46,675 nt of DNA, taken from positions 1 to 46,675 of the forward strand of contig NZ_BOOA01000063.1 of assembly GCF_016862995.1 (NCBI RefSeq), written 5' to 3'. Under the pieces are notes generated by a model. The model saw only the letters and a program-made list of their open reading frames with translations. It was not told where the DNA came from and made no database searches. Below, in pieces: positions 1 through 46,675 of the stretch. Source of the DNA: Acrocarpospora phusangensis (GTDB lineage Bacteria > Actinomycetota > Actinomycetes > Streptosporangiales > Streptosporangiaceae). A program made the translations under genes and the position numbers. How positions within the stretch are numbered: position 1 is the first letter of the stretch; every line of letters begins with the position of its first letter.

Positions 1-90
1 TGGGCTTGTGCCCATCGAGCGATCGCAGGGCCTGTGATGTGCGCATTCTGGCAGCGACGAGGGTGTGCGCTCGTCAAGCGGTCGCGGTGA

Positions 91-1302
91 TCAATGGGGC
101 ATTTCGGTGGCGAGTATGGCCACGGGCCGGTCGCCGATCCTGGTGAGAATGACCACGATCGAGTTGCCGCCCGCCATCCGGAGATCCTTGCGCAGCTTCT
201 CGACGTCCACCGCGGACCCACGCTTCTTGATCGTCACCACGCCCACACCACGTTCCCGGAGCGCGGCGCGCAAGCGCTTCAACGAGAACGGCATGACCTC
301 CTGGACCTCGTACCCGGCCACCCACGGACTGTGCCCGCGCTTGTCGCTGGTGATGTAGGCGATCTGCGGATCGATCAGCCACCCTTCGACCGTCTCGGCC
401 ACTTCCCCGACCAGATGCGCCCGTACGGCCGCCCCGTCGGGTTCGTACAGATACCGCCCAACCGGCCCGACCGCTGCCTGAACGCCCGTGGCCATCAGAT
501 CATCCCCCTCCGGCAGCAAAGTCGCCCGCCGTGCGAAACGCTCCCCAGTAACCACGGGGGCCGATTCCCCAGAACTCACCCAGAGCACCGCCTCCTTCAC
601 CTCCCCCCGAAAAGACACCCACTCCACGTCACTCCCCTCAGGAATGAACTCATAGGGAATTCCAGGCGCCAATTTCAAACACGCCCGCCGAGCCCGCGAA
701 ATCATTTCCACCAAAACGGGCCACGCCGGCGAGTACGCGTTCGGATCAAAAGTCCGCCGACTGGACGACCGCCGCGCCGGATCGGCGAACAACACGTCAT
801 ACGCCCCCGGATCCACCGACTCCGCATCCGCCACCCGTACCGACGCACTCAGCCCGAGCGCCTCCACATTGGCCCGCGCCACCGCGACCGTCAGCGGATC
901 GATATCAACCGCGTCCACCCGGCACCCCGCCCGCGCCAACGCGACCAGATCACCCCCGACCCCCGCACACACATCCACCACCGACAGCCCCCCGGCCGCC
1001 CCTTTCCCCCAACGCTTCACCAATTCCCGCGCCCGATGCTCCGCCACTTCCGCCCGCGTCGCCTGCTCAAGCCCCTGCGGCGTGAAGAACATCACCTCCG
1101 CATCCGCCCCGAACTTCCCCACCGCCCGCTGCCGCAACCCCGCCTGCGTCAGCGCCGCCCCCACCAACCCCGCGTCGTACGCCTTCCGCATCGAACTGGC
1201 CGCCCCCACGGCACCGACCCCAGCGCGTACCAACTCAACGGCCGCCCCAAGCGCCCGCCGCCCCTCATCAGTACGCAACCGCTCGAAGCTCTCCAGATCC
1301 AT
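91..1302 (-). CDS. Class I SAM-dependent methyltransferase with THUMP-like C-terminal domain
   Basis: This 403-residue protein is predicted to transfer a methyl group from S-adenosylmethionine, probably to RNA; the substrate is not known. The SAM-binding motif I lies at residues 108-118 (VVDVCAGVGGD) and is followed by an acidic VDIDP turn near 132-136. A motif IV-like FADPARR sits at 172-178, in the place where N6-adenine and RNA methyltransferases carry NPPY or DPPR. The N-terminal ~100 residues are helical. The C-terminal ~80 residues (YEVQEVMPFSLKRLRAAL onward) match the THUMP-like domain that follows this fold in actinobacterial proteins. The ATG start at 1302 lies 22 nt after the stop of the Uma2-type gene on the same strand, so the two may be co-transcribed. 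Family assignment is good; the substrate is an open inference. Confidence 0.85.
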   Translation of the reverse strand: MDLESFERLRTDEGRRALGAAVELVRAGVGAVGAASSMRKAYDAGLVGAALTQAGLRQRAVGKFGADAEVMFFTPQGLEQATRAEVAEHRARELVKRWGKGAAGGLSVVDVCAGVGGDLVALARAGCRVDAVDIDPLTVAVARANVEALGLSASVRVADAESVDPGAYDVLFADPARRSSSRRTFDPNAYSPAWPVLVEMISRARRACLKLAPGIPYEFIPEGSDVEWVSFRGEVKEAVLWVSSGESAPVVTGERFARRATLLPEGDDLMATGVQAAVGPVGRYLYEPDGAAVRAHLVGEVAETVEGWLIDPQIAYITSDKRGHSPWVAGYEVQEVMPFSLKRLRAALRERGVGVVTIKKRGSAVDVEKLRKDLRMAGGNSIVVILTRIGDRPVAILATEMPH

Positions 1303-1323
1303 GCCCTGACGGTATCGACCTGA

Positions 1324-1992
1324 TCAGAACGGCAAGTCGGCGAGATCGATGTCGATGGGGAAGGGCAGTTCGACCTTCAGGCGGCCGTGATGGATACCTG
1401 TCAGTCCATAGGCGCTGGTGGCGGGATCGAGTTCGAAGACGTAGATCACCGGCTTGTTCTCATTGTTCTCGATTCGCCAGAAGTTCGGGATCCCGCACTT
1501 GGCGTACTTCGGCGGCTTGACCACACGATCCCGATGCTCGGACTCAGGCGAGACGATCTCGACGACCAGGTGGATCACCTCAGGCGGATAGAAGGTGAGA
1601 TTGTCGTCGTCCGCCTCGGTGTCGATGACCGCCAGATCCGGACAGGGCCGCCATTCGCGATCCAGCCTCATGTCCATTTGGCTCACCGTCCGAAGCTCTG
1701 GAGGAGCTTGTTCGTTCAGGCGGACATGCAGCCCATGCTGCACGCGAGCGTGGAATCTCTTCTGGGGGGACATGAAGACGAGAGCTCCATCGATGAGTTC
1801 GACGCGCTTGAAGAAATCCGGTTCACCGTTGGGCCCGTCGAGGGGAAGCCGATCGAGGTCGTCGGCCGTCCACCCGCCCTCGGGGGGATAGGGCCAGTTA
1901 GCTAGAACATCCTCAGCCGGATGGCTCCACTGTTCCGCTGCGCTGGTCACATCCCCCATCGTAGGGCCCTCATCGTCGCCGTTCGTGGTCAT
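1324..1992 (-). CDS. Uma2-family (DUF820) PD-(D/E)XK nuclease-fold protein
   Basis: The 222-residue product belongs to the Uma2/DUF820 family, which has a restriction-endonuclease-like fold and no settled physiological role. The family signature is visible in order: VELIDG with E65, then CPDLAV with D119, then VVEIVSPES with E145, and a lysine-rich stretch at 159-165 (KPPKYAK). These match the usual metal-binding acidic residues and catalytic lysine. The N-terminal ~40 residues are a low-complexity extension, so translation might instead begin at the internal ATG at codon 12. The gene is divergent from groES. Third codon positions look less GC-biased than in neighbouring housekeeping genes, which fits the patchy distribution of this family in actinomycetes. 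Confidence 0.85.
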   Translation of the reverse strand: MTTNGDDEGPTMGDVTSAAEQWSHPAEDVLANWPYPPEGGWTADDLDRLPLDGPNGEPDFFKRVELIDGALVFMSPQKRFHARVQHGLHVRLNEQAPPELRTVSQMDMRLDREWRPCPDLAVIDTEADDDNLTFYPPEVIHLVVEIVSPESEHRDRVVKPPKYAKCGIPNFWRIENNENKPVIYVFELDPATSAYGLTGIHHGRLKVELPFPIDIDLADLPF

Positions 1993-2132
1993 TCGACTAC
2001 GTTCCTGTCGGCTGGAGTCTCTGATGATTCATCATCAAGTCGATGATGTTCCCGTTATCGACGTCTTCGCCACCCCCGCAACGGTGTTCGCGAGGGGCGG
2101 ACGGGTTGGCTGACCTGCGTAGGGCGTTCGTG

Positions 2133-2161
2133 TTGACTGCGTCCGGGGTTGTGCATACTGT
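2133..2161 (+). promoter_or_regulatory. Predicted groES-groEL promoter (-35 TTGACT, -10 TACTGT)
   Basis: TTGACT at 2133-2138 and TACTGT at 2156-2161 are separated by 17 nt. Transcription would start around 2167-2170, at the left edge of the CIRCE operator, which is the expected arrangement for HrcA repression. This is a vegetative-sigma (HrdB-type) promoter read by eye. The leader to the groES start is about 120 nt. Confidence 0.7.
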
Positions 2162-2167
2162 TTCGTG

Positions 2168-2194
2168 TTGGCACTCACCTAGGGAGAGTGCCAA
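2168..2194 (+). promoter_or_regulatory. CIRCE operator for HrcA
   Basis: The sequence is a perfect 9-9-9 inverted repeat, TTGGCACTC then nine bases then GAGTGCCAA. It differs from the consensus CIRCE (TTAGCACTC-N9-GAGTGCTAA) by one symmetric change in each arm. CIRCE is the binding site of the heat-shock repressor HrcA. It begins right at the predicted groES transcription start. No HrcA gene lies in this window. Confidence 0.95.
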
Positions 2195-2287
2195 TCAAAC
2201 GCGACGAGGCAGGTCTGACACCCGCGACGGCAGGCCACTGGTCGCCTCTTCAGCTCACTCATCGCAATCTGAAGGGGAGGTCCGATC

Positions 2288-2599
2288 ATGACGACCGCCA
2301 CTAAGGTTCCCGTTAAGCCGCTCGGCGACCGTATCGTGGTTCAGCCGCTTGAGGCCGAGCAGACCACCGCTTCCGGTCTGGTCATCCCGGACACCGCCAA
2401 GGAGAAGCCGCAGGAGGGCAAGGTCCTCGCGGTCGGCCCCGGCAACTGGGACGAGTCCGGCAGCAAGCGGGTTCCGCTCGACGTCACCGAGGGCGACGTC
2501 GTCCTCTACAGCAAGTACGGCGGGACCGAGGTCAAGTACGGCGGCGAGGAGTACCTGGTGCTCTCCGCCCGTGACGTGCTCGCCATCATCGAGAAGTAA
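2288..2599 (+). CDS. groES: Co-chaperonin GroES (Cpn10)
   Basis: The 103-residue protein forms the heptameric lid of the GroEL folding chamber in the cytoplasm. It is full length for the family. The N-terminal [22 protein letters not shown] includes the mobile loop region that docks onto GroEL, and the C-terminus ends with the typical [15 protein letters not shown] strand. A GGGGAGG ribosome binding site at 2273-2280 precedes the ATG. Expression should be heat-inducible through the CIRCE element at 2168-2194. groEL follows 126 nt downstream, with a strong hairpin between the two genes. Confidence 0.98.
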
Positions 2600-2608
2600 G
2601 ACGTGCAG

Positions 2609-2639
2609 AAGCCCCGGGTGCCTCCAGCGCCCGGGGCTT
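2609..2639 (+). terminator. Hairpin between groES and groEL (attenuator or partial terminator)
   Basis: A perfect 10-bp stem pairs AAGCCCCGGG (2609-2618) with CCCGGGGCTT (2630-2639) around an 11-nt loop. It is followed by a pyrimidine-rich CTTTCTTG stretch. It lies 9 nt after the groES stop and 86 nt before groEL. I see no second CIRCE before groEL, so this hairpin probably either trims groEL transcription relative to groES or protects the 3' end of a processed groES message. Confidence 0.75.
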
Positions 2640-2701
2640 TCTTGTCCGGCGCACGTGGCCGGGCTTTCTGTCTGAGTTTTCTGTCCGGGGTTCTCCGCTG
2701 A

Positions 2702-4351
<1,650 letters not shown>

Positions 4352-4374
4352 CGGACAGTAGAAATCAGGGAAGT

Positions 4375-4410
4375 ACGGCTCTCGCCACTTGAGGCGGGGG
4401 CCGTTCTTCT
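4375..4410 (+). terminator. Terminator after groEL
   Basis: A 12-bp stem with two G-U wobbles pairs 4375-4386 with 4393-4404 around a 6-nt loop. It is followed by TCTTCTAT. It starts 24 nt after the groEL stop codon. Confidence 0.75.
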
Positions 4411-4457
4411 ATATAGGAACTGGTAAACCTAACAACCGGATAAGACGTCGCACGGTC

Positions 4458-4481
4458 TCTGACCTGTCAGAACGTCTGACA
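4458..4481 (+). promoter_or_regulatory. Three-half-site inverted repeat upstream of the sigma factor gene
   Basis: The segment reads TCTGAC (4458-4463), then TGTCAGA (4465-4471), a 3-nt spacer, then TCTGACA (4475-4481). The last two arms form a perfect 7-bp inverted repeat, and the first is a further half-site in the opposite phase. It lies about 140 nt before the chosen sigma start, in the intergenic region 4411-4619, where I see no gene. This looks like an operator for a dimeric regulator that can bind in two registers; the regulator is unknown. Confidence 0.5.
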
Positions 4482-4619
4482 CAATTGCCGCGTTTTTGGC
4501 TTTCTTCTGAAATGTTCAAACGCCTCGGTGATCGCATGATTACGCCGGGTTATCGACGCGTCAATGTGACCAATCCGTATCCGTCCACCATGGGGACATG
4601 CACGATCGTGGCGGGCATC

Positions 4620-5246
4620 ATGCCTAACGTGACCGAGGGATGCGTCGCCGACGCCGCAACTGGGGTAAGGCTTGCGACGAGATCGGATGAGTCCGACCTC
4701 AGGGAACTGACCAGCCTTGCCGTGTCAGGAGATCGCAAAGCAATCGAATCGCTGTTGGGCCAATTGCGCCCGATGGTGGTGCGCTACTGCAGGGCCCGGC
4801 TGGGGAGGGTCTCCGGTCATTACCACATCGCGGACGATGTGGCCCAGGAGGTGTGCATCGCGGTGCTCTCGGCACTGCCGCGCTACCGGGACATGGGCCG
4901 CCCGTTCGCCTCGTTCGTGTTCGGGATCGCCTCGCACAAGGTGGCGGACGCGCTGCGGAGTTCGGTGCGCAGCGCCGTACCGACTCAGGATCTTCCGGAT
5001 GGGCCCGATGAGGGGCCCGGGCCGGAGGAGACCGTGGTGCGTTACATCGAGGCCGAGCACGCGCGGGCGCTGCTGTCCCGGTTACCGGACAACCAGCGCG
5101 AACTGCTCATCCTGCGGGTGGTTTCGGGGCTGTCGGCCGAGGAGACCGGGAACGTGCTCGGCATGTCGCCGGGGGCGGTCCGGGTGGCCCAGCATCGCGC
5201 GTTGGCCCGGCTTCGTCAGATGGCAGAGCTAGAGTCGATTGCGTGA
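4620..5246 (+). CDS. sigD: SigD/ShbA-type ECF RNA polymerase sigma factor
   Basis: The product (208 residues from the ATG at 4620) is a group IV sigma factor. Region 2 is visible as [14 protein letters not shown] through [23 protein letters not shown] and the [18 protein letters not shown] helix. Region 4 is the C-terminal [49 protein letters not shown]. The location, after groESL and before a DUF5319 gene and guaB, matches M. tuberculosis sigD and the Streptomyces shbA region; ShbA transcribes hrdB. The frame stays open far upstream, but an ATG at 4620, or a GTG at 4629, gives the family length. The GTG of a 53-residue gene overlaps the TGA stop, implying translational coupling to an anti-sigma-like peptide. 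No whiB gene lies between groEL and this gene, unlike in mycobacteria. Confidence 0.9.
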
Positions 5247-5404
5247 CACACGACGTTGACGTGGTGCTCGACGCGCTGGCCCGCCGGGAGGCGGTTCGCT
5301 CGTCTGATCCGGCGATCCTGGTGCTCAGGGCCTTGGTCGCCGATGTGGACAGCTTCTACGACGCTCAGCGGCTCTCCTCGGTGTCGATGACACCGTCGAC
5401 GTAG
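5243..5404 (+). CDS. Small protein resembling the sigma-binding N-terminus of anti-sigma factor RsdA
   Basis: A 53-residue frame starts at a GTG that overlaps the sigma stop (GTGA) and ends at TAG 5402-5404. The product begins [18 protein letters not shown] and continues [19 protein letters not shown]. From memory this parallels the N-terminal SigD-binding segment of mycobacterial RsdA, which has the same LDALA-R-E-V / DP / LAAL-D pattern. Full RsdA continues into a transmembrane helix and an extracytoplasmic domain; this protein stops at residue 53 with no hydrophobic segment. It would therefore be a soluble, minimal anti-sigma peptide made by coupled translation with its sigma factor. Its last 40 nt overlap the convergent DUF5319 gene. 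The start, coupling and frame are seen in the sequence; function is inferred from weak but position-consistent similarity. Confidence 0.65.
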
Positions 5405-5742
5405 CCGCGGGCGTACTCCCAGCTGACGTAGTCGGCCGGGTCGGGCTGGAACGCGGGCTCGTGGACCTGCGGGCGTCCGTTGTCGATCATCTGGCGGAGG
5501 TTGCCGCGCAGCAGGTCCCAGTCGAAGTAGTGCTGCTCCCCACATTCCGGGCAGTCAAGGACAAGCCCCAGCACTCCCTGCGGTTCCAGCAGGGAGCGGA
5601 ACACTTCCACGTCGGCCAGGTCGGTCAGCGCCTCGTCACGCTCCGAGCTCGTGAGCGGCTCGGGGTCGTCGAGCTCGCCCAGCTCAACGGCGGGGTCGTT
5701 CGGGTCGTCCGCGAACGGGTCGCGGGGGACGTCTTCCAGCAC
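5365..5742 (-). CDS. DUF5319 family protein
   Basis: The 125-residue acidic protein matches the actinobacteria-specific DUF5319 family, found next to sigD and guaB in mycobacteria (Rv3412 type). Its function is unknown. Visible features are an acidic N-terminus (DPFADDPNDPAVELGELDDPEPL), a CPECGEQHYFDWDLL core at residues 64-78 that could be half of a zinc ribbon, and a conserved C-terminal [17 protein letters not shown]. There are only two cysteines, so metal binding would need a partner or dimer. The start is a GTG at 5742. Its 3' end overlaps the convergent RsdA-like mini-gene by 40 nt. Confidence 0.85.
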   Translation of the reverse strand: MLEDVPRDPFADDPNDPAVELGELDDPEPLTSSERDEALTDLADVEVFRSLLEPQGVLGLVLDCPECGEQHYFDWDLLRGNLRQMIDNGRPQVHEPAFQPDPADYVSWEYARGYVDGVIDTEESR

Positions 5743-5774
5743 GATCCCACCATATGACCAGGACCCGACTTGAT

Positions 5775-5789
5775 GGGCTCGATGAGCCC
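5775..5789 (-). terminator. Short hairpin after the TrmB/LuxR-type regulator gene
   Basis: A perfect 6-bp GGGCTC/GAGCCC stem with a 3-nt loop lies directly after the TAA stop of the regulator gene on the minus strand. There is no U-tract on that strand. It may terminate or stabilise the 3' end before the DUF5319 gene. Confidence 0.45.
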
Positions 5790-5791
5790 GT

Positions 5792-6808
5792 TTACAGCCA
5801 GCCGCGCCGCGTGGCCTCGACGCCCGCCTGAAATCTGGACTGAACGCCGAGCTCGGTCATCGCCTCCGCGAACCTGGCCCGGACCGTGCGCACCGAAAGG
5901 TTCAGCAGCCGCGCGATCGTCTCGTCGCACAGGCCCTGCGAAGCCAGCCGGAGCACCTGCACCGCCCCCGGGGGATAGCGCAACGGCGTCGCCCGCGCCC
6001 ACAACGCGTCGAACAGGGCGCGCAGCGCGTCCACCACGCTCGGGGCCCTGACCAGGTAACAGTTGTACGCGCTGCCCGGCATCGAGCCGCCCCAGTCGGC
6101 CGGCAGCCCCGCCGCCGCCCGTCCCAGCGCGAAGAACCAGCTCGGCACCCGGTCCAGCACCCGCACCCCCGCGCCGGCCCCCGTGAGGCGCTCCAGCGCC
6201 TCCTTCACGCCCGGTACGGCCAGCGACGCCGCGGGCACCACCGTCCGGGCCGAGAGCAGCCCGTCGTCCAGCGCCTTGATCCACGAGTCCGCATATTTTT
6301 GTACGAAATCATTCATCGTTCGCTGGTCGGGGATCGCCGAGACGAGATCGGCGGGCGGGGACTGGAGCGCCAGGCCGACGATGCTCTCGTAGAGCTCGTC
6401 CGCGCCGCTGACGAACTCGATCGGGAAGGTGCCGGTCTGGTGGTCGCGGCCCGCGTCGTACTGGTCGGTGAGGCCGCCGACGGCGGCGAGCACCTCGTCG
6501 ATCTGGCGGCTCTCCTCGGCCAGCCGGTCCAGCCGGGCGGCGATCAGACGGCCGATCGCGGCCGCCGGGTGCCGGGCCACGTACTGCCCCGCCTGCTCGT
6601 CCACCGCGCCGAGGCGGACCAGGCCGGCCAGCTCGTCCTGGGTCTGCTCCGGCGCGGTGTCGGCGGCCTCGGCGATCTCGCTGAGGCCGGCGCGGTGCAG
6701 GCGCAGCACGGCGGCGTAGAGGGCGGTCTGGGCCGGGCTGAGGCCGAGCTGCGCGAGCGGATCGGCGCTCGGCTGGTCGGCACGGGTGCTTGTCGCGCGC
6801 ATCGGCAT
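5792..6808 (-). CDS. Transcriptional regulator with TrmB-like N-terminus and LuxR-type HTH C-terminus
   Basis: The 338-residue protein is predicted to bind DNA. An N-terminal winged-helix-like segment (LAQLGLSPAQTALYAAVLRLHRAGLSEIAEAADTAPEQTQDELAGLVRLGAV, roughly residues 15-70) resembles TrmB-type sugar-responsive regulators. The middle (about 110-260) is like the ligand-binding part of such proteins. The C-terminal ~60 residues (LRLASQGLCDETIARLLNLSVRTVRARFAEAMTELGVQSRFQAG) are a LuxR/GerE helix-turn-helix. No receiver domain is present. The start at 6808 is preceded by a GGGGG ribosome binding site; a second ATG follows two codons later. Actinomycetes have many regulators of this architecture and most are uncharacterised. 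The effector is unknown. Confidence 0.8.
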   Translation of the reverse strand: MPMRATSTRADQPSADPLAQLGLSPAQTALYAAVLRLHRAGLSEIAEAADTAPEQTQDELAGLVRLGAVDEQAGQYVARHPAAAIGRLIAARLDRLAEESRQIDEVLAAVGGLTDQYDAGRDHQTGTFPIEFVSGADELYESIVGLALQSPPADLVSAIPDQRTMNDFVQKYADSWIKALDDGLLSARTVVPAASLAVPGVKEALERLTGAGAGVRVLDRVPSWFFALGRAAAGLPADWGGSMPGSAYNCYLVRAPSVVDALRALFDALWARATPLRYPPGAVQVLRLASQGLCDETIARLLNLSVRTVRARFAEAMTELGVQSRFQAGVEATRRGWL

Positions 6809-8690
<1,882 letters not shown>

Positions 8691-8808
8691 AGCCGGGGCC
8701 TTCCCTCGAAAAGCAATCGTTGTGCCACGCTCCCCAAATGGAAGGGTTGTGCTGTACGGCATCCGGGAGGATGGGTCATGATGGCGCAATCAGGAGGGGG
8801 GTGCGCAG

Positions 8809-9618
8809 GTGATCGACAAGAGTCCGCATATCCAGCTGAGAGCCGTGGTGGCTGGGACTTCGGGAACGTCCGATGCGCTGCGTGCCTTCACGGCTCTCAC
8901 CAGGCTACTGACACTCCTCTCCCAGATGGAAGCGGGCGCCATCGGCACCGCCGGGAGCACCTGGGGGATCGAGGAGCTCCGGCTGGGCAGCGTCGCGACC
9001 GTCATCACACCGAACCGGCTGGCCGACAACGCCGACAGCGAGCTCATGGCCAACCTTCTCGATTGGACGATCAGCGGTTTCTCACAGGCTGAACACGAAG
9101 AGGTTCTTCCTGTGCACTGGCCCAGCTCCGCGATTGAGACCGGCATCGAACTCGCCAAGGCTCTCGGGATGATCGAGTCGGACGGCATGTTTCTGGAGCT
9201 GATCGACGACGGTCGGCCTCTTCGCAGTGTCACCGTTACTCGGCGAAGCGCCGACAATCTACGCTCGGCCACGCGAGTGAAACACACGTCGATCGGATCT
9301 CTGATCGGTCGGCTGGACAGCGTGAGCATTCATTCGTCTCCGACTGCGGGCCTGTGGACGGAACGCGGTGGTCGGGTCGAGGTCAAATTCGCCAGAGAGC
9401 ACACCGATGCTGTGAGGGCCGCGCTGGGCAAGCGGGTGGAGATCTCGGGCATGCTCACCCGCAACCTGCGTGATCAGCCTCTGTCGATCAGGCTCAAGCG
9501 GATCGAGGAGCTTCCAGAACAAGACGTCCATATGGACTCGATTGTCGGCGCCGATCCGGGCCTGACGGAGGGCCTCGGCCCCGCCGATCATGTGAGACGG
9601 ATGTATGACGCCTCCTAA
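8809..9618 (+). CDS. Unknown 269-residue partner of the PIN-domain toxin (candidate large antitoxin)
   Basis: I do not recognise a named family. The GTG start at 8809 has a strong AGGAGGGG site 8 nt upstream. The last 14 nt overlap the start of the PIN-domain gene, the coupling typical of toxin-antitoxin pairs. There is no signal peptide or membrane segment. The N-terminal half (LRAFTALTRLLTLLSQMEAG) looks helical. The C-terminal third has alternating strands (GRVEVKFAREHTDAVRAALGKRVEISGMLTRN, then PLSIRLKRIEELP), suggesting a small beta-barrel or OB-like domain ending in a short tail that could plug the PIN active site. Ordinary VapB antitoxins are only 70-100 residues. GC content is visibly lower than in the flanking gua genes, suggesting acquisition. 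The antitoxin role is inferred from context only. Confidence 0.6.
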   Translation: MIDKSPHIQLRAVVAGTSGTSDALRAFTALTRLLTLLSQMEAGAIGTAGSTWGIEELRLGSVATVITPNRLADNADSELMANLLDWTISGFSQAEHEEVLPVHWPSSAIETGIELAKALGMIESDGMFLELIDDGRPLRSVTVTRRSADNLRSATRVKHTSIGSLIGRLDSVSIHSSPTAGLWTERGGRVEVKFAREHTDAVRAALGKRVEISGMLTRNLRDQPLSIRLKRIEELPEQDVHMDSIVGADPGLTEGLGPADHVRRMYDAS

Positions 9619-10066
9619 CACCCCCTCGTCGATCTACTTCGACTCCAACGCGCTGATCTACGTTCTCACCGCCGGGCCAGGGCACGAGCATGTGGTCGAA
9701 GCCCTCGAATTGGTGCGCGCCGGACGACTCAGGGGCTACATCTCGCCGCTCTCCTATACCGAAGTCCGTGGGTTCTCCAACACGGAGCCGTATCCTCCCG
9801 ACCGGGATCGGGCTGCTCTCGCCTTACTGGACAGTCCCAGCCTGGTCCAGGTCGAGTTCAGTCGCTTTGTGGCCTTGGAGGCTCGTCGAATCGCGTATAC
9901 GTACGGGTTGAAGAATCCGGATGCCATCCATGTCGCTTCCGCCGTGGTCGCCGAGGCGGAGGTCCTGTTCACGTCCGATAAGCAGCTCGTGGGGAAGGGC
10001 AGGGTCGACGGAGTGTGGATCGCGGAGCCGTACGAGCTGGGAGATCCCAAGCTCTTCGGAAATTGA
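9605..10066 (+). CDS. PIN-domain ribonuclease (VapC-like toxin)
   Basis: The 153-residue protein has all four acidic positions of a PIN nuclease: D13 in YFDSNALIY, E53 in SYTEVRG, D106 in NPDAIHVASA and D125 in FTSDKQL. Such proteins are Mg2+-dependent RNases, often toxins that cleave tRNA or rRNA and are held inactive by an antitoxin. The ATG lies inside the end of the preceding 269-residue gene, in a different frame (14-nt overlap), so the partner is translated first. Length and motif spacing are normal for VapC. The pair sits as an insert between guaB and guaB3. Nuclease fold confidence is high; the toxin role is inferred. Confidence 0.85.
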   Translation: MTPPNTPSSIYFDSNALIYVLTAGPGHEHVVEALELVRAGRLRGYISPLSYTEVRGFSNTEPYPPDRDRAALALLDSPSLVQVEFSRFVALEARRIAYTYGLKNPDAIHVASAVVAEAEVLFTSDKQLVGKGRVDGVWIAEPYELGDPKLFGN

Positions 10067-10245
10067 CGCGTCGTCCCTACTGGGGAGCAGTCGGGATCTC
10101 GCGTTGGGCTGCTTCTGGGCAAGATCGAGCCGTTCGGCCGCCGAGGCTGGGCAAACGCTGAGCGGAAGGGGTGATATCAGCAAGAGTCACGACACGGCTC
10201 CCTAGGATCGCCGGTATCGGCGTTCTTAACCGTGAGGAGCTCAGG

Positions 10246-10617
10246 ATGGCCAAGGAACACCACCCGCTCACCGAACTTGAAGTGCGTCTGGTCGCCCTCG
10301 CGAAGGAGCACAACTTCTCGCTCAACCGAGAACCGGTGCAGTACTACTGCGAGTTCGTCCACGGCGATACCGCCGTCTACCTCGACAGGCAACGCACCAA
10401 GCGGGATATCATCGCCGTCTTCCTGCACCCCGAGACTGATCTGGATCGTCTGCCTCAGGACGCTGGCCTTGGAGGCCCTGGCGGGATCCGGCATGCCGAA
10501 GGCTTGCGTCTCTTCCCCAAGAAGTTCAACAAGGGGAAGCGTCCTTCGTCCTACGGCTATCCGATCATCTGCCCGGATCTCACCGCGTTCGGTCGGCTTT
10601 TGGCGTCGCTGACGTAG
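10246..10617 (+). CDS. Hypothetical small basic protein in the guaB-guaB3 insert
   Basis: The 123-residue product starts at ATG 10246, preceded by GAGGAG at 10233-10238. The frame is open further upstream, but no better start is seen. I do not recognise the family with confidence. It is soluble, has no signal peptide, and contains a run of mixed strand and helix: YYCEFVHGDTAVYLDRQRTKRDIIAVFLHPETDL, then a Gly-rich loop and a basic KKFNKGKRPSSYGYPI segment. The pattern resembles small proteins of unknown function seen beside mobile or toxin-antitoxin genes. It lies 180 nt after the PIN toxin on the same strand and could be a third gene of the same island. Confidence 0.6.
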   Translation: MAKEHHPLTELEVRLVALAKEHNFSLNREPVQYYCEFVHGDTAVYLDRQRTKRDIIAVFLHPETDLDRLPQDAGLGGPGGIRHAEGLRLFPKKFNKGKRPSSYGYPIICPDLTAFGRLLASLT

Positions 10618-10654
10618 ACGAGACGCTTCGGCGATCTGGGGGCGAATCGAACCC

Positions 10655-10911
10655 GGATGCGCCGCGCTCCGCCGTCTGGGCTTCGAGGTCAGTTTCATTC
10701 CGGTCAACCCCGACGCCACCAGCGGGCACGCCCGCGCGGGAGGGCCAAGCCGCCTGACCTCAGACAGGCACAACCTGCGACGCATATCGAACTCAGCCAC
10801 CCCGGTCGACGACCTCACCGGCCGGGGCTACAAGCGGCTGAGGTCTCTAGTTTCGTTACAGTACGTAGGGCAATACCTAACGCACACGTACTGGGCGAGG
10901 ACGAGCACATG
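10655..10911 (+). pseudogene. Possible decayed coding remnant before guaB3
   Basis: In one forward frame this stretch reads as a protein-like segment with no start codon: AALRRLGFEVSFIPVN, then SGHARAGGPSRLTSDRHNL, then RRISNSATPVDDLTGRGY. It stays open until a TGA that overlaps the guaB3 ATG. Base composition drops and stop-rich frames appear towards the guaB3 start. I interpret it tentatively as the 3' remnant of a lost gene of the insert. No family was recognised. It could also be chance open reading in GC-rich DNA. Confidence 0.25.
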
Positions 10912-12024
10912 ACTCAGGTGGAGATCGGCCGGGGTAAGACCGGCCGCCGGGCATACGCGCTGGACGAGATCGGCATCGTGCCGTCCCGGCGGACGCGGGA
11001 TCCCGAGGAGGTTTCGATCTCCTGGCAGATCGACGCCTACCGGTTCGAGTCGCCGGTCGTGGTGAGCCCGATGGACAGCGTCGTGTCGCCGTACACGGCG
11101 ATCGAGATCGGGCGGCTGGGCGGGCTGGCCGTGCTGGACCTGGAAGGGCTCTGGACTCGGTATGAGGACCCGCAGCCTCTGCTGGACGAGGTCGCCACGC
11201 TGAGCGCCGAGGCCGGGACGCGGCGGCTGCAGGAGATCTACACCGCGCCCATCCAGGACGACTTGATCGGGCGCAGGATCACCGAGATCCGCGAGGCGGG
11301 GGTGACCACCGCCGTGCGGCTCTCCCCGCAGCGCACCGTGCAGCATCACAAGGCCGTGATAGACGCGGGTGTCGACATCTTCGTCATCCGGGGCACCACG
11401 GTGTCGGCCGAGCACGTCTCCGGGCGGGCCGAGCCGCTCAACCTCAAGCAGTTCATCTACGAGCTCGACGTTCCGGTGATCGTGGGCGGGTGCGCGACCT
11501 ACACGGCGGCGCTGCACCTGATGCGTACCGGCGCGGCGGGCGTGCTCGTCGGTTTCGGCGGCGGCGCCTCGCACACCACCCGCAACGTGCTCGGCGTGGT
11601 CGTCCCGATGGCCACCGCCATCTCCGACGTCGCCGCGGCGCGCCGCGACTACATGGACGAGTCCGGCGGCCGTTACGTGCACGTCATCGCCGACGGCGGC
11701 ATGGGCGGCTCCGGCGACATCGCCAAGGCCATCGCCTGCGGCGCGGACGCGGTCATGGTCGGCTCCCCGCTGGCCCGCGCCGTCGAGGCCCCCGGCCGCG
11801 GCTTCCACTGGGGCTCCGAGGCCCACCACCCCGACCTGCCCCGCGGCCGCCGCGTCGAGTTCGGCACCATCGGCACCCTCGCCGAGATCCTGCACGGCCC
11901 TTCGTCCGTGGCCGACGGCTCCATGAACCTGATGGGCGCCCTCAAGCGCACCATGGCCACCTCCGGCTACTCCGACATCAAGGAATTCCAGCGCGTCGAA
12001 GTCGTCGTCGCCCCACCGCAGTAA
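10909..12024 (+). CDS. guaB3: GuaB3: IMPDH-family protein without CBS domains or catalytic cysteine
   Basis: The 371-residue protein is the actinobacterial GuaB3 branch of the IMP dehydrogenase / GMP reductase family. It keeps the barrel signatures (RFESPVVVSPMDSVVSP near the N-terminus, [29 protein letters not shown] for phosphate binding) but has no CBS pair. At the active-site loop where GuaB has GSICTTR, it has GASHTTR: the catalytic Cys is replaced by His222. It is therefore unlikely to use the covalent thioimidate mechanism, at least with the residue in that position. To my knowledge the function in actinobacteria is unsettled, although the gene is conserved next to guaB. The ATG at 10909 matches the family length; upstream in-frame codons are probably not translated. 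Confidence 0.9.
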   Translation: MTQVEIGRGKTGRRAYALDEIGIVPSRRTRDPEEVSISWQIDAYRFESPVVVSPMDSVVSPYTAIEIGRLGGLAVLDLEGLWTRYEDPQPLLDEVATLSAEAGTRRLQEIYTAPIQDDLIGRRITEIREAGVTTAVRLSPQRTVQHHKAVIDAGVDIFVIRGTTVSAEHVSGRAEPLNLKQFIYELDVPVIVGGCATYTAALHLMRTGAAGVLVGFGGGASHTTRNVLGVVVPMATAISDVAAARRDYMDESGGRYVHVIADGGMGGSGDIAKAIACGADAVMVGSPLARAVEAPGRGFHWGSEAHHPDLPRGRRVEFGTIGTLAEILHGPSSVADGSMNLMGALKRTMATSGYSDIKEFQRVEVVVAPPQ

Positions 12025-12077
12025 CCACCCTCACCCGGGATAAGAGCGCCAATCTGGACCCAGCGCCAGGTTCTCGT

Positions 12078-12127
12078 CGTTATCCGGCGCCGTTAACGCA
12101 GGTGACGCTTCTCGCCGCGCTGGCGCC
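12078..12127 (+). repeat. Dispersed intergenic repeat, copy A
   Basis: This is a ~50-nt unit beginning CGTTATCCGGCGCCGTTA and ending with a GGCGCC-type box. Near-identical copies lie at 15360-15409, 46373-46422 and 46485-46535, with an inverted copy at 46603-46652. It sits in the convergent space between guaB3 and nagA. A 7-bp inverted repeat (GCGCCAG 12063-12069 with CTGGCGC 12119-12125) encloses most of it, and inside it CGTTA pairs with TAACG. Confidence 0.85.
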
Positions 12128-12170
12128 AAAGATGGCCGTCCATCCTGGTGGTGATTCATGCCACCTGGCT

Positions 12171-12201
12171 GATCAGGGCACTCCTGTGGGGTGCCCTGAT
12201 C
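12171..12201 (+). terminator. Bidirectional terminator between guaB3 and nagA
   Basis: A perfect 11-bp stem pairs GATCAGGGCAC (12171-12181) with GTGCCCTGATC (12191-12201) around a 9-nt loop. It lies in the convergent intergenic region 7 nt from the nagA stop and about 150 nt after guaB3. It can serve both strands. Confidence 0.8.
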
Positions 12202-12207
12202 TGTTGG

Positions 12208-13353
12208 TCAGGGGGTTCCGGGCGGGGGTGTGAGCCAAGTGCCGCGTTTCATGACGGACTGGACGGTGAGGGTGTCGTCGAGGAGGACGAGGTCGGCGTA
12301 TTTGCCGGTGGTGATGGAGCCGATCTCGTCGGCCAGGCCGAGGACGTGGGCGGGGGTGAGGGAGGTCACCCGGGCCGCCTCGGGCAGGGTGAGACCGTTG
12401 GTCTGGACGCCGCGGCGGAAGGCGGCGTCCATGGTAAGGGTGCTGCCGGCGATGGAGCCGCCGCCCGCGAGGCGGGCCACGCCGGAGCGGACCTCGACTT
12501 TCATGGGACCGAGGTCGAAGTCGCCGTCGGGCATGCCGGCGGCGTCCATCGCGTCGGTGATGAATGTCACACGGGTGCCGGGTACGGCGGAGAGCACCAG
12601 ATCGATCACGGACGGGTGCAGGTGCACGTCGTCGTTGACGATCTCCACGGTCACGCGTTCGTCGACCATGGCGGCGGTGATCGGGCCCGGGTCGCGGTGG
12701 TTGAGCGGGCGCATCGCGTTGAACAGGTGGGTGGCCACGGAGGCGCCCAGGTCGATGGCCGCCATGGCCTGCTCGAAGGTGGCGTCCGTGTGGCCGATGG
12801 CGGCGATCACCCCGGAATCGACGCATTCGCGTACGGCGTCCAGAGCGCTGGGGAGTTCGGGGGCCAGGGTGAACATGCGGACGTGCCCGTCGCCGGCCTT
12901 GATGAGTTCGGCGAACTCGGTGACCGAGGGCTCGCGCAGCAGTTCAGGGCGGTGGGCGCCGCAGCGGGCGGCCGAAATGTAGGGGCCCTCGTAGTGGATG
13001 CCGGCCAGCAGTCCCTCCGCGCACAGTCCCGCGAGCATGGCAGCGGCGGCCTTCAGCCGCTCCAGTGGTGCGGTGACCAGGCTGGCCAGAGCGGTCGTGG
13101 TCCCGTGTCGCCGGTGGAAGCCGACGACGCGCCGGGCCTGGTCGGCCGAGCCCGCCGGATACCCCGCGCCGCCACCGCCGTGCACGTGGATGTCGACGAA
13201 TCCCGGGACGATGATCAGCCCTCCGAGCCCGTGCCCGTTCCCGGGCGCCGGACCCTGCCCGACATGGGTGATCCGCCCGTCCTCAATGGTCAGCCATCCG
13301 TGGTGCACGCCGTCGGGCGTCACGATCCGGGCGTCGGAGAGAGTGATGCTCAT
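12208..13353 (-). CDS. nagA: N-acetylglucosamine-6-phosphate deacetylase
   Basis: The enzyme removes the acetyl group from GlcNAc-6-phosphate to give glucosamine-6-phosphate, feeding amino-sugar catabolism and cell-wall recycling. The 381-residue product is an amidohydrolase-fold protein of normal length. Metal and active-site residues are visible: H56 and H58 in DIHVHGG, E122 in HYEGPYIS, H188 in IGHTDA, H209 in THLFNAM and catalytic D267 in FITDAMDAAG. The C-terminal KYADLVLLDDTLTVQSVMKRG closes the small beta-sandwich domain. The gene stands alone, divergent from glpD and convergent with guaB3. I did not see a clear DasR (dre) site in the 241-nt upstream region. Confidence 0.95.
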   Translation of the reverse strand: MSITLSDARIVTPDGVHHGWLTIEDGRITHVGQGPAPGNGHGLGGLIIVPGFVDIHVHGGGGAGYPAGSADQARRVVGFHRRHGTTTALASLVTAPLERLKAAAAMLAGLCAEGLLAGIHYEGPYISAARCGAHRPELLREPSVTEFAELIKAGDGHVRMFTLAPELPSALDAVRECVDSGVIAAIGHTDATFEQAMAAIDLGASVATHLFNAMRPLNHRDPGPITAAMVDERVTVEIVNDDVHLHPSVIDLVLSAVPGTRVTFITDAMDAAGMPDGDFDLGPMKVEVRSGVARLAGGGSIAGSTLTMDAAFRRGVQTNGLTLPEAARVTSLTPAHVLGLADEIGSITTGKYADLVLLDDTLTVQSVMKRGTWLTPPPGTP

Positions 13354-13594
13354 GCGCCCTATCCTCCACGGTCACCGCTCCGGCCGCGACGGCGCGATCA
13401 CCCGCGGGGTAATCGCCGGGTAAGCGTTCCCCCAGCCTGGGGCCGTGATCTGGTCAGGTCGGGACGGAGGATACGGTCGGGAGAGTGCCGTCCGCTGGTG
13501 TCGTGCCGGGAGGCTACTCGTCGGTAGATTTCGGGTAGAACGACAGCAGCAGGTGGCAGCCGGACCGCCGTACCGCCGTACACAAGGGAGACCG

Positions 13595-15337
13595 ATGACT
13601 GCGCGGATGGGGACAGCGAGGCTTGGGCCCGCGGAGCGTCTGATGGCGCTGTCCCAGATGGGATCGCGGGAACTCGACGTGGTCGTGGTCGGTGGGGGCG
13701 TGGTGGGCGCGGGAGTGGCGCTGGACGCCGCCACGCGTGGGCTGTCGGTCGGGCTGGTGGAGGCGCGGGACTTCGCGTCGGGCACCTCGTCCCGGTCCTC
13801 GAAGCTGATCCACGGTGGGTTGCGCTATCTAGAACAGCTCAACTTCGATCTGGTACGGGAGGCGTTGCAGGAGCGGTCGCTGCTGTTGCAGCGGATCGCG
13901 CCGCACCTGGTCAGGCCGGTGCCGTTCCTGTTTCCGCTGACGCATACGGGGTGGGAGCGTCCGTACGTGGGGGCCGGGCTGGTGCTTTACGACAGCCTGG
14001 GGTTCTCGTTCGGGTTCACCCGGGGGGTTCCGGGGCATCGGCATCTGTCCCGGAAGCGGGCGTTGCGGCTGGCGCCCTCGTTGCGGCGGACGGCGTTCAC
14101 GGGGGCGGTGCAGTACTGGGACGCGCAGGTGGATGATGCCCGGTATGTGATGACGCTGCTGAGGACCGCGGCGACGTATGGGGCGCAGGTGGCGTCTCGG
14201 GCGCAGGTGGTGGGGTTCCTTCGGGAGGGGGAGCGGGTCACCGGGGTCCGGGTCTGCGATCTGGAGACCGGTACGGAGCTGGATGTGCGGGCTCGGCAGG
14301 TGGTCAACGCGACCGGGGTCTGGACCGATGACATCCAGGAGTTGGTGGGCGGGCGTGGGCAGATCCACGTCAAGGCGTCCAAGGGGATCCATCTGCTGGT
14401 GCCCCGGGATCGCATCCACTCACTCACCGGTATCATTCTTCGCACCGAAAAATCGGTGCTTTTCGTGATTCCTTGGGGGAGGCACTGGATCATCGGGACG
14501 ACCGATACCGCCTGGACGCTCGACAAGGCGCATCCGGCGGCTTCCCGTACCGACATCGACTATGTTCTCGATCATGTCAATGCGGTGCTTTCTGTGCCGT
14601 TGACCAGGGACGATGTCGAGGGTGTGTACGCAGGGCTGCGTCCGCTGCTGCGGGGGGAGTCCGAGCAGACCTCGCAGCTGTCCCGTGAGCATGTGGTGGC
14701 TCATCCGGTGCCGGGGCTGGTGATGGTGGCCGGAGGGAAGTTCACCACCTATCGGGTGATGGCGGCGGATGCCGTGAACGCGGTCGCGCACGGGCTGGAC
14801 GTGCGGGTTCCGGCGTCCTGTACGGATCGCATCCCGCTCGTCGGCGCGGAGGGGTACCAGGCGCGCTGGAACTCCCGCAACCGCCTGGCCGAGTCTTCTG
14901 GACTGCATGTGGCCCGTATCGAGCATCTGCTCCAGCGGTACGGATCGATGATCGACGAAGTTCTCCTGTTGATCGAGGCCGATCCGAGTCTGGCTCGTCC
15001 GCTGACCGGCGCGGACGACTACCTCCGGGCCGAGATCGTGTACGCGGCCACCCACGAGGGGGCGAGGCACCTCAACGACGTGCTCACTCGGCGTACGCAC
15101 ATCTCCATCGAGACCTTCCACCGGGGGCTCGCCGTCGCCGAGGAGGCCGCCGAGTTGCTGGCCGGGCCGCTCGGGTGGGACGCGGAGCAGGTCAAGCGTG
15201 AGGTGGAGTACTACACCAAGCGGGTCGAGGCCGAGCGGGTCTCCCAGGAGCAGGACACCGACCAGGAGGCCGACGCCATCCAGATGGGCGCCCCCGAGAT
15301 CGTCCCGGTGGCCGTTCCCGAAGGGCGCCCGATTTAG
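13595..15337 (+). CDS. glpD: FAD-dependent glycerol-3-phosphate dehydrogenase
   Basis: The membrane-associated flavoenzyme oxidises glycerol-3-phosphate to dihydroxyacetone phosphate and passes electrons to the respiratory quinone. The 580-residue product has the Rossmann FAD motif VVVGGGVVGAG at about residues 30-40, the family block SSRSSKLIHGGLRYLE, and the IIGTTDT / GLRPLL segments. The C-terminal ~130 residues are the DAO_C cap domain (DDYLRAEIVYAATHEGARHLNDVLTRRTHI). The ATG at 13595 follows AGGGAG by 4 nt. The tail after residue ~550 is low-complexity and acidic. The gene is divergent from nagA; glycerol uptake and kinase genes are not in the window. Confidence 0.96.
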   Translation: MTARMGTARLGPAERLMALSQMGSRELDVVVVGGGVVGAGVALDAATRGLSVGLVEARDFASGTSSRSSKLIHGGLRYLEQLNFDLVREALQERSLLLQRIAPHLVRPVPFLFPLTHTGWERPYVGAGLVLYDSLGFSFGFTRGVPGHRHLSRKRALRLAPSLRRTAFTGAVQYWDAQVDDARYVMTLLRTAATYGAQVASRAQVVGFLREGERVTGVRVCDLETGTELDVRARQVVNATGVWTDDIQELVGGRGQIHVKASKGIHLLVPRDRIHSLTGIILRTEKSVLFVIPWGRHWIIGTTDTAWTLDKAHPAASRTDIDYVLDHVNAVLSVPLTRDDVEGVYAGLRPLLRGESEQTSQLSREHVVAHPVPGLVMVAGGKFTTYRVMAADAVNAVAHGLDVRVPASCTDRIPLVGAEGYQARWNSRNRLAESSGLHVARIEHLLQRYGSMIDEVLLLIEADPSLARPLTGADDYLRAEIVYAATHEGARHLNDVLTRRTHISIETFHRGLAVAEEAAELLAGPLGWDAEQVKREVEYYTKRVEAERVSQEQDTDQEADAIQMGAPEIVPVAVPEGRPI

Positions 15338-15359
15338 AGCTCTGCTGCCGGGTTCGCGC

Positions 15360-15409
15360 CGTTATCCGGCGCCGTTAGCGCAGGTGATGCTTCTCGCCGC
15401 ACCGGCGCC
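15360..15409 (+). repeat. Dispersed intergenic repeat, copy B
   Basis: This copy differs from copy A at only a few positions and again lies between convergent genes, 23 nt after the glpD stop. Its terminal GGCGCC (15404-15409) forms the base of the terminator stem at 15404-15435, so repeat and terminator are fused here. Confidence 0.85.
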
Positions 15410-15435
15410 CACTCCCCTCCGTTGGAGTGGGCGCC
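15404..15435 (+). terminator. Bidirectional terminator between glpD and the beta-propeller lipoprotein gene
   Basis: A perfect 12-bp stem pairs GGCGCCCACTCC (15404-15415) with GGAGTGGGCGCC (15424-15435) around an 8-nt loop. It lies 67 nt after glpD and 8 nt from the stop of the convergent gene. There is no U-tract, as is common in actinobacteria. Confidence 0.85.
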
Positions 15436-15442
15436 TGGATTC

Positions 15443-17668
15443 CTAGGTGAAAGGGAGCCAGGTTTGGTCGGTGAGGGTGGTGGAGTCGCTGACTTTGAGG
15501 CCCAGGTCGGAGATCGTCCAGATGGTGTTGCCGATGATGAGGCAGCGGCGGATGCCGGGGTTGGCGGGGGCGAATTCGGCCTGCTGGGCGATCTTGGGGT
15601 GGGTGATCATGCCGAGTTTGGTGATGTCGGAGTCGGTGACGCGGAGGACCAGGGCGGAGCTGCCCTCGGCCCAGTTGGAGCCCCAGCTCATCAGCGGCAT
15701 CATGGCCAGGTTGTCCTCGGGCCAGTAGAGGAAGGCGTGGGGGTCCCATTCGGCCTCGGAGCCGCCCTTTTCCTGGAAGAAGCGCGACAGGGACTTCGGC
15801 GCCGCCGGGTCGGCCACGTCGAAGAGGGAGACCTGGGTGCCGGTCTGGCGGCCTTCCGTGGTGGCTTCCTGGCCGACGCCGATCAGGCGGCCGGGGCCTG
15901 CCGGGTGCAGGTAGGCGGAGTAGCCGGTGATCTTCAGTTCGCCGGTGACCTTGGGGGCCGCCGGGTTCCGCAGGTCGAGTGCGTACAGGGGGTCGATCTG
16001 GCGGAAGGTCACCACGTAGCCGAGGTCGCCGATGAAGCGGACCGAGTAGATCTGCTCGTCCTTGCCGAGGCCGGTGATGGAGCCGACCTGGGCGAGGGTG
16101 TCGGATTTAAGGACGTAGACGGCGCTTTCGCTCTTGGCGTTGGCGGTCTGCGGGTCGAGTGTGGTCGCTATCCGCAGATGTCCGGCGTGCTCGGACAGGG
16201 AGTACTGGTTGAGCAGCCGACCGGGGACCGAGCCTGAGCTGACATAGCGGGGCGCGGTGGGAGCGGTGATGTCGAACCGGTGCACTTCCGTCCGCTGCGG
16301 GGGAGGAGTGGGGGCCGGCTCGATGGTCTCGATCGGCGTCAGCCCAGCGGACGGCATCGGGGTCGGCGCGATGGTCTCAACCGGCGTCGATCCAGCGGAC
16401 GGCTGCGGGCTCGGATCCACAGGCGGAACCGGGGTCGGCGCAGCGGACGGCACCGCGGACGGTGCGGACTTGGGTTCGACCGTGCCGGACGACGGAGGCG
16501 CGATCTTCTCCGCGTCCGGGTGGCTCGGCTGGACCTCGGGAGCCACGGGACCGCCCGATCCGCCCGGCTCGACCGGATCCGGGATCAGGGTCGGCATCTC
16601 CGGGTCCTGCCGGGGCGTGACCGCCACGTCCGGGAGCGGTTCCGGGGCCGGCATCATCGGCATGAACCAGAAGGTCGGATTGCTGGTGACGTAGAGGCTG
16701 TCCTTCGTCCCGTACACGGTGTCGCCGTCGGCGGCCACGCTGATCGGCTCGACCGCGCCGAAGGTGCCGTTCAGATCGACGGTGTGCACGCTCAGCATCG
16801 ACGTGCCCGAGAACTCGGCGGGATGGCTGACGTTCTCGCACTTCACGGTGCCCGGCGTCTTGGCGTCCCCGGTCTGGATCTCGAACTTCGGCAGCCACGC
16901 CTGGATCGGCGCGCTCGCGATGGCCTCCCTGCTGATCGCCAGCCGCTCGGCGTCCGTCTGGTTGGGCTTCGGCTCGGGGAAGGGGATGTCCGGCGAGGAC
17001 CGGACCACGAGGCGGACCGTGGAGCCCACCATGCGGGCGTCCACATGGCTGCCCGTCATCCGCATCGAGGCGACCTCGGTCGGCTGCCCGCTCAGGTCCA
17101 CGAGCACGTATTTCGGTCCCGACATGGGCCGCATCCGAGCGACCGTGTCCATGCCGAGCGTCTCGCCGCCCTGGGTCATCAGCACCAGCGCCCGGTCACC
17201 GGACAGCAGCAGGTCGGCGGGGATCCAGCTCTGCTCCTTGGGCACCAGCCGCAGTTCGCCGGTGACCTTCCGGGTGGCCGTGTCGACCACTCGCAGCACC
17301 CCCTGGGTGACCACGATCACCCGTTCGCCGTCGGTTTTCACCAGATCGGGCTCGTCCACCCCGGCTTCGTGCACGTTGGTGGTCGAGTACGTGCTGACGG
17401 CGCCCGTGCCAGTGGCGCCGACGGCGCTCCGCGCGGTGTCCGCGGCCTCCAGCGAGACCATCGGCATGCCGAAGCCCCACGCGTTCGCGTTCCGCGCGGT
17501 CGCCGTGCGCAGGCTGGTGAGCATCTCGGCGCAGTCGTCGTACGAGACCAGCTTGATCTTGCCGGTCAGATTGATCGCGGGCGGGGCGGATCGGCCCCCG
17601 CCGGACGTGCACGCGGCGGCCAGCAGTGCGACGGCCACCGCCCCGGCTGCCCGAATCGAAATCCTCAT
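15443..17668 (-). CDS. Secreted beta-propeller lipoprotein (Beta_propel family)
   Basis: The 741-residue protein begins with a lipoprotein signal peptide: MRISIRAAGAVAVALLAAAC, with Cys20 as the likely lipidation site. It is therefore predicted to be anchored outside the membrane. The body matches the C-terminal beta-propeller family: repeated blades such as DLVKTDGERVIVVTQGVLRVVDTATRKVTGELRL, DGDTVYGTKDSLYVTSNP and YSVRFIGDLGYVVTFRQIDPLYALDLRNPAAPKV. A Pro/Ser/Ala-rich insert between about residues 390 and 470 carries two copies of a 16-residue repeat encoded at 16321-16416. The gene lies 43 nt after the Ser/Thr kinase gene on the same strand, so the two probably form an operon. Ligand and function are unknown; family assignment is good. 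Confidence 0.85.
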   Translation of the reverse strand: MRISIRAAGAVAVALLAAACTSGGGRSAPPAINLTGKIKLVSYDDCAEMLTSLRTATARNANAWGFGMPMVSLEAADTARSAVGATGTGAVSTYSTTNVHEAGVDEPDLVKTDGERVIVVTQGVLRVVDTATRKVTGELRLVPKEQSWIPADLLLSGDRALVLMTQGGETLGMDTVARMRPMSGPKYVLVDLSGQPTEVASMRMTGSHVDARMVGSTVRLVVRSSPDIPFPEPKPNQTDAERLAISREAIASAPIQAWLPKFEIQTGDAKTPGTVKCENVSHPAEFSGTSMLSVHTVDLNGTFGAVEPISVAADGDTVYGTKDSLYVTSNPTFWFMPMMPAPEPLPDVAVTPRQDPEMPTLIPDPVEPGGSGGPVAPEVQPSHPDAEKIAPPSSGTVEPKSAPSAVPSAAPTPVPPVDPSPQPSAGSTPVETIAPTPMPSAGLTPIETIEPAPTPPPQRTEVHRFDITAPTAPRYVSSGSVPGRLLNQYSLSEHAGHLRIATTLDPQTANAKSESAVYVLKSDTLAQVGSITGLGKDEQIYSVRFIGDLGYVVTFRQIDPLYALDLRNPAAPKVTGELKITGYSAYLHPAGPGRLIGVGQEATTEGRQTGTQVSLFDVADPAAPKSLSRFFQEKGGSEAEWDPHAFLYWPEDNLAMMPLMSWGSNWAEGSSALVLRVTDSDITKLGMITHPKIAQQAEFAPANPGIRRCLIIGNTIWTISDLGLKVSDSTTLTDQTWLPFT
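16321..16416 (-). repeat. Tandem 48-bp coding repeat in the lipoprotein gene
   Basis: Two adjacent 48-bp units (16321-16368 and 16369-16416) encode the 16-residue motif PSAG-x-TP-x-ETI-x-P-x-P. The period is a multiple of three, so copy number can change without a frameshift. The repeat lies in the Pro-rich insert between propeller blades. Confidence 0.7.
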
Positions 17669-17711
17669 GCCCCTGACACGGATGCCGTTCTGGCCCGGTT
17701 CAGGGCGACTT

Positions 17712-19871
17712 TCAACTGTTACCGGTACGCGCGTAGTACGGCGACAGGTCCTTCGCGTCACTGGTTTCGATGAGTTTGCGTACGACGTCGCCCTTGAGAT
17801 CGATGATCGAGACGTTGGACGTGTTGTCCGTCGGCGAGATCCAGCAGTACACGTGCTGGTCGTCCCACCAGCCGAGGACGCGGTTGCAGTCCGAGGTGAA
17901 CTGGGCGAACGCGGCCCCCGTGTCGGCGTCCCAGATGCAGGTCCCGGCGTTCTCGTCCGGGCACTTGGTGACGAACTGCTGGCCCGAGGGGGAGTACAGG
18001 CCGGTCGCGGTGTTGGCCGGCACCCCGACGTCGGGGATGGTCTTCACGACCTCGCCCTGGAAGTCGTAGTGCCGCAGGCCGCTGGTCGTCCCCTCCGTGT
18101 AGGAGATGACGAATGCCGTTTCGTCGGGGCTCCAGTAGAAGCGGCCGTCCTTGATCGCGGGGTCGTTGATCCGGCGGATCGTGGTCTTGCCGGTGGCCAT
18201 CTCGATGACCATGAAGCCCTTGACGGTCCAGTTCTCGCCGCTGGAGTTGAGGATGGTGAACAGCAGGCGGCTGCTGTTCCTGGACCACTCGCCGTACTCG
18301 TACGTGAGCGGGATCTTGACCGACTTCACGGTCTGCACCGCGCCGGTGGCCCGGGTGATGATGTCCACGCCGTGGTAGTCGTCGGTGCGGTAGTTGCGGG
18401 GCCGCCCGACCGCGTACACGCCGTCGGGGGAGAGGTACTGCTGCCAGTATTTGGTGCTCTTGGTGAACTTCCCGTCCCGTGACTCGCGCGGGTAGTTGGT
18501 CCAGACATCCTTGGTCTTGTCGTGGATGTCGTAGTAGGTCAGCGCGAGGGGGTCGGTGGGCGCCTCGTACACGTACGCGGACAGGCCGGGCAGCTTGGTC
18601 CGGACGACCTCGGGCGTGGGGCTCGGCTCCGGCTCCGGCGTGGACGGCGCGGCGGACGGGCTGCTCGACGTGGTGCCGCCCGCCCCGATCGTGGGGTCGT
18701 CGGTGCGCATCGCGATCACCACGACGGCCGCGATGACGATCACGGCCACCGCGACCGCGACGGCGGCCAGCCCGACCCGGGAACCCTTCTGGGGGCCGGG
18801 GGTCTGCGTGCCCATCTGGTGGATCGGCTGGGGGTGGTACGGCGGAGGCGGGGGCGGCTGGTTGACCGGCGGCATGCCGTACGAGCCGGTCTGCGGGGGT
18901 AAGGAGGACGAGTACTGCTTCGTCGGCGTGGGATGCGGCGCATAGGGCGGATTGACCGGAGCCCCGTGCGGGGGAGCCCAGGGGTTGGGCGCGGCGTTCG
19001 CGGGAGCGGTTCCCGGCACCGCCGCAGCGGCGGCGGCCTCCTGGAGGATGGTCGCGTTCGGCCGGGAATGCTGGAGCAGCCGCAGCAGGACCTGCTCCGC
19101 CGTCGGCCGGCTCCGCGGATCCTTGGCCAGGCAGGACTCGACCACGTCACGCAGCAGCCCCTGTAACGCCTCGGTGCTCGGCGTGGCGTTGAGGATGCGG
19201 TTGATCACCGCGGGCAGGGTGTCGCTGCCGAAGGGACTGTTGCCCGTCGCCGCGTACAGGATGGTGCAGGCCCAGGCGAACAGGTCGGCGGGTGGCCCGA
19301 CCGGGTGGCCCATGATCTGCTCCGGCGCCATGTAGGCGGGCGTGCCCACCGGCCGCGAGGTCTGCGTGGCCGACGCGTCCAGCGCCTTGGCGATGCCGAA
19401 GTCGATCACTCGCGGCCCGTCCGGACCCATGATCACGTTGGCCGGCTTGAAGTCGCGGTGCACCACCCCGGCCTGGTGGATGGCGGCCAGCGCGGTGGCC
19501 GTGCCGATCGCCAGCCGGTGCAGCGCGGGCCCGCCCAGCGGCCCCGACGCCGTCACCCGCTGCTGGAGCGTGTCCCCTTCGATGTACTCGCTCACGATGT
19601 ACGGCTGATCGCCCGCCACACCCGTCTCGATCAGCTGCGCCGTGCAGAACGGCGAGACCCGCTTGGCGGCGTCCACCTCCCGCAGGAAACGCTCCCGCAC
19701 CGCCGAGTCGGCGGCCAGATCCGAGCGCAGCAACTTGACGGCGAACTGCTCCCCCGACGAACCCACCCCGAGATAGACGACCCCTTGGCCACCCTCTCCG
19801 ATTCGCCCCTGAAGGCGGTACGCACCCAGGTTGTGGGGATCGCCCGTCCTCAGTGAAACGATTTCCGGCAT
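17712..19871 (-). CDS. Transmembrane Ser/Thr protein kinase with extracellular WD40/TolB-like propeller
   Basis: The 719-residue protein has a cytoplasmic kinase domain (about residues 15-270), a Pro-rich linker, one transmembrane helix (GLAAVAVAVAVIVIAAVVVIA) and an extracellular domain of propeller-like repeats. All core kinase motifs are present: GEGGQGVVYLG, lysine in FAVKLL, HRDFKPANVI, IDFGIAK and YMAPEQI. It should phosphorylate Ser/Thr on proteins in response to an outside signal. The ATG at 19871 has no clear Shine-Dalgarno sequence, so translation may be leaderless. It is divergent from guaA and precedes the beta-propeller lipoprotein by 43 nt. The pairing suggests an extracellular sensing unit whose lipoprotein partner may bind or modulate the kinase; that is inference. 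Confidence 0.9.
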   Translation of the reverse strand: MPEIVSLRTGDPHNLGAYRLQGRIGEGGQGVVYLGVGSSGEQFAVKLLRSDLAADSAVRERFLREVDAAKRVSPFCTAQLIETGVAGDQPYIVSEYIEGDTLQQRVTASGPLGGPALHRLAIGTATALAAIHQAGVVHRDFKPANVIMGPDGPRVIDFGIAKALDASATQTSRPVGTPAYMAPEQIMGHPVGPPADLFAWACTILYAATGNSPFGSDTLPAVINRILNATPSTEALQGLLRDVVESCLAKDPRSRPTAEQVLLRLLQHSRPNATILQEAAAAAAVPGTAPANAAPNPWAPPHGAPVNPPYAPHPTPTKQYSSSLPPQTGSYGMPPVNQPPPPPPYHPQPIHQMGTQTPGPQKGSRVGLAAVAVAVAVIVIAAVVVIAMRTDDPTIGAGGTTSSSPSAAPSTPEPEPSPTPEVVRTKLPGLSAYVYEAPTDPLALTYYDIHDKTKDVWTNYPRESRDGKFTKSTKYWQQYLSPDGVYAVGRPRNYRTDDYHGVDIITRATGAVQTVKSVKIPLTYEYGEWSRNSSRLLFTILNSSGENWTVKGFMVIEMATGKTTIRRINDPAIKDGRFYWSPDETAFVISYTEGTTSGLRHYDFQGEVVKTIPDVGVPANTATGLYSPSGQQFVTKCPDENAGTCIWDADTGAAFAQFTSDCNRVLGWWDDQHVYCWISPTDNTSNVSIIDLKGDVVRKLIETSDAKDLSPYYARTGNS

Positions 19872-20019
19872 AGGAGAATTGTGGATCCAGCGAAGACACG
19901 GCGGAAGCGTCGTGTCCTGATGGTTGTACTCGCCACGGGTCCCCCCGTAGGGCGTACGGGTGACAGAGGGGCGTCGATAGACTGAGGACACCGCTGGTTC
20001 TTGGCTTGGGGGGCATGCT

Positions 20020-21585
20020 TTGTCCGGTGATGTGCGGCAGTCGGAGTTCGACACGGTATTGGTGGTGGACTTCGGCGCCCAGTACGCGCAGTTGATCGCG
20101 CGGCGGGTGCGGGAGTGCCACGTGTACTCCGAGATCGTGCCGTCGACCATGCCGGTGCACGAGATGATGGCCAAGCGCCCGAAGGCGATCATCCTCTCCG
20201 GCGGCCCCTCCTCGGTGTACGCGGAGGGAGCCCCCGCGGCCCCGCAGGGCCTGTTCGAGACCGGGGTGCCGACCTTCGGGATCTGCTACGGATTCCAGGT
20301 CATGGCCCAGGAGCTCGGCGGACGGGTGGCCCGCACCGGAGCGGCCGAGTTCGGCGGCACCCCGCTGACCGTGCTGCGGGAGGGCATGCTGTTCGCGGGC
20401 CTGCCCGCCGCCCAGCAGGTCTGGATGTCGCACGGCGACTCCGTGGTGGCGGCCCCCGACGGGTTCATGGTCACGGCCTCGACGGCGGACACGCCGGTGG
20501 CGGGCTTCGAGGACGTCAGCCGTGGCTTCTACGGGGTGCAGTTCCATCCCGAGGTGCTCCACTCCGACCACGGCCAGGCCGTGCTCAAGCACTTCCTGGA
20601 CGCGGCCGGCTGCCGGCCCTCCTGGACGATGCTGAACATCGTGGAGGACGCGGTCGCCGCCGTCCGGGCGCAGGTGGGGGACGGGCGGGCGATCTGCGCG
20701 CTGTCCGGCGGCGTGGACTCCGCGGTGGCCGCCGCGATCGTGCAGAAGGCCATCGGAGACCGGCTGACCTGCGTGTTCGTGGACCACGGGCTGCTGCGCA
20801 AGGGCGAGGCCGAGCAGGTCGAACGGGACTTCGTGGCCGCCACCGGGGTGAAACTGCGGGTCGTGGACGCGTCCGAGCGCTTCCTCAAGGCGCTGGCCGG
20901 GGTGAGCGACCCCGAGGAGAAGCGCAAGATCATCGGCCGGGAGTTCATCCGGGTCTTCGAGGACGAGCAGCGGGCCATCCTGGCCGACGGCCCCGCCGAC
21001 TTCCTGGTGCAGGGCACGCTCTACCCGGACGTGGTGGAGTCGGGCGGCGGCACCGGGACCGCGAACATCAAGTCCCACCACAACGTGGGCGGCCTGCCCG
21101 ACGACCTGAAGTTCTCCCTGGTGGAGCCGCTGCGCGCGCTGTTCAAGGACGAGGTGCGCCGGGCCGGCGAGGAGCTCGGCCTGCCGGCGGCGATGGTCTG
21201 GCGGCAGCCGTTCCCCGGCCCGGGGCTGGGCATCCGGATCATCGGCGAGGTCACCCAGGAGCGCCTCGACATCCTGCGCGAGGCGGACGCCATCGCCCGC
21301 GCCGAGCTGTCCAGGGCCGGGCTGGACCGGGACATCTGGCAGTGCCCGGTGGTGCTGCTCGCGGACGTGCGCTCGGTGGGCGTGCAGGGCGACGGCCGCA
21401 CGTACGGGCATCCGGTCGTGCTGCGCCCGGTGACCTCGGAGGACGCGATGACGGCCGACTGGGCCAAGGTGCCCTACGACGTGCTGTCCCGGATCTCCAC
21501 CAGGATCACCAACGAGGTCCGCGAGGTGAACCGGGTCACACTGGACATCACCAGCAAGCCCCCGGGCACCATCGAGTGGGAGTGA
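20020..21585 (+). CDS. guaA: GMP synthase (glutamine-hydrolysing)
   Basis: The enzyme converts XMP to GMP using glutamine and ATP. The 521-residue product has the class I amidotransferase domain first, with nucleophile Cys89 in FGICYGFQ and partners His176 and Glu178 in VQFHPEV. The ATP pyrophosphatase domain follows, with P-loop SGGVDS at 229-234. The C-terminal dimerisation domain ends in the conserved IEWE. Start choice: TTG at 20020, six nt after a GGGGGG stretch; no in-frame ATG gives a complete N-terminus. The gene is divergent from the kinase. guaB, guaB3 and guaA lie within 14 kb, as in other actinobacteria. TAGACT at 19978-19983 is a possible -10. Confidence 0.97.
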
Positions 21586-21661
21586 CCCGCTCTTCGCGTT
21601 GTGCTGCGACCCGGGGTAAATCGGGCGGTGTGGACTCCTGCCGGCGGGTAGGTTAGCCCGA

Positions 21662-22870
21662 GTGATTTCCACTCAGCAGGGGCTTTCCTCCCCGAGTACC
21701 GACGTCCTGTCTCCCGCCATACCGCCATCCGGCGGGCGGCGGATGGCCTGGCTGGACGCGTTGCGGGGGATCGGGGCGCTCGCGGTGGTGGGCGAGCACA
21801 TGCTGCCCTGGATCATGCCGAGCCTGCGGCCGTACTGGTTCAACATGGGCATGTACGGCGTGTTGGTGTTCTTCCTGGTCAGCGGGTACATCATCCCGGC
21901 TTCCCTGGAGTCCCGCGGCGACGTCCGCGCCTTCTGGATAAGCCGGATATTTCGCCTTTATCCGTTGTATTTGGTTGTTGTGGCGGTTGCGCTGTTCATT
22001 GCCATCTGGGTGCCGGTACGGGTCCAGGTTCCGCGGGATATTTCCGGCGTGGCCGCGCATGTGAGCATGTTGCTGGACGTGGTGCACATCGGGGGTCTCG
22101 CGGATCCGATGTGGACGTTGTCGTACGAGATGGTGTTCTATCTGCTGGTCACGGCGCTGTTCGTGCGCGGGGTGCAGCGGGCCAGCGGGATCTACGCCAT
22201 GGTGTTCGGCGCGGTCGCCATCGTGGCCGGGATCGTCTTCGACTCGCCGGTGCTCGGAGGGCCGTGGCCGGCGATCGTGTCCGGCGCACTCTTCGTCATC
22301 GGCCTGGCCTGCATTTTGTCCGGAAATTTCCGGACTACGGCGGCTTATCTGCTGGGCGTGATGGCCGTGGTCCTGCTGCTCGGCAGCGGATACGTGCCCT
22401 GGTTCGGCGCCGCGATCCTGGCCGTCATGTTCACCGGCACCGCGCTCTACCGCTGGGAGAACGGCACCGGCCCGTTCTGGCCGGTGCTCGTCTCCGCCGC
22501 GCTGGTCGCGATCTCGCCGGTCTGGTCCATCCAGGCGGGCTGGTGGTGGGTCCAGCCGCCGGTCTGGATCACCACGCTGGTCCTGGCCGCCGCCACCTTC
22601 GCGGGCGCCAGGGCCCTGCGCGACCGCAGGATCCCCGGCGTGCTGGTCTGGCTGGGCCTGATCAGCTACTCCGTCTACCTGCTGCACCACCCGCTGCTGC
22701 GCCTGCTGCCCGAGTTCTTCGGGGACCTGCGCCTGCTCCCGCTCGCCGCCAGGATCGCCGTCGGGCTGGGTTACCTCGCCACGCTGCTGCTGCTCAGCTG
22801 GGCCACCTACCGGCTGGTCGAAGGCCCGGCGCAGCGTTTCGGCAGGCGCCTGGCCCGCCGGACCGCCTAG
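21662..22870 (+). CDS. Membrane acyltransferase (Acyltransferase_3 / OafA family)
   Basis: The 402-residue integral membrane protein is predicted to transfer an acyl group, often acetyl, onto an extracytoplasmic sugar or lipid. Family motifs are clear at the N-terminus: RRMAWLDALRGIGALAVVGEH with His46, then FNMGMYGVLVFFLVSGYIIP, then FWISRIFRLYPLYLVVV. About ten hydrophobic segments follow, and the last ends in ATYRLVEGPAQRFGRRL. The GTG at 21662 is the listed start; the ATG at 21743, just before WLDALRG, is an alternative that removes a 27-residue disordered leader. The stop codon overlaps the convergent deacetylase stop by 3 nt. The acceptor is unknown. Confidence 0.88.
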   Translation: MISTQQGLSSPSTDVLSPAIPPSGGRRMAWLDALRGIGALAVVGEHMLPWIMPSLRPYWFNMGMYGVLVFFLVSGYIIPASLESRGDVRAFWISRIFRLYPLYLVVVAVALFIAIWVPVRVQVPRDISGVAAHVSMLLDVVHIGGLADPMWTLSYEMVFYLLVTALFVRGVQRASGIYAMVFGAVAIVAGIVFDSPVLGGPWPAIVSGALFVIGLACILSGNFRTTAAYLLGVMAVVLLLGSGYVPWFGAAILAVMFTGTALYRWENGTGPFWPVLVSAALVAISPVWSIQAGWWWVQPPVWITTLVLAAATFAGARALRDRRIPGVLVWLGLISYSVYLLHHPLLRLLPEFFGDLRLLPLAARIAVGLGYLATLLLLSWATYRLVEGPAQRFGRRLARRTA

Positions 22871-23691
22871 ACCTCGCCGCCGGGACCGGACAGCTCGTCG
22901 CCGTCGTCGACCTCGTCCACCGACCGCTGCGGGTACGACTCGCCCGGCACCAGCTTCTGGCCTTCCAGCAGCTTGGACACGGTGACGAAGAAGTACCCCT
23001 GCTTCTGGAGCGTGGCCAGCACCTTCGGCATGGAGTCGACGGTCTCCTTGACGGTCTCGTGCATCAGGATGACCTCGCCAGGCCCGGCCACCTCAAGCGC
23101 GGCCGTGGTGAGGAACTCCACGTTCCGGTAGTCCTTGACGTAGTCCTTGGTGGAGACCGTGCCCGGGATCTGGATCAGCTTCAGCTTGGCGGCGACCGCG
23201 TTCACGTCCTCGTCGGTCAGACCGCCGGGGGCGCGGAAGAGCGTCGGCGTCTTGCCGGTGGCCTTCTTGATCACCTTCTGGGTCTCGTTGATCTCTTTGT
23301 AGATCTCGCCGGAGCTCAGGTCGGTCAGCCACGGGTGGCTCCAGGTGTGGTTGCCCACCTCGTGGCCGCCCTTGGCGATGTTCTTGGTCAGCACGGGGTG
23401 TTTCTTCACCTGCGAGCCCATCACGAAGAACGTGGCCTTGGCCTTGTACTTCTTCAGCGTGGCCAGCAGCTTCGTGGTGTTGGCCGAGGGGCCGTCGTCG
23501 AAGGTGAGCGCGATGCACTTGTGCGACTCGCAGAACGGCACGGCCTTCTTGCTCACGGGAGCCTTGACGGCGGGGCCGACAGTGACCTTGGTGTCCACGG
23601 TGTCCGCGGGGGAAGCCTGCGCGCCGGCCGCCGGGAGCAGCGTCAGGGTCGCGCACGCGAGAAGGGCGGGGAGGGTGTGACGCAACAGCAT
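22867..23691 (-). CDS. Secreted polysaccharide deacetylase (NodB homology, CE4)
   Basis: The 274-residue protein has a signal peptide (MLLRHTLPALLACATLTLLPAAGAQA, cleavage near residue 26) and a NodB domain. CE4 motifs are visible: TFDDGPS with D65 and D66, the metal-binding NHTWSHP with H115 and H119, the RAPGG motif, and ILMHE near the C-terminus. It should remove N- or O-acetyl groups from an extracellular polysaccharide such as peptidoglycan. An acidic tail (VDEVDDGDELSGPGGEV) ends the protein. It converges with the acyltransferase, so acyl addition and removal enzymes are neighbours. Confidence 0.92.
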   Translation of the reverse strand: MLLRHTLPALLACATLTLLPAAGAQASPADTVDTKVTVGPAVKAPVSKKAVPFCESHKCIALTFDDGPSANTTKLLATLKKYKAKATFFVMGSQVKKHPVLTKNIAKGGHEVGNHTWSHPWLTDLSSGEIYKEINETQKVIKKATGKTPTLFRAPGGLTDEDVNAVAAKLKLIQIPGTVSTKDYVKDYRNVEFLTTAALEVAGPGEVILMHETVKETVDSMPKVLATLQKQGYFFVTVSKLLEGQKLVPGESYPQRSVDEVDDGDELSGPGGEV

Positions 23692-23747
23692 TGCGGCATC
23701 CTAACGTGCCCTCCTGGGAGTTTTCTGAGGCGTGTGACAATCCGGCA

Positions 23748-23771
23748 TGACGTGCATGGTGACGTACATGG
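23748..23771 (+). repeat. Tandem 12-bp repeat upstream of a hypothetical gene
   Basis: TGACGTGCATGG (23748-23759) is followed directly by TGACGTACATGG (23760-23771), differing at one base. The array ends in the likely ribosome binding site GGAG just before the ATG at 23776. It may be a regulator binding site or chance. Confidence 0.5.
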
Positions 23772-23775
23772 AGAA

Positions 23776-24474
23776 ATGCTCCGATATTCTCCCCCGGTGA
23801 GCCGCCGCCGAAAGCAGAGTTCCGGTCATCCCGCAAAGCGCGCCGCGGCGAGGACCCTGACTCAGGAGCCCCCGCTGGTCCGCGCCGCCGCGGCGACCCC
23901 CGTCATCCGCGGCCTGCGCGCCGTGGCGGCCTGGGTCGGCGAGGGCGTCGCGGTGACCGCCACCGGCGTGCCCCGGCCGGGCGACATCCCCGATCTCTGC
24001 GTCGCGCTCGGCCTGGAGCCCCCGCCAGTCAGGATCCGTACGGCCAGCCGGGTGCCCTGGCTGATGTCGCTCTGGTCGGTCGCCCGCGCCGCCGACGTGA
24101 TCCAGGTCAGGGGCCGCAAGGCGCGCCCCGGCCTCGGGCTGGCCGGCGACGCCCTGGAGACCTGGCGCAACGCCTTCGTCCGTACGGTGGACGGGAACGA
24201 CGAGGAGTTCATCGAGGGCGCCGAAGGCGGCGCACTGGTGGCGCTCCAGGTTCTGGCCCGGCTGCCCGCGCCCGCCGGCACCGCCGTGGACGAGAACGCC
24301 CTGGAGGCCACCATCCGCGAGGCCGCCGAAGCCGAGGGGGTGAGCTTCGACGTCGCCGCCGGGCTGGAGCTGCTCGCCTTCTTCGGCGCGGTCGCCCGTA
24401 CGCCCGGCCAGGTGACCCTCACCCCGCTCGGCGGCCACCTGCTCACGCTGCTGCACGAGCTCACCCCGGCGTGA
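23776..24474 (+). CDS. Hypothetical actinobacterial protein
   Basis: The 232-residue product starts at ATG 23776, two nt after GGAG; a GTG at 23797 is an alternative start that loses seven residues. The first ~40 residues are basic and low-complexity. The rest looks like two helical winged-helix-type modules: AAATPVIRGLRAVAAWVGEGVAVTATGVPRPGDIPDLC and the C-terminal GLELLAFFGAVARTPGQVTLTPLGGHLLTLLHEL. This pattern recalls actinobacterial proteins annotated near the pRiA4b ORF-3 or SEC-C families, but I cannot assign it firmly. No membrane segment or signal peptide is seen. Its last 14 nt overlap the convergent Stealth gene. Confidence 0.65.
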   Translation: MLRYSPPVSRRRKQSSGHPAKRAAARTLTQEPPLVRAAAATPVIRGLRAVAAWVGEGVAVTATGVPRPGDIPDLCVALGLEPPPVRIRTASRVPWLMSLWSVARAADVIQVRGRKARPGLGLAGDALETWRNAFVRTVDGNDEEFIEGAEGGALVALQVLARLPAPAGTAVDENALEATIREAAEAEGVSFDVAAGLELLAFFGAVARTPGQVTLTPLGGHLLTLLHELTPA

Positions 24475-26029
24475 ACTCCAGGGCCACGTCCCGCTCCGGC
24501 GCCTCGAACGGGCTGGCCGTCGGGTAGTACGCCTCCAGGAACCGCAGCACGATCGCGTCCTGCTCCGGCGTCGTGGCCGCGGTGTCGTTCAGGCAGTACG
24601 CGTCGTGCTCCCGGGCCTTCAGCATGCGCCGCATCTTGATCCTGGCCTTGCGCATCGACAGGTCCACGTACGTGTAGTTGATCGCGCCCGGCAGCGCCCG
24701 CCCGCTCAGATAGCCGTAGTAGTGCGCCAGCGACGACACCACGGCGATGTCGCTGGAGCGCCGGAACGCCGACCGCGTGGTCTCCTCGAACTCCTCCGCG
24801 AACCGGTCCTCCAGCTCGTACATCAACGACCGGCGCAGCGCGTACGGCACGTGCTTCATCTTCTGCGTGAGCGTGCGCCCGCACAGGTCCTCCAGCAGCC
24901 GTCGGTTGTTCATGCCGGCCGCGTGCACCGGATTGTCCTCGTGCAGCGCGAACGGCACCTGCGCGGCCGACGGGAAGAACCGGGTGACCCCGTTCCCCTC
25001 GAAGAACGTCTCCGGATAGAGCGGGCGTCCCAGGAAGAAGTCATCGTTCAGGTACAGGAAGTGCTCGGTCAGCCCTTCGATGCGGTGCAGCTGCGCCTCG
25101 ATGGCGTGCGAGTTGAACACCGGCAGCAGGCTCGGATCGCGGAAGATCTCCCGGTGGTCCACCACCTGCACGCGCTCGTCCTCGCGCAGCCAGGCCGGCC
25201 GCTGCCGGTCGGTGACCAGCCAGATCTTCCTGATCCACGGCGCGTACGCGACGAGCGAGCGCAGCGAGTACCGCAGCTCGTCCCGGCTGACGAACCGCGC
25301 CTCGTTGGTGGCCAGGTCGCTGAGCCCCCCGGTGAGCGCCAGGTCCCGCCGCGCCCGCCAGGCCGGATCGGCCCCGTCCACCCACGTGTAGACGGCGTCG
25401 ATCGGGAAGTCGATCTCGTCCACCAGGCGGGCGAGGAACTCCGGCCGGGTCGGATACGTACGCCGGCTGTCCGCCGACGCCAGCCGGTTGAACAGGTCTT
25501 CCCGGCCGGGCACCAGAGGCCCGGACAGCGGCACCGCCTCGCACACCCGGTTCGGCCGGGGCGCCACCAGCAGGTCGCCCTCGCGGTGCCAGAACTCCAG
25601 GTCCACGCCGTGCTCGGGCCCGAGTGTGAGCGTCCTGGACGGGCTGCTGAAGTACAGCGCCAGCCGGACCGCCTGGGCGTCGGCCAGGTCGCCGCGGCGC
25701 AGCGGCCTGAGCCGGTCGGCGCTGGGCCGCCGTGAGCCGTGCCGCCCGGCGCCCAGCCGCCTCGCGAAGCAGTCCGTCCGGGCCAGCGCCGCCAGCGCCT
25801 CCGGCTGGTCCGCGTTCGGCACCGCCACCACCGGCGGCCGCCCGGGCAGCGGCCGTACGCAGAAGAACGGCACGCCGGCCTCGGTCAGCGCCCGGCAGAC
25901 CAGGTCCAGCGTCTCCCGTACGGCCTGGAGCGGGCTCACGTCGGCCCGGATCAGCGCGGCCCGCGGCGGCGAGATGTCACGCGCGCCCAGCCGGCCTTGC
26001 AACTGTCGATACAAAGTTCCCACAGGCAT
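24461..26029 (-). CDS. Stealth-family sugar phosphotransferase
   Basis: Stealth proteins transfer hexose-1-phosphate units to make phosphodiester-linked capsule-like polymers. All four conserved regions are visible in this 522-residue protein: CR1 FPIDAVYTWVDG near residue 212; CR2 from SRDELRYSLRSLVAYAPWIRKIWLVTDRQ to FLYLNDDFFLG; CR3 around LTQKMKHVPYALRR; and CR4 as AYCLND near the C-terminus. An N-terminal ~200-residue extension resembles the accessory domain of actinomycete members. The ATG at 26029 follows GGGGGAGA. It is divergent from the CDP-alcohol transferase and sulfotransferase operon across 159 nt, suggesting a shared surface-polymer role. The enzyme is cytoplasmic, using nucleotide sugars. 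Confidence 0.92.
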   Translation of the reverse strand: MPVGTLYRQLQGRLGARDISPPRAALIRADVSPLQAVRETLDLVCRALTEAGVPFFCVRPLPGRPPVVAVPNADQPEALAALARTDCFARRLGAGRHGSRRPSADRLRPLRRGDLADAQAVRLALYFSSPSRTLTLGPEHGVDLEFWHREGDLLVAPRPNRVCEAVPLSGPLVPGREDLFNRLASADSRRTYPTRPEFLARLVDEIDFPIDAVYTWVDGADPAWRARRDLALTGGLSDLATNEARFVSRDELRYSLRSLVAYAPWIRKIWLVTDRQRPAWLREDERVQVVDHREIFRDPSLLPVFNSHAIEAQLHRIEGLTEHFLYLNDDFFLGRPLYPETFFEGNGVTRFFPSAAQVPFALHEDNPVHAAGMNNRRLLEDLCGRTLTQKMKHVPYALRRSLMYELEDRFAEEFEETTRSAFRRSSDIAVVSSLAHYYGYLSGRALPGAINYTYVDLSMRKARIKMRRMLKAREHDAYCLNDTAATTPEQDAIVLRFLEAYYPTASPFEAPERDVALEFTPG

Positions 26030-26056
26030 GGGTCTCCCCCCGAAGATTTCTGGACT

Positions 26057-26080
26057 CTAACCGACGTGCGCAGCGGTTGG
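26057..26080 (+). promoter_or_regulatory. Imperfect inverted repeat in the divergent glycan-gene promoter region
   Basis: CTAACCG (26057-26063) and CGGTTGG (26074-26080) pair with one wobble position across a 10-nt spacer. They lie between the divergent Stealth and CDP-alcohol transferase genes. This is a possible operator shared by both units. Confidence 0.3.
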
Positions 26081-26188
26081 CAGGGGCTTTGCCCACGTCA
26101 GGGCAACGGTCAAGAAGTGGCAACGAGATCCCCCGGCTGTCACCGAAGAAGGGGTTGCCGACTACCTGGCGTAGTCATTCTTACGTGC

Positions 26189-27046
26189 ATGGGGGGCTTC
26201 ACGCTCGATGACATCAAGGCGGCACGCAAGCCGCGAGACTCCTGGTGGACCGTTTTCCTGGTGGATCCACTGGCGTGCCGTCTCGCGCTGCTCGTCGCCA
26301 ACCGCACTTCGATCACGCCCAACGGGCTCACCCGGGTGTCCATCCTGCTCGGGTTCGCGTCCGCCGGGTGTTTCGCCGCCGGTCACCTGGTGGCCGGGGC
26401 GGTCCTGTTCTACCTCAGCTTCACGGTCGACTGCATGGACGGGAAGGTCGCGCGGCTGAAGGGCACCGGCACGCCGTTCGGGCTCTGGCTCGACTACGTG
26501 GGCGACCGGGTGCGTGTGCTGTGCTGCGCGTTCGGCTTCGCCTACGGCCAGGGCGCGTCGGTCTACTGGATCGCGGCCACCGCGGTGGTCCTGCTGGATC
26601 TGTTCAGGTACATCAACGCGCCGCAGATCAACCGGGTCAGGGAGGCCACCAAGCTGCTGGTCGCGGCCCGCGCGGGCGGCGAGGTCGTCTTCGTCGAGGA
26701 CGTGCTGCGGCACACCCCGCAGTCCCGGGTCGGGCACCTGGTGGCCACGCACGACCAGCCGCTGGTGGATCTGCATCGCGGCTGGCGGAAGACCTTCCCC
26801 TGGTACGACCGGTTCCGGATCTTCCTGGTCCGGCGCCGGGTGCGCACCCATGTGGTCGGCGGCATCGAGTTCCATGCCGCCGTGTTCGTGGTCGCGCCGC
26901 CGTTCGGGGCGTGGGCGATGGTCTGGGCGGCCGGGGTCGCGGGGGCGCTCCTGCTGCTGTTCGAATTCGCGCTGATCTACCGGGTCTGGCTGGCCGCCCG
27001 GGAGGCCGGGCGCACCGTTGCGGAAAGGGAGAGGGTTCTTGTCTGA
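26189..27046 (+). CDS. CDP-alcohol phosphatidyltransferase family membrane protein
   Basis: The 285-residue integral membrane enzyme carries the exact CDP-alcohol phosphotransferase signature D84-G85-x2-A88-R89-x8-G98-x3-D102-x3-D106. Such enzymes displace CMP from a CDP-activated alcohol or lipid. Several hydrophobic segments precede and follow it. A soluble basic stretch lies between about residues 165 and 215, which is unusual for small phospholipid synthases and suggests a specialised acceptor. The ATG at 26189 has no visible ribosome binding site, so translation may be leaderless. The 3' end overlaps the first sulfotransferase start by 8 nt. Given its neighbours, it may make a lipid or glycan phosphodiester rather than a housekeeping phospholipid; that is inference. 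Confidence 0.88.
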   Translation: MGGFTLDDIKAARKPRDSWWTVFLVDPLACRLALLVANRTSITPNGLTRVSILLGFASAGCFAAGHLVAGAVLFYLSFTVDCMDGKVARLKGTGTPFGLWLDYVGDRVRVLCCAFGFAYGQGASVYWIAATAVVLLDLFRYINAPQINRVREATKLLVAARAGGEVVFVEDVLRHTPQSRVGHLVATHDQPLVDLHRGWRKTFPWYDRFRIFLVRRRVRTHVVGGIEFHAAVFVVAPPFGAWAMVWAAGVAGALLLLFEFALIYRVWLAAREAGRTVAERERVLV

Positions 27047-28040
27047 ACGGCCGATCTTCGTCGTCGGGTGCCCGCGGTCCGGCACCACCATGTTGCAGCT
27101 GATGCTGCACGCGCATCCGCGGATCGCGGTGCCGCCGGAGAGCCGGATCCTGGTGCAGGCCTACCGGGAGCGGCGGACGTGGGGGGACCTGCGCCGGCCG
27201 AAGAACCGGCGCGCCCTGGCCAGGTGGATCGCACGGAGCTCGCGGACCCAGTTCCCCGATCTCGGGGTGGACGGGGACGAGTTCATCCGCCGCGCCGTGG
27301 AGGGGCCGGGCAGTCTCGGGTCCGTCGTCGGCCTGGTCTTCCAGATGTTCGCCGAGCTGCACGGCAAGGCCCGGTGGGGGGACAAGCGCCCGCCGTACAT
27401 CCGGCATCTGGACGCGGTGCTGGCCATGTTCCCGGACGCCCAGATCATCCATCTGATCAGGGACGGCCGCGACTGCGTCTCCTCGCTGAAGGAGATGCCG
27501 TGGTTCAAGGGCGACATCTACGAGGCCGTCTACCGGTGGACCGAGTCGATCGACATCGGGCGGGGGCACAAGCTGCCGCCGGACAGCTACTACGAGCTGC
27601 GCTACGAGGACCTGACCACCGACCCGGCCGCCACGCTGACCGCGCTCTGCACGTTCATCGGCGAGGCGTACGACCCGGTGATGCGGGAGCCGTACCGGGT
27701 GGCGGACGTGGTGCCGTCGCACAAGGACTGGCACATCAACACGCGGCAGGCGGTGACCACGACCCGGGCGGGGAGCTGGTCGCAGCGGCTGGAGCCGTGG
27801 GAGGTGTCGCTCTGCGAGACCGTCATGGGCGAACGGCTCACCGCGTACGGCTACGAGCTGAGCGGCGCGCCGAAGGCGCCCCGCAAGGATGTGTCCGCCT
27901 ACGACAAGACCGCCTCCACCTGGCGGCGCGAGCTGCGGCGCACCGCGCTGACCGAGCGCATCAACCGGTTCCGCGAGCCGGGGCCGGTGGCCGCGCTGCT
28001 CACCACCACCCAGCGCGAGCTCGCGGGTGTCCACAAATGA
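27039..28040 (+). CDS. PAPS-dependent sulfotransferase, copy 1
   Basis: The 333-residue protein has the 5'-phosphosulfate binding loop VVGCPRSGTTMLQLML at its N-terminus and the 3'-phosphate region around HLIRDGRDCVSSLKEMPW. It should move a sulfuryl group from PAPS onto a hydroxyl or amine. The TTG start at 27039 follows GGGAGAGGG and lies inside the end of the CDP-alcohol transferase gene, indicating coupled translation. A longer TTG start at 27018 is possible but lacks a good site. Its closest visible relative is the next gene, and most aligned positions are identical by eye. No signal peptide is seen, so it acts in the cytoplasm. The acceptor is unknown. Confidence 0.88.
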   Translation: MSERPIFVVGCPRSGTTMLQLMLHAHPRIAVPPESRILVQAYRERRTWGDLRRPKNRRALARWIARSSRTQFPDLGVDGDEFIRRAVEGPGSLGSVVGLVFQMFAELHGKARWGDKRPPYIRHLDAVLAMFPDAQIIHLIRDGRDCVSSLKEMPWFKGDIYEAVYRWTESIDIGRGHKLPPDSYYELRYEDLTTDPAATLTALCTFIGEAYDPVMREPYRVADVVPSHKDWHINTRQAVTTTRAGSWSQRLEPWEVSLCETVMGERLTAYGYELSGAPKAPRKDVSAYDKTASTWRRELRRTALTERINRFREPGPVAALLTTTQRELAGVHK

Positions 28041-28066
28041 CCAGACCTGGCACGGGGGAGACGTAC

Positions 28067-29107
28067 ATGCAGGACAGGCCGATCTTCGTCATCGGCTGCC
28101 CACGCTCGGGCACCACCATGCTGCAGCTGATGCTGCACTCGCACCCGCGGGTGGCGGTGCCGCCGGAGACCCGGTTCCTGGTCCCGGCGTACTTCGGCCG
28201 CCGCAAGTACGGCGACCTGCGCGAGGAGGCCAACCGCAGGAGACTGGCGGAGTGGATCACCAATGGCCGGGACACCAAGTTCCGGGAGCTGGGCCTGGAC
28301 CGGGCCGCGTTCGTCGAGCAGGCCGTCGCGGGTCCCGGCAGCCTGGGCTCGGTGATCGGCACGGTGTTCCGCAGCTACGCGGCCAGGTTCGACAAGCCGC
28401 GCTGGGGTGACAAGCGGCCCAGCTACTTCAAGCACGTGGACATCCTGCTGCGCATGTTCCCCGACGCCCAGTTCATCCACCTGATCAGGGACGGCCGGGA
28501 CTGCGTGGCCTCGCTCAAGGAGATGCCCTGGTATCACCTGAGCAGCTTCCACGCCATCGCCAACTGGGCCGAGGCGATCGACTTCGGCCGCCGCAGCGCC
28601 CGGCGGCTGCCCAAGGGCAGCTACTACGAGCTGCGCTACGAGGACCTGACCGCCGACCCCGAGTCGGAGCTGAGGAAGCTCTGCGGCTTCATCGGCGAGC
28701 AGTACGACCCGGCCATGTGCGAGCCGCAGCACGTCGCCCAGGTGGCGGTCCCGGCGCACAAGGTCTGGCACAGCAACACGCACGGCGCGGTGACCACCTC
28801 CCGGGCCGGCAGCTGGTCGCAGCGGCTGGAGGGCTGGGAGATCGCGCTCGCCGAGGAGGTGCTGGGCGACCGGCTGAGGCAGCACGGCTACGCGTTGAGC
28901 GGGGCGCCGAAGGCGGCCAAGGAGCACGTCAGCGCGTACAAGGCGGCGGCGGCCAAGCGGCGGGCGGCGCGCTGGCGCAAGACCAACAGGGACCGGATCA
29001 ACCGGCTGCGCGAGCCGGGTCCGGTGGCGGCGCTCCTCACCGAGGGGCAGCGCAAACTGGCCGGGCTGCCGCCGCGCGAGCTGGCGCTCAGCGCCGGAGG
29101 TGCGTGA
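28067..29107 (+). CDS. PAPS-dependent sulfotransferase, copy 2
   Basis: This 346-residue paralogue of the preceding gene keeps VIGCPRSGTTMLQLML, the HLIRDGRDCVASLKEMPW block and the shared C-terminal INRLREPGPVAALL segment. The ATG at 28067 has GGGGGAG six nt before it and aligns with the copy 1 start; the ATG at 28037, overlapping the previous stop, is less likely. The two proteins differ most in the central segment after the MPW motif and in the basic C-terminal helix, where acceptor choice may be set. The two may sulfate different positions of one glycan. The 3' end overlaps the convergent glycosyltransferase gene by 20 nt. Confidence 0.88.
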   Translation: MQDRPIFVIGCPRSGTTMLQLMLHSHPRVAVPPETRFLVPAYFGRRKYGDLREEANRRRLAEWITNGRDTKFRELGLDRAAFVEQAVAGPGSLGSVIGTVFRSYAARFDKPRWGDKRPSYFKHVDILLRMFPDAQFIHLIRDGRDCVASLKEMPWYHLSSFHAIANWAEAIDFGRRSARRLPKGSYYELRYEDLTADPESELRKLCGFIGEQYDPAMCEPQHVAQVAVPAHKVWHSNTHGAVTTSRAGSWSQRLEGWEIALAEEVLGDRLRQHGYALSGAPKAAKEHVSAYKAAAAKRRAARWRKTNRDRINRLREPGPVAALLTEGQRKLAGLPPRELALSAGGA

Positions 29108-30131
29108 ACAGCTCCTCCCAGCGGTCCACCACGCGCGGCAGGCGGAACCGGCGGGCGTGCTCCCGGGCGGCCGAGCCGAGCCGCCGCCGCTGCCGGGTGT
29201 CGGCCATCAGCGCGCCCAGCGCGGCGGCCAGCGCGGGCACGTCGCCCGGCGGGGCGAGCAGGCCGGTCTCGCCGTTCCTGATCAGGCACCGCACCCCGCC
29301 GGAGACGTCGAACGCGACGGCCGGCAGCCCGTGCGAGGCGGCCTCGGCGAGCACCGGCGGCAGACCCTCATGGTCGCTGGAGAGCGCCACCAGCGAGGCG
29401 GCCCGGTACTCCGCGGCCATCTCGCCGGCCGGGATCCTGCCGCGGAAGCGCACCCGGTCGGCCACGCCCTCGGTGACCGCGTGCACCATCAGCCGCCCCG
29501 CGTCCGGCCCGTCGCCGACCAGGTGCAGCTCCCAGTCCCCCCGTGCGGTACGGCCGAAGGCCGAGATCAGCCGGTCGAACCGCTTGACCCCGGTCAGCCG
29601 CCCCACGGCCAGCACCCGGGGCCGGTCGAGCGGCGAGACCTCGTGCGGCCAACTGGCCAGCGGGTTCGGGATGTCCCAGGTGTTGGGGAGCAGCGCGTGC
29701 TCGGCGAACTGCCAGGCGTCGTCGGGGCTGAGGAAGACGGCCTGGTCGAGCGTGCCGTAGTGGGCGCGGACCGTGGCGAAGTGCCGGCCGGCGCGGGCGT
29801 GGGCGTACGAGCCGGGGTACTGGCCGATGCCCTTGTGGCGGCCGAGCAGGTCCTTCATCCGGGTGACCGCGTCCGGGGAGGTCATCACGGCGTATCCGGG
29901 TTCGAGCGAGGCCAGCAGGGCGGCGGTCCTGCGCCTCGCCCACCGGGTGGGGCCCGGTTTTATCACGTGCTGGGTGTACTGCGGGCGGCCGATGGGGATG
30001 ACCGGCTCCAGATCGACCACGTGCACGTCGTGGCCGCGTTCGGCCAGTCCCTGCGCGACCGTGTGCACCACCCGCCGCACGCCGCCGCCGAGCGTGCCGG
30101 CGTCCGTGCTCGCGAACAGCACAGTGCTCAT
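29088..30131 (-). CDS. GT4-type glycosyltransferase
   Basis: The 347-residue protein is a GT-B retaining glycosyltransferase. The N-terminal domain begins MSTVLFASTDAGTLGGGVRRVVHTVAQGLAERGHDVHVV, a Gly-rich acceptor-domain start. The C-terminal donor domain has VLAVGRLTGVKRFDRLISAF, the HLVGDGPDAGRL strand and the E-x7-E motif in SSDHEGLPPVLAEAASHGLP. Its ATG overlaps the stop of the GT2-TagF gene (ATGA), so the two are translationally coupled. It probably adds a sugar to the polymer or its linkage unit; donor and acceptor are unknown. Confidence 0.9.
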   Translation of the reverse strand: MSTVLFASTDAGTLGGGVRRVVHTVAQGLAERGHDVHVVDLEPVIPIGRPQYTQHVIKPGPTRWARRRTAALLASLEPGYAVMTSPDAVTRMKDLLGRHKGIGQYPGSYAHARAGRHFATVRAHYGTLDQAVFLSPDDAWQFAEHALLPNTWDIPNPLASWPHEVSPLDRPRVLAVGRLTGVKRFDRLISAFGRTARGDWELHLVGDGPDAGRLMVHAVTEGVADRVRFRGRIPAGEMAAEYRAASLVALSSDHEGLPPVLAEAASHGLPAVAFDVSGGVRCLIRNGETGLLAPPGDVPALAAALGALMADTRQRRRLGSAAREHARRFRLPRVVDRWEELFTHLRR

Positions 30132-32833
30132 CGGCGGGCCTTCTCGCGCGGCGCCCGCTCCGGCGTGGGGCGCCTGTTCTCGAAGAACGCGCTCACGATC
30201 CGGGCCGCCGCGTCGCCGCGCTCCTCCGGGCACCAGGTCTTCAGAAAAGCCGCGTACCGCTCCAGCCGGTACGGCTCCCGCAGCGCGGCCAGCAGCTCCG
30301 CCGTCGTGGTCACGCACGGGCCCGGCGCGATCGCGGGCAGGTCGTGGGTGACGCCGCTTTCGGCCTGCCGGTACTCCTCCCAGTCGTCGATGAAGAACAC
30401 CATCGGCTTGCCGGTCACCGCGAAGTCGCACATGAGCGAGGAGTAGTCGGTGATCAGTAGGTCGGCGGCCAGGAGCAGGTCGTTGACCTCGGGGTAGGCG
30501 CCGGCCGGGCGGACGAAGCCGCGCAGCCGCTCCGGCACCCGGTAGGAGTCGGCCGGGTGGGTGCGCAGGACCAGCACCCATTCCCCGGAGAGCTTCGCGG
30601 CGAGTTTGGCCAGGTCGATCCTGACGGATTTGCCGGACATCTTCTGCTGGTCGCGGTGGGTCGGCGCGTACAGCAGGATCTTCTTGTCCGGGGGGATCTC
30701 CAGGCGGTCCCTGACCCGGCGTACGGCGGCGGGGTCGCCCTTGACGAGCACGTCGCAGCGGGGCGAGCCGTAGCGGAGCACCGGCCCCGCGTACTCGTGG
30801 GAGGCGACGAAGGTGCGCTCGAACTCGGCGCTGGGCGAGACGAGGGCGTCCCATCTGGCCACGTTCGCCCGCCACTGCTCCCGGGGTTCGGCGACGTCGC
30901 CGCGCGGGCCGGGGGCGTCCTGGCTGATCGTCTTGATGCCCTGGCCGTGCCAGGTCTGCAGGTAGCGCGTCCCGGCGGGCTTCGGGAAGCCGAGCGGCAT
31001 GCCGTGGCTGTCCACCCACCAGCCGGCGCGCGCCATCGTCCACACGTAACGCCAGCTCATCCGGCGCACGGTCACGACGTTCTTGGGGAACTTGCCCTTC
31101 GCGCGGGACCAGACGGCGGTGAGGCCGAGCCGCCGTCGCAGCAGTTCCTCGTGGATGTAGCGGGGATGTCCGGTGTATCCCTTGCCGGCGTCGGCCTCGA
31201 AGAGCACGAGATCCTTGCGCTGCGGGACGACTTTGATCAGCTGTTCGTAGACCCTGAGCTTGACCTCGCGCGAGCCGAGCCGCCTGCGGGCCCGGATCGG
31301 GAGATCGCGGACTTTCCGCGCGTACGGCTTGAGCCAGGGGGTGCGCGCGATCGTGGCCAGCGGGTCGGTGCGCAGCCAGGTCAGGCGGAGGGAGGCGGCG
31401 GACCCCTTCGGGGCGGCGATGACGCGCCTGCCCCACAGGCCGATCGTGACCGGGGCGGCCAGCGGCGAGATCAGCAACCGGTCGCTGGTCGTGATCCCGT
31501 TCCCCGGCCGCGTGAACCCCACCCTCGGCTCATGCACCCCCCACACTTCCTGAAATTTCGCTAGATCGAGGGAAATTTCGGTCAGGTAGGTGCCGTCGGG
31601 GGTGGGTTGCGGGGTCAGCGGGATCTGGTGGTGGTCGAACATCAGTGTGGCGCGGTCGTCCGGGCGGATCACCCGGAACGGGTCGTACGTCGTGATCGAC
31701 AACGAGAACGTCGACCCTTCCGCCGCCATCCCGGTCACCTCATGCCGGATCCGGCTCGCCGAGAACGGCAGCGCGGCCATGCCCAGCGCCGTGATGTCCA
31801 GCCCCGGATCCTCCCGATCCCCCCAATACGTGCGCCTGCCTGCCACCAGCACCCGGCGCGGCGGCGCCTTCGGCCCGGTCAGGCACCCCGCCGCCAGCAT
31901 CAGCTCACCGGCCCTGCCCTGCCGGATCAGCTCGCAGCAGACCCGCACCATCGGATGCGCCCGGCCCACCACCCCCGGCTCCAACCGCTCCAGATACGGC
32001 CGTACGATCGCCGCGAACTCCTCCGCCCACTCCTCGTCGTGGTACGGCAATCCGTTCAGGTAGACCCGCAGGTCCTGCCGTACGAACCGGAGCTGGCGGG
32101 CGGCGACCAGGTCCGCCATGCCGTGGCGGCGCAGGATCTCGTCCGCCGCCCCGGCCGCGGCCACCCGCCGCCGGGCGTTCGCCGGTTCGCGCAGGTTGAG
32201 CGAGCCGGCCCGCCGCCAGTGGTAGACGACCCAGGGGACGATCGCGAAACGTTCGGCAGCCGCGTACAGGTCGGCGGTGAAGACATGGTCCTCGTGGTGC
32301 AGGTCCTCCCGGAACCGCAACTGGTGCCGGCGCAGGAAATCCACCCGGTACATCTTGTTCGTGGCGAATCCGTCCTGGAACAACTCCGGCTCGGCCCGGA
32401 TCCCGTCCACCACCCGCCGCGGCGTGAACAGGCTCGGGTAGTACCGCTCGCTCTTCCCGCCGGGCTCGTACACCCGGGAGATCTGCCCCGCGACGAAGTC
32501 GGCCCCCGTCCGCTCGATCTCCGTCAGCAGGCTCTTGCACGCGTGCCGCGGCAGCTCGTCATCGCTGTCCAGGAACATGATGAACGGCGCCCGCGCCGCG
32601 TCGATCCCGTCGTTGCGCGGCGCCCCGCACCCCCCGCTGTTGCGCTCCCGCCGCAGATACCGCACCCCCGGCAGCCGCCGCACCACCCGCTCGGTCCCGT
32701 CCGCGCTGGCGTCGTCCACCACGATGACCTCAAGGTTCCGCAACGTCTGCCCGAGCAACGACCGGACGGCCCTCCCCACCCGACCAGCATCGTTGTACGA
32801 AGTCACAACAACACTGACATCCGGCCGTCCCAT
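30128..32833 (-). CDS. Bifunctional GT2 glycosyltransferase - CDP-glycerol glycerophosphotransferase (TagF-like)
   Basis: The 901-residue protein fuses two enzymes of teichoic-acid-type polymer synthesis. The N-terminal GT2 domain (about residues 1-230) starts PDVSVVVTSYNDAGRVGRAV and carries VVDDASADG and the metal-binding FLDSDDELPRHA. A linker of about 300 residues contains beta-rich segments. The C-terminal domain (about 555-890) matches TagB/TagF polyglycerolphosphate transferases, with LQTWHGQGIKTISQDA, a GSPRCDVLVKGD segment, YAPTHRDQQ and ITDYSSLMCDFA. The ATG at 32833 has GGGGGA upstream. It would work on a lipid-linked acceptor at the inner membrane face. The CDP-glycerol (or CDP-ribitol) synthase and an ABC exporter are not in the window. 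Confidence 0.92.
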   Translation of the reverse strand: MGRPDVSVVVTSYNDAGRVGRAVRSLLGQTLRNLEVIVVDDASADGTERVVRRLPGVRYLRRERNSGGCGAPRNDGIDAARAPFIMFLDSDDELPRHACKSLLTEIERTGADFVAGQISRVYEPGGKSERYYPSLFTPRRVVDGIRAEPELFQDGFATNKMYRVDFLRRHQLRFREDLHHEDHVFTADLYAAAERFAIVPWVVYHWRRAGSLNLREPANARRRVAAAGAADEILRRHGMADLVAARQLRFVRQDLRVYLNGLPYHDEEWAEEFAAIVRPYLERLEPGVVGRAHPMVRVCCELIRQGRAGELMLAAGCLTGPKAPPRRVLVAGRRTYWGDREDPGLDITALGMAALPFSASRIRHEVTGMAAEGSTFSLSITTYDPFRVIRPDDRATLMFDHHQIPLTPQPTPDGTYLTEISLDLAKFQEVWGVHEPRVGFTRPGNGITTSDRLLISPLAAPVTIGLWGRRVIAAPKGSAASLRLTWLRTDPLATIARTPWLKPYARKVRDLPIRARRRLGSREVKLRVYEQLIKVVPQRKDLVLFEADAGKGYTGHPRYIHEELLRRRLGLTAVWSRAKGKFPKNVVTVRRMSWRYVWTMARAGWWVDSHGMPLGFPKPAGTRYLQTWHGQGIKTISQDAPGPRGDVAEPREQWRANVARWDALVSPSAEFERTFVASHEYAGPVLRYGSPRCDVLVKGDPAAVRRVRDRLEIPPDKKILLYAPTHRDQQKMSGKSVRIDLAKLAAKLSGEWVLVLRTHPADSYRVPERLRGFVRPAGAYPEVNDLLLAADLLITDYSSLMCDFAVTGKPMVFFIDDWEEYRQAESGVTHDLPAIAPGPCVTTTAELLAALREPYRLERYAAFLKTWCPEERGDAAARIVSAFFENRRPTPERAPREKARR

Positions 32834-32843
32834 CAGGAATCCC

Positions 32844-32869
32844 CCACTCACCCCAAAGAACCTGAGTGG
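32844..32869 (-). promoter_or_regulatory. Hairpin at the ribosome binding site of the GT2-TagF gene
   Basis: CCACTCA (32844-32850) pairs with TGAGTGG (32863-32869) around a 12-nt loop. It lies 10 nt upstream of the start codon and overlaps the GGGGGA ribosome binding site. It could hide that site in the mRNA. Confidence 0.35.
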
Positions 32870-32983
32870 CCTATTCCCCAAACAAAGCCGCACTCCGCCC
32901 GTTTCACCCAACCCCACACCCACTCTTTGCGGCACGCTGGCGAGGCAGGGAGAACCGTACTTCTTATAAGTACAGTTCTATAT

Positions 32984-33223
32984 TTGCTGGAACTCTGCCG
33001 CACCTGGGCGGCCGACTTCGGCTTCCCCGACACCTGGGGCGGGGTCGCCGCCGACGTCGGCCGCGGCGTGGTCAACGACCCCGCCCAGCGGACCAGCCAC
33101 GAACTCGACGTCGTCGTCCTCGGCGAACCGGACGGCGAACCCCCTTCCGACCTCCAAGCCGCCGCCGGAACCGACCCCCACCTTGTACTGATCGACCCCG
33201 AACGCCGCTGTCTAGGTGAGTGA
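32984..33223 (+). pseudogene. C-terminal remnant of an ATPase of the DUF234 type
   Basis: The frame ending at TGA 33221-33223 reads LLELCRTWAADFGFPDTWGG, continues through RTSHELDVVVL, and ends HLVLIDPERRCLGE. This parallels the C-terminal part of the intact ATPase next door, which has HFEDLARAWCFDHAAKDTLGG, then RAGHEVDVVV, and ends VELIDLERLYAGA. The ATPase domain and the middle of the nuclease-like part are missing, and no credible start is present, so this is a deleted copy. It was not copied recently: the sequences are clearly diverged. AT-rich DNA just upstream (CTTATAAG palindrome at 32963-32970) may be an old promoter or deletion junction. Confidence 0.6.
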
Positions 33224-33232
33224 TCGCCATAG

Positions 33233-33258
33233 CTATTATTCGCGGAACTATAATAGTT
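33233..33258 (+). promoter_or_regulatory. AT-rich promoter with overlapping palindromes before the ATPase gene
   Basis: TATAAT at 33249-33254 is a perfect -10 hexamer, rare in DNA this GC-rich; the -35 region is poor. It is embedded in AACTAT-A-ATAGTT (33246-33258), a perfect palindrome. CTATTAT (33233-33239) also pairs with ATAATAG (33250-33256). A regulator bound here would cover the -10 element. The ATPase GTG follows at 33280 after GAGGAGG. Confidence 0.6.
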
Positions 33259-33279
33259 GAACGAATGTGAGGAGGTTGG

Positions 33280-34740
33280 GTGGCGAAGCCGGGGCGGTTG
33301 TTTGGGAGGGGGCGGGAGTGGGAGGAGTTGGAGGCGTTTGCTGGGTCTGAGCGGGAGGGGGCGACGCTGGGGCTGGTCTACGGGCGGCGGCGGCAGGGGA
33401 AGACGTTGATGCTGGAGCTGCTCGCGCGGGAGGTGGGCGGGTTCATGTTCGCCGCCACCGAGCAGAGTGAGCGGCAGAATCTTGCGGATATCGGGGCGGC
33501 GTACGCGGAGTTCGCGGGGCTGCGGCGGCCGGTGGTTTTCCGGTCCTGGCGGGAGGCGCTGGGTGATCTGCTGAGGTTGGGGGAGCGGCAGCCGACGACC
33601 GTGGTCATCGACGAGTTCCCGTATCTGGTGGGGACGAGCCCTGGGTTGCCGTCGTACCTTCAGCAGGCGTTGAGTCCGCTGGGGTTCGCCAAGGAGCACA
33701 CGCGGACGCGGCTGATCCTTTGTGGGAGCGCACTGACCACGATGGCGCAGCTGCTGGGCGGCGGCGCGCCGTTGCGGGGGAGGGCCACGCTGGAGCTGGT
33801 CGTGCGGCCGTTCGGGTTCCGGGACGCGGCCGCGTTCTGGGGGATCCGGGACCCCGAGCTGGCCTTCCGGGTGAACGCGCTGGTGGGCGGCACGCCGGCG
33901 TACCTGGAGATGTGCGGCGGCGGGCCGGCGACGCTGGACGAGTTCGACGCGTGGGTGTGCCGCTGGCTGCTGAATCCGGCCACTGCCATGTTCCGCGAGG
34001 GCGGCCAGCTCCTGCGCGAAGAGCCGTCGATCACCAATCCGACCTCGTATTCGGCCGTGTTGGCCGCGCTGAGCGCCGGGAACCACCGCCGCTCGGAGAT
34101 CGCCGCGGCGCTCGGGCGGCCGAGCACGTCGCTCGCGCATCTCCTGACCGGGCTGCGGGGGATCGGGCTGATCGACCAGATCGACGACGCCCTGCGGGAG
34201 AAGCGCAGCGTGTACCGGATCGCCGAGCCGATCGTGCGGCTGCACCAGCTGTTGGTGCGGCGGCACGAACCGGAACTGGTCGCCGGCCGAGCCGAACGGG
34301 TCTGGGCGGAGGGAGAGGACACGGTCGCCGGCCGGATCTACGGGCCGCACTTCGAGGACCTCGCCCGCGCGTGGTGCTTCGACCACGCGGCGAAGGACAC
34401 ACTCGGCGGGACGGCCACCCGGGTCAGGCCGGCGGACCTACCCTGCCGCGAGCACCGGGCCGGGCACGAGGTCGACGTCGTGGTAACCGAGGCGGTGTCG
34501 TACGAGGGCGAGCGGGTGACCGCCATCGGCGAGGCCAAGGGCACCAGGACGCCGGTGGACCTCCCTCAGCTGCACCGGTTGGAGCACATGCGCGGCCTGC
34601 TGCCGGACGCCAAGGTCGAGGGCACGCCGAAACTGCTGCTCTTCGCGCGGGCGGGATTCACCCGGGAACTGCGGGAGGTCGCCGCCGGGCGGTCGGATGT
34701 GGAGCTGATCGACCTGGAGCGGCTGTACGCCGGGGCGTGA
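33280..34740 (+). CDS. AAA-type ATPase with DUF234 C-terminal domain
   Basis: The 486-residue protein belongs to the ATPase_2/DUF234 family, widespread in archaea and actinobacteria and of unknown function. It has Walker A GRRRQGKT at residues 35-42 and Walker B TVVIDEFPYLV near 110. A sensor-like LILCGSAL follows, then a winged-helix region (RSEIAAALGRPSTSLAHLLTGLRGIGLI). The DUF234 part (HFEDLARAW to the C-terminus) contains HEVDVVVTE and AIGEAKG, a D-x(n)-ExK arrangement typical of a PD-(D/E)XK nuclease-like core. It may act on DNA in a defence or mobile-element context. The GTG start at 33280 follows GAGGAGG by 5 nt. A diverged remnant of a second copy lies just upstream. Confidence 0.85.
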   Translation: MAKPGRLFGRGREWEELEAFAGSEREGATLGLVYGRRRQGKTLMLELLAREVGGFMFAATEQSERQNLADIGAAYAEFAGLRRPVVFRSWREALGDLLRLGERQPTTVVIDEFPYLVGTSPGLPSYLQQALSPLGFAKEHTRTRLILCGSALTTMAQLLGGGAPLRGRATLELVVRPFGFRDAAAFWGIRDPELAFRVNALVGGTPAYLEMCGGGPATLDEFDAWVCRWLLNPATAMFREGGQLLREEPSITNPTSYSAVLAALSAGNHRRSEIAAALGRPSTSLAHLLTGLRGIGLIDQIDDALREKRSVYRIAEPIVRLHQLLVRRHEPELVAGRAERVWAEGEDTVAGRIYGPHFEDLARAWCFDHAAKDTLGGTATRVRPADLPCREHRAGHEVDVVVTEAVSYEGERVTAIGEAKGTRTPVDLPQLHRLEHMRGLLPDAKVEGTPKLLLFARAGFTRELREVAAGRSDVELIDLERLYAGA

Positions 34741-35496
34741 TCAGTGCTGGCGGGATCTTCTGATCAGCCAGATGACCAGGACGAGGAGGCCGAGGGCGGC
34801 CAGGGCGGGGGCGAGGCGTTTGAGGACGGGGGCGCCGGCGATTTCGAGGAGGTCGAGGGCTTCCTCGTCGGGGGTGAGGGAGGTGCGGGAGGTGCCGGCG
34901 GGGTGGGCCTCGCGGGCCAGGGTCTCCTCGGGGATGGGGGTTTCGCGCGGGGTGGGGACGGCCGAGAGGTGGCGGGCGGGCTCGTCGGGGGCGGTGGGCT
35001 GGCGGGGGATGTCCGGGGTGGGGACCGCTGCCGGGGGCTCCGCGGCGGGTTCCTGGAGGATGGTGGCCAGGTTGGCGGCGAAGCGGTCGATCAGGCGGGA
35101 GCCGACCTCGTTCATGACGCCGCGGCCGAACTGGGCCGGGCGGCCGGTCACGTTGAAGGACGTGTCCACGGTGACCTTGGTGGTGTCGCCCTCCGGGACG
35201 AGGCGCGCGGTGACGGTGGCGCTGGCCGTGCCGGCACCGCGGGCCTCCTTACCCGAAGCTCTGAGGGTGAGCGTGTGCGCGTCCTTGTCGACGTCCTCGA
35301 AGGTCGCGGTGCCGTTGTAGGTGACCGTGATGGGGCCCACCTTGACGCGCATCTTGCCCGTCACGGTGTCCCCCTCGACGGAGTCGAGCGACGCGCCGGG
35401 AAGGCAAGGGGCTACCCGCTCGGCGTCAAGCAGCACTGACCAGGCCTGCTCGACCGGGACCGGCACGGTGAACTCGTGCTCGAACCGCATCGCCAT
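34741..35496 (-). CDS. coxG: CoxG-type SRPBCC protein with C-terminal membrane anchor
   Basis: The 251-residue protein starts with a CoxG/SRPBCC lipid-binding-like domain (MRFEHEFTVPVPVEQAWSVLLDAERVAPCLPGA through FGRGVMNEVGSRLIDRFAANL, residues 3-150). A Pro-rich linker and a final transmembrane helix (LAPALAALGLLVLVIWLIRRSRQH) follow. In CO dehydrogenase-type clusters CoxG helps attach the molybdenum hydroxylase to the membrane, and the C-terminal anchor fits that role. It lies 68 nt downstream of coxM on the same strand, so it closes the coxS-L-M-G unit. Its stop abuts the convergent ATPase stop with no gap. Confidence 0.9.
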   Translation of the reverse strand: MAMRFEHEFTVPVPVEQAWSVLLDAERVAPCLPGASLDSVEGDTVTGKMRVKVGPITVTYNGTATFEDVDKDAHTLTLRASGKEARGAGTASATVTARLVPEGDTTKVTVDTSFNVTGRPAQFGRGVMNEVGSRLIDRFAANLATILQEPAAEPPAAVPTPDIPRQPTAPDEPARHLSAVPTPRETPIPEETLAREAHPAGTSRTSLTPDEEALDLLEIAGAPVLKRLAPALAALGLLVLVIWLIRRSRQH

Positions 35497-35564
35497 GGTG
35501 CGACTCCGTTCTCTCTTTCCTCGACACTACGACCGGGTGAGCGCCGACCGCCACCCCGGGTTGA

Positions 35565-36428
35565 TCAAACGGCGGCTTGGCGTACCGCTCGCTCTGTTAG
35601 TACTACCGCCAAATGGCGGCGGTAGTCGGGACGGCCGTGCAGGTCGGTGGGCGGATCTGTGCCCTCGGCCGCGACCGAGACCGCTTCCCGCAGCTCGCCG
35701 TACCCGTTGGTGATCGGGACGCCGGGGAGCCGGCGTTCGGCCGCGAAGGCGCGGACCGGGACGGTGCCCATGTTGGTGAGCGCTATCCGGCCCTCGCTGA
35801 TCGTGCCGTTGTCCCGTTTCACCGCGGCGGCGACGCCGACGATCGCCCAGGCCTGGGCGGTCCGGTGGAACTTCTCGTAGTGGAAGCCCCAGCCCGGCCC
35901 GAGTTTCGGCACCTTCGCGCCGAGCAGGATCTCGCCGGGCTCCAGCGCCGTCTCCAGGTAGTCGACGAAGAACTCCGCCGCCGGGATCTCCCGGGTGCCG
36001 TCGGCGGACAGGACCACGAACGTCATGTCCAGCGCGAGCGCCACCGCGGGCAGGTCTCCGGCCGGGTCGGCGTGCGCCATCGACCCGCCGAAGGTGCCGC
36101 GGTGCCGTACGGCGGGGTCGGCGACCTGGGCGGTGGCCAGCGCCACCAGCGGGCACTGCTCCTGCACGACCGCCGACTTGACCACCTCGTCGTGGGTGGT
36201 CATGGCGGCGATGTAGACGTGGTCGGGCTCGTCCCTGACGCCGCGCAGCTCGTCGATCCTGCCGATGTCGATCAGCGCGGCCGGGTAGGCCAGGCGCAGC
36301 CGCAGCAGGGGCAGCAGCGACTGCCCGCCGGCCAGCAGCTTGACGTCGTCGCCGGCCGCGTTCCGGAGGATCTGGGCGGCCTCCTCCACCGTGGTCGGCC
36401 GGACGTACTCGAAGGTGGCCGGGATCAT
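35565..36428 (-). CDS. coxM: FAD-binding subunit of a CO dehydrogenase-type molybdenum hydroxylase
   Basis: The 287-residue medium subunit carries FAD and passes electrons from the iron-sulfur subunit to the respiratory chain or another acceptor. Both FAD motifs are present: AGGQSLLPLLRLRL at residues 33-46 and RGTFGGSMAHADPAGD at 109-124. Length is normal. The ATG at 36428 overlaps the coxL stop (ATGA), giving coupled translation. The extreme C-terminus (RHLAVVLTERAVRQAA) matches the family. Confidence 0.93.
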   Translation of the reverse strand: MIPATFEYVRPTTVEEAAQILRNAAGDDVKLLAGGQSLLPLLRLRLAYPAALIDIGRIDELRGVRDEPDHVYIAAMTTHDEVVKSAVVQEQCPLVALATAQVADPAVRHRGTFGGSMAHADPAGDLPAVALALDMTFVVLSADGTREIPAAEFFVDYLETALEPGEILLGAKVPKLGPGWGFHYEKFHRTAQAWAIVGVAAAVKRDNGTISEGRIALTNMGTVPVRAFAAERRLPGVPITNGYGELREAVSVAAEGTDPPTDLHGRPDYRRHLAVVLTERAVRQAAV

Positions 36429-38770
36429 GACGTTCCTCCCTGGATCGCCCGCCAGACTCGTTCCGGCGTGCACGGCATCGCGACGTCCCGGATGCCGTAC
36501 GGGCTGAGCGCGTCCACGATGGCGTTGACCACGGCCGGGGTGGACGCGATGGTGCCCGCCTCGCCGACGCCCTTCACCCCGAGCGGGTTGGAGGTGGCCG
36601 GGGTGACCGTACGGTCGGTGGTGAAGTCGGGCAGGTCGGCGGCCGACGGGATCAGGTAGTCGGCCATGGTGGTGGTGAGCAGGTTGCCGTCGGTGTCGTA
36701 GACGGCCTCCTCGTACAGGGCCTGGGCGATGCCCTGGGCGATGCCGCCGTGCACCTGGCCCTCCACGATCAGCGGGTTGACCACGTTGCCGATGTCGTCC
36801 ACCGCCACGTACGAGCGGATCTTCGACTCGCCGGTCTCGGTGTCCACCTCGATCGCGCACAGGTGGGTGCCGTGCGGGAACGAGAACGCCTCCGGGTCGA
36901 AGGTGCTGCCCGCGTCCAGCTGCGGCTCGAAGCCGTCCGGCAGGTTGTGGGCGGCGAAGGTGGCCAGCGCCACCTCCTGGATGGTCTTGGCCGCGCCCGT
37001 GCCGCGCACCCGGAACGCGCCGCCGGTGAACTCCAGGTCGTCCGGCGAGCATTCCAGCAGGTGGGCGGCGACCTGCCGGGCGTTCTCCTTGACCTTCTCG
37101 CAGGCCTGGAGCACCGCGATGCCGCCGACCACGAGGGAGCGGGAGCCGTAGGTGTCCATGCCGCGCGGCGCGGAGGCGGTGTCGCCGTGCAGCACGGCCA
37201 CGTCCTCGAACGGCACGCCGAGCGCGTCGGCCACGATCTGCGACCAGGCCGTCTCGTGGCCCTGGCCGTGCGGGCTGGTGCCGGTGACGACCTCGACCTT
37301 GCCGGTGGGCAGCATCCGCACGGTGGCGTGCTCCCAGCCGCCCGCGCCGTACCGCAGGCTGCCCAGCACCCGGGACGGGGCCAGGCCGCACATCTCGGTG
37401 TACGTGGACACGCCGATGCCCAGCTGCACCGAGTCGTTGCGGTCCCGGCGGTCGGACTGCTCGGCGCGGAGCTTGTCGTAGCCGAACAGCGCGAGCGCCC
37501 GGTCGGTGGCGGCCTCGTAGTTGCCCGAGTCGTACGTCAGGCCGCCCGCCGTCGCGTACGGGAACTCCTCGTGCTTGATCCAGTTGCGCCGCCGGATCTC
37601 CAGCGGGTCCACGCCGATCTCGTGGGCGAGCTCGTCCATGGCGCGCTCGATCGCGTACGTGGCCTCCGGACGCCCGGCGCCCCGGTAGGCGTCGGTGGGC
37701 ATCTTGGTGGTGAAGACGCCGGTGCAGGTGAAGTCGTACGCGTCCATCTTGTACACACCCGTGTACATGAACGCGCCCAGCAGCGGGATGCCGGGCGTGA
37801 CCAGCATCAGGTAGGCGCCCATGTCGGCGAGCAGGTCCACCTTGACGCCGCGGAGCACGCCGTCGGCGGAGGCGGCCAGGCTGATGCGCTGGATCTGGTC
37901 GCGGCCGTGGTGCACGGTGAGGTTGCCCTCGGAGCGGGACTCGGTCCACTTGACCGGGCGCCCGAGCCGCTTGGTGATCAGCAGCGCCAGCACCTCCTCG
38001 GCGGTGACCTGCAGTTTCGAACCGAAACCGCCGCCCACGTCGGGGGCGACCACGCGGAGTTTGTGCTCGGGGATGCCGGTCGTGGCGGCCAGCATGACGC
38101 GCAGCACGTGCGGGATCTGGGTGGCGCTGTGCACGGTGTAGGTGTCGCCGTCGGTCTGCGCGACCACGGCGCGCGGCTCCATCGCGCTGGGGATGAGCCG
38201 CTGCTGCACGTACGTGCGCTCGATCACCACGGGCGCGTCCCGGAACGCCGCGTCCACGTCGCCGGTGCCGAACTGCCAGGTGAACGACCGGTTTCCGCCC
38301 TCATGGACGGGGGTCGCGCCTTCGGCCAGGGCCTCGTTCATGTCGAGGACGGCGGGCAGCGGCTCGTAGTCGATCTCGATCGCGTCCAGCGCGTCCGCGG
38401 CCTTGTACCGGTCGGTCGCGACCACGCAGGCGACGGCCTCGCCGACGTACCGGACGGTGCCGACGGCCATCGGCGGATGGTCGGGGATGACGATGTCCTC
38501 GGTCACCGGCCAGGCGCACGGCAGGCTGCCCTGCTCGTCGGCGAGGTCCTGGCCGCTGAAGACCGCGACCACGCCGGGCTGGGTCTTCGCGGCGGAGGTG
38601 TCCACCCGGGTGATGCGCGCGTGCGCCATGGGGCTGCGCAGGAACGCGATGTACAGCATGCCGGGCAGCTGGATGTTGTCGGTCCACAGGGTGCGCCCGG
38701 TGATCAGGCGTCCGTCTTCCTTGCGGCGGCGGGCCCGGCCGATCTCGGCCTCGGGCAGGGTGTCGGTCAT
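36425..38770 (-). CDS. coxL: Large molybdopterin subunit, form II CoxL-like
   Basis: The 781-residue catalytic subunit belongs to the xanthine oxidase family and binds the molybdopterin cytosine dinucleotide cofactor. The active-site loop reads AYRGAGR at residues 361-367, the form II signature. Form I enzymes, proven to oxidise CO, have AYXCSFR with a cysteine that holds copper; that cysteine is absent here. The true substrate may therefore be an aldehyde, purine or other compound. Other family blocks are present: GVGRPEATY-like context, VAPDVGGGFGSK, TSPHGQGHETAW and the C-terminal GVKGVGEAGTIASTPAVVNAIVDAL. It overlaps coxS upstream and coxM downstream by ATGA. Enzyme family certain; CO oxidation doubtful. 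Confidence 0.93.
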   Translation of the reverse strand: MTDTLPEAEIGRARRRKEDGRLITGRTLWTDNIQLPGMLYIAFLRSPMAHARITRVDTSAAKTQPGVVAVFSGQDLADEQGSLPCAWPVTEDIVIPDHPPMAVGTVRYVGEAVACVVATDRYKAADALDAIEIDYEPLPAVLDMNEALAEGATPVHEGGNRSFTWQFGTGDVDAAFRDAPVVIERTYVQQRLIPSAMEPRAVVAQTDGDTYTVHSATQIPHVLRVMLAATTGIPEHKLRVVAPDVGGGFGSKLQVTAEEVLALLITKRLGRPVKWTESRSEGNLTVHHGRDQIQRISLAASADGVLRGVKVDLLADMGAYLMLVTPGIPLLGAFMYTGVYKMDAYDFTCTGVFTTKMPTDAYRGAGRPEATYAIERAMDELAHEIGVDPLEIRRRNWIKHEEFPYATAGGLTYDSGNYEAATDRALALFGYDKLRAEQSDRRDRNDSVQLGIGVSTYTEMCGLAPSRVLGSLRYGAGGWEHATVRMLPTGKVEVVTGTSPHGQGHETAWSQIVADALGVPFEDVAVLHGDTASAPRGMDTYGSRSLVVGGIAVLQACEKVKENARQVAAHLLECSPDDLEFTGGAFRVRGTGAAKTIQEVALATFAAHNLPDGFEPQLDAGSTFDPEAFSFPHGTHLCAIEVDTETGESKIRSYVAVDDIGNVVNPLIVEGQVHGGIAQGIAQALYEEAVYDTDGNLLTTTMADYLIPSAADLPDFTTDRTVTPATSNPLGVKGVGEAGTIASTPAVVNAIVDALSPYGIRDVAMPCTPERVWRAIQGGTS

Positions 38771-39240
38771 TGCGCGGCCCCCAGCTCCTGGGCGCCTTTG
38801 CGTACGGCTCGGACGATGTTGCAGTAACCCGTGCACCGGCAGAGGTTGCCCTCCAGACCGGACCGGATCTCCTCTTCCGACGGGTCGGGGTTGTCCTGGA
38901 CCAGGTCGATCGAGGCCATGATCATGCCCGGCGTGCAGTACCCGCACTGCAGGGCGTGCTCCTCGTGGAAGGCGCGCTGCATGGGGTGCCAGCCGCCGCT
39001 GCCGGCCAGCCCTTCGATGGTCAGGATGTCGGCGCCGTCCGCTTGGACGGCGAGGACGGAGCAGCTCTTGACGCTCCGGCCGTCCATCAGGACCGTGCAG
39101 GCGCCGCAGTTGCTGGTGTCGCAGCCGATCGGGGTGCCCGTTCGCCCCAGCCGGTCTCTCAGGAAATGGACGAGGAGCAGCCGGGGTTCGACCTCTTCCT
39201 CGTATTTCGTGCCGTCGACGGTGACGGTAATCCGAGACAT
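38767..39240 (-). CDS. coxS: [2Fe-2S] small subunit of the molybdenum hydroxylase
   Basis: The 157-residue small subunit holds two [2Fe-2S] clusters that pass electrons from the molybdenum centre to FAD. The plant-ferredoxin-type cluster ligands are C40, C45, C48 and C60 (GCDTSNCGACTVLMDGRSVKSC region), and the second cluster ligands are C99, C102, C134 and C136 (CGYCTPG and CRCTGYC). The ATG at 39240 follows GGAGG. It is the first gene of the coxS-L-M-G unit, and a perfect inverted repeat lies 13 nt upstream of its start codon. Confidence 0.95.
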   Translation of the reverse strand: MSRITVTVDGTKYEEEVEPRLLLVHFLRDRLGRTGTPIGCDTSNCGACTVLMDGRSVKSCSVLAVQADGADILTIEGLAGSGGWHPMQRAFHEEHALQCGYCTPGMIMASIDLVQDNPDPSEEEIRSGLEGNLCRCTGYCNIVRAVRKGAQELGAAQ

Positions 39241-39253
39241 ACGTCCTCCGCAC

Positions 39254-39278
39254 CACAAGTGATAAACGGACACTTGTG
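39254..39278 (-). promoter_or_regulatory. Perfect inverted repeat operator before coxS
   Basis: CACAAGTG (39254-39261) and CACTTGTG (39271-39278) form a perfect 8-bp inverted repeat with a 9-nt spacer. It lies between the coxS ribosome binding site (GGAGG) and the upstream region, so a bound repressor would block the promoter or early leader. No regulator gene of obvious relevance is adjacent. Confidence 0.65.
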
Positions 39279-39351
39279 AACGTACGCCCGTGAGGTTCGC
39301 GGTCAACCCTCCATGCCGCACCGGGGCGATCACATGACTAAAACGAGGGCG

Positions 39352-39597
39352 CTACCGCCGGCGGAACGCCTTGCTGATGATTCCGATGAATCCGGCGAAG
39401 CCGAGGCCGACCAGCAGGATGGGCACCATGATCATCGGGTCCGGGTCGGGGGCGATCAGGTAGCGGATGCCGAAGCCGATGAAGAGCAGGCCGCAGAGGA
39501 GGGCCAGCCAGTCCGTCCGGTGTCCCCGGCCCTGCGGCGGCCGCTCCTCCGTCTCGGCGGGGGAGGCCCACGGGTTGTGCTCGTCGTCACGCGGCAC
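39352..39597 (-). CDS. Small two-helix membrane protein
   Basis: The 81-residue protein has an acidic soluble N-terminus and two hydrophobic segments (WLALLCGLLFIGFGIRYLI and MIMVPILLVGLGFAGFIGIIS), ending in KAFRRR. I know no named function. It starts at GTG 39597, inside the end of the PspC-domain gene (11-nt overlap), so it is probably translated with it. Its place in the PspC operon suggests a membrane-stress accessory role. Confidence 0.7.
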   Translation of the reverse strand: MPRDDEHNPWASPAETEERPPQGRGHRTDWLALLCGLLFIGFGIRYLIAPDPDPMIMVPILLVGLGFAGFIGIISKAFRRR

Positions 39598-41131
39598 GGC
39601 GCACCTCCACGTCCCCGATGCCCGCCCGTACGTGCAGCTCGATCGTGGCGGCGTCGCCGTCCGGCTTGACCTCCGGGTCCAGGATCCGGTTCACGGTCAC
39701 GTCCGTGCCGTTCTCCACCCGGTGGTCGACCTTGATGTCGCCGAGCCGGGTGTAGGCGAACACCTCCACCCGCGCGGTCGGCGGCAGCAGCACGGTCAGC
39801 TGGCCGACCGAGATGGAGGCGTCGAACCTGGTCCTGCCGCCGGGGCTGAGCGTCAGGTCGCTCAGGTCCAGCCGGCCCTCGCCGATGCCGACCGTGTACG
39901 TCCTGCTCGCCTGCGAGATGTCCACGGGATGCCAGTTGTAGCTGCCGACCTTCTTCGGGATGCCGCTCACGCTCGACCCGGCGACCAGCACGAGCGACAC
40001 GATCGTGCCCGCGGCGACCAGGGCCGCGCCCCGGCCGTACCAGGTGGCCACGAGCAGGCCCGCGCCGATCGTGACCAGCACGGCCCCGCCGATGACGGGC
40101 GCGCTGATCGAACCGGTGCCGGACTGGACCGCCACCATGATGCCTCCAACGATGAACGCCAGGCAGATGGTGAGTCCGCCGATGAACGACTTGGGTTTCT
40201 TCTGCTTGATCTTCTGCGGCCGCTGCTGCGGCCGCTCCGGGGTCTTCGGCGCGTACGGCCCGCGCGGCGCGAACGGCTCTCCCGTGTCGTACGGCCTGGC
40301 CGGCGAAGGAGCCGTGGGCGGAGCGGTGTACGGGGGCGCCGGCGTCGCCTGGGGGGCGAACGTGGCGCTGCGGGCTTCCCGTGCCAGGTCCGACAGCCTG
40401 CGGTACCCGCCGACCTGCGGCGCGGTGTACGCGGGGGCGTAGCCGTACGGACCGGGAGACGGCGGCATCGCGGGCTCCGGCGTCGGGTACGGCGGGGTGA
40501 ACGGGCGGGCGAACGCGCTTTCCGGGGCGCGGGTCATGCCGCGGCGGCCGGTCATGCGTTCGGGGATGGAGCGCGCGAGGGACATCAGGTCGACGCCCCG
40601 GGCGTGCGCGGCCAGCAGCGCGATGGCCAGCAGGGTGCCGACCACGATGGTGCCGCGGCCGATCCCGCCGGAGGCCACGTTGATGATCAGACCGAACGCG
40701 AACACCGCCGTGAGCAGGGCCAGCACCGTCTCCGCGTCGAAGATGCGGCGGGTCCACTGCTCCAGGTAGCCGGGGCGTCCATCGGGCTCGCGCATCAACA
40801 GGAACGCGGCGATGTACAGAAAAATCCCGATACCGGAGCCGAGCACCAGCACGGCGAAACCCACCCGGAACAGCACCGGGTCCATGCCGGAGAACCGGCC
40901 GAGCCCCGCGCAGACCCCCGTCAGCATGCGCCCTTCATTACTGCGCTGCAGGAACCGCGGCGCTTCCATGGCCGTCCCGGGCTCCCCGGGTTCGGTGGTT
41001 TCCGTGGATTCCGTCGATTCCGTGGACGCCTCGGGATCGGCCGGCGCCTGCGCGGGCGCGTCCGTCTCGGTGTGCTGGGTCGCCGCGTTCGGGTCTTCCG
41101 CGTTCGGCCCGGACGAGGGTGCTTCGGTCAT
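39587..41131 (-). CDS. PspC-domain membrane protein with C-terminal toastrack-like domain
   Basis: The 514-residue protein has an acidic, repetitive N-terminus (STESTESTETTEPGEPG). A PspC domain follows at about 56-115 (RMLTGVCAGLGRFSGMDPVLFRVGFAVLVL, then GIFLYIAAFLLM). Next come further transmembrane helices, a long Pro-rich loop, three more helices, and a beta-rich extracellular tail (GEGRLDLSDLTLSPGGRTRFDASISVGQLTVLLPPTARVEV). The last part resembles LiaF/toastrack-type domains. In actinobacteria such genes are divergent from a PspC-histidine kinase and response regulator, as here, and are likely its targets or its signal input. Membrane-stress sensing is inferred. Confidence 0.88.
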   Translation of the reverse strand: MTEAPSSGPNAEDPNAATQHTETDAPAQAPADPEASTESTESTETTEPGEPGTAMEAPRFLQRSNEGRMLTGVCAGLGRFSGMDPVLFRVGFAVLVLGSGIGIFLYIAAFLLMREPDGRPGYLEQWTRRIFDAETVLALLTAVFAFGLIINVASGGIGRGTIVVGTLLAIALLAAHARGVDLMSLARSIPERMTGRRGMTRAPESAFARPFTPPYPTPEPAMPPSPGPYGYAPAYTAPQVGGYRRLSDLAREARSATFAPQATPAPPYTAPPTAPSPARPYDTGEPFAPRGPYAPKTPERPQQRPQKIKQKKPKSFIGGLTICLAFIVGGIMVAVQSGTGSISAPVIGGAVLVTIGAGLLVATWYGRGAALVAAGTIVSLVLVAGSSVSGIPKKVGSYNWHPVDISQASRTYTVGIGEGRLDLSDLTLSPGGRTRFDASISVGQLTVLLPPTARVEVFAYTRLGDIKVDHRVENGTDVTVNRILDPEVKPDGDAATIELHVRAGIGDVEVRRAA

Positions 41132-41177
41132 GGTCCCATCGTGGTCGTTGTGCGGGGGTGTGTGCCATCGGGGGAAC

Positions 41178-41208
41178 CCCTGAACTCAGTCTCAGGGACG
41201 CGCCCTGA
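41178..41208 (+). promoter_or_regulatory. Three-half-site operator in the divergent PspC promoter region
   Basis: CCCTGA (41178-41183), an 8-nt spacer, TCAGGG (41192-41197), a 5-nt spacer and CCCTGA (41203-41208) form two overlapping inverted repeats in the 114-nt region between the PspC gene and the kinase gene. It is a good candidate binding site for the linked response regulator acting on both promoters. Confidence 0.5.
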
Positions 41209-41245
41209 TGCGTACGCTTGGGCGACATGTGACGATGCAGGGGCG

Positions 41246-42430
41246 ATGTCTGAGATTCCTGACGCCATACCGGCGTTCCCCAAGCTGACCAGGCCCATGT
41301 CCGGGCGCGTGGTCGCGGGAGTCGCGCAAGGGGCGGCCGACCAGTTGCGGCTCGACCCCGTCGTGCTGCGGCTCGCGTTCGTGCTGCTCACCGTCCTGGA
41401 CGGGCTGGGCATCGTCGCGTACGCCGCACTCTGGATGTTCACCTCGCGCGAACCGTCCGAACGGGTGGACCGGGGCCGCGACTGGGGGCAGGTGGCCGCG
41501 TACGGCCTGGTCGGCTTCGTGCTGGCCGCCCTCGGCGTGCTGACCGGGGCCGCCGCCGGCGGAGTCGCCACCTGGCCGATCGCGATCGGCGGCATCGGCT
41601 CGCTGATCCTCTGGCAGCAGGCCGACCCCGGCCGCCGCAAGCGCTGGATGAACACCACCGTCGGCCAGGTCCGGCAGACCTGGGTGCGCTCGGGCATCGG
41701 CCTGCTGCTGGTGGTGGTCGGCGCGATCGGCTTCCTGGTCGCCCAGGACCAGCTCGCCCAGGCGGGTACCGGCCTGATGTTCACCGCCGTCGTGGTCGGC
41801 GGCATCGGCCTGATCGCCGCGCCCTGGCTGGCCAGCCTGTGGAAGGAGCTCCAGAAGGAGCGCACCGAGCGCATCAGGCAGGAGGAGCGGGCCGAGGTGG
41901 CCGCGCACGTGCACGACTCGGTGCTGCACACCCTCACCCTGATCCAGCGCAACGCCAACGACCCGCGCGAGGTCACCCGGCTCGCCCGATCCCAGGAGCG
42001 CGAGCTGCGCAACTGGCTCTACCAGCCGAAACAGGACGCCGACGCGACGCTCGCGGCGGCGGTCCGGCGGGTCGCGGCCGAGGAGGAGGACGCGCACGGC
42101 GTGCCCATCGAGATCGTCTGCGTCGGCGACTGCGAGCTGGACGAGAGCCTCTCGGCCTTGCTCCACGCGGCCAGGCAGGCGATGGTGAACGCGGCGAAAT
42201 ATTCTGAATCCCCGGTCGTTTCGGTCTATCTGGAGATCGAACCCGACGAGGTGACGTTGTTCGTCAGGGACCGCGGCAAGGGCTTCACCCTCGACGACGT
42301 GCCGGAGGATCGGATGGGCATCCGCCAGTCGATCATCGGCCGGATGGAGCGGAACGGCGGAAGCGCCCGGGTGAAGACCGCGCCCGGCGAGGGCACCGAG
42401 ATCATGTTGACGATGAAGAGGAATTCATGA
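41246..42430 (+). CDS. PspC-domain sensor histidine kinase (NarL-family type)
   Basis: The 394-residue protein combines an N-terminal PspC domain (about residues 15-70, MSGRVVAGVAQGAADQLRLDPVVLRLAF then an aromatic helix), further transmembrane helices up to about 195, and a kinase core. The phospho-acceptor is probably His223 in HVHDSVLHTLTLIQ. The ATPase part has the N-box at QAMVNAAKYS (Asn315), the G1 motif VRDRGKGF and the Gly-rich GEGTEI near the C-terminus. It should sense membrane state and phosphorylate the response regulator whose ATG overlaps its stop (ATGA). The ATG at 41246 has AGGGG very close upstream, so the exact start is slightly uncertain. Confidence 0.9.
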   Translation: MSEIPDAIPAFPKLTRPMSGRVVAGVAQGAADQLRLDPVVLRLAFVLLTVLDGLGIVAYAALWMFTSREPSERVDRGRDWGQVAAYGLVGFVLAALGVLTGAAAGGVATWPIAIGGIGSLILWQQADPGRRKRWMNTTVGQVRQTWVRSGIGLLLVVVGAIGFLVAQDQLAQAGTGLMFTAVVVGGIGLIAAPWLASLWKELQKERTERIRQEERAEVAAHVHDSVLHTLTLIQRNANDPREVTRLARSQERELRNWLYQPKQDADATLAAAVRRVAAEEEDAHGVPIEIVCVGDCELDESLSALLHAARQAMVNAAKYSESPVVSVYLEIEPDEVTLFVRDRGKGFTLDDVPEDRMGIRQSIIGRMERNGGSARVKTAPGEGTEIMLTMKRNS

Positions 42431-43065
42431 AGACCGTACGTGTGCTGATCGTGGACGACCACCGGCTGTTCCGGTCCGGGGTGCGCGCCGAGCTGGGGCC
42501 GTCCATCCAGGTCGTCGGCGAGGCCGAGGACGTGGAGACGGCCGTGCGCACGATCGCCGAACTGGAGCCGGACGTGGTGCTGCTGGACGTGCACATGCCG
42601 GGCGGCGGCGGCCAGGAGGTGCTCCGGCGGGTGCTCGGGTCGGGCTCCCAGGTCCGGTTCCTGGCGCTGTCGGTCTCCGACGCGGCCGAGGACGTGATCG
42701 GCGTGATCCGCGGCGGCGCGCGCGGGTACGTGACCAAGACCATCAACGGCACCGAGCTGACCGACGCGATCGGCCGGGTGGCCGAGGGCGACGCGGTCTT
42801 CTCGCCGCGGCTGGCCGGGTTCGTGCTGGACGCCTTCGCCTCCACCGAGGCGCCGCCGATCGATCCCGAACTCGACTCCCTGACCACGCGGGAGCGCGAG
42901 GTGCTGCGGCTGATCGCGCGCGGGTACGCGTACAAGGAGATCGCCAAGGAGCTGTTCATCTCGGTGAAGACGGTGGAGACGCACGTGTCGTCGGTGCTGC
43001 GCAAGCTACAGCTGTCGAACCGGCACGAACTGTCTCGCTGGGCGACCGCCCGTCGCCTGGTCTGA
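42427..43065 (+). CDS. NarL/FixJ-family response regulator
   Basis: The 212-residue protein has a receiver domain with acidic pocket D10-D11 and phospho-acceptor D54 in VVLLDVHMPGG, plus the KT pair in GYVTKTINGTEL. The C-terminal LuxR-type HTH is LTTREREVLRLIARGYAYKEIAKELFISVKTVETHVSSVLRKLQL. It is translationally coupled to the PspC-histidine kinase by a 4-nt overlap. Likely targets are the divergent PspC operon, through the repeat at 41178-41208, and its own operon. Confidence 0.95.
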   Translation: MKTVRVLIVDDHRLFRSGVRAELGPSIQVVGEAEDVETAVRTIAELEPDVVLLDVHMPGGGGQEVLRRVLGSGSQVRFLALSVSDAAEDVIGVIRGGARGYVTKTINGTELTDAIGRVAEGDAVFSPRLAGFVLDAFASTEAPPIDPELDSLTTREREVLRLIARGYAYKEIAKELFISVKTVETHVSSVLRKLQLSNRHELSRWATARRLV

Positions 43066-43092
43066 TCCGCGCCGCCGTGCGACGCTTCGCAG

Positions 43093-44562
43093 ATGGGACG
43101 TGACGTACCTGCCATAACGTTCAGCCGGGAAGACCGCCGGATTTATCGCGACAAAATTCGTCGATCGCTGGACGTGCTGGCCCAGATGTTGCGCGAGGCG
43201 CGGTTCGAGGCCGACCGGCCGCTGGCGGGCCTGGAGATCGAGCTCAACCTGGTCAACGAGCGGGGCGAACCCGCCATGAAGAACGCCGAGGTCCTGGCCG
43301 CGATCGCGGAACCGGACTGGGCGACCGAACTCGGCCAGTTCAACGTCGAGATAAACGTGGACCCGCAGGACCTCTCCCAGAACGGCCTGAACGCGCTGGA
43401 GCAGTCGGTCCGCGACAAGCTCAACCACGCCGAGGAGCGGGCCAGGACCGTCGGCGGCCACATGGTCCTGGTCGGCATCCTGCCCACGCTCCGCGAGTCG
43501 GACGTGCACGAGGGCACGCTGTCGGCCAATCCGCGCTACAAACTGCTCAACGAGCAGATCTTCGCGGCCCGCGGCGAGGACCTCCACATCGACATCGAGG
43601 GCGTCGAACGCCTCGACACCTACGCCGACAGCATCACCCCCGAGGCCGCCTGCACGAGCGTGCAACTCCACCTCCAGGTCAGCCCGCCCGCCTTCGCCGC
43701 GCACTGGAACGCCGCCCAGGCCATTTCCGGCGCCCAGATCGCGGTCGCCGCCAACTCGCCGTTCCTGTTCGGCAGGGAACTCTGGCGCGAGACCCGGATC
43801 AGCCTCTTCGAGCAGGCCACCGACACCCGCCCCGAAGAGCTCAAAGCCCAGGGCGTACGGCCGAGGGTGTGGTTCGGCGAACGTTGGATCACCTCCGTCT
43901 TCGACCTGTTCGAGGAGAACGTCCGCTACTTCCCGGCCCTGTTGCCCATGTGCGAGGACGAAGACCCCCGCGAGGTGCTCGACTCCGGCGGCACCCCCGC
44001 CATGGGCGAACTCTCCCTCCACAACGGCACGGTCTACCGCTGGAACCGTCCCGTCTACGCCGTGGCGGGCGGCCTCCCGCACATCCGCGTGGAGAACCGC
44101 GTGCTCCCCGCCGGCCCCACCGTCCTCGACATCGCCGCCAACGCCGCCTTCTACTACGGCCTGATGCGCGTGCTCCCGTACGCCGAGCGCCCGGTCTGGA
44201 CGCAGATGTCCTTCGCCGCCGCCGAGGACAACCTGCGCTCCGCCGCCCGCCACGGCCTCGACGCCCGCCTCTACTGGCCCGGCCTCGGCGAAGTCCCCGC
44301 CACCGAGCTCGTCCTCCGCCGCCTCCTCCCCCTCGCCCACGAGGGCCTCGACAAATGGGGCGTCGACCCCACCCACCGCGACCGCCTCCTCGGCATCATC
44401 GAACAGCGCTGCCTCACCCACGCCAACGGCGCCACCTGGCAGGTCCAGGCCTTCCACGACCTCGGCTCCGACTACGAGGCCCTCCGCCAGATGACCCTCC
44501 ACTACACCACCCACATGCACACCAACGAACCCGTCCACACCTGGCCCGCCATCGGCACGTAA
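43093..44562 (+). CDS. GCS2-family glutamate-cysteine ligase-like protein
   Basis: The 489-residue protein belongs to the carboxylate-amine ligase family 2 (YbdK / actinobacterial glutamate-cysteine ligase relatives), which join glutamate to an amine with ATP. Visible family features are GLEIELNLVNERGEP near residue 45, then LGQFNVEINVDPQDL, a CTSVQLHLQVSP strand near 180, NSPFLFGRELWRETRI and PHIRVENRVLPAGPT. The last two include the usual metal and ATP ligands. Actinomycetes make mycothiol rather than glutathione, so the product is uncertain. It follows the response regulator by 27 nt on the same strand and may be in its operon. The last 61 nt of the gene lie in a duplicated 65-bp block. 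Confidence 0.85.
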   Translation: MGRDVPAITFSREDRRIYRDKIRRSLDVLAQMLREARFEADRPLAGLEIELNLVNERGEPAMKNAEVLAAIAEPDWATELGQFNVEINVDPQDLSQNGLNALEQSVRDKLNHAEERARTVGGHMVLVGILPTLRESDVHEGTLSANPRYKLLNEQIFAARGEDLHIDIEGVERLDTYADSITPEAACTSVQLHLQVSPPAFAAHWNAAQAISGAQIAVAANSPFLFGRELWRETRISLFEQATDTRPEELKAQGVRPRVWFGERWITSVFDLFEENVRYFPALLPMCEDEDPREVLDSGGTPAMGELSLHNGTVYRWNRPVYAVAGGLPHIRVENRVLPAGPTVLDIAANAAFYYGLMRVLPYAERPVWTQMSFAAAEDNLRSAARHGLDARLYWPGLGEVPATELVLRRLLPLAHEGLDKWGVDPTHRDRLLGIIEQRCLTHANGATWQVQAFHDLGSDYEALRQMTLHYTTHMHTNEPVHTWPAIGT

Positions 44563-44631
44563 TCGCCTACACCACCCACATGCACGCCAACCAAGCCGCC
44601 CACACCTGGCCTGCCATCGGCACGTAATCGC
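44502..44631 (+). repeat. Tandem 65-bp duplication of the GCS2-family gene 3' end
   Basis: Unit 1 (44502-44566) holds the final codons and stop of the gene; unit 2 (44567-44631) repeats it directly with five substitutions. Unit 2 still spells a THMHANQAAHTWPAIGT ending in another frame. The period is not a multiple of three, but the first stop keeps the gene intact. Confidence 0.85.
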
Positions 44632-44634
44632 CGC

Positions 44635-44669
44635 AGACGATTATCAGGTGATGGTGATGTCGTCTTTTT
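44635..44669 (+). terminator. Possible terminator after the GCS2-family gene
   Basis: AGACGA (44635-44640) pairs with TCGTCT (44660-44665) around a 19-nt loop and is followed by a T-run. An inner ATCA/TGAT pair may shorten the loop. Confidence 0.45.
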
Positions 44670-44683
44670 AGGGGATTTGGGGG

Positions 44684-45472
44684 GTGGATTTAGGCAACGA
44701 TGAGGGGGTGTCTCCTCGGAAGATGGTTGTTGCCGTTGTGGCGGCGTGTGTGATGGTGGCGGGCTCCTCGTGTGGAGTGGTGTCCGTGTCGTCGGGGCCG
44801 ACCGAGTCTGTGGCGGAGCCCACGGCCGGCGATGTGATCGATTCGCAGTCCGGTCCCGCAGATGAGGGCGGGGTGGAATCCACCAACGGGCCAGGTCAGG
44901 CGTCCGGGTGTAACGAGGACGGGCAGACGTTCGCCAGTGATGTACGGCTGGCGCGGTGTCTGGCGGAGGCGTTCTGGACGCAGCGGTTCCAGGCGAGTGG
45001 GGCGAGTTACCGGCCGGTGACGGAGTTCGTGGCTTACACCGGGTTCGATGGACCTGCGTGTGGCGGTGAGCCTTCTGTGCCGAACAATGCTTTCTATTGT
45101 TCGGATGGGCATTTCATCGCTTTTGATGCGAACTGGCTGGAAGGGCTGTATCAGCAGCTTGGGGATGCCGCGGTGTATGTGGTGATTCCGCATGAGTTCG
45201 GGCATGCGGTGCAGGCGCAGCTCGTTCAGAACTTCAACTTCAGTGTGGAGCGGGAGCTTCAGGCTGACTGTTATGCCGGTGGGACGCTGAGTGCGCTCAT
45301 CCAGGCCGGGCAGCTCCAGGCTGAGGACGGGGACGATGTTGAGGTCATGAACAACCTGATAGCGGCCGGGGATCCCACGGACGCGTGGTGGGAGCCGGGC
45401 GCGCATGGCACACCGGAACGCCGTCAGGCCGCCTTCGTGACCGGCTACCAGCAAGGCGTCGGCGCCTGCTGA
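44684..45472 (+). CDS. Neutral zinc metallopeptidase (YpfJ-like), probable lipoprotein
   Basis: The 262-residue protein has a zinc-peptidase signature HEFGH (H170, E171, H174 in VVIPHEFGHAVQAQL) and a downstream RELQADCYAGG that supplies the third ligand region, as in the YpfJ family. An N-terminal hydrophobic segment ending in VAGSSC (Cys30) suggests export and possible lipidation, though the lipobox is atypical. A Ser/Thr/Gly-rich linker follows. The GTG at 44684 has AGGGGA 8 nt upstream; another in-frame GTG at 44708 is possible. Third codon positions are less GC-rich than in most neighbours. It should act in the cell envelope; the substrate is unknown. Confidence 0.88.
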   Translation: MDLGNDEGVSPRKMVVAVVAACVMVAGSSCGVVSVSSGPTESVAEPTAGDVIDSQSGPADEGGVESTNGPGQASGCNEDGQTFASDVRLARCLAEAFWTQRFQASGASYRPVTEFVAYTGFDGPACGGEPSVPNNAFYCSDGHFIAFDANWLEGLYQQLGDAAVYVVIPHEFGHAVQAQLVQNFNFSVERELQADCYAGGTLSALIQAGQLQAEDGDDVEVMNNLIAAGDPTDAWWEPGAHGTPERRQAAFVTGYQQGVGAC

Positions 45473-45490
45473 GCCGGTGGATGGCTCCAA

Positions 45491-45537
45491 ACCGCTTAGT
45501 GAAGTCGGGGTACCTCGGCGGTACCGCTTAGTGAAGT
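45491..45537 (+). repeat. Direct 15-bp repeat flanking a hairpin
   Basis: ACCGCTTAGTGAAGT occurs at 45491-45505 and 45523-45537, with a 32-bp period. Between them GGTACC (45509-45514) pairs with GGTACC (45520-45525) around a 5-nt loop. The array lies between the metallopeptidase and the CPBP protease gene and may be a tandem operator for the latter. Confidence 0.6.
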
Positions 45538-45608
45538 GGGTGAGCCGTCTTCCGTTCTTCTGCCGGCTGGGCGGCGGCTAACGTCGGTTGCCGGTGGGAG
45601 GAGAGACG

Positions 45609-46349
45609 ATGGCGGGGTTGCGGGCGATCGCGGCGTGTGTCGGGGTGCTGGCCGGCGCGAACGTGATGAACAACGTCGTGGCCAAGCGCTGGGCGCCGGT
45701 GACGTCGGCGCTGGCCACGGGGGTGATCCTGGGCATCGCTCGGCGGGAGGGGCTGCGGGGTGAGGCGCTCGGGTTCGGGCGGTGGAAAGAAGGAGCGGCG
45801 ATCGGGGGCGGTCTGGCGGCAGGTGTCGCCGGGGCGTACGCCGTGGGGATCGGGCTGCCTCGGACGCGGTCGTTGTTCCGTGATGAACGGGCCTTGTCGC
45901 TCAGTCGTGCCCGCCTGCTGGAGGAGGCGCTGCTTCAGGTTCCGGTTGGAACGGTGATGCTCGAAGAAGTCGCCTTTCGCGGTGTCCTTCCCGCCCTGCT
46001 CTCCCGCTCCCTCCGGCCCACGACGGCTGCTGCCGTTTCCTCCGCTCTCTTCGGCCTCTGGCACGTCCTCCCCGCCCTCGACATGGCCCGGGCCAACCCT
46101 TCCCTCAGCCGTCTGACCACCGGCGAAATCGACGCCGTCACAGAGCCGGACTCACGTCCCAAGGCGGATGCGGCGCGGCTGGTGGCGGGGACGGTGGCGA
46201 CCACCTCATTGGCCGGCTTCGCCTTCTGGGAGCTACGCCGGAGAGGCGGCCTACTGGCTCCCGCCTTGGTTCACATCGCGACGAACTCGTTCGGGTATGC
46301 GGCGGCCAGAATCGGACGGCGCATCGACGCCCGCAAGAAACGGGCGTAG
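45609..46349 (+). CDS. CPBP-family intramembrane metalloprotease-like protein
   Basis: The 246-residue membrane protein has the CPBP (CAAX protease / bacteriocin-processing) motifs in order: EEVAFRG with E119, E120 and R124; FGLWHVLP with H152; and VHIATNSFGY with H222 and N226. Four to six hydrophobic segments surround them. Such proteins cleave peptides within the membrane or provide self-immunity; many roles are unknown. The ATG at 45609 follows GGAGGAGA. Between motifs 2 and 3 there is a soluble insert of about 35 residues (NPSLSRLTTGEIDAVTEPDS). The gene is followed by three copies of the dispersed repeat. Confidence 0.9.
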   Translation: MAGLRAIAACVGVLAGANVMNNVVAKRWAPVTSALATGVILGIARREGLRGEALGFGRWKEGAAIGGGLAAGVAGAYAVGIGLPRTRSLFRDERALSLSRARLLEEALLQVPVGTVMLEEVAFRGVLPALLSRSLRPTTAAAVSSALFGLWHVLPALDMARANPSLSRLTTGEIDAVTEPDSRPKADAARLVAGTVATTSLAGFAFWELRRRGGLLAPALVHIATNSFGYAAARIGRRIDARKKRA

Positions 46350-46372
46350 GGGCCAGGCACTGGGGTTCTCGC

Positions 46373-46422
46373 CGTTATCCGGCGCCGTTAACGCAGGTGA
46401 CGCTGCTCGCCGTACCGGTGCC
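46373..46422 (+). repeat. Dispersed intergenic repeat, copy C
   Basis: The 50-nt unit is nearly identical to copies A and B over its first 32 nt and starts 24 nt after the CPBP gene stop. An 8-bp arm (GGCACTGG, just upstream) can pair with CCGGTGCC at its right end with one wobble. The similarity to copies D and E continues beyond the core into AGAGCG(A/G)CC. Confidence 0.85.
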
Positions 46423-46484
46423 AAGAGCGACCGGCCGCACTCTGTTAGGGATTAACAGGGCGACCCAGGATTGCTGCTTCCCGC

Positions 46485-46535
46485 CGTTAGTCGGAGTCGT
46501 TAGCGCAGGTGGACGCTGCTCGCCGTACCGGTGCC
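46485..46535 (+). repeat. Dispersed intergenic repeat, copy D (diverged)
   Basis: This copy has one inserted base and several changes in the first 16 nt, but matches copy C almost exactly over the last 30 nt, including the AGAGCG flank. It lies 62 nt after copy C in the same orientation. Confidence 0.8.
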
Positions 46536-46602
46536 AAGAGCGGCCAGTTCATTCTGGGTGGGGGTTTTCAAAGCTCCTGGCAGTCGCGGGCGGTCGCTCT
46601 AG

Positions 46603-46652
46603 GGCGCCGGTGCGGTGGGAAGCGTCACCTGCGTTGTCGGCGCCGGATAACG
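46603..46652 (-). repeat. Dispersed intergenic repeat, copy E (inverted)
   Basis: On the minus strand this copy begins CGTTATCCGGCGCCG and continues CAACGCAGGTGACGCTTC, matching copy A. It faces copies C and D. Region 46350-46675 has no recognisable gene, only these three repeats. Confidence 0.85.
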
Positions 46653-46675
46653 GCGAGAGGCCCCGTGCGTTGGGT

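Follow-up and report, generated by a model that had tools for sequence, protein, structure and literature searches.

A predicted soluble RsdA-like anti-sigma factor encoded with a SigD/ShbA-type sigma factor in Streptosporangiaceae

Next to a ShbA/SigD-type ECF sigma factor gene, and overlapping its stop codon, lies a genuine 53-codon reading frame that is protein-coding and conserved. Its product, here called micro-RsdA, is an anti-sigma domain by homology, has no membrane helix and is encoded with its sigma factor; an inhibitory role is predicted. We consider it likely that its gene specifies a soluble anti-sigma factor descended from RsdA, a membrane-anchored inhibitor of SigD-type sigma factors. 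The sequence comparisons are best read as a truncation of RsdA in which the membrane-spanning and external portions disappeared, leaving a soluble anti-sigma factor whose translation is probably coupled to that of sigma. Coordinates refer to the window, that is, the whole 46,675-nt stretch of Acrocarpospora phusangensis DNA that was analysed.

The locus and its reading frame

The sigma factor gene (4629..5246, + strand) was identified with the NCBIfam model NF007230 (ShbA; 283.9 bits against a cut-off of 209), with GTG 4629 or an in-frame ATG at 4620 as alternative starts. The micro-RsdA gene (5243..5404, + strand) is present exactly as the preliminary description had placed it, and its translation was checked. 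It encodes 53 amino acids without a membrane segment, and its GTG, the first ATG, GTG or TTG past the preceding stop in that frame, shares the four letters GTGA with the end of the sigma gene (5243..5246, + strand; sigma stop TGA at 5244-5246). The predicted sigma-binding core, residues 6-31 (5258..5335, + strand), aligns with positions 9-34 of the Pfam family PF16751. The micro-RsdA stop codon (5402-5404) falls within the convergent DUF5319 gene (5365..5742, − strand; PF17252, 173.4 bits, E = 2.5 × 10−51), whose last base is 5365. The convergent overlap that had been described from the sequence is thus there, and amounts to 40 nt (5365..5404). Adjoining DUF5319 is a gene (5792-7123, − strand) whose product has a LuxR-type DNA-binding domain; a TrmB-like match in it falls slightly short of its cut-off.

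A strongly conserved block of ∼80 nt, lying upstream of and reaching into the sigma gene (4561..4640, + strand), was seen in an alignment of 19 loci, Actinoallomurus included, and is probably the sigma promoter and start. A promoter link to hrdB was considered and rejected: among eight loci aligned and compared by eye, no conserved element was common to the block and the region upstream of the putative hrdB (L227/L230), a gene picked by length from four TIGR02393 matches. Since, in addition, a 22-nt part of the block (4563-4584) is unique in its own genome at up to 3 mismatches, there is no evidence that the sigma factor drives hrdB here.

Constraint on the frame was measured in 86 of the 91 loci found to carry a similar short gene (the short form), namely those in which the frame ends exactly 39 nt past the DUF5319 stop. 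Four loci were left out because the frame leaves the tail register (L063, L187, L197 and L198) and one because its DUF5319 stop was misread (L208). Outside both overlaps, dN/dS was 0.386 (43 sister pairs; bootstrap over pairs 0.334-0.437), which indicates that the frame is under purifying selection; the core (0.358) was only slightly tighter than the linkers (0.423). The neighbouring genes are far tighter, at 0.04 for sigma and 0.10 for DUF5319 against 0.39. The two other forward frames gave 1.4 and 2.0, and two of the antisense frames 1.4 and 1.9; the third antisense frame gave 0.48, because its third positions coincide with those of the micro-RsdA frame, but contained 18 stops against 1. The micro-RsdA frame is open all the way between the sigma and DUF5319 stops in 85 of the 86 loci, and the other forward frames in 32 and 28.

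Changes in length also respect the frame. Among the 33 distinct distances between sigma stop and DUF5319 stop in the 86 loci, 26 share one residue modulo 3 (p ∼ 10−7), and with the dropped loci restored, except L208, the count is 27 of 37 (p ∼ 10−6). Of the 22 changes in length between sister pairs, 18 are in whole codons (p ∼ 4 × 10−6). A count of indels at the nucleotide level gave no support for the frame (58 multiples of 3 and 57 not); it was set aside in favour of the net length differences, because permissive gap settings break up indels where the pairs are diverged.

Probable descent from RsdA, and distribution

In related actinomycetes, the orthologous sigma gene is followed by a long RsdA gene, with a sigma-binding segment, a membrane-like helix and a further domain, and DUF5319 often lies just beyond. 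Sequence comparison shows that in the short-form Streptosporangiaceae the stretch between the sigma-binding core and the DUF5319 end is gone. For reference, we take RsdA of the Mycobacteriales to be Rv3413c, PF16751 to be the family RsdA_SigD_bd, and the structure 3VEP to be RsdA with SigD4.

The preliminary description had claimed kinship with the RsdA sigma-binding family. An HMM search upheld this in relatives, though the window's own 53 residues scored below the cut-off (15.8 bits, E = 0.017; cut-off 26.7) and had no match above cut-off among the NCBIfam models. At E ≤ 0.1, PF16751 matched 38 of the 44 members given (from 72 distinct named proteins plus that of the window), the best at E = 3.7 × 10−7. 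The short form of genome G009, which adjoins its sigma gene, reached 31.3 bits, above the cut-off of 26.7, and the N-termini of 31 of the 40 long forms given (47 listed) matched as well. When the short-form profile was compared with the long-form N-termini by hhalign, the match probability was 97.5%, with E = 4.9 × 10−12. The long-form profile found the RsdA chain of 3VEP at E = 7.6 × 10−15; the same chain was the top match of the short-form profile (E = 0.021), and the window protein alone reached it by sequence at only E = 0.2.

Structure prediction points, weakly, the same way. AlphaFold modelled the window protein as two helices, residues 2-13 and 23-45 (pLDDT 80.6), and a Planomonospora relative likewise as two helices (pLDDT 76.6). 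A Foldseek search of 350,542 PDB chains returned RsdA chains of 3VEP as the top match of both models, with weak scores (E = 1.1 and 1.5, rmsd 3.7 and 2.6 Å) that are not independent of sequence, because Foldseek also uses residues. Each structural number is weak alone; the weight lies in the fact that sequence, genomic place and fold agree. Pfam matches in the relatives, the profile-profile comparison and, weakly, structure thus support an origin from the sigma-binding segment of RsdA. Co-variation in the sigma factor was discarded as uninformative, being confounded with phylogeny; sigma residues fixed in 109 family members with the partner and changed in most of 25 without it were not concentrated in region 4 but spread over the whole protein.

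The sigma model matched 136 of the 150 genomes sampled in the GTDB family (E ≤ 10−30) and 70 of the 197 genomes of a class sample (E ≤ 10−50). From the GTDB-family matches 90 loci were fetched, mostly one or few per genus, and altogether the DNA 3′ of sigma was read in 214 loci, 173 of them distinct. These comprise 91 short forms, 49 long RsdA forms (19 in the same GTDB family and 30 in other families), 1 doubtful case and 32 with neither. First classes used the stop-to-stop length where there was no early start, and lengths were later recomputed from starts. Carriers scored at least 5.8 with the profile and the rest at most 3.4, apart from six loci scoring below 5 that were set to 'long' by hand (L085, L108, L130, L131, L144 and L145); the motif was read in five of these (faintly in L145), and L108, with no motif read, was placed by its family alone. 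The doubtful case (L143, ∼130 aa, no membrane segment) was kept apart as it may be a frameshifted long form, and L138 was classed with 'neither', though its −4 frame begins somewhat RsdA-like.

Short forms are ∼49-120 aa long, with one of 244 aa, and have a common core and no membrane-like segment. The exception in length, in Nonomuraea endophytica (L195 3061-3792), has a long N-terminal extension and keeps core and tail at its end, by which it was classed short. In Thermocatellispora (L157 3070-3420), short GLD-rich repeats stand in frame ahead of the core. Among named loci, taken as the best 80 of 323 by closeness to the query sigma, a ranking that makes the set lean to Streptosporangiaceae, the short form is present in 78, from 17 genera, all of the NCBI family Streptosporangiaceae; the other two, Bailinhaonella thermotolerans (Streptosporangiaceae) and Actinoallomurus spadix (Thermomonosporaceae), have long forms.

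The frame and its overlap with sigma are therefore conserved in related genomes, as a real gene of the kind proposed in the preliminary description should be, but the junction is kept as NTGA rather than as GTGA alone. It occurs in 77 of the 91 short-form loci, as TTGA in 42, GTGA in 34 and CTGA in 1, the remaining 14 using another start. The overlap is lost in five of the seven named Streptosporangium loci, where the frame instead begins at a new ATG 82 or 91 nt further on.

It had also been proposed that only the sigma-binding piece remains, as a soluble protein, and comparison with the long forms agrees. A membrane-like segment (hydropathy of at least 1.6 and a charge-free run of 18 residues) was found in none of the 91 short forms. 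A charge-free run of at least 18 is present in each of the 43 long forms scored, with hydropathy maxima from 1.58; because long forms were partly defined by length and hydropathy, a count by length is fairer, and hydropathy above 1.55 was found in 43 of 45 proteins of at least 140 aa against 2 of 90 shorter ones. The 43 scored long forms are 165-451 aa in length (median 307), against 53 aa for micro-RsdA. The extracytoplasmic C-terminal domain is missing too: the frame ends 17 residues past ADVD, the last ∼12 of them on the antisense of DUF5319. Since the stop position is fixed relative to DUF5319 in 86 of the 91 short forms, the tail is the antisense of the DUF5319 end, conserved because DUF5319 is.

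The sigma trees fit one or two truncations. On the full tree of 173 rows, the character short versus other requires 3 changes. In a thinned tree (86 of the 173 rows, 39 of them short, with many deep forks open), most short forms fall in few well-supported groups, and the short form L063 (G088) groups with long-form Bailinhaonella as its sister (support 96/94), which would require either two truncations or one and a re-gain. The core is absent, with DUF5319 still present, in L059 and L065, which are sisters with an unresolved place beside short rows, and in L082, which lies among long forms; the core can therefore be lost. With sigma and DUF5319 still neighbours, these three loci form a natural deletion set. 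The stretch fetched contained neither an RsdA nor a DUF5319 match in the four f20 loci and in another 22 distinct loci belonging to the same GTDB family.

Proposed function and alternatives

In the proposed mechanism, the 4-nt overlap would couple translation of micro-RsdA to that of the sigma factor, so that the two are produced together. The small protein would pack against sigma region 4 with two helices, in the manner of RsdA in 3VEP, and would prevent the sigma factor, in the cytosol, from joining RNA polymerase. As micro-RsdA lacks a membrane helix, the sigma factor could not be freed by site-1/site-2 proteolysis. The level of free sigma might instead depend on stoichiometry, on how fast cytosolic proteases degrade the small protein or on a putative cytosolic partner. 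ShbA of Streptomyces coelicolor initiates at its own promoter in vitro, according to the available part of PMC9205884; if the operon here were positively autoregulated, the sigma/micro-RsdA pair would be a negative-feedback unit.

That the frame is not a gene at all, its conservation being due to the overlapping DUF5319 gene or to an RNA element in the sigma mRNA, is very improbable. Antisense DUF5319 does explain the last 12 residues: synonymous change is hardly lower in the overlap than outside it (pS 0.212 against 0.254), and a closely similar DUF5319 end is found in L212 and L217, beside long forms and with no such overlap. Outside the overlaps, however, the changes at codon positions 1, 2 and 3 number 322, 254 and 595, and a search against Rfam gave three matches only, all below their thresholds.

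A gene that truncation destroyed, the rest of which is now being lost, would fit several of the observations: the constraint, at 0.39, is looser than in the neighbours, the core is lost in L059/L065 and L082, the tail frame is lost in two Sinosporangium loci, Nonomuraea soli and L063, and RsdA is missing at this place from the four f20 loci and from one branch of the same GTDB family. We consider such decay unlikely, as 91 loci retain the gene, the named ones alone (78) spanning 17 genera, its dN/dS is clearly below 1, 18 of 22 length changes are in frame, and the Streptosporangium loci without the overlap have reopened the frame. Moreover, drift of the tail spares the core, which is intact in the two Sinosporangium loci and N. 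soli. It is distinctly unlikely that micro-RsdA is a real sigma-binding small protein but a chaperone, stabiliser or delivery factor for sigma rather than an inhibitor. A stoichiometric stabiliser could well be translated together with its target and have lost the sensor part; on the other hand, the homologous segment is the one by which an inhibitor binds sigma (PF16751), the title of 3VEP names RsdA as a negative regulator, and deletion of rsdA raised SigD activity in corynebacteria (PMC11175481, as far as the available text goes).

Comparison with known systems and significance

Micro-RsdA resembles mycobacterial RsdA in lying directly 3′ of a SigD/ShbA-type sigma gene, with a 4-nt overlap, and in having a homologous sigma-binding segment, modelled as two helices with top, if weakly scored, structural matches to 3VEP; unlike RsdA, it has neither a transmembrane helix nor an outside domain. 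In corynebacteria, the accessible sections of PMC11175481 describe RsdA as holding SigD at the membrane until it is cut by MarP, Rip1 and, in the drawn model, ClpXP. Micro-RsdA, in contrast, offers no membrane helix to MarP-Rip1 cleavage. MarP itself was rejected as a marker of the membrane pathway: its model matches 150 of the 150 genomes sampled in the family (147 above cut-off) and is therefore uninformative.

Soluble anti-sigma factors have arisen by truncation of membrane ones, as stated in the part of the review PMC8103513 available to us, so that the principle is known. Micro-RsdA is like these proteins in that its domain was apparently separated from the membrane helices by gene truncation, and unlike them in that its frame is joined to the antisense of a neighbouring gene. 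Neither RsdA nor SigD is mentioned in the main text of that review. The same available part presents RsbN-BldN as a class III anti-sigma domain, and by its description RsbN is similar in blocking σ4 of an actinomycete ECF sigma factor; RsbN, unlike micro-RsdA, is membrane-anchored. Streptomyces ShbA was studied by RIViT-seq (PMC9205884, available in part), and the linked sigma factor of the window falls in the NCBIfam model of that name; unlike the micro-RsdA loci, the four f20 loci, taken as Streptomyces, have no RsdA downstream. No report of a soluble RsdA was found in the part of the literature on RsdA, ShbA, Rv3413c and Streptosporangiaceae anti-sigma factors that was covered.

Micro-RsdA defines a conserved small protein, of which the member in the window has no NCBIfam match above cut-off, and provides the ShbA-type sigma factor with a candidate direct regulator. 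More tentatively, it is possible that one or two deletions turned an envelope-stress sensor into a purely cytosolic circuit in one actinomycete family, in which a coupled soluble micro-RsdA would set the threshold of the ShbA-type sigma factor and be relieved by a putative cytosolic signal; this would be one stage of a series, to be seen among extant relatives, from membrane-bound through soluble to no RsdA. The membrane-tethered, soluble and absent states of an anti-sigma factor can thereby be compared on one orthologous sigma factor, which makes the effect of sensor loss directly testable.
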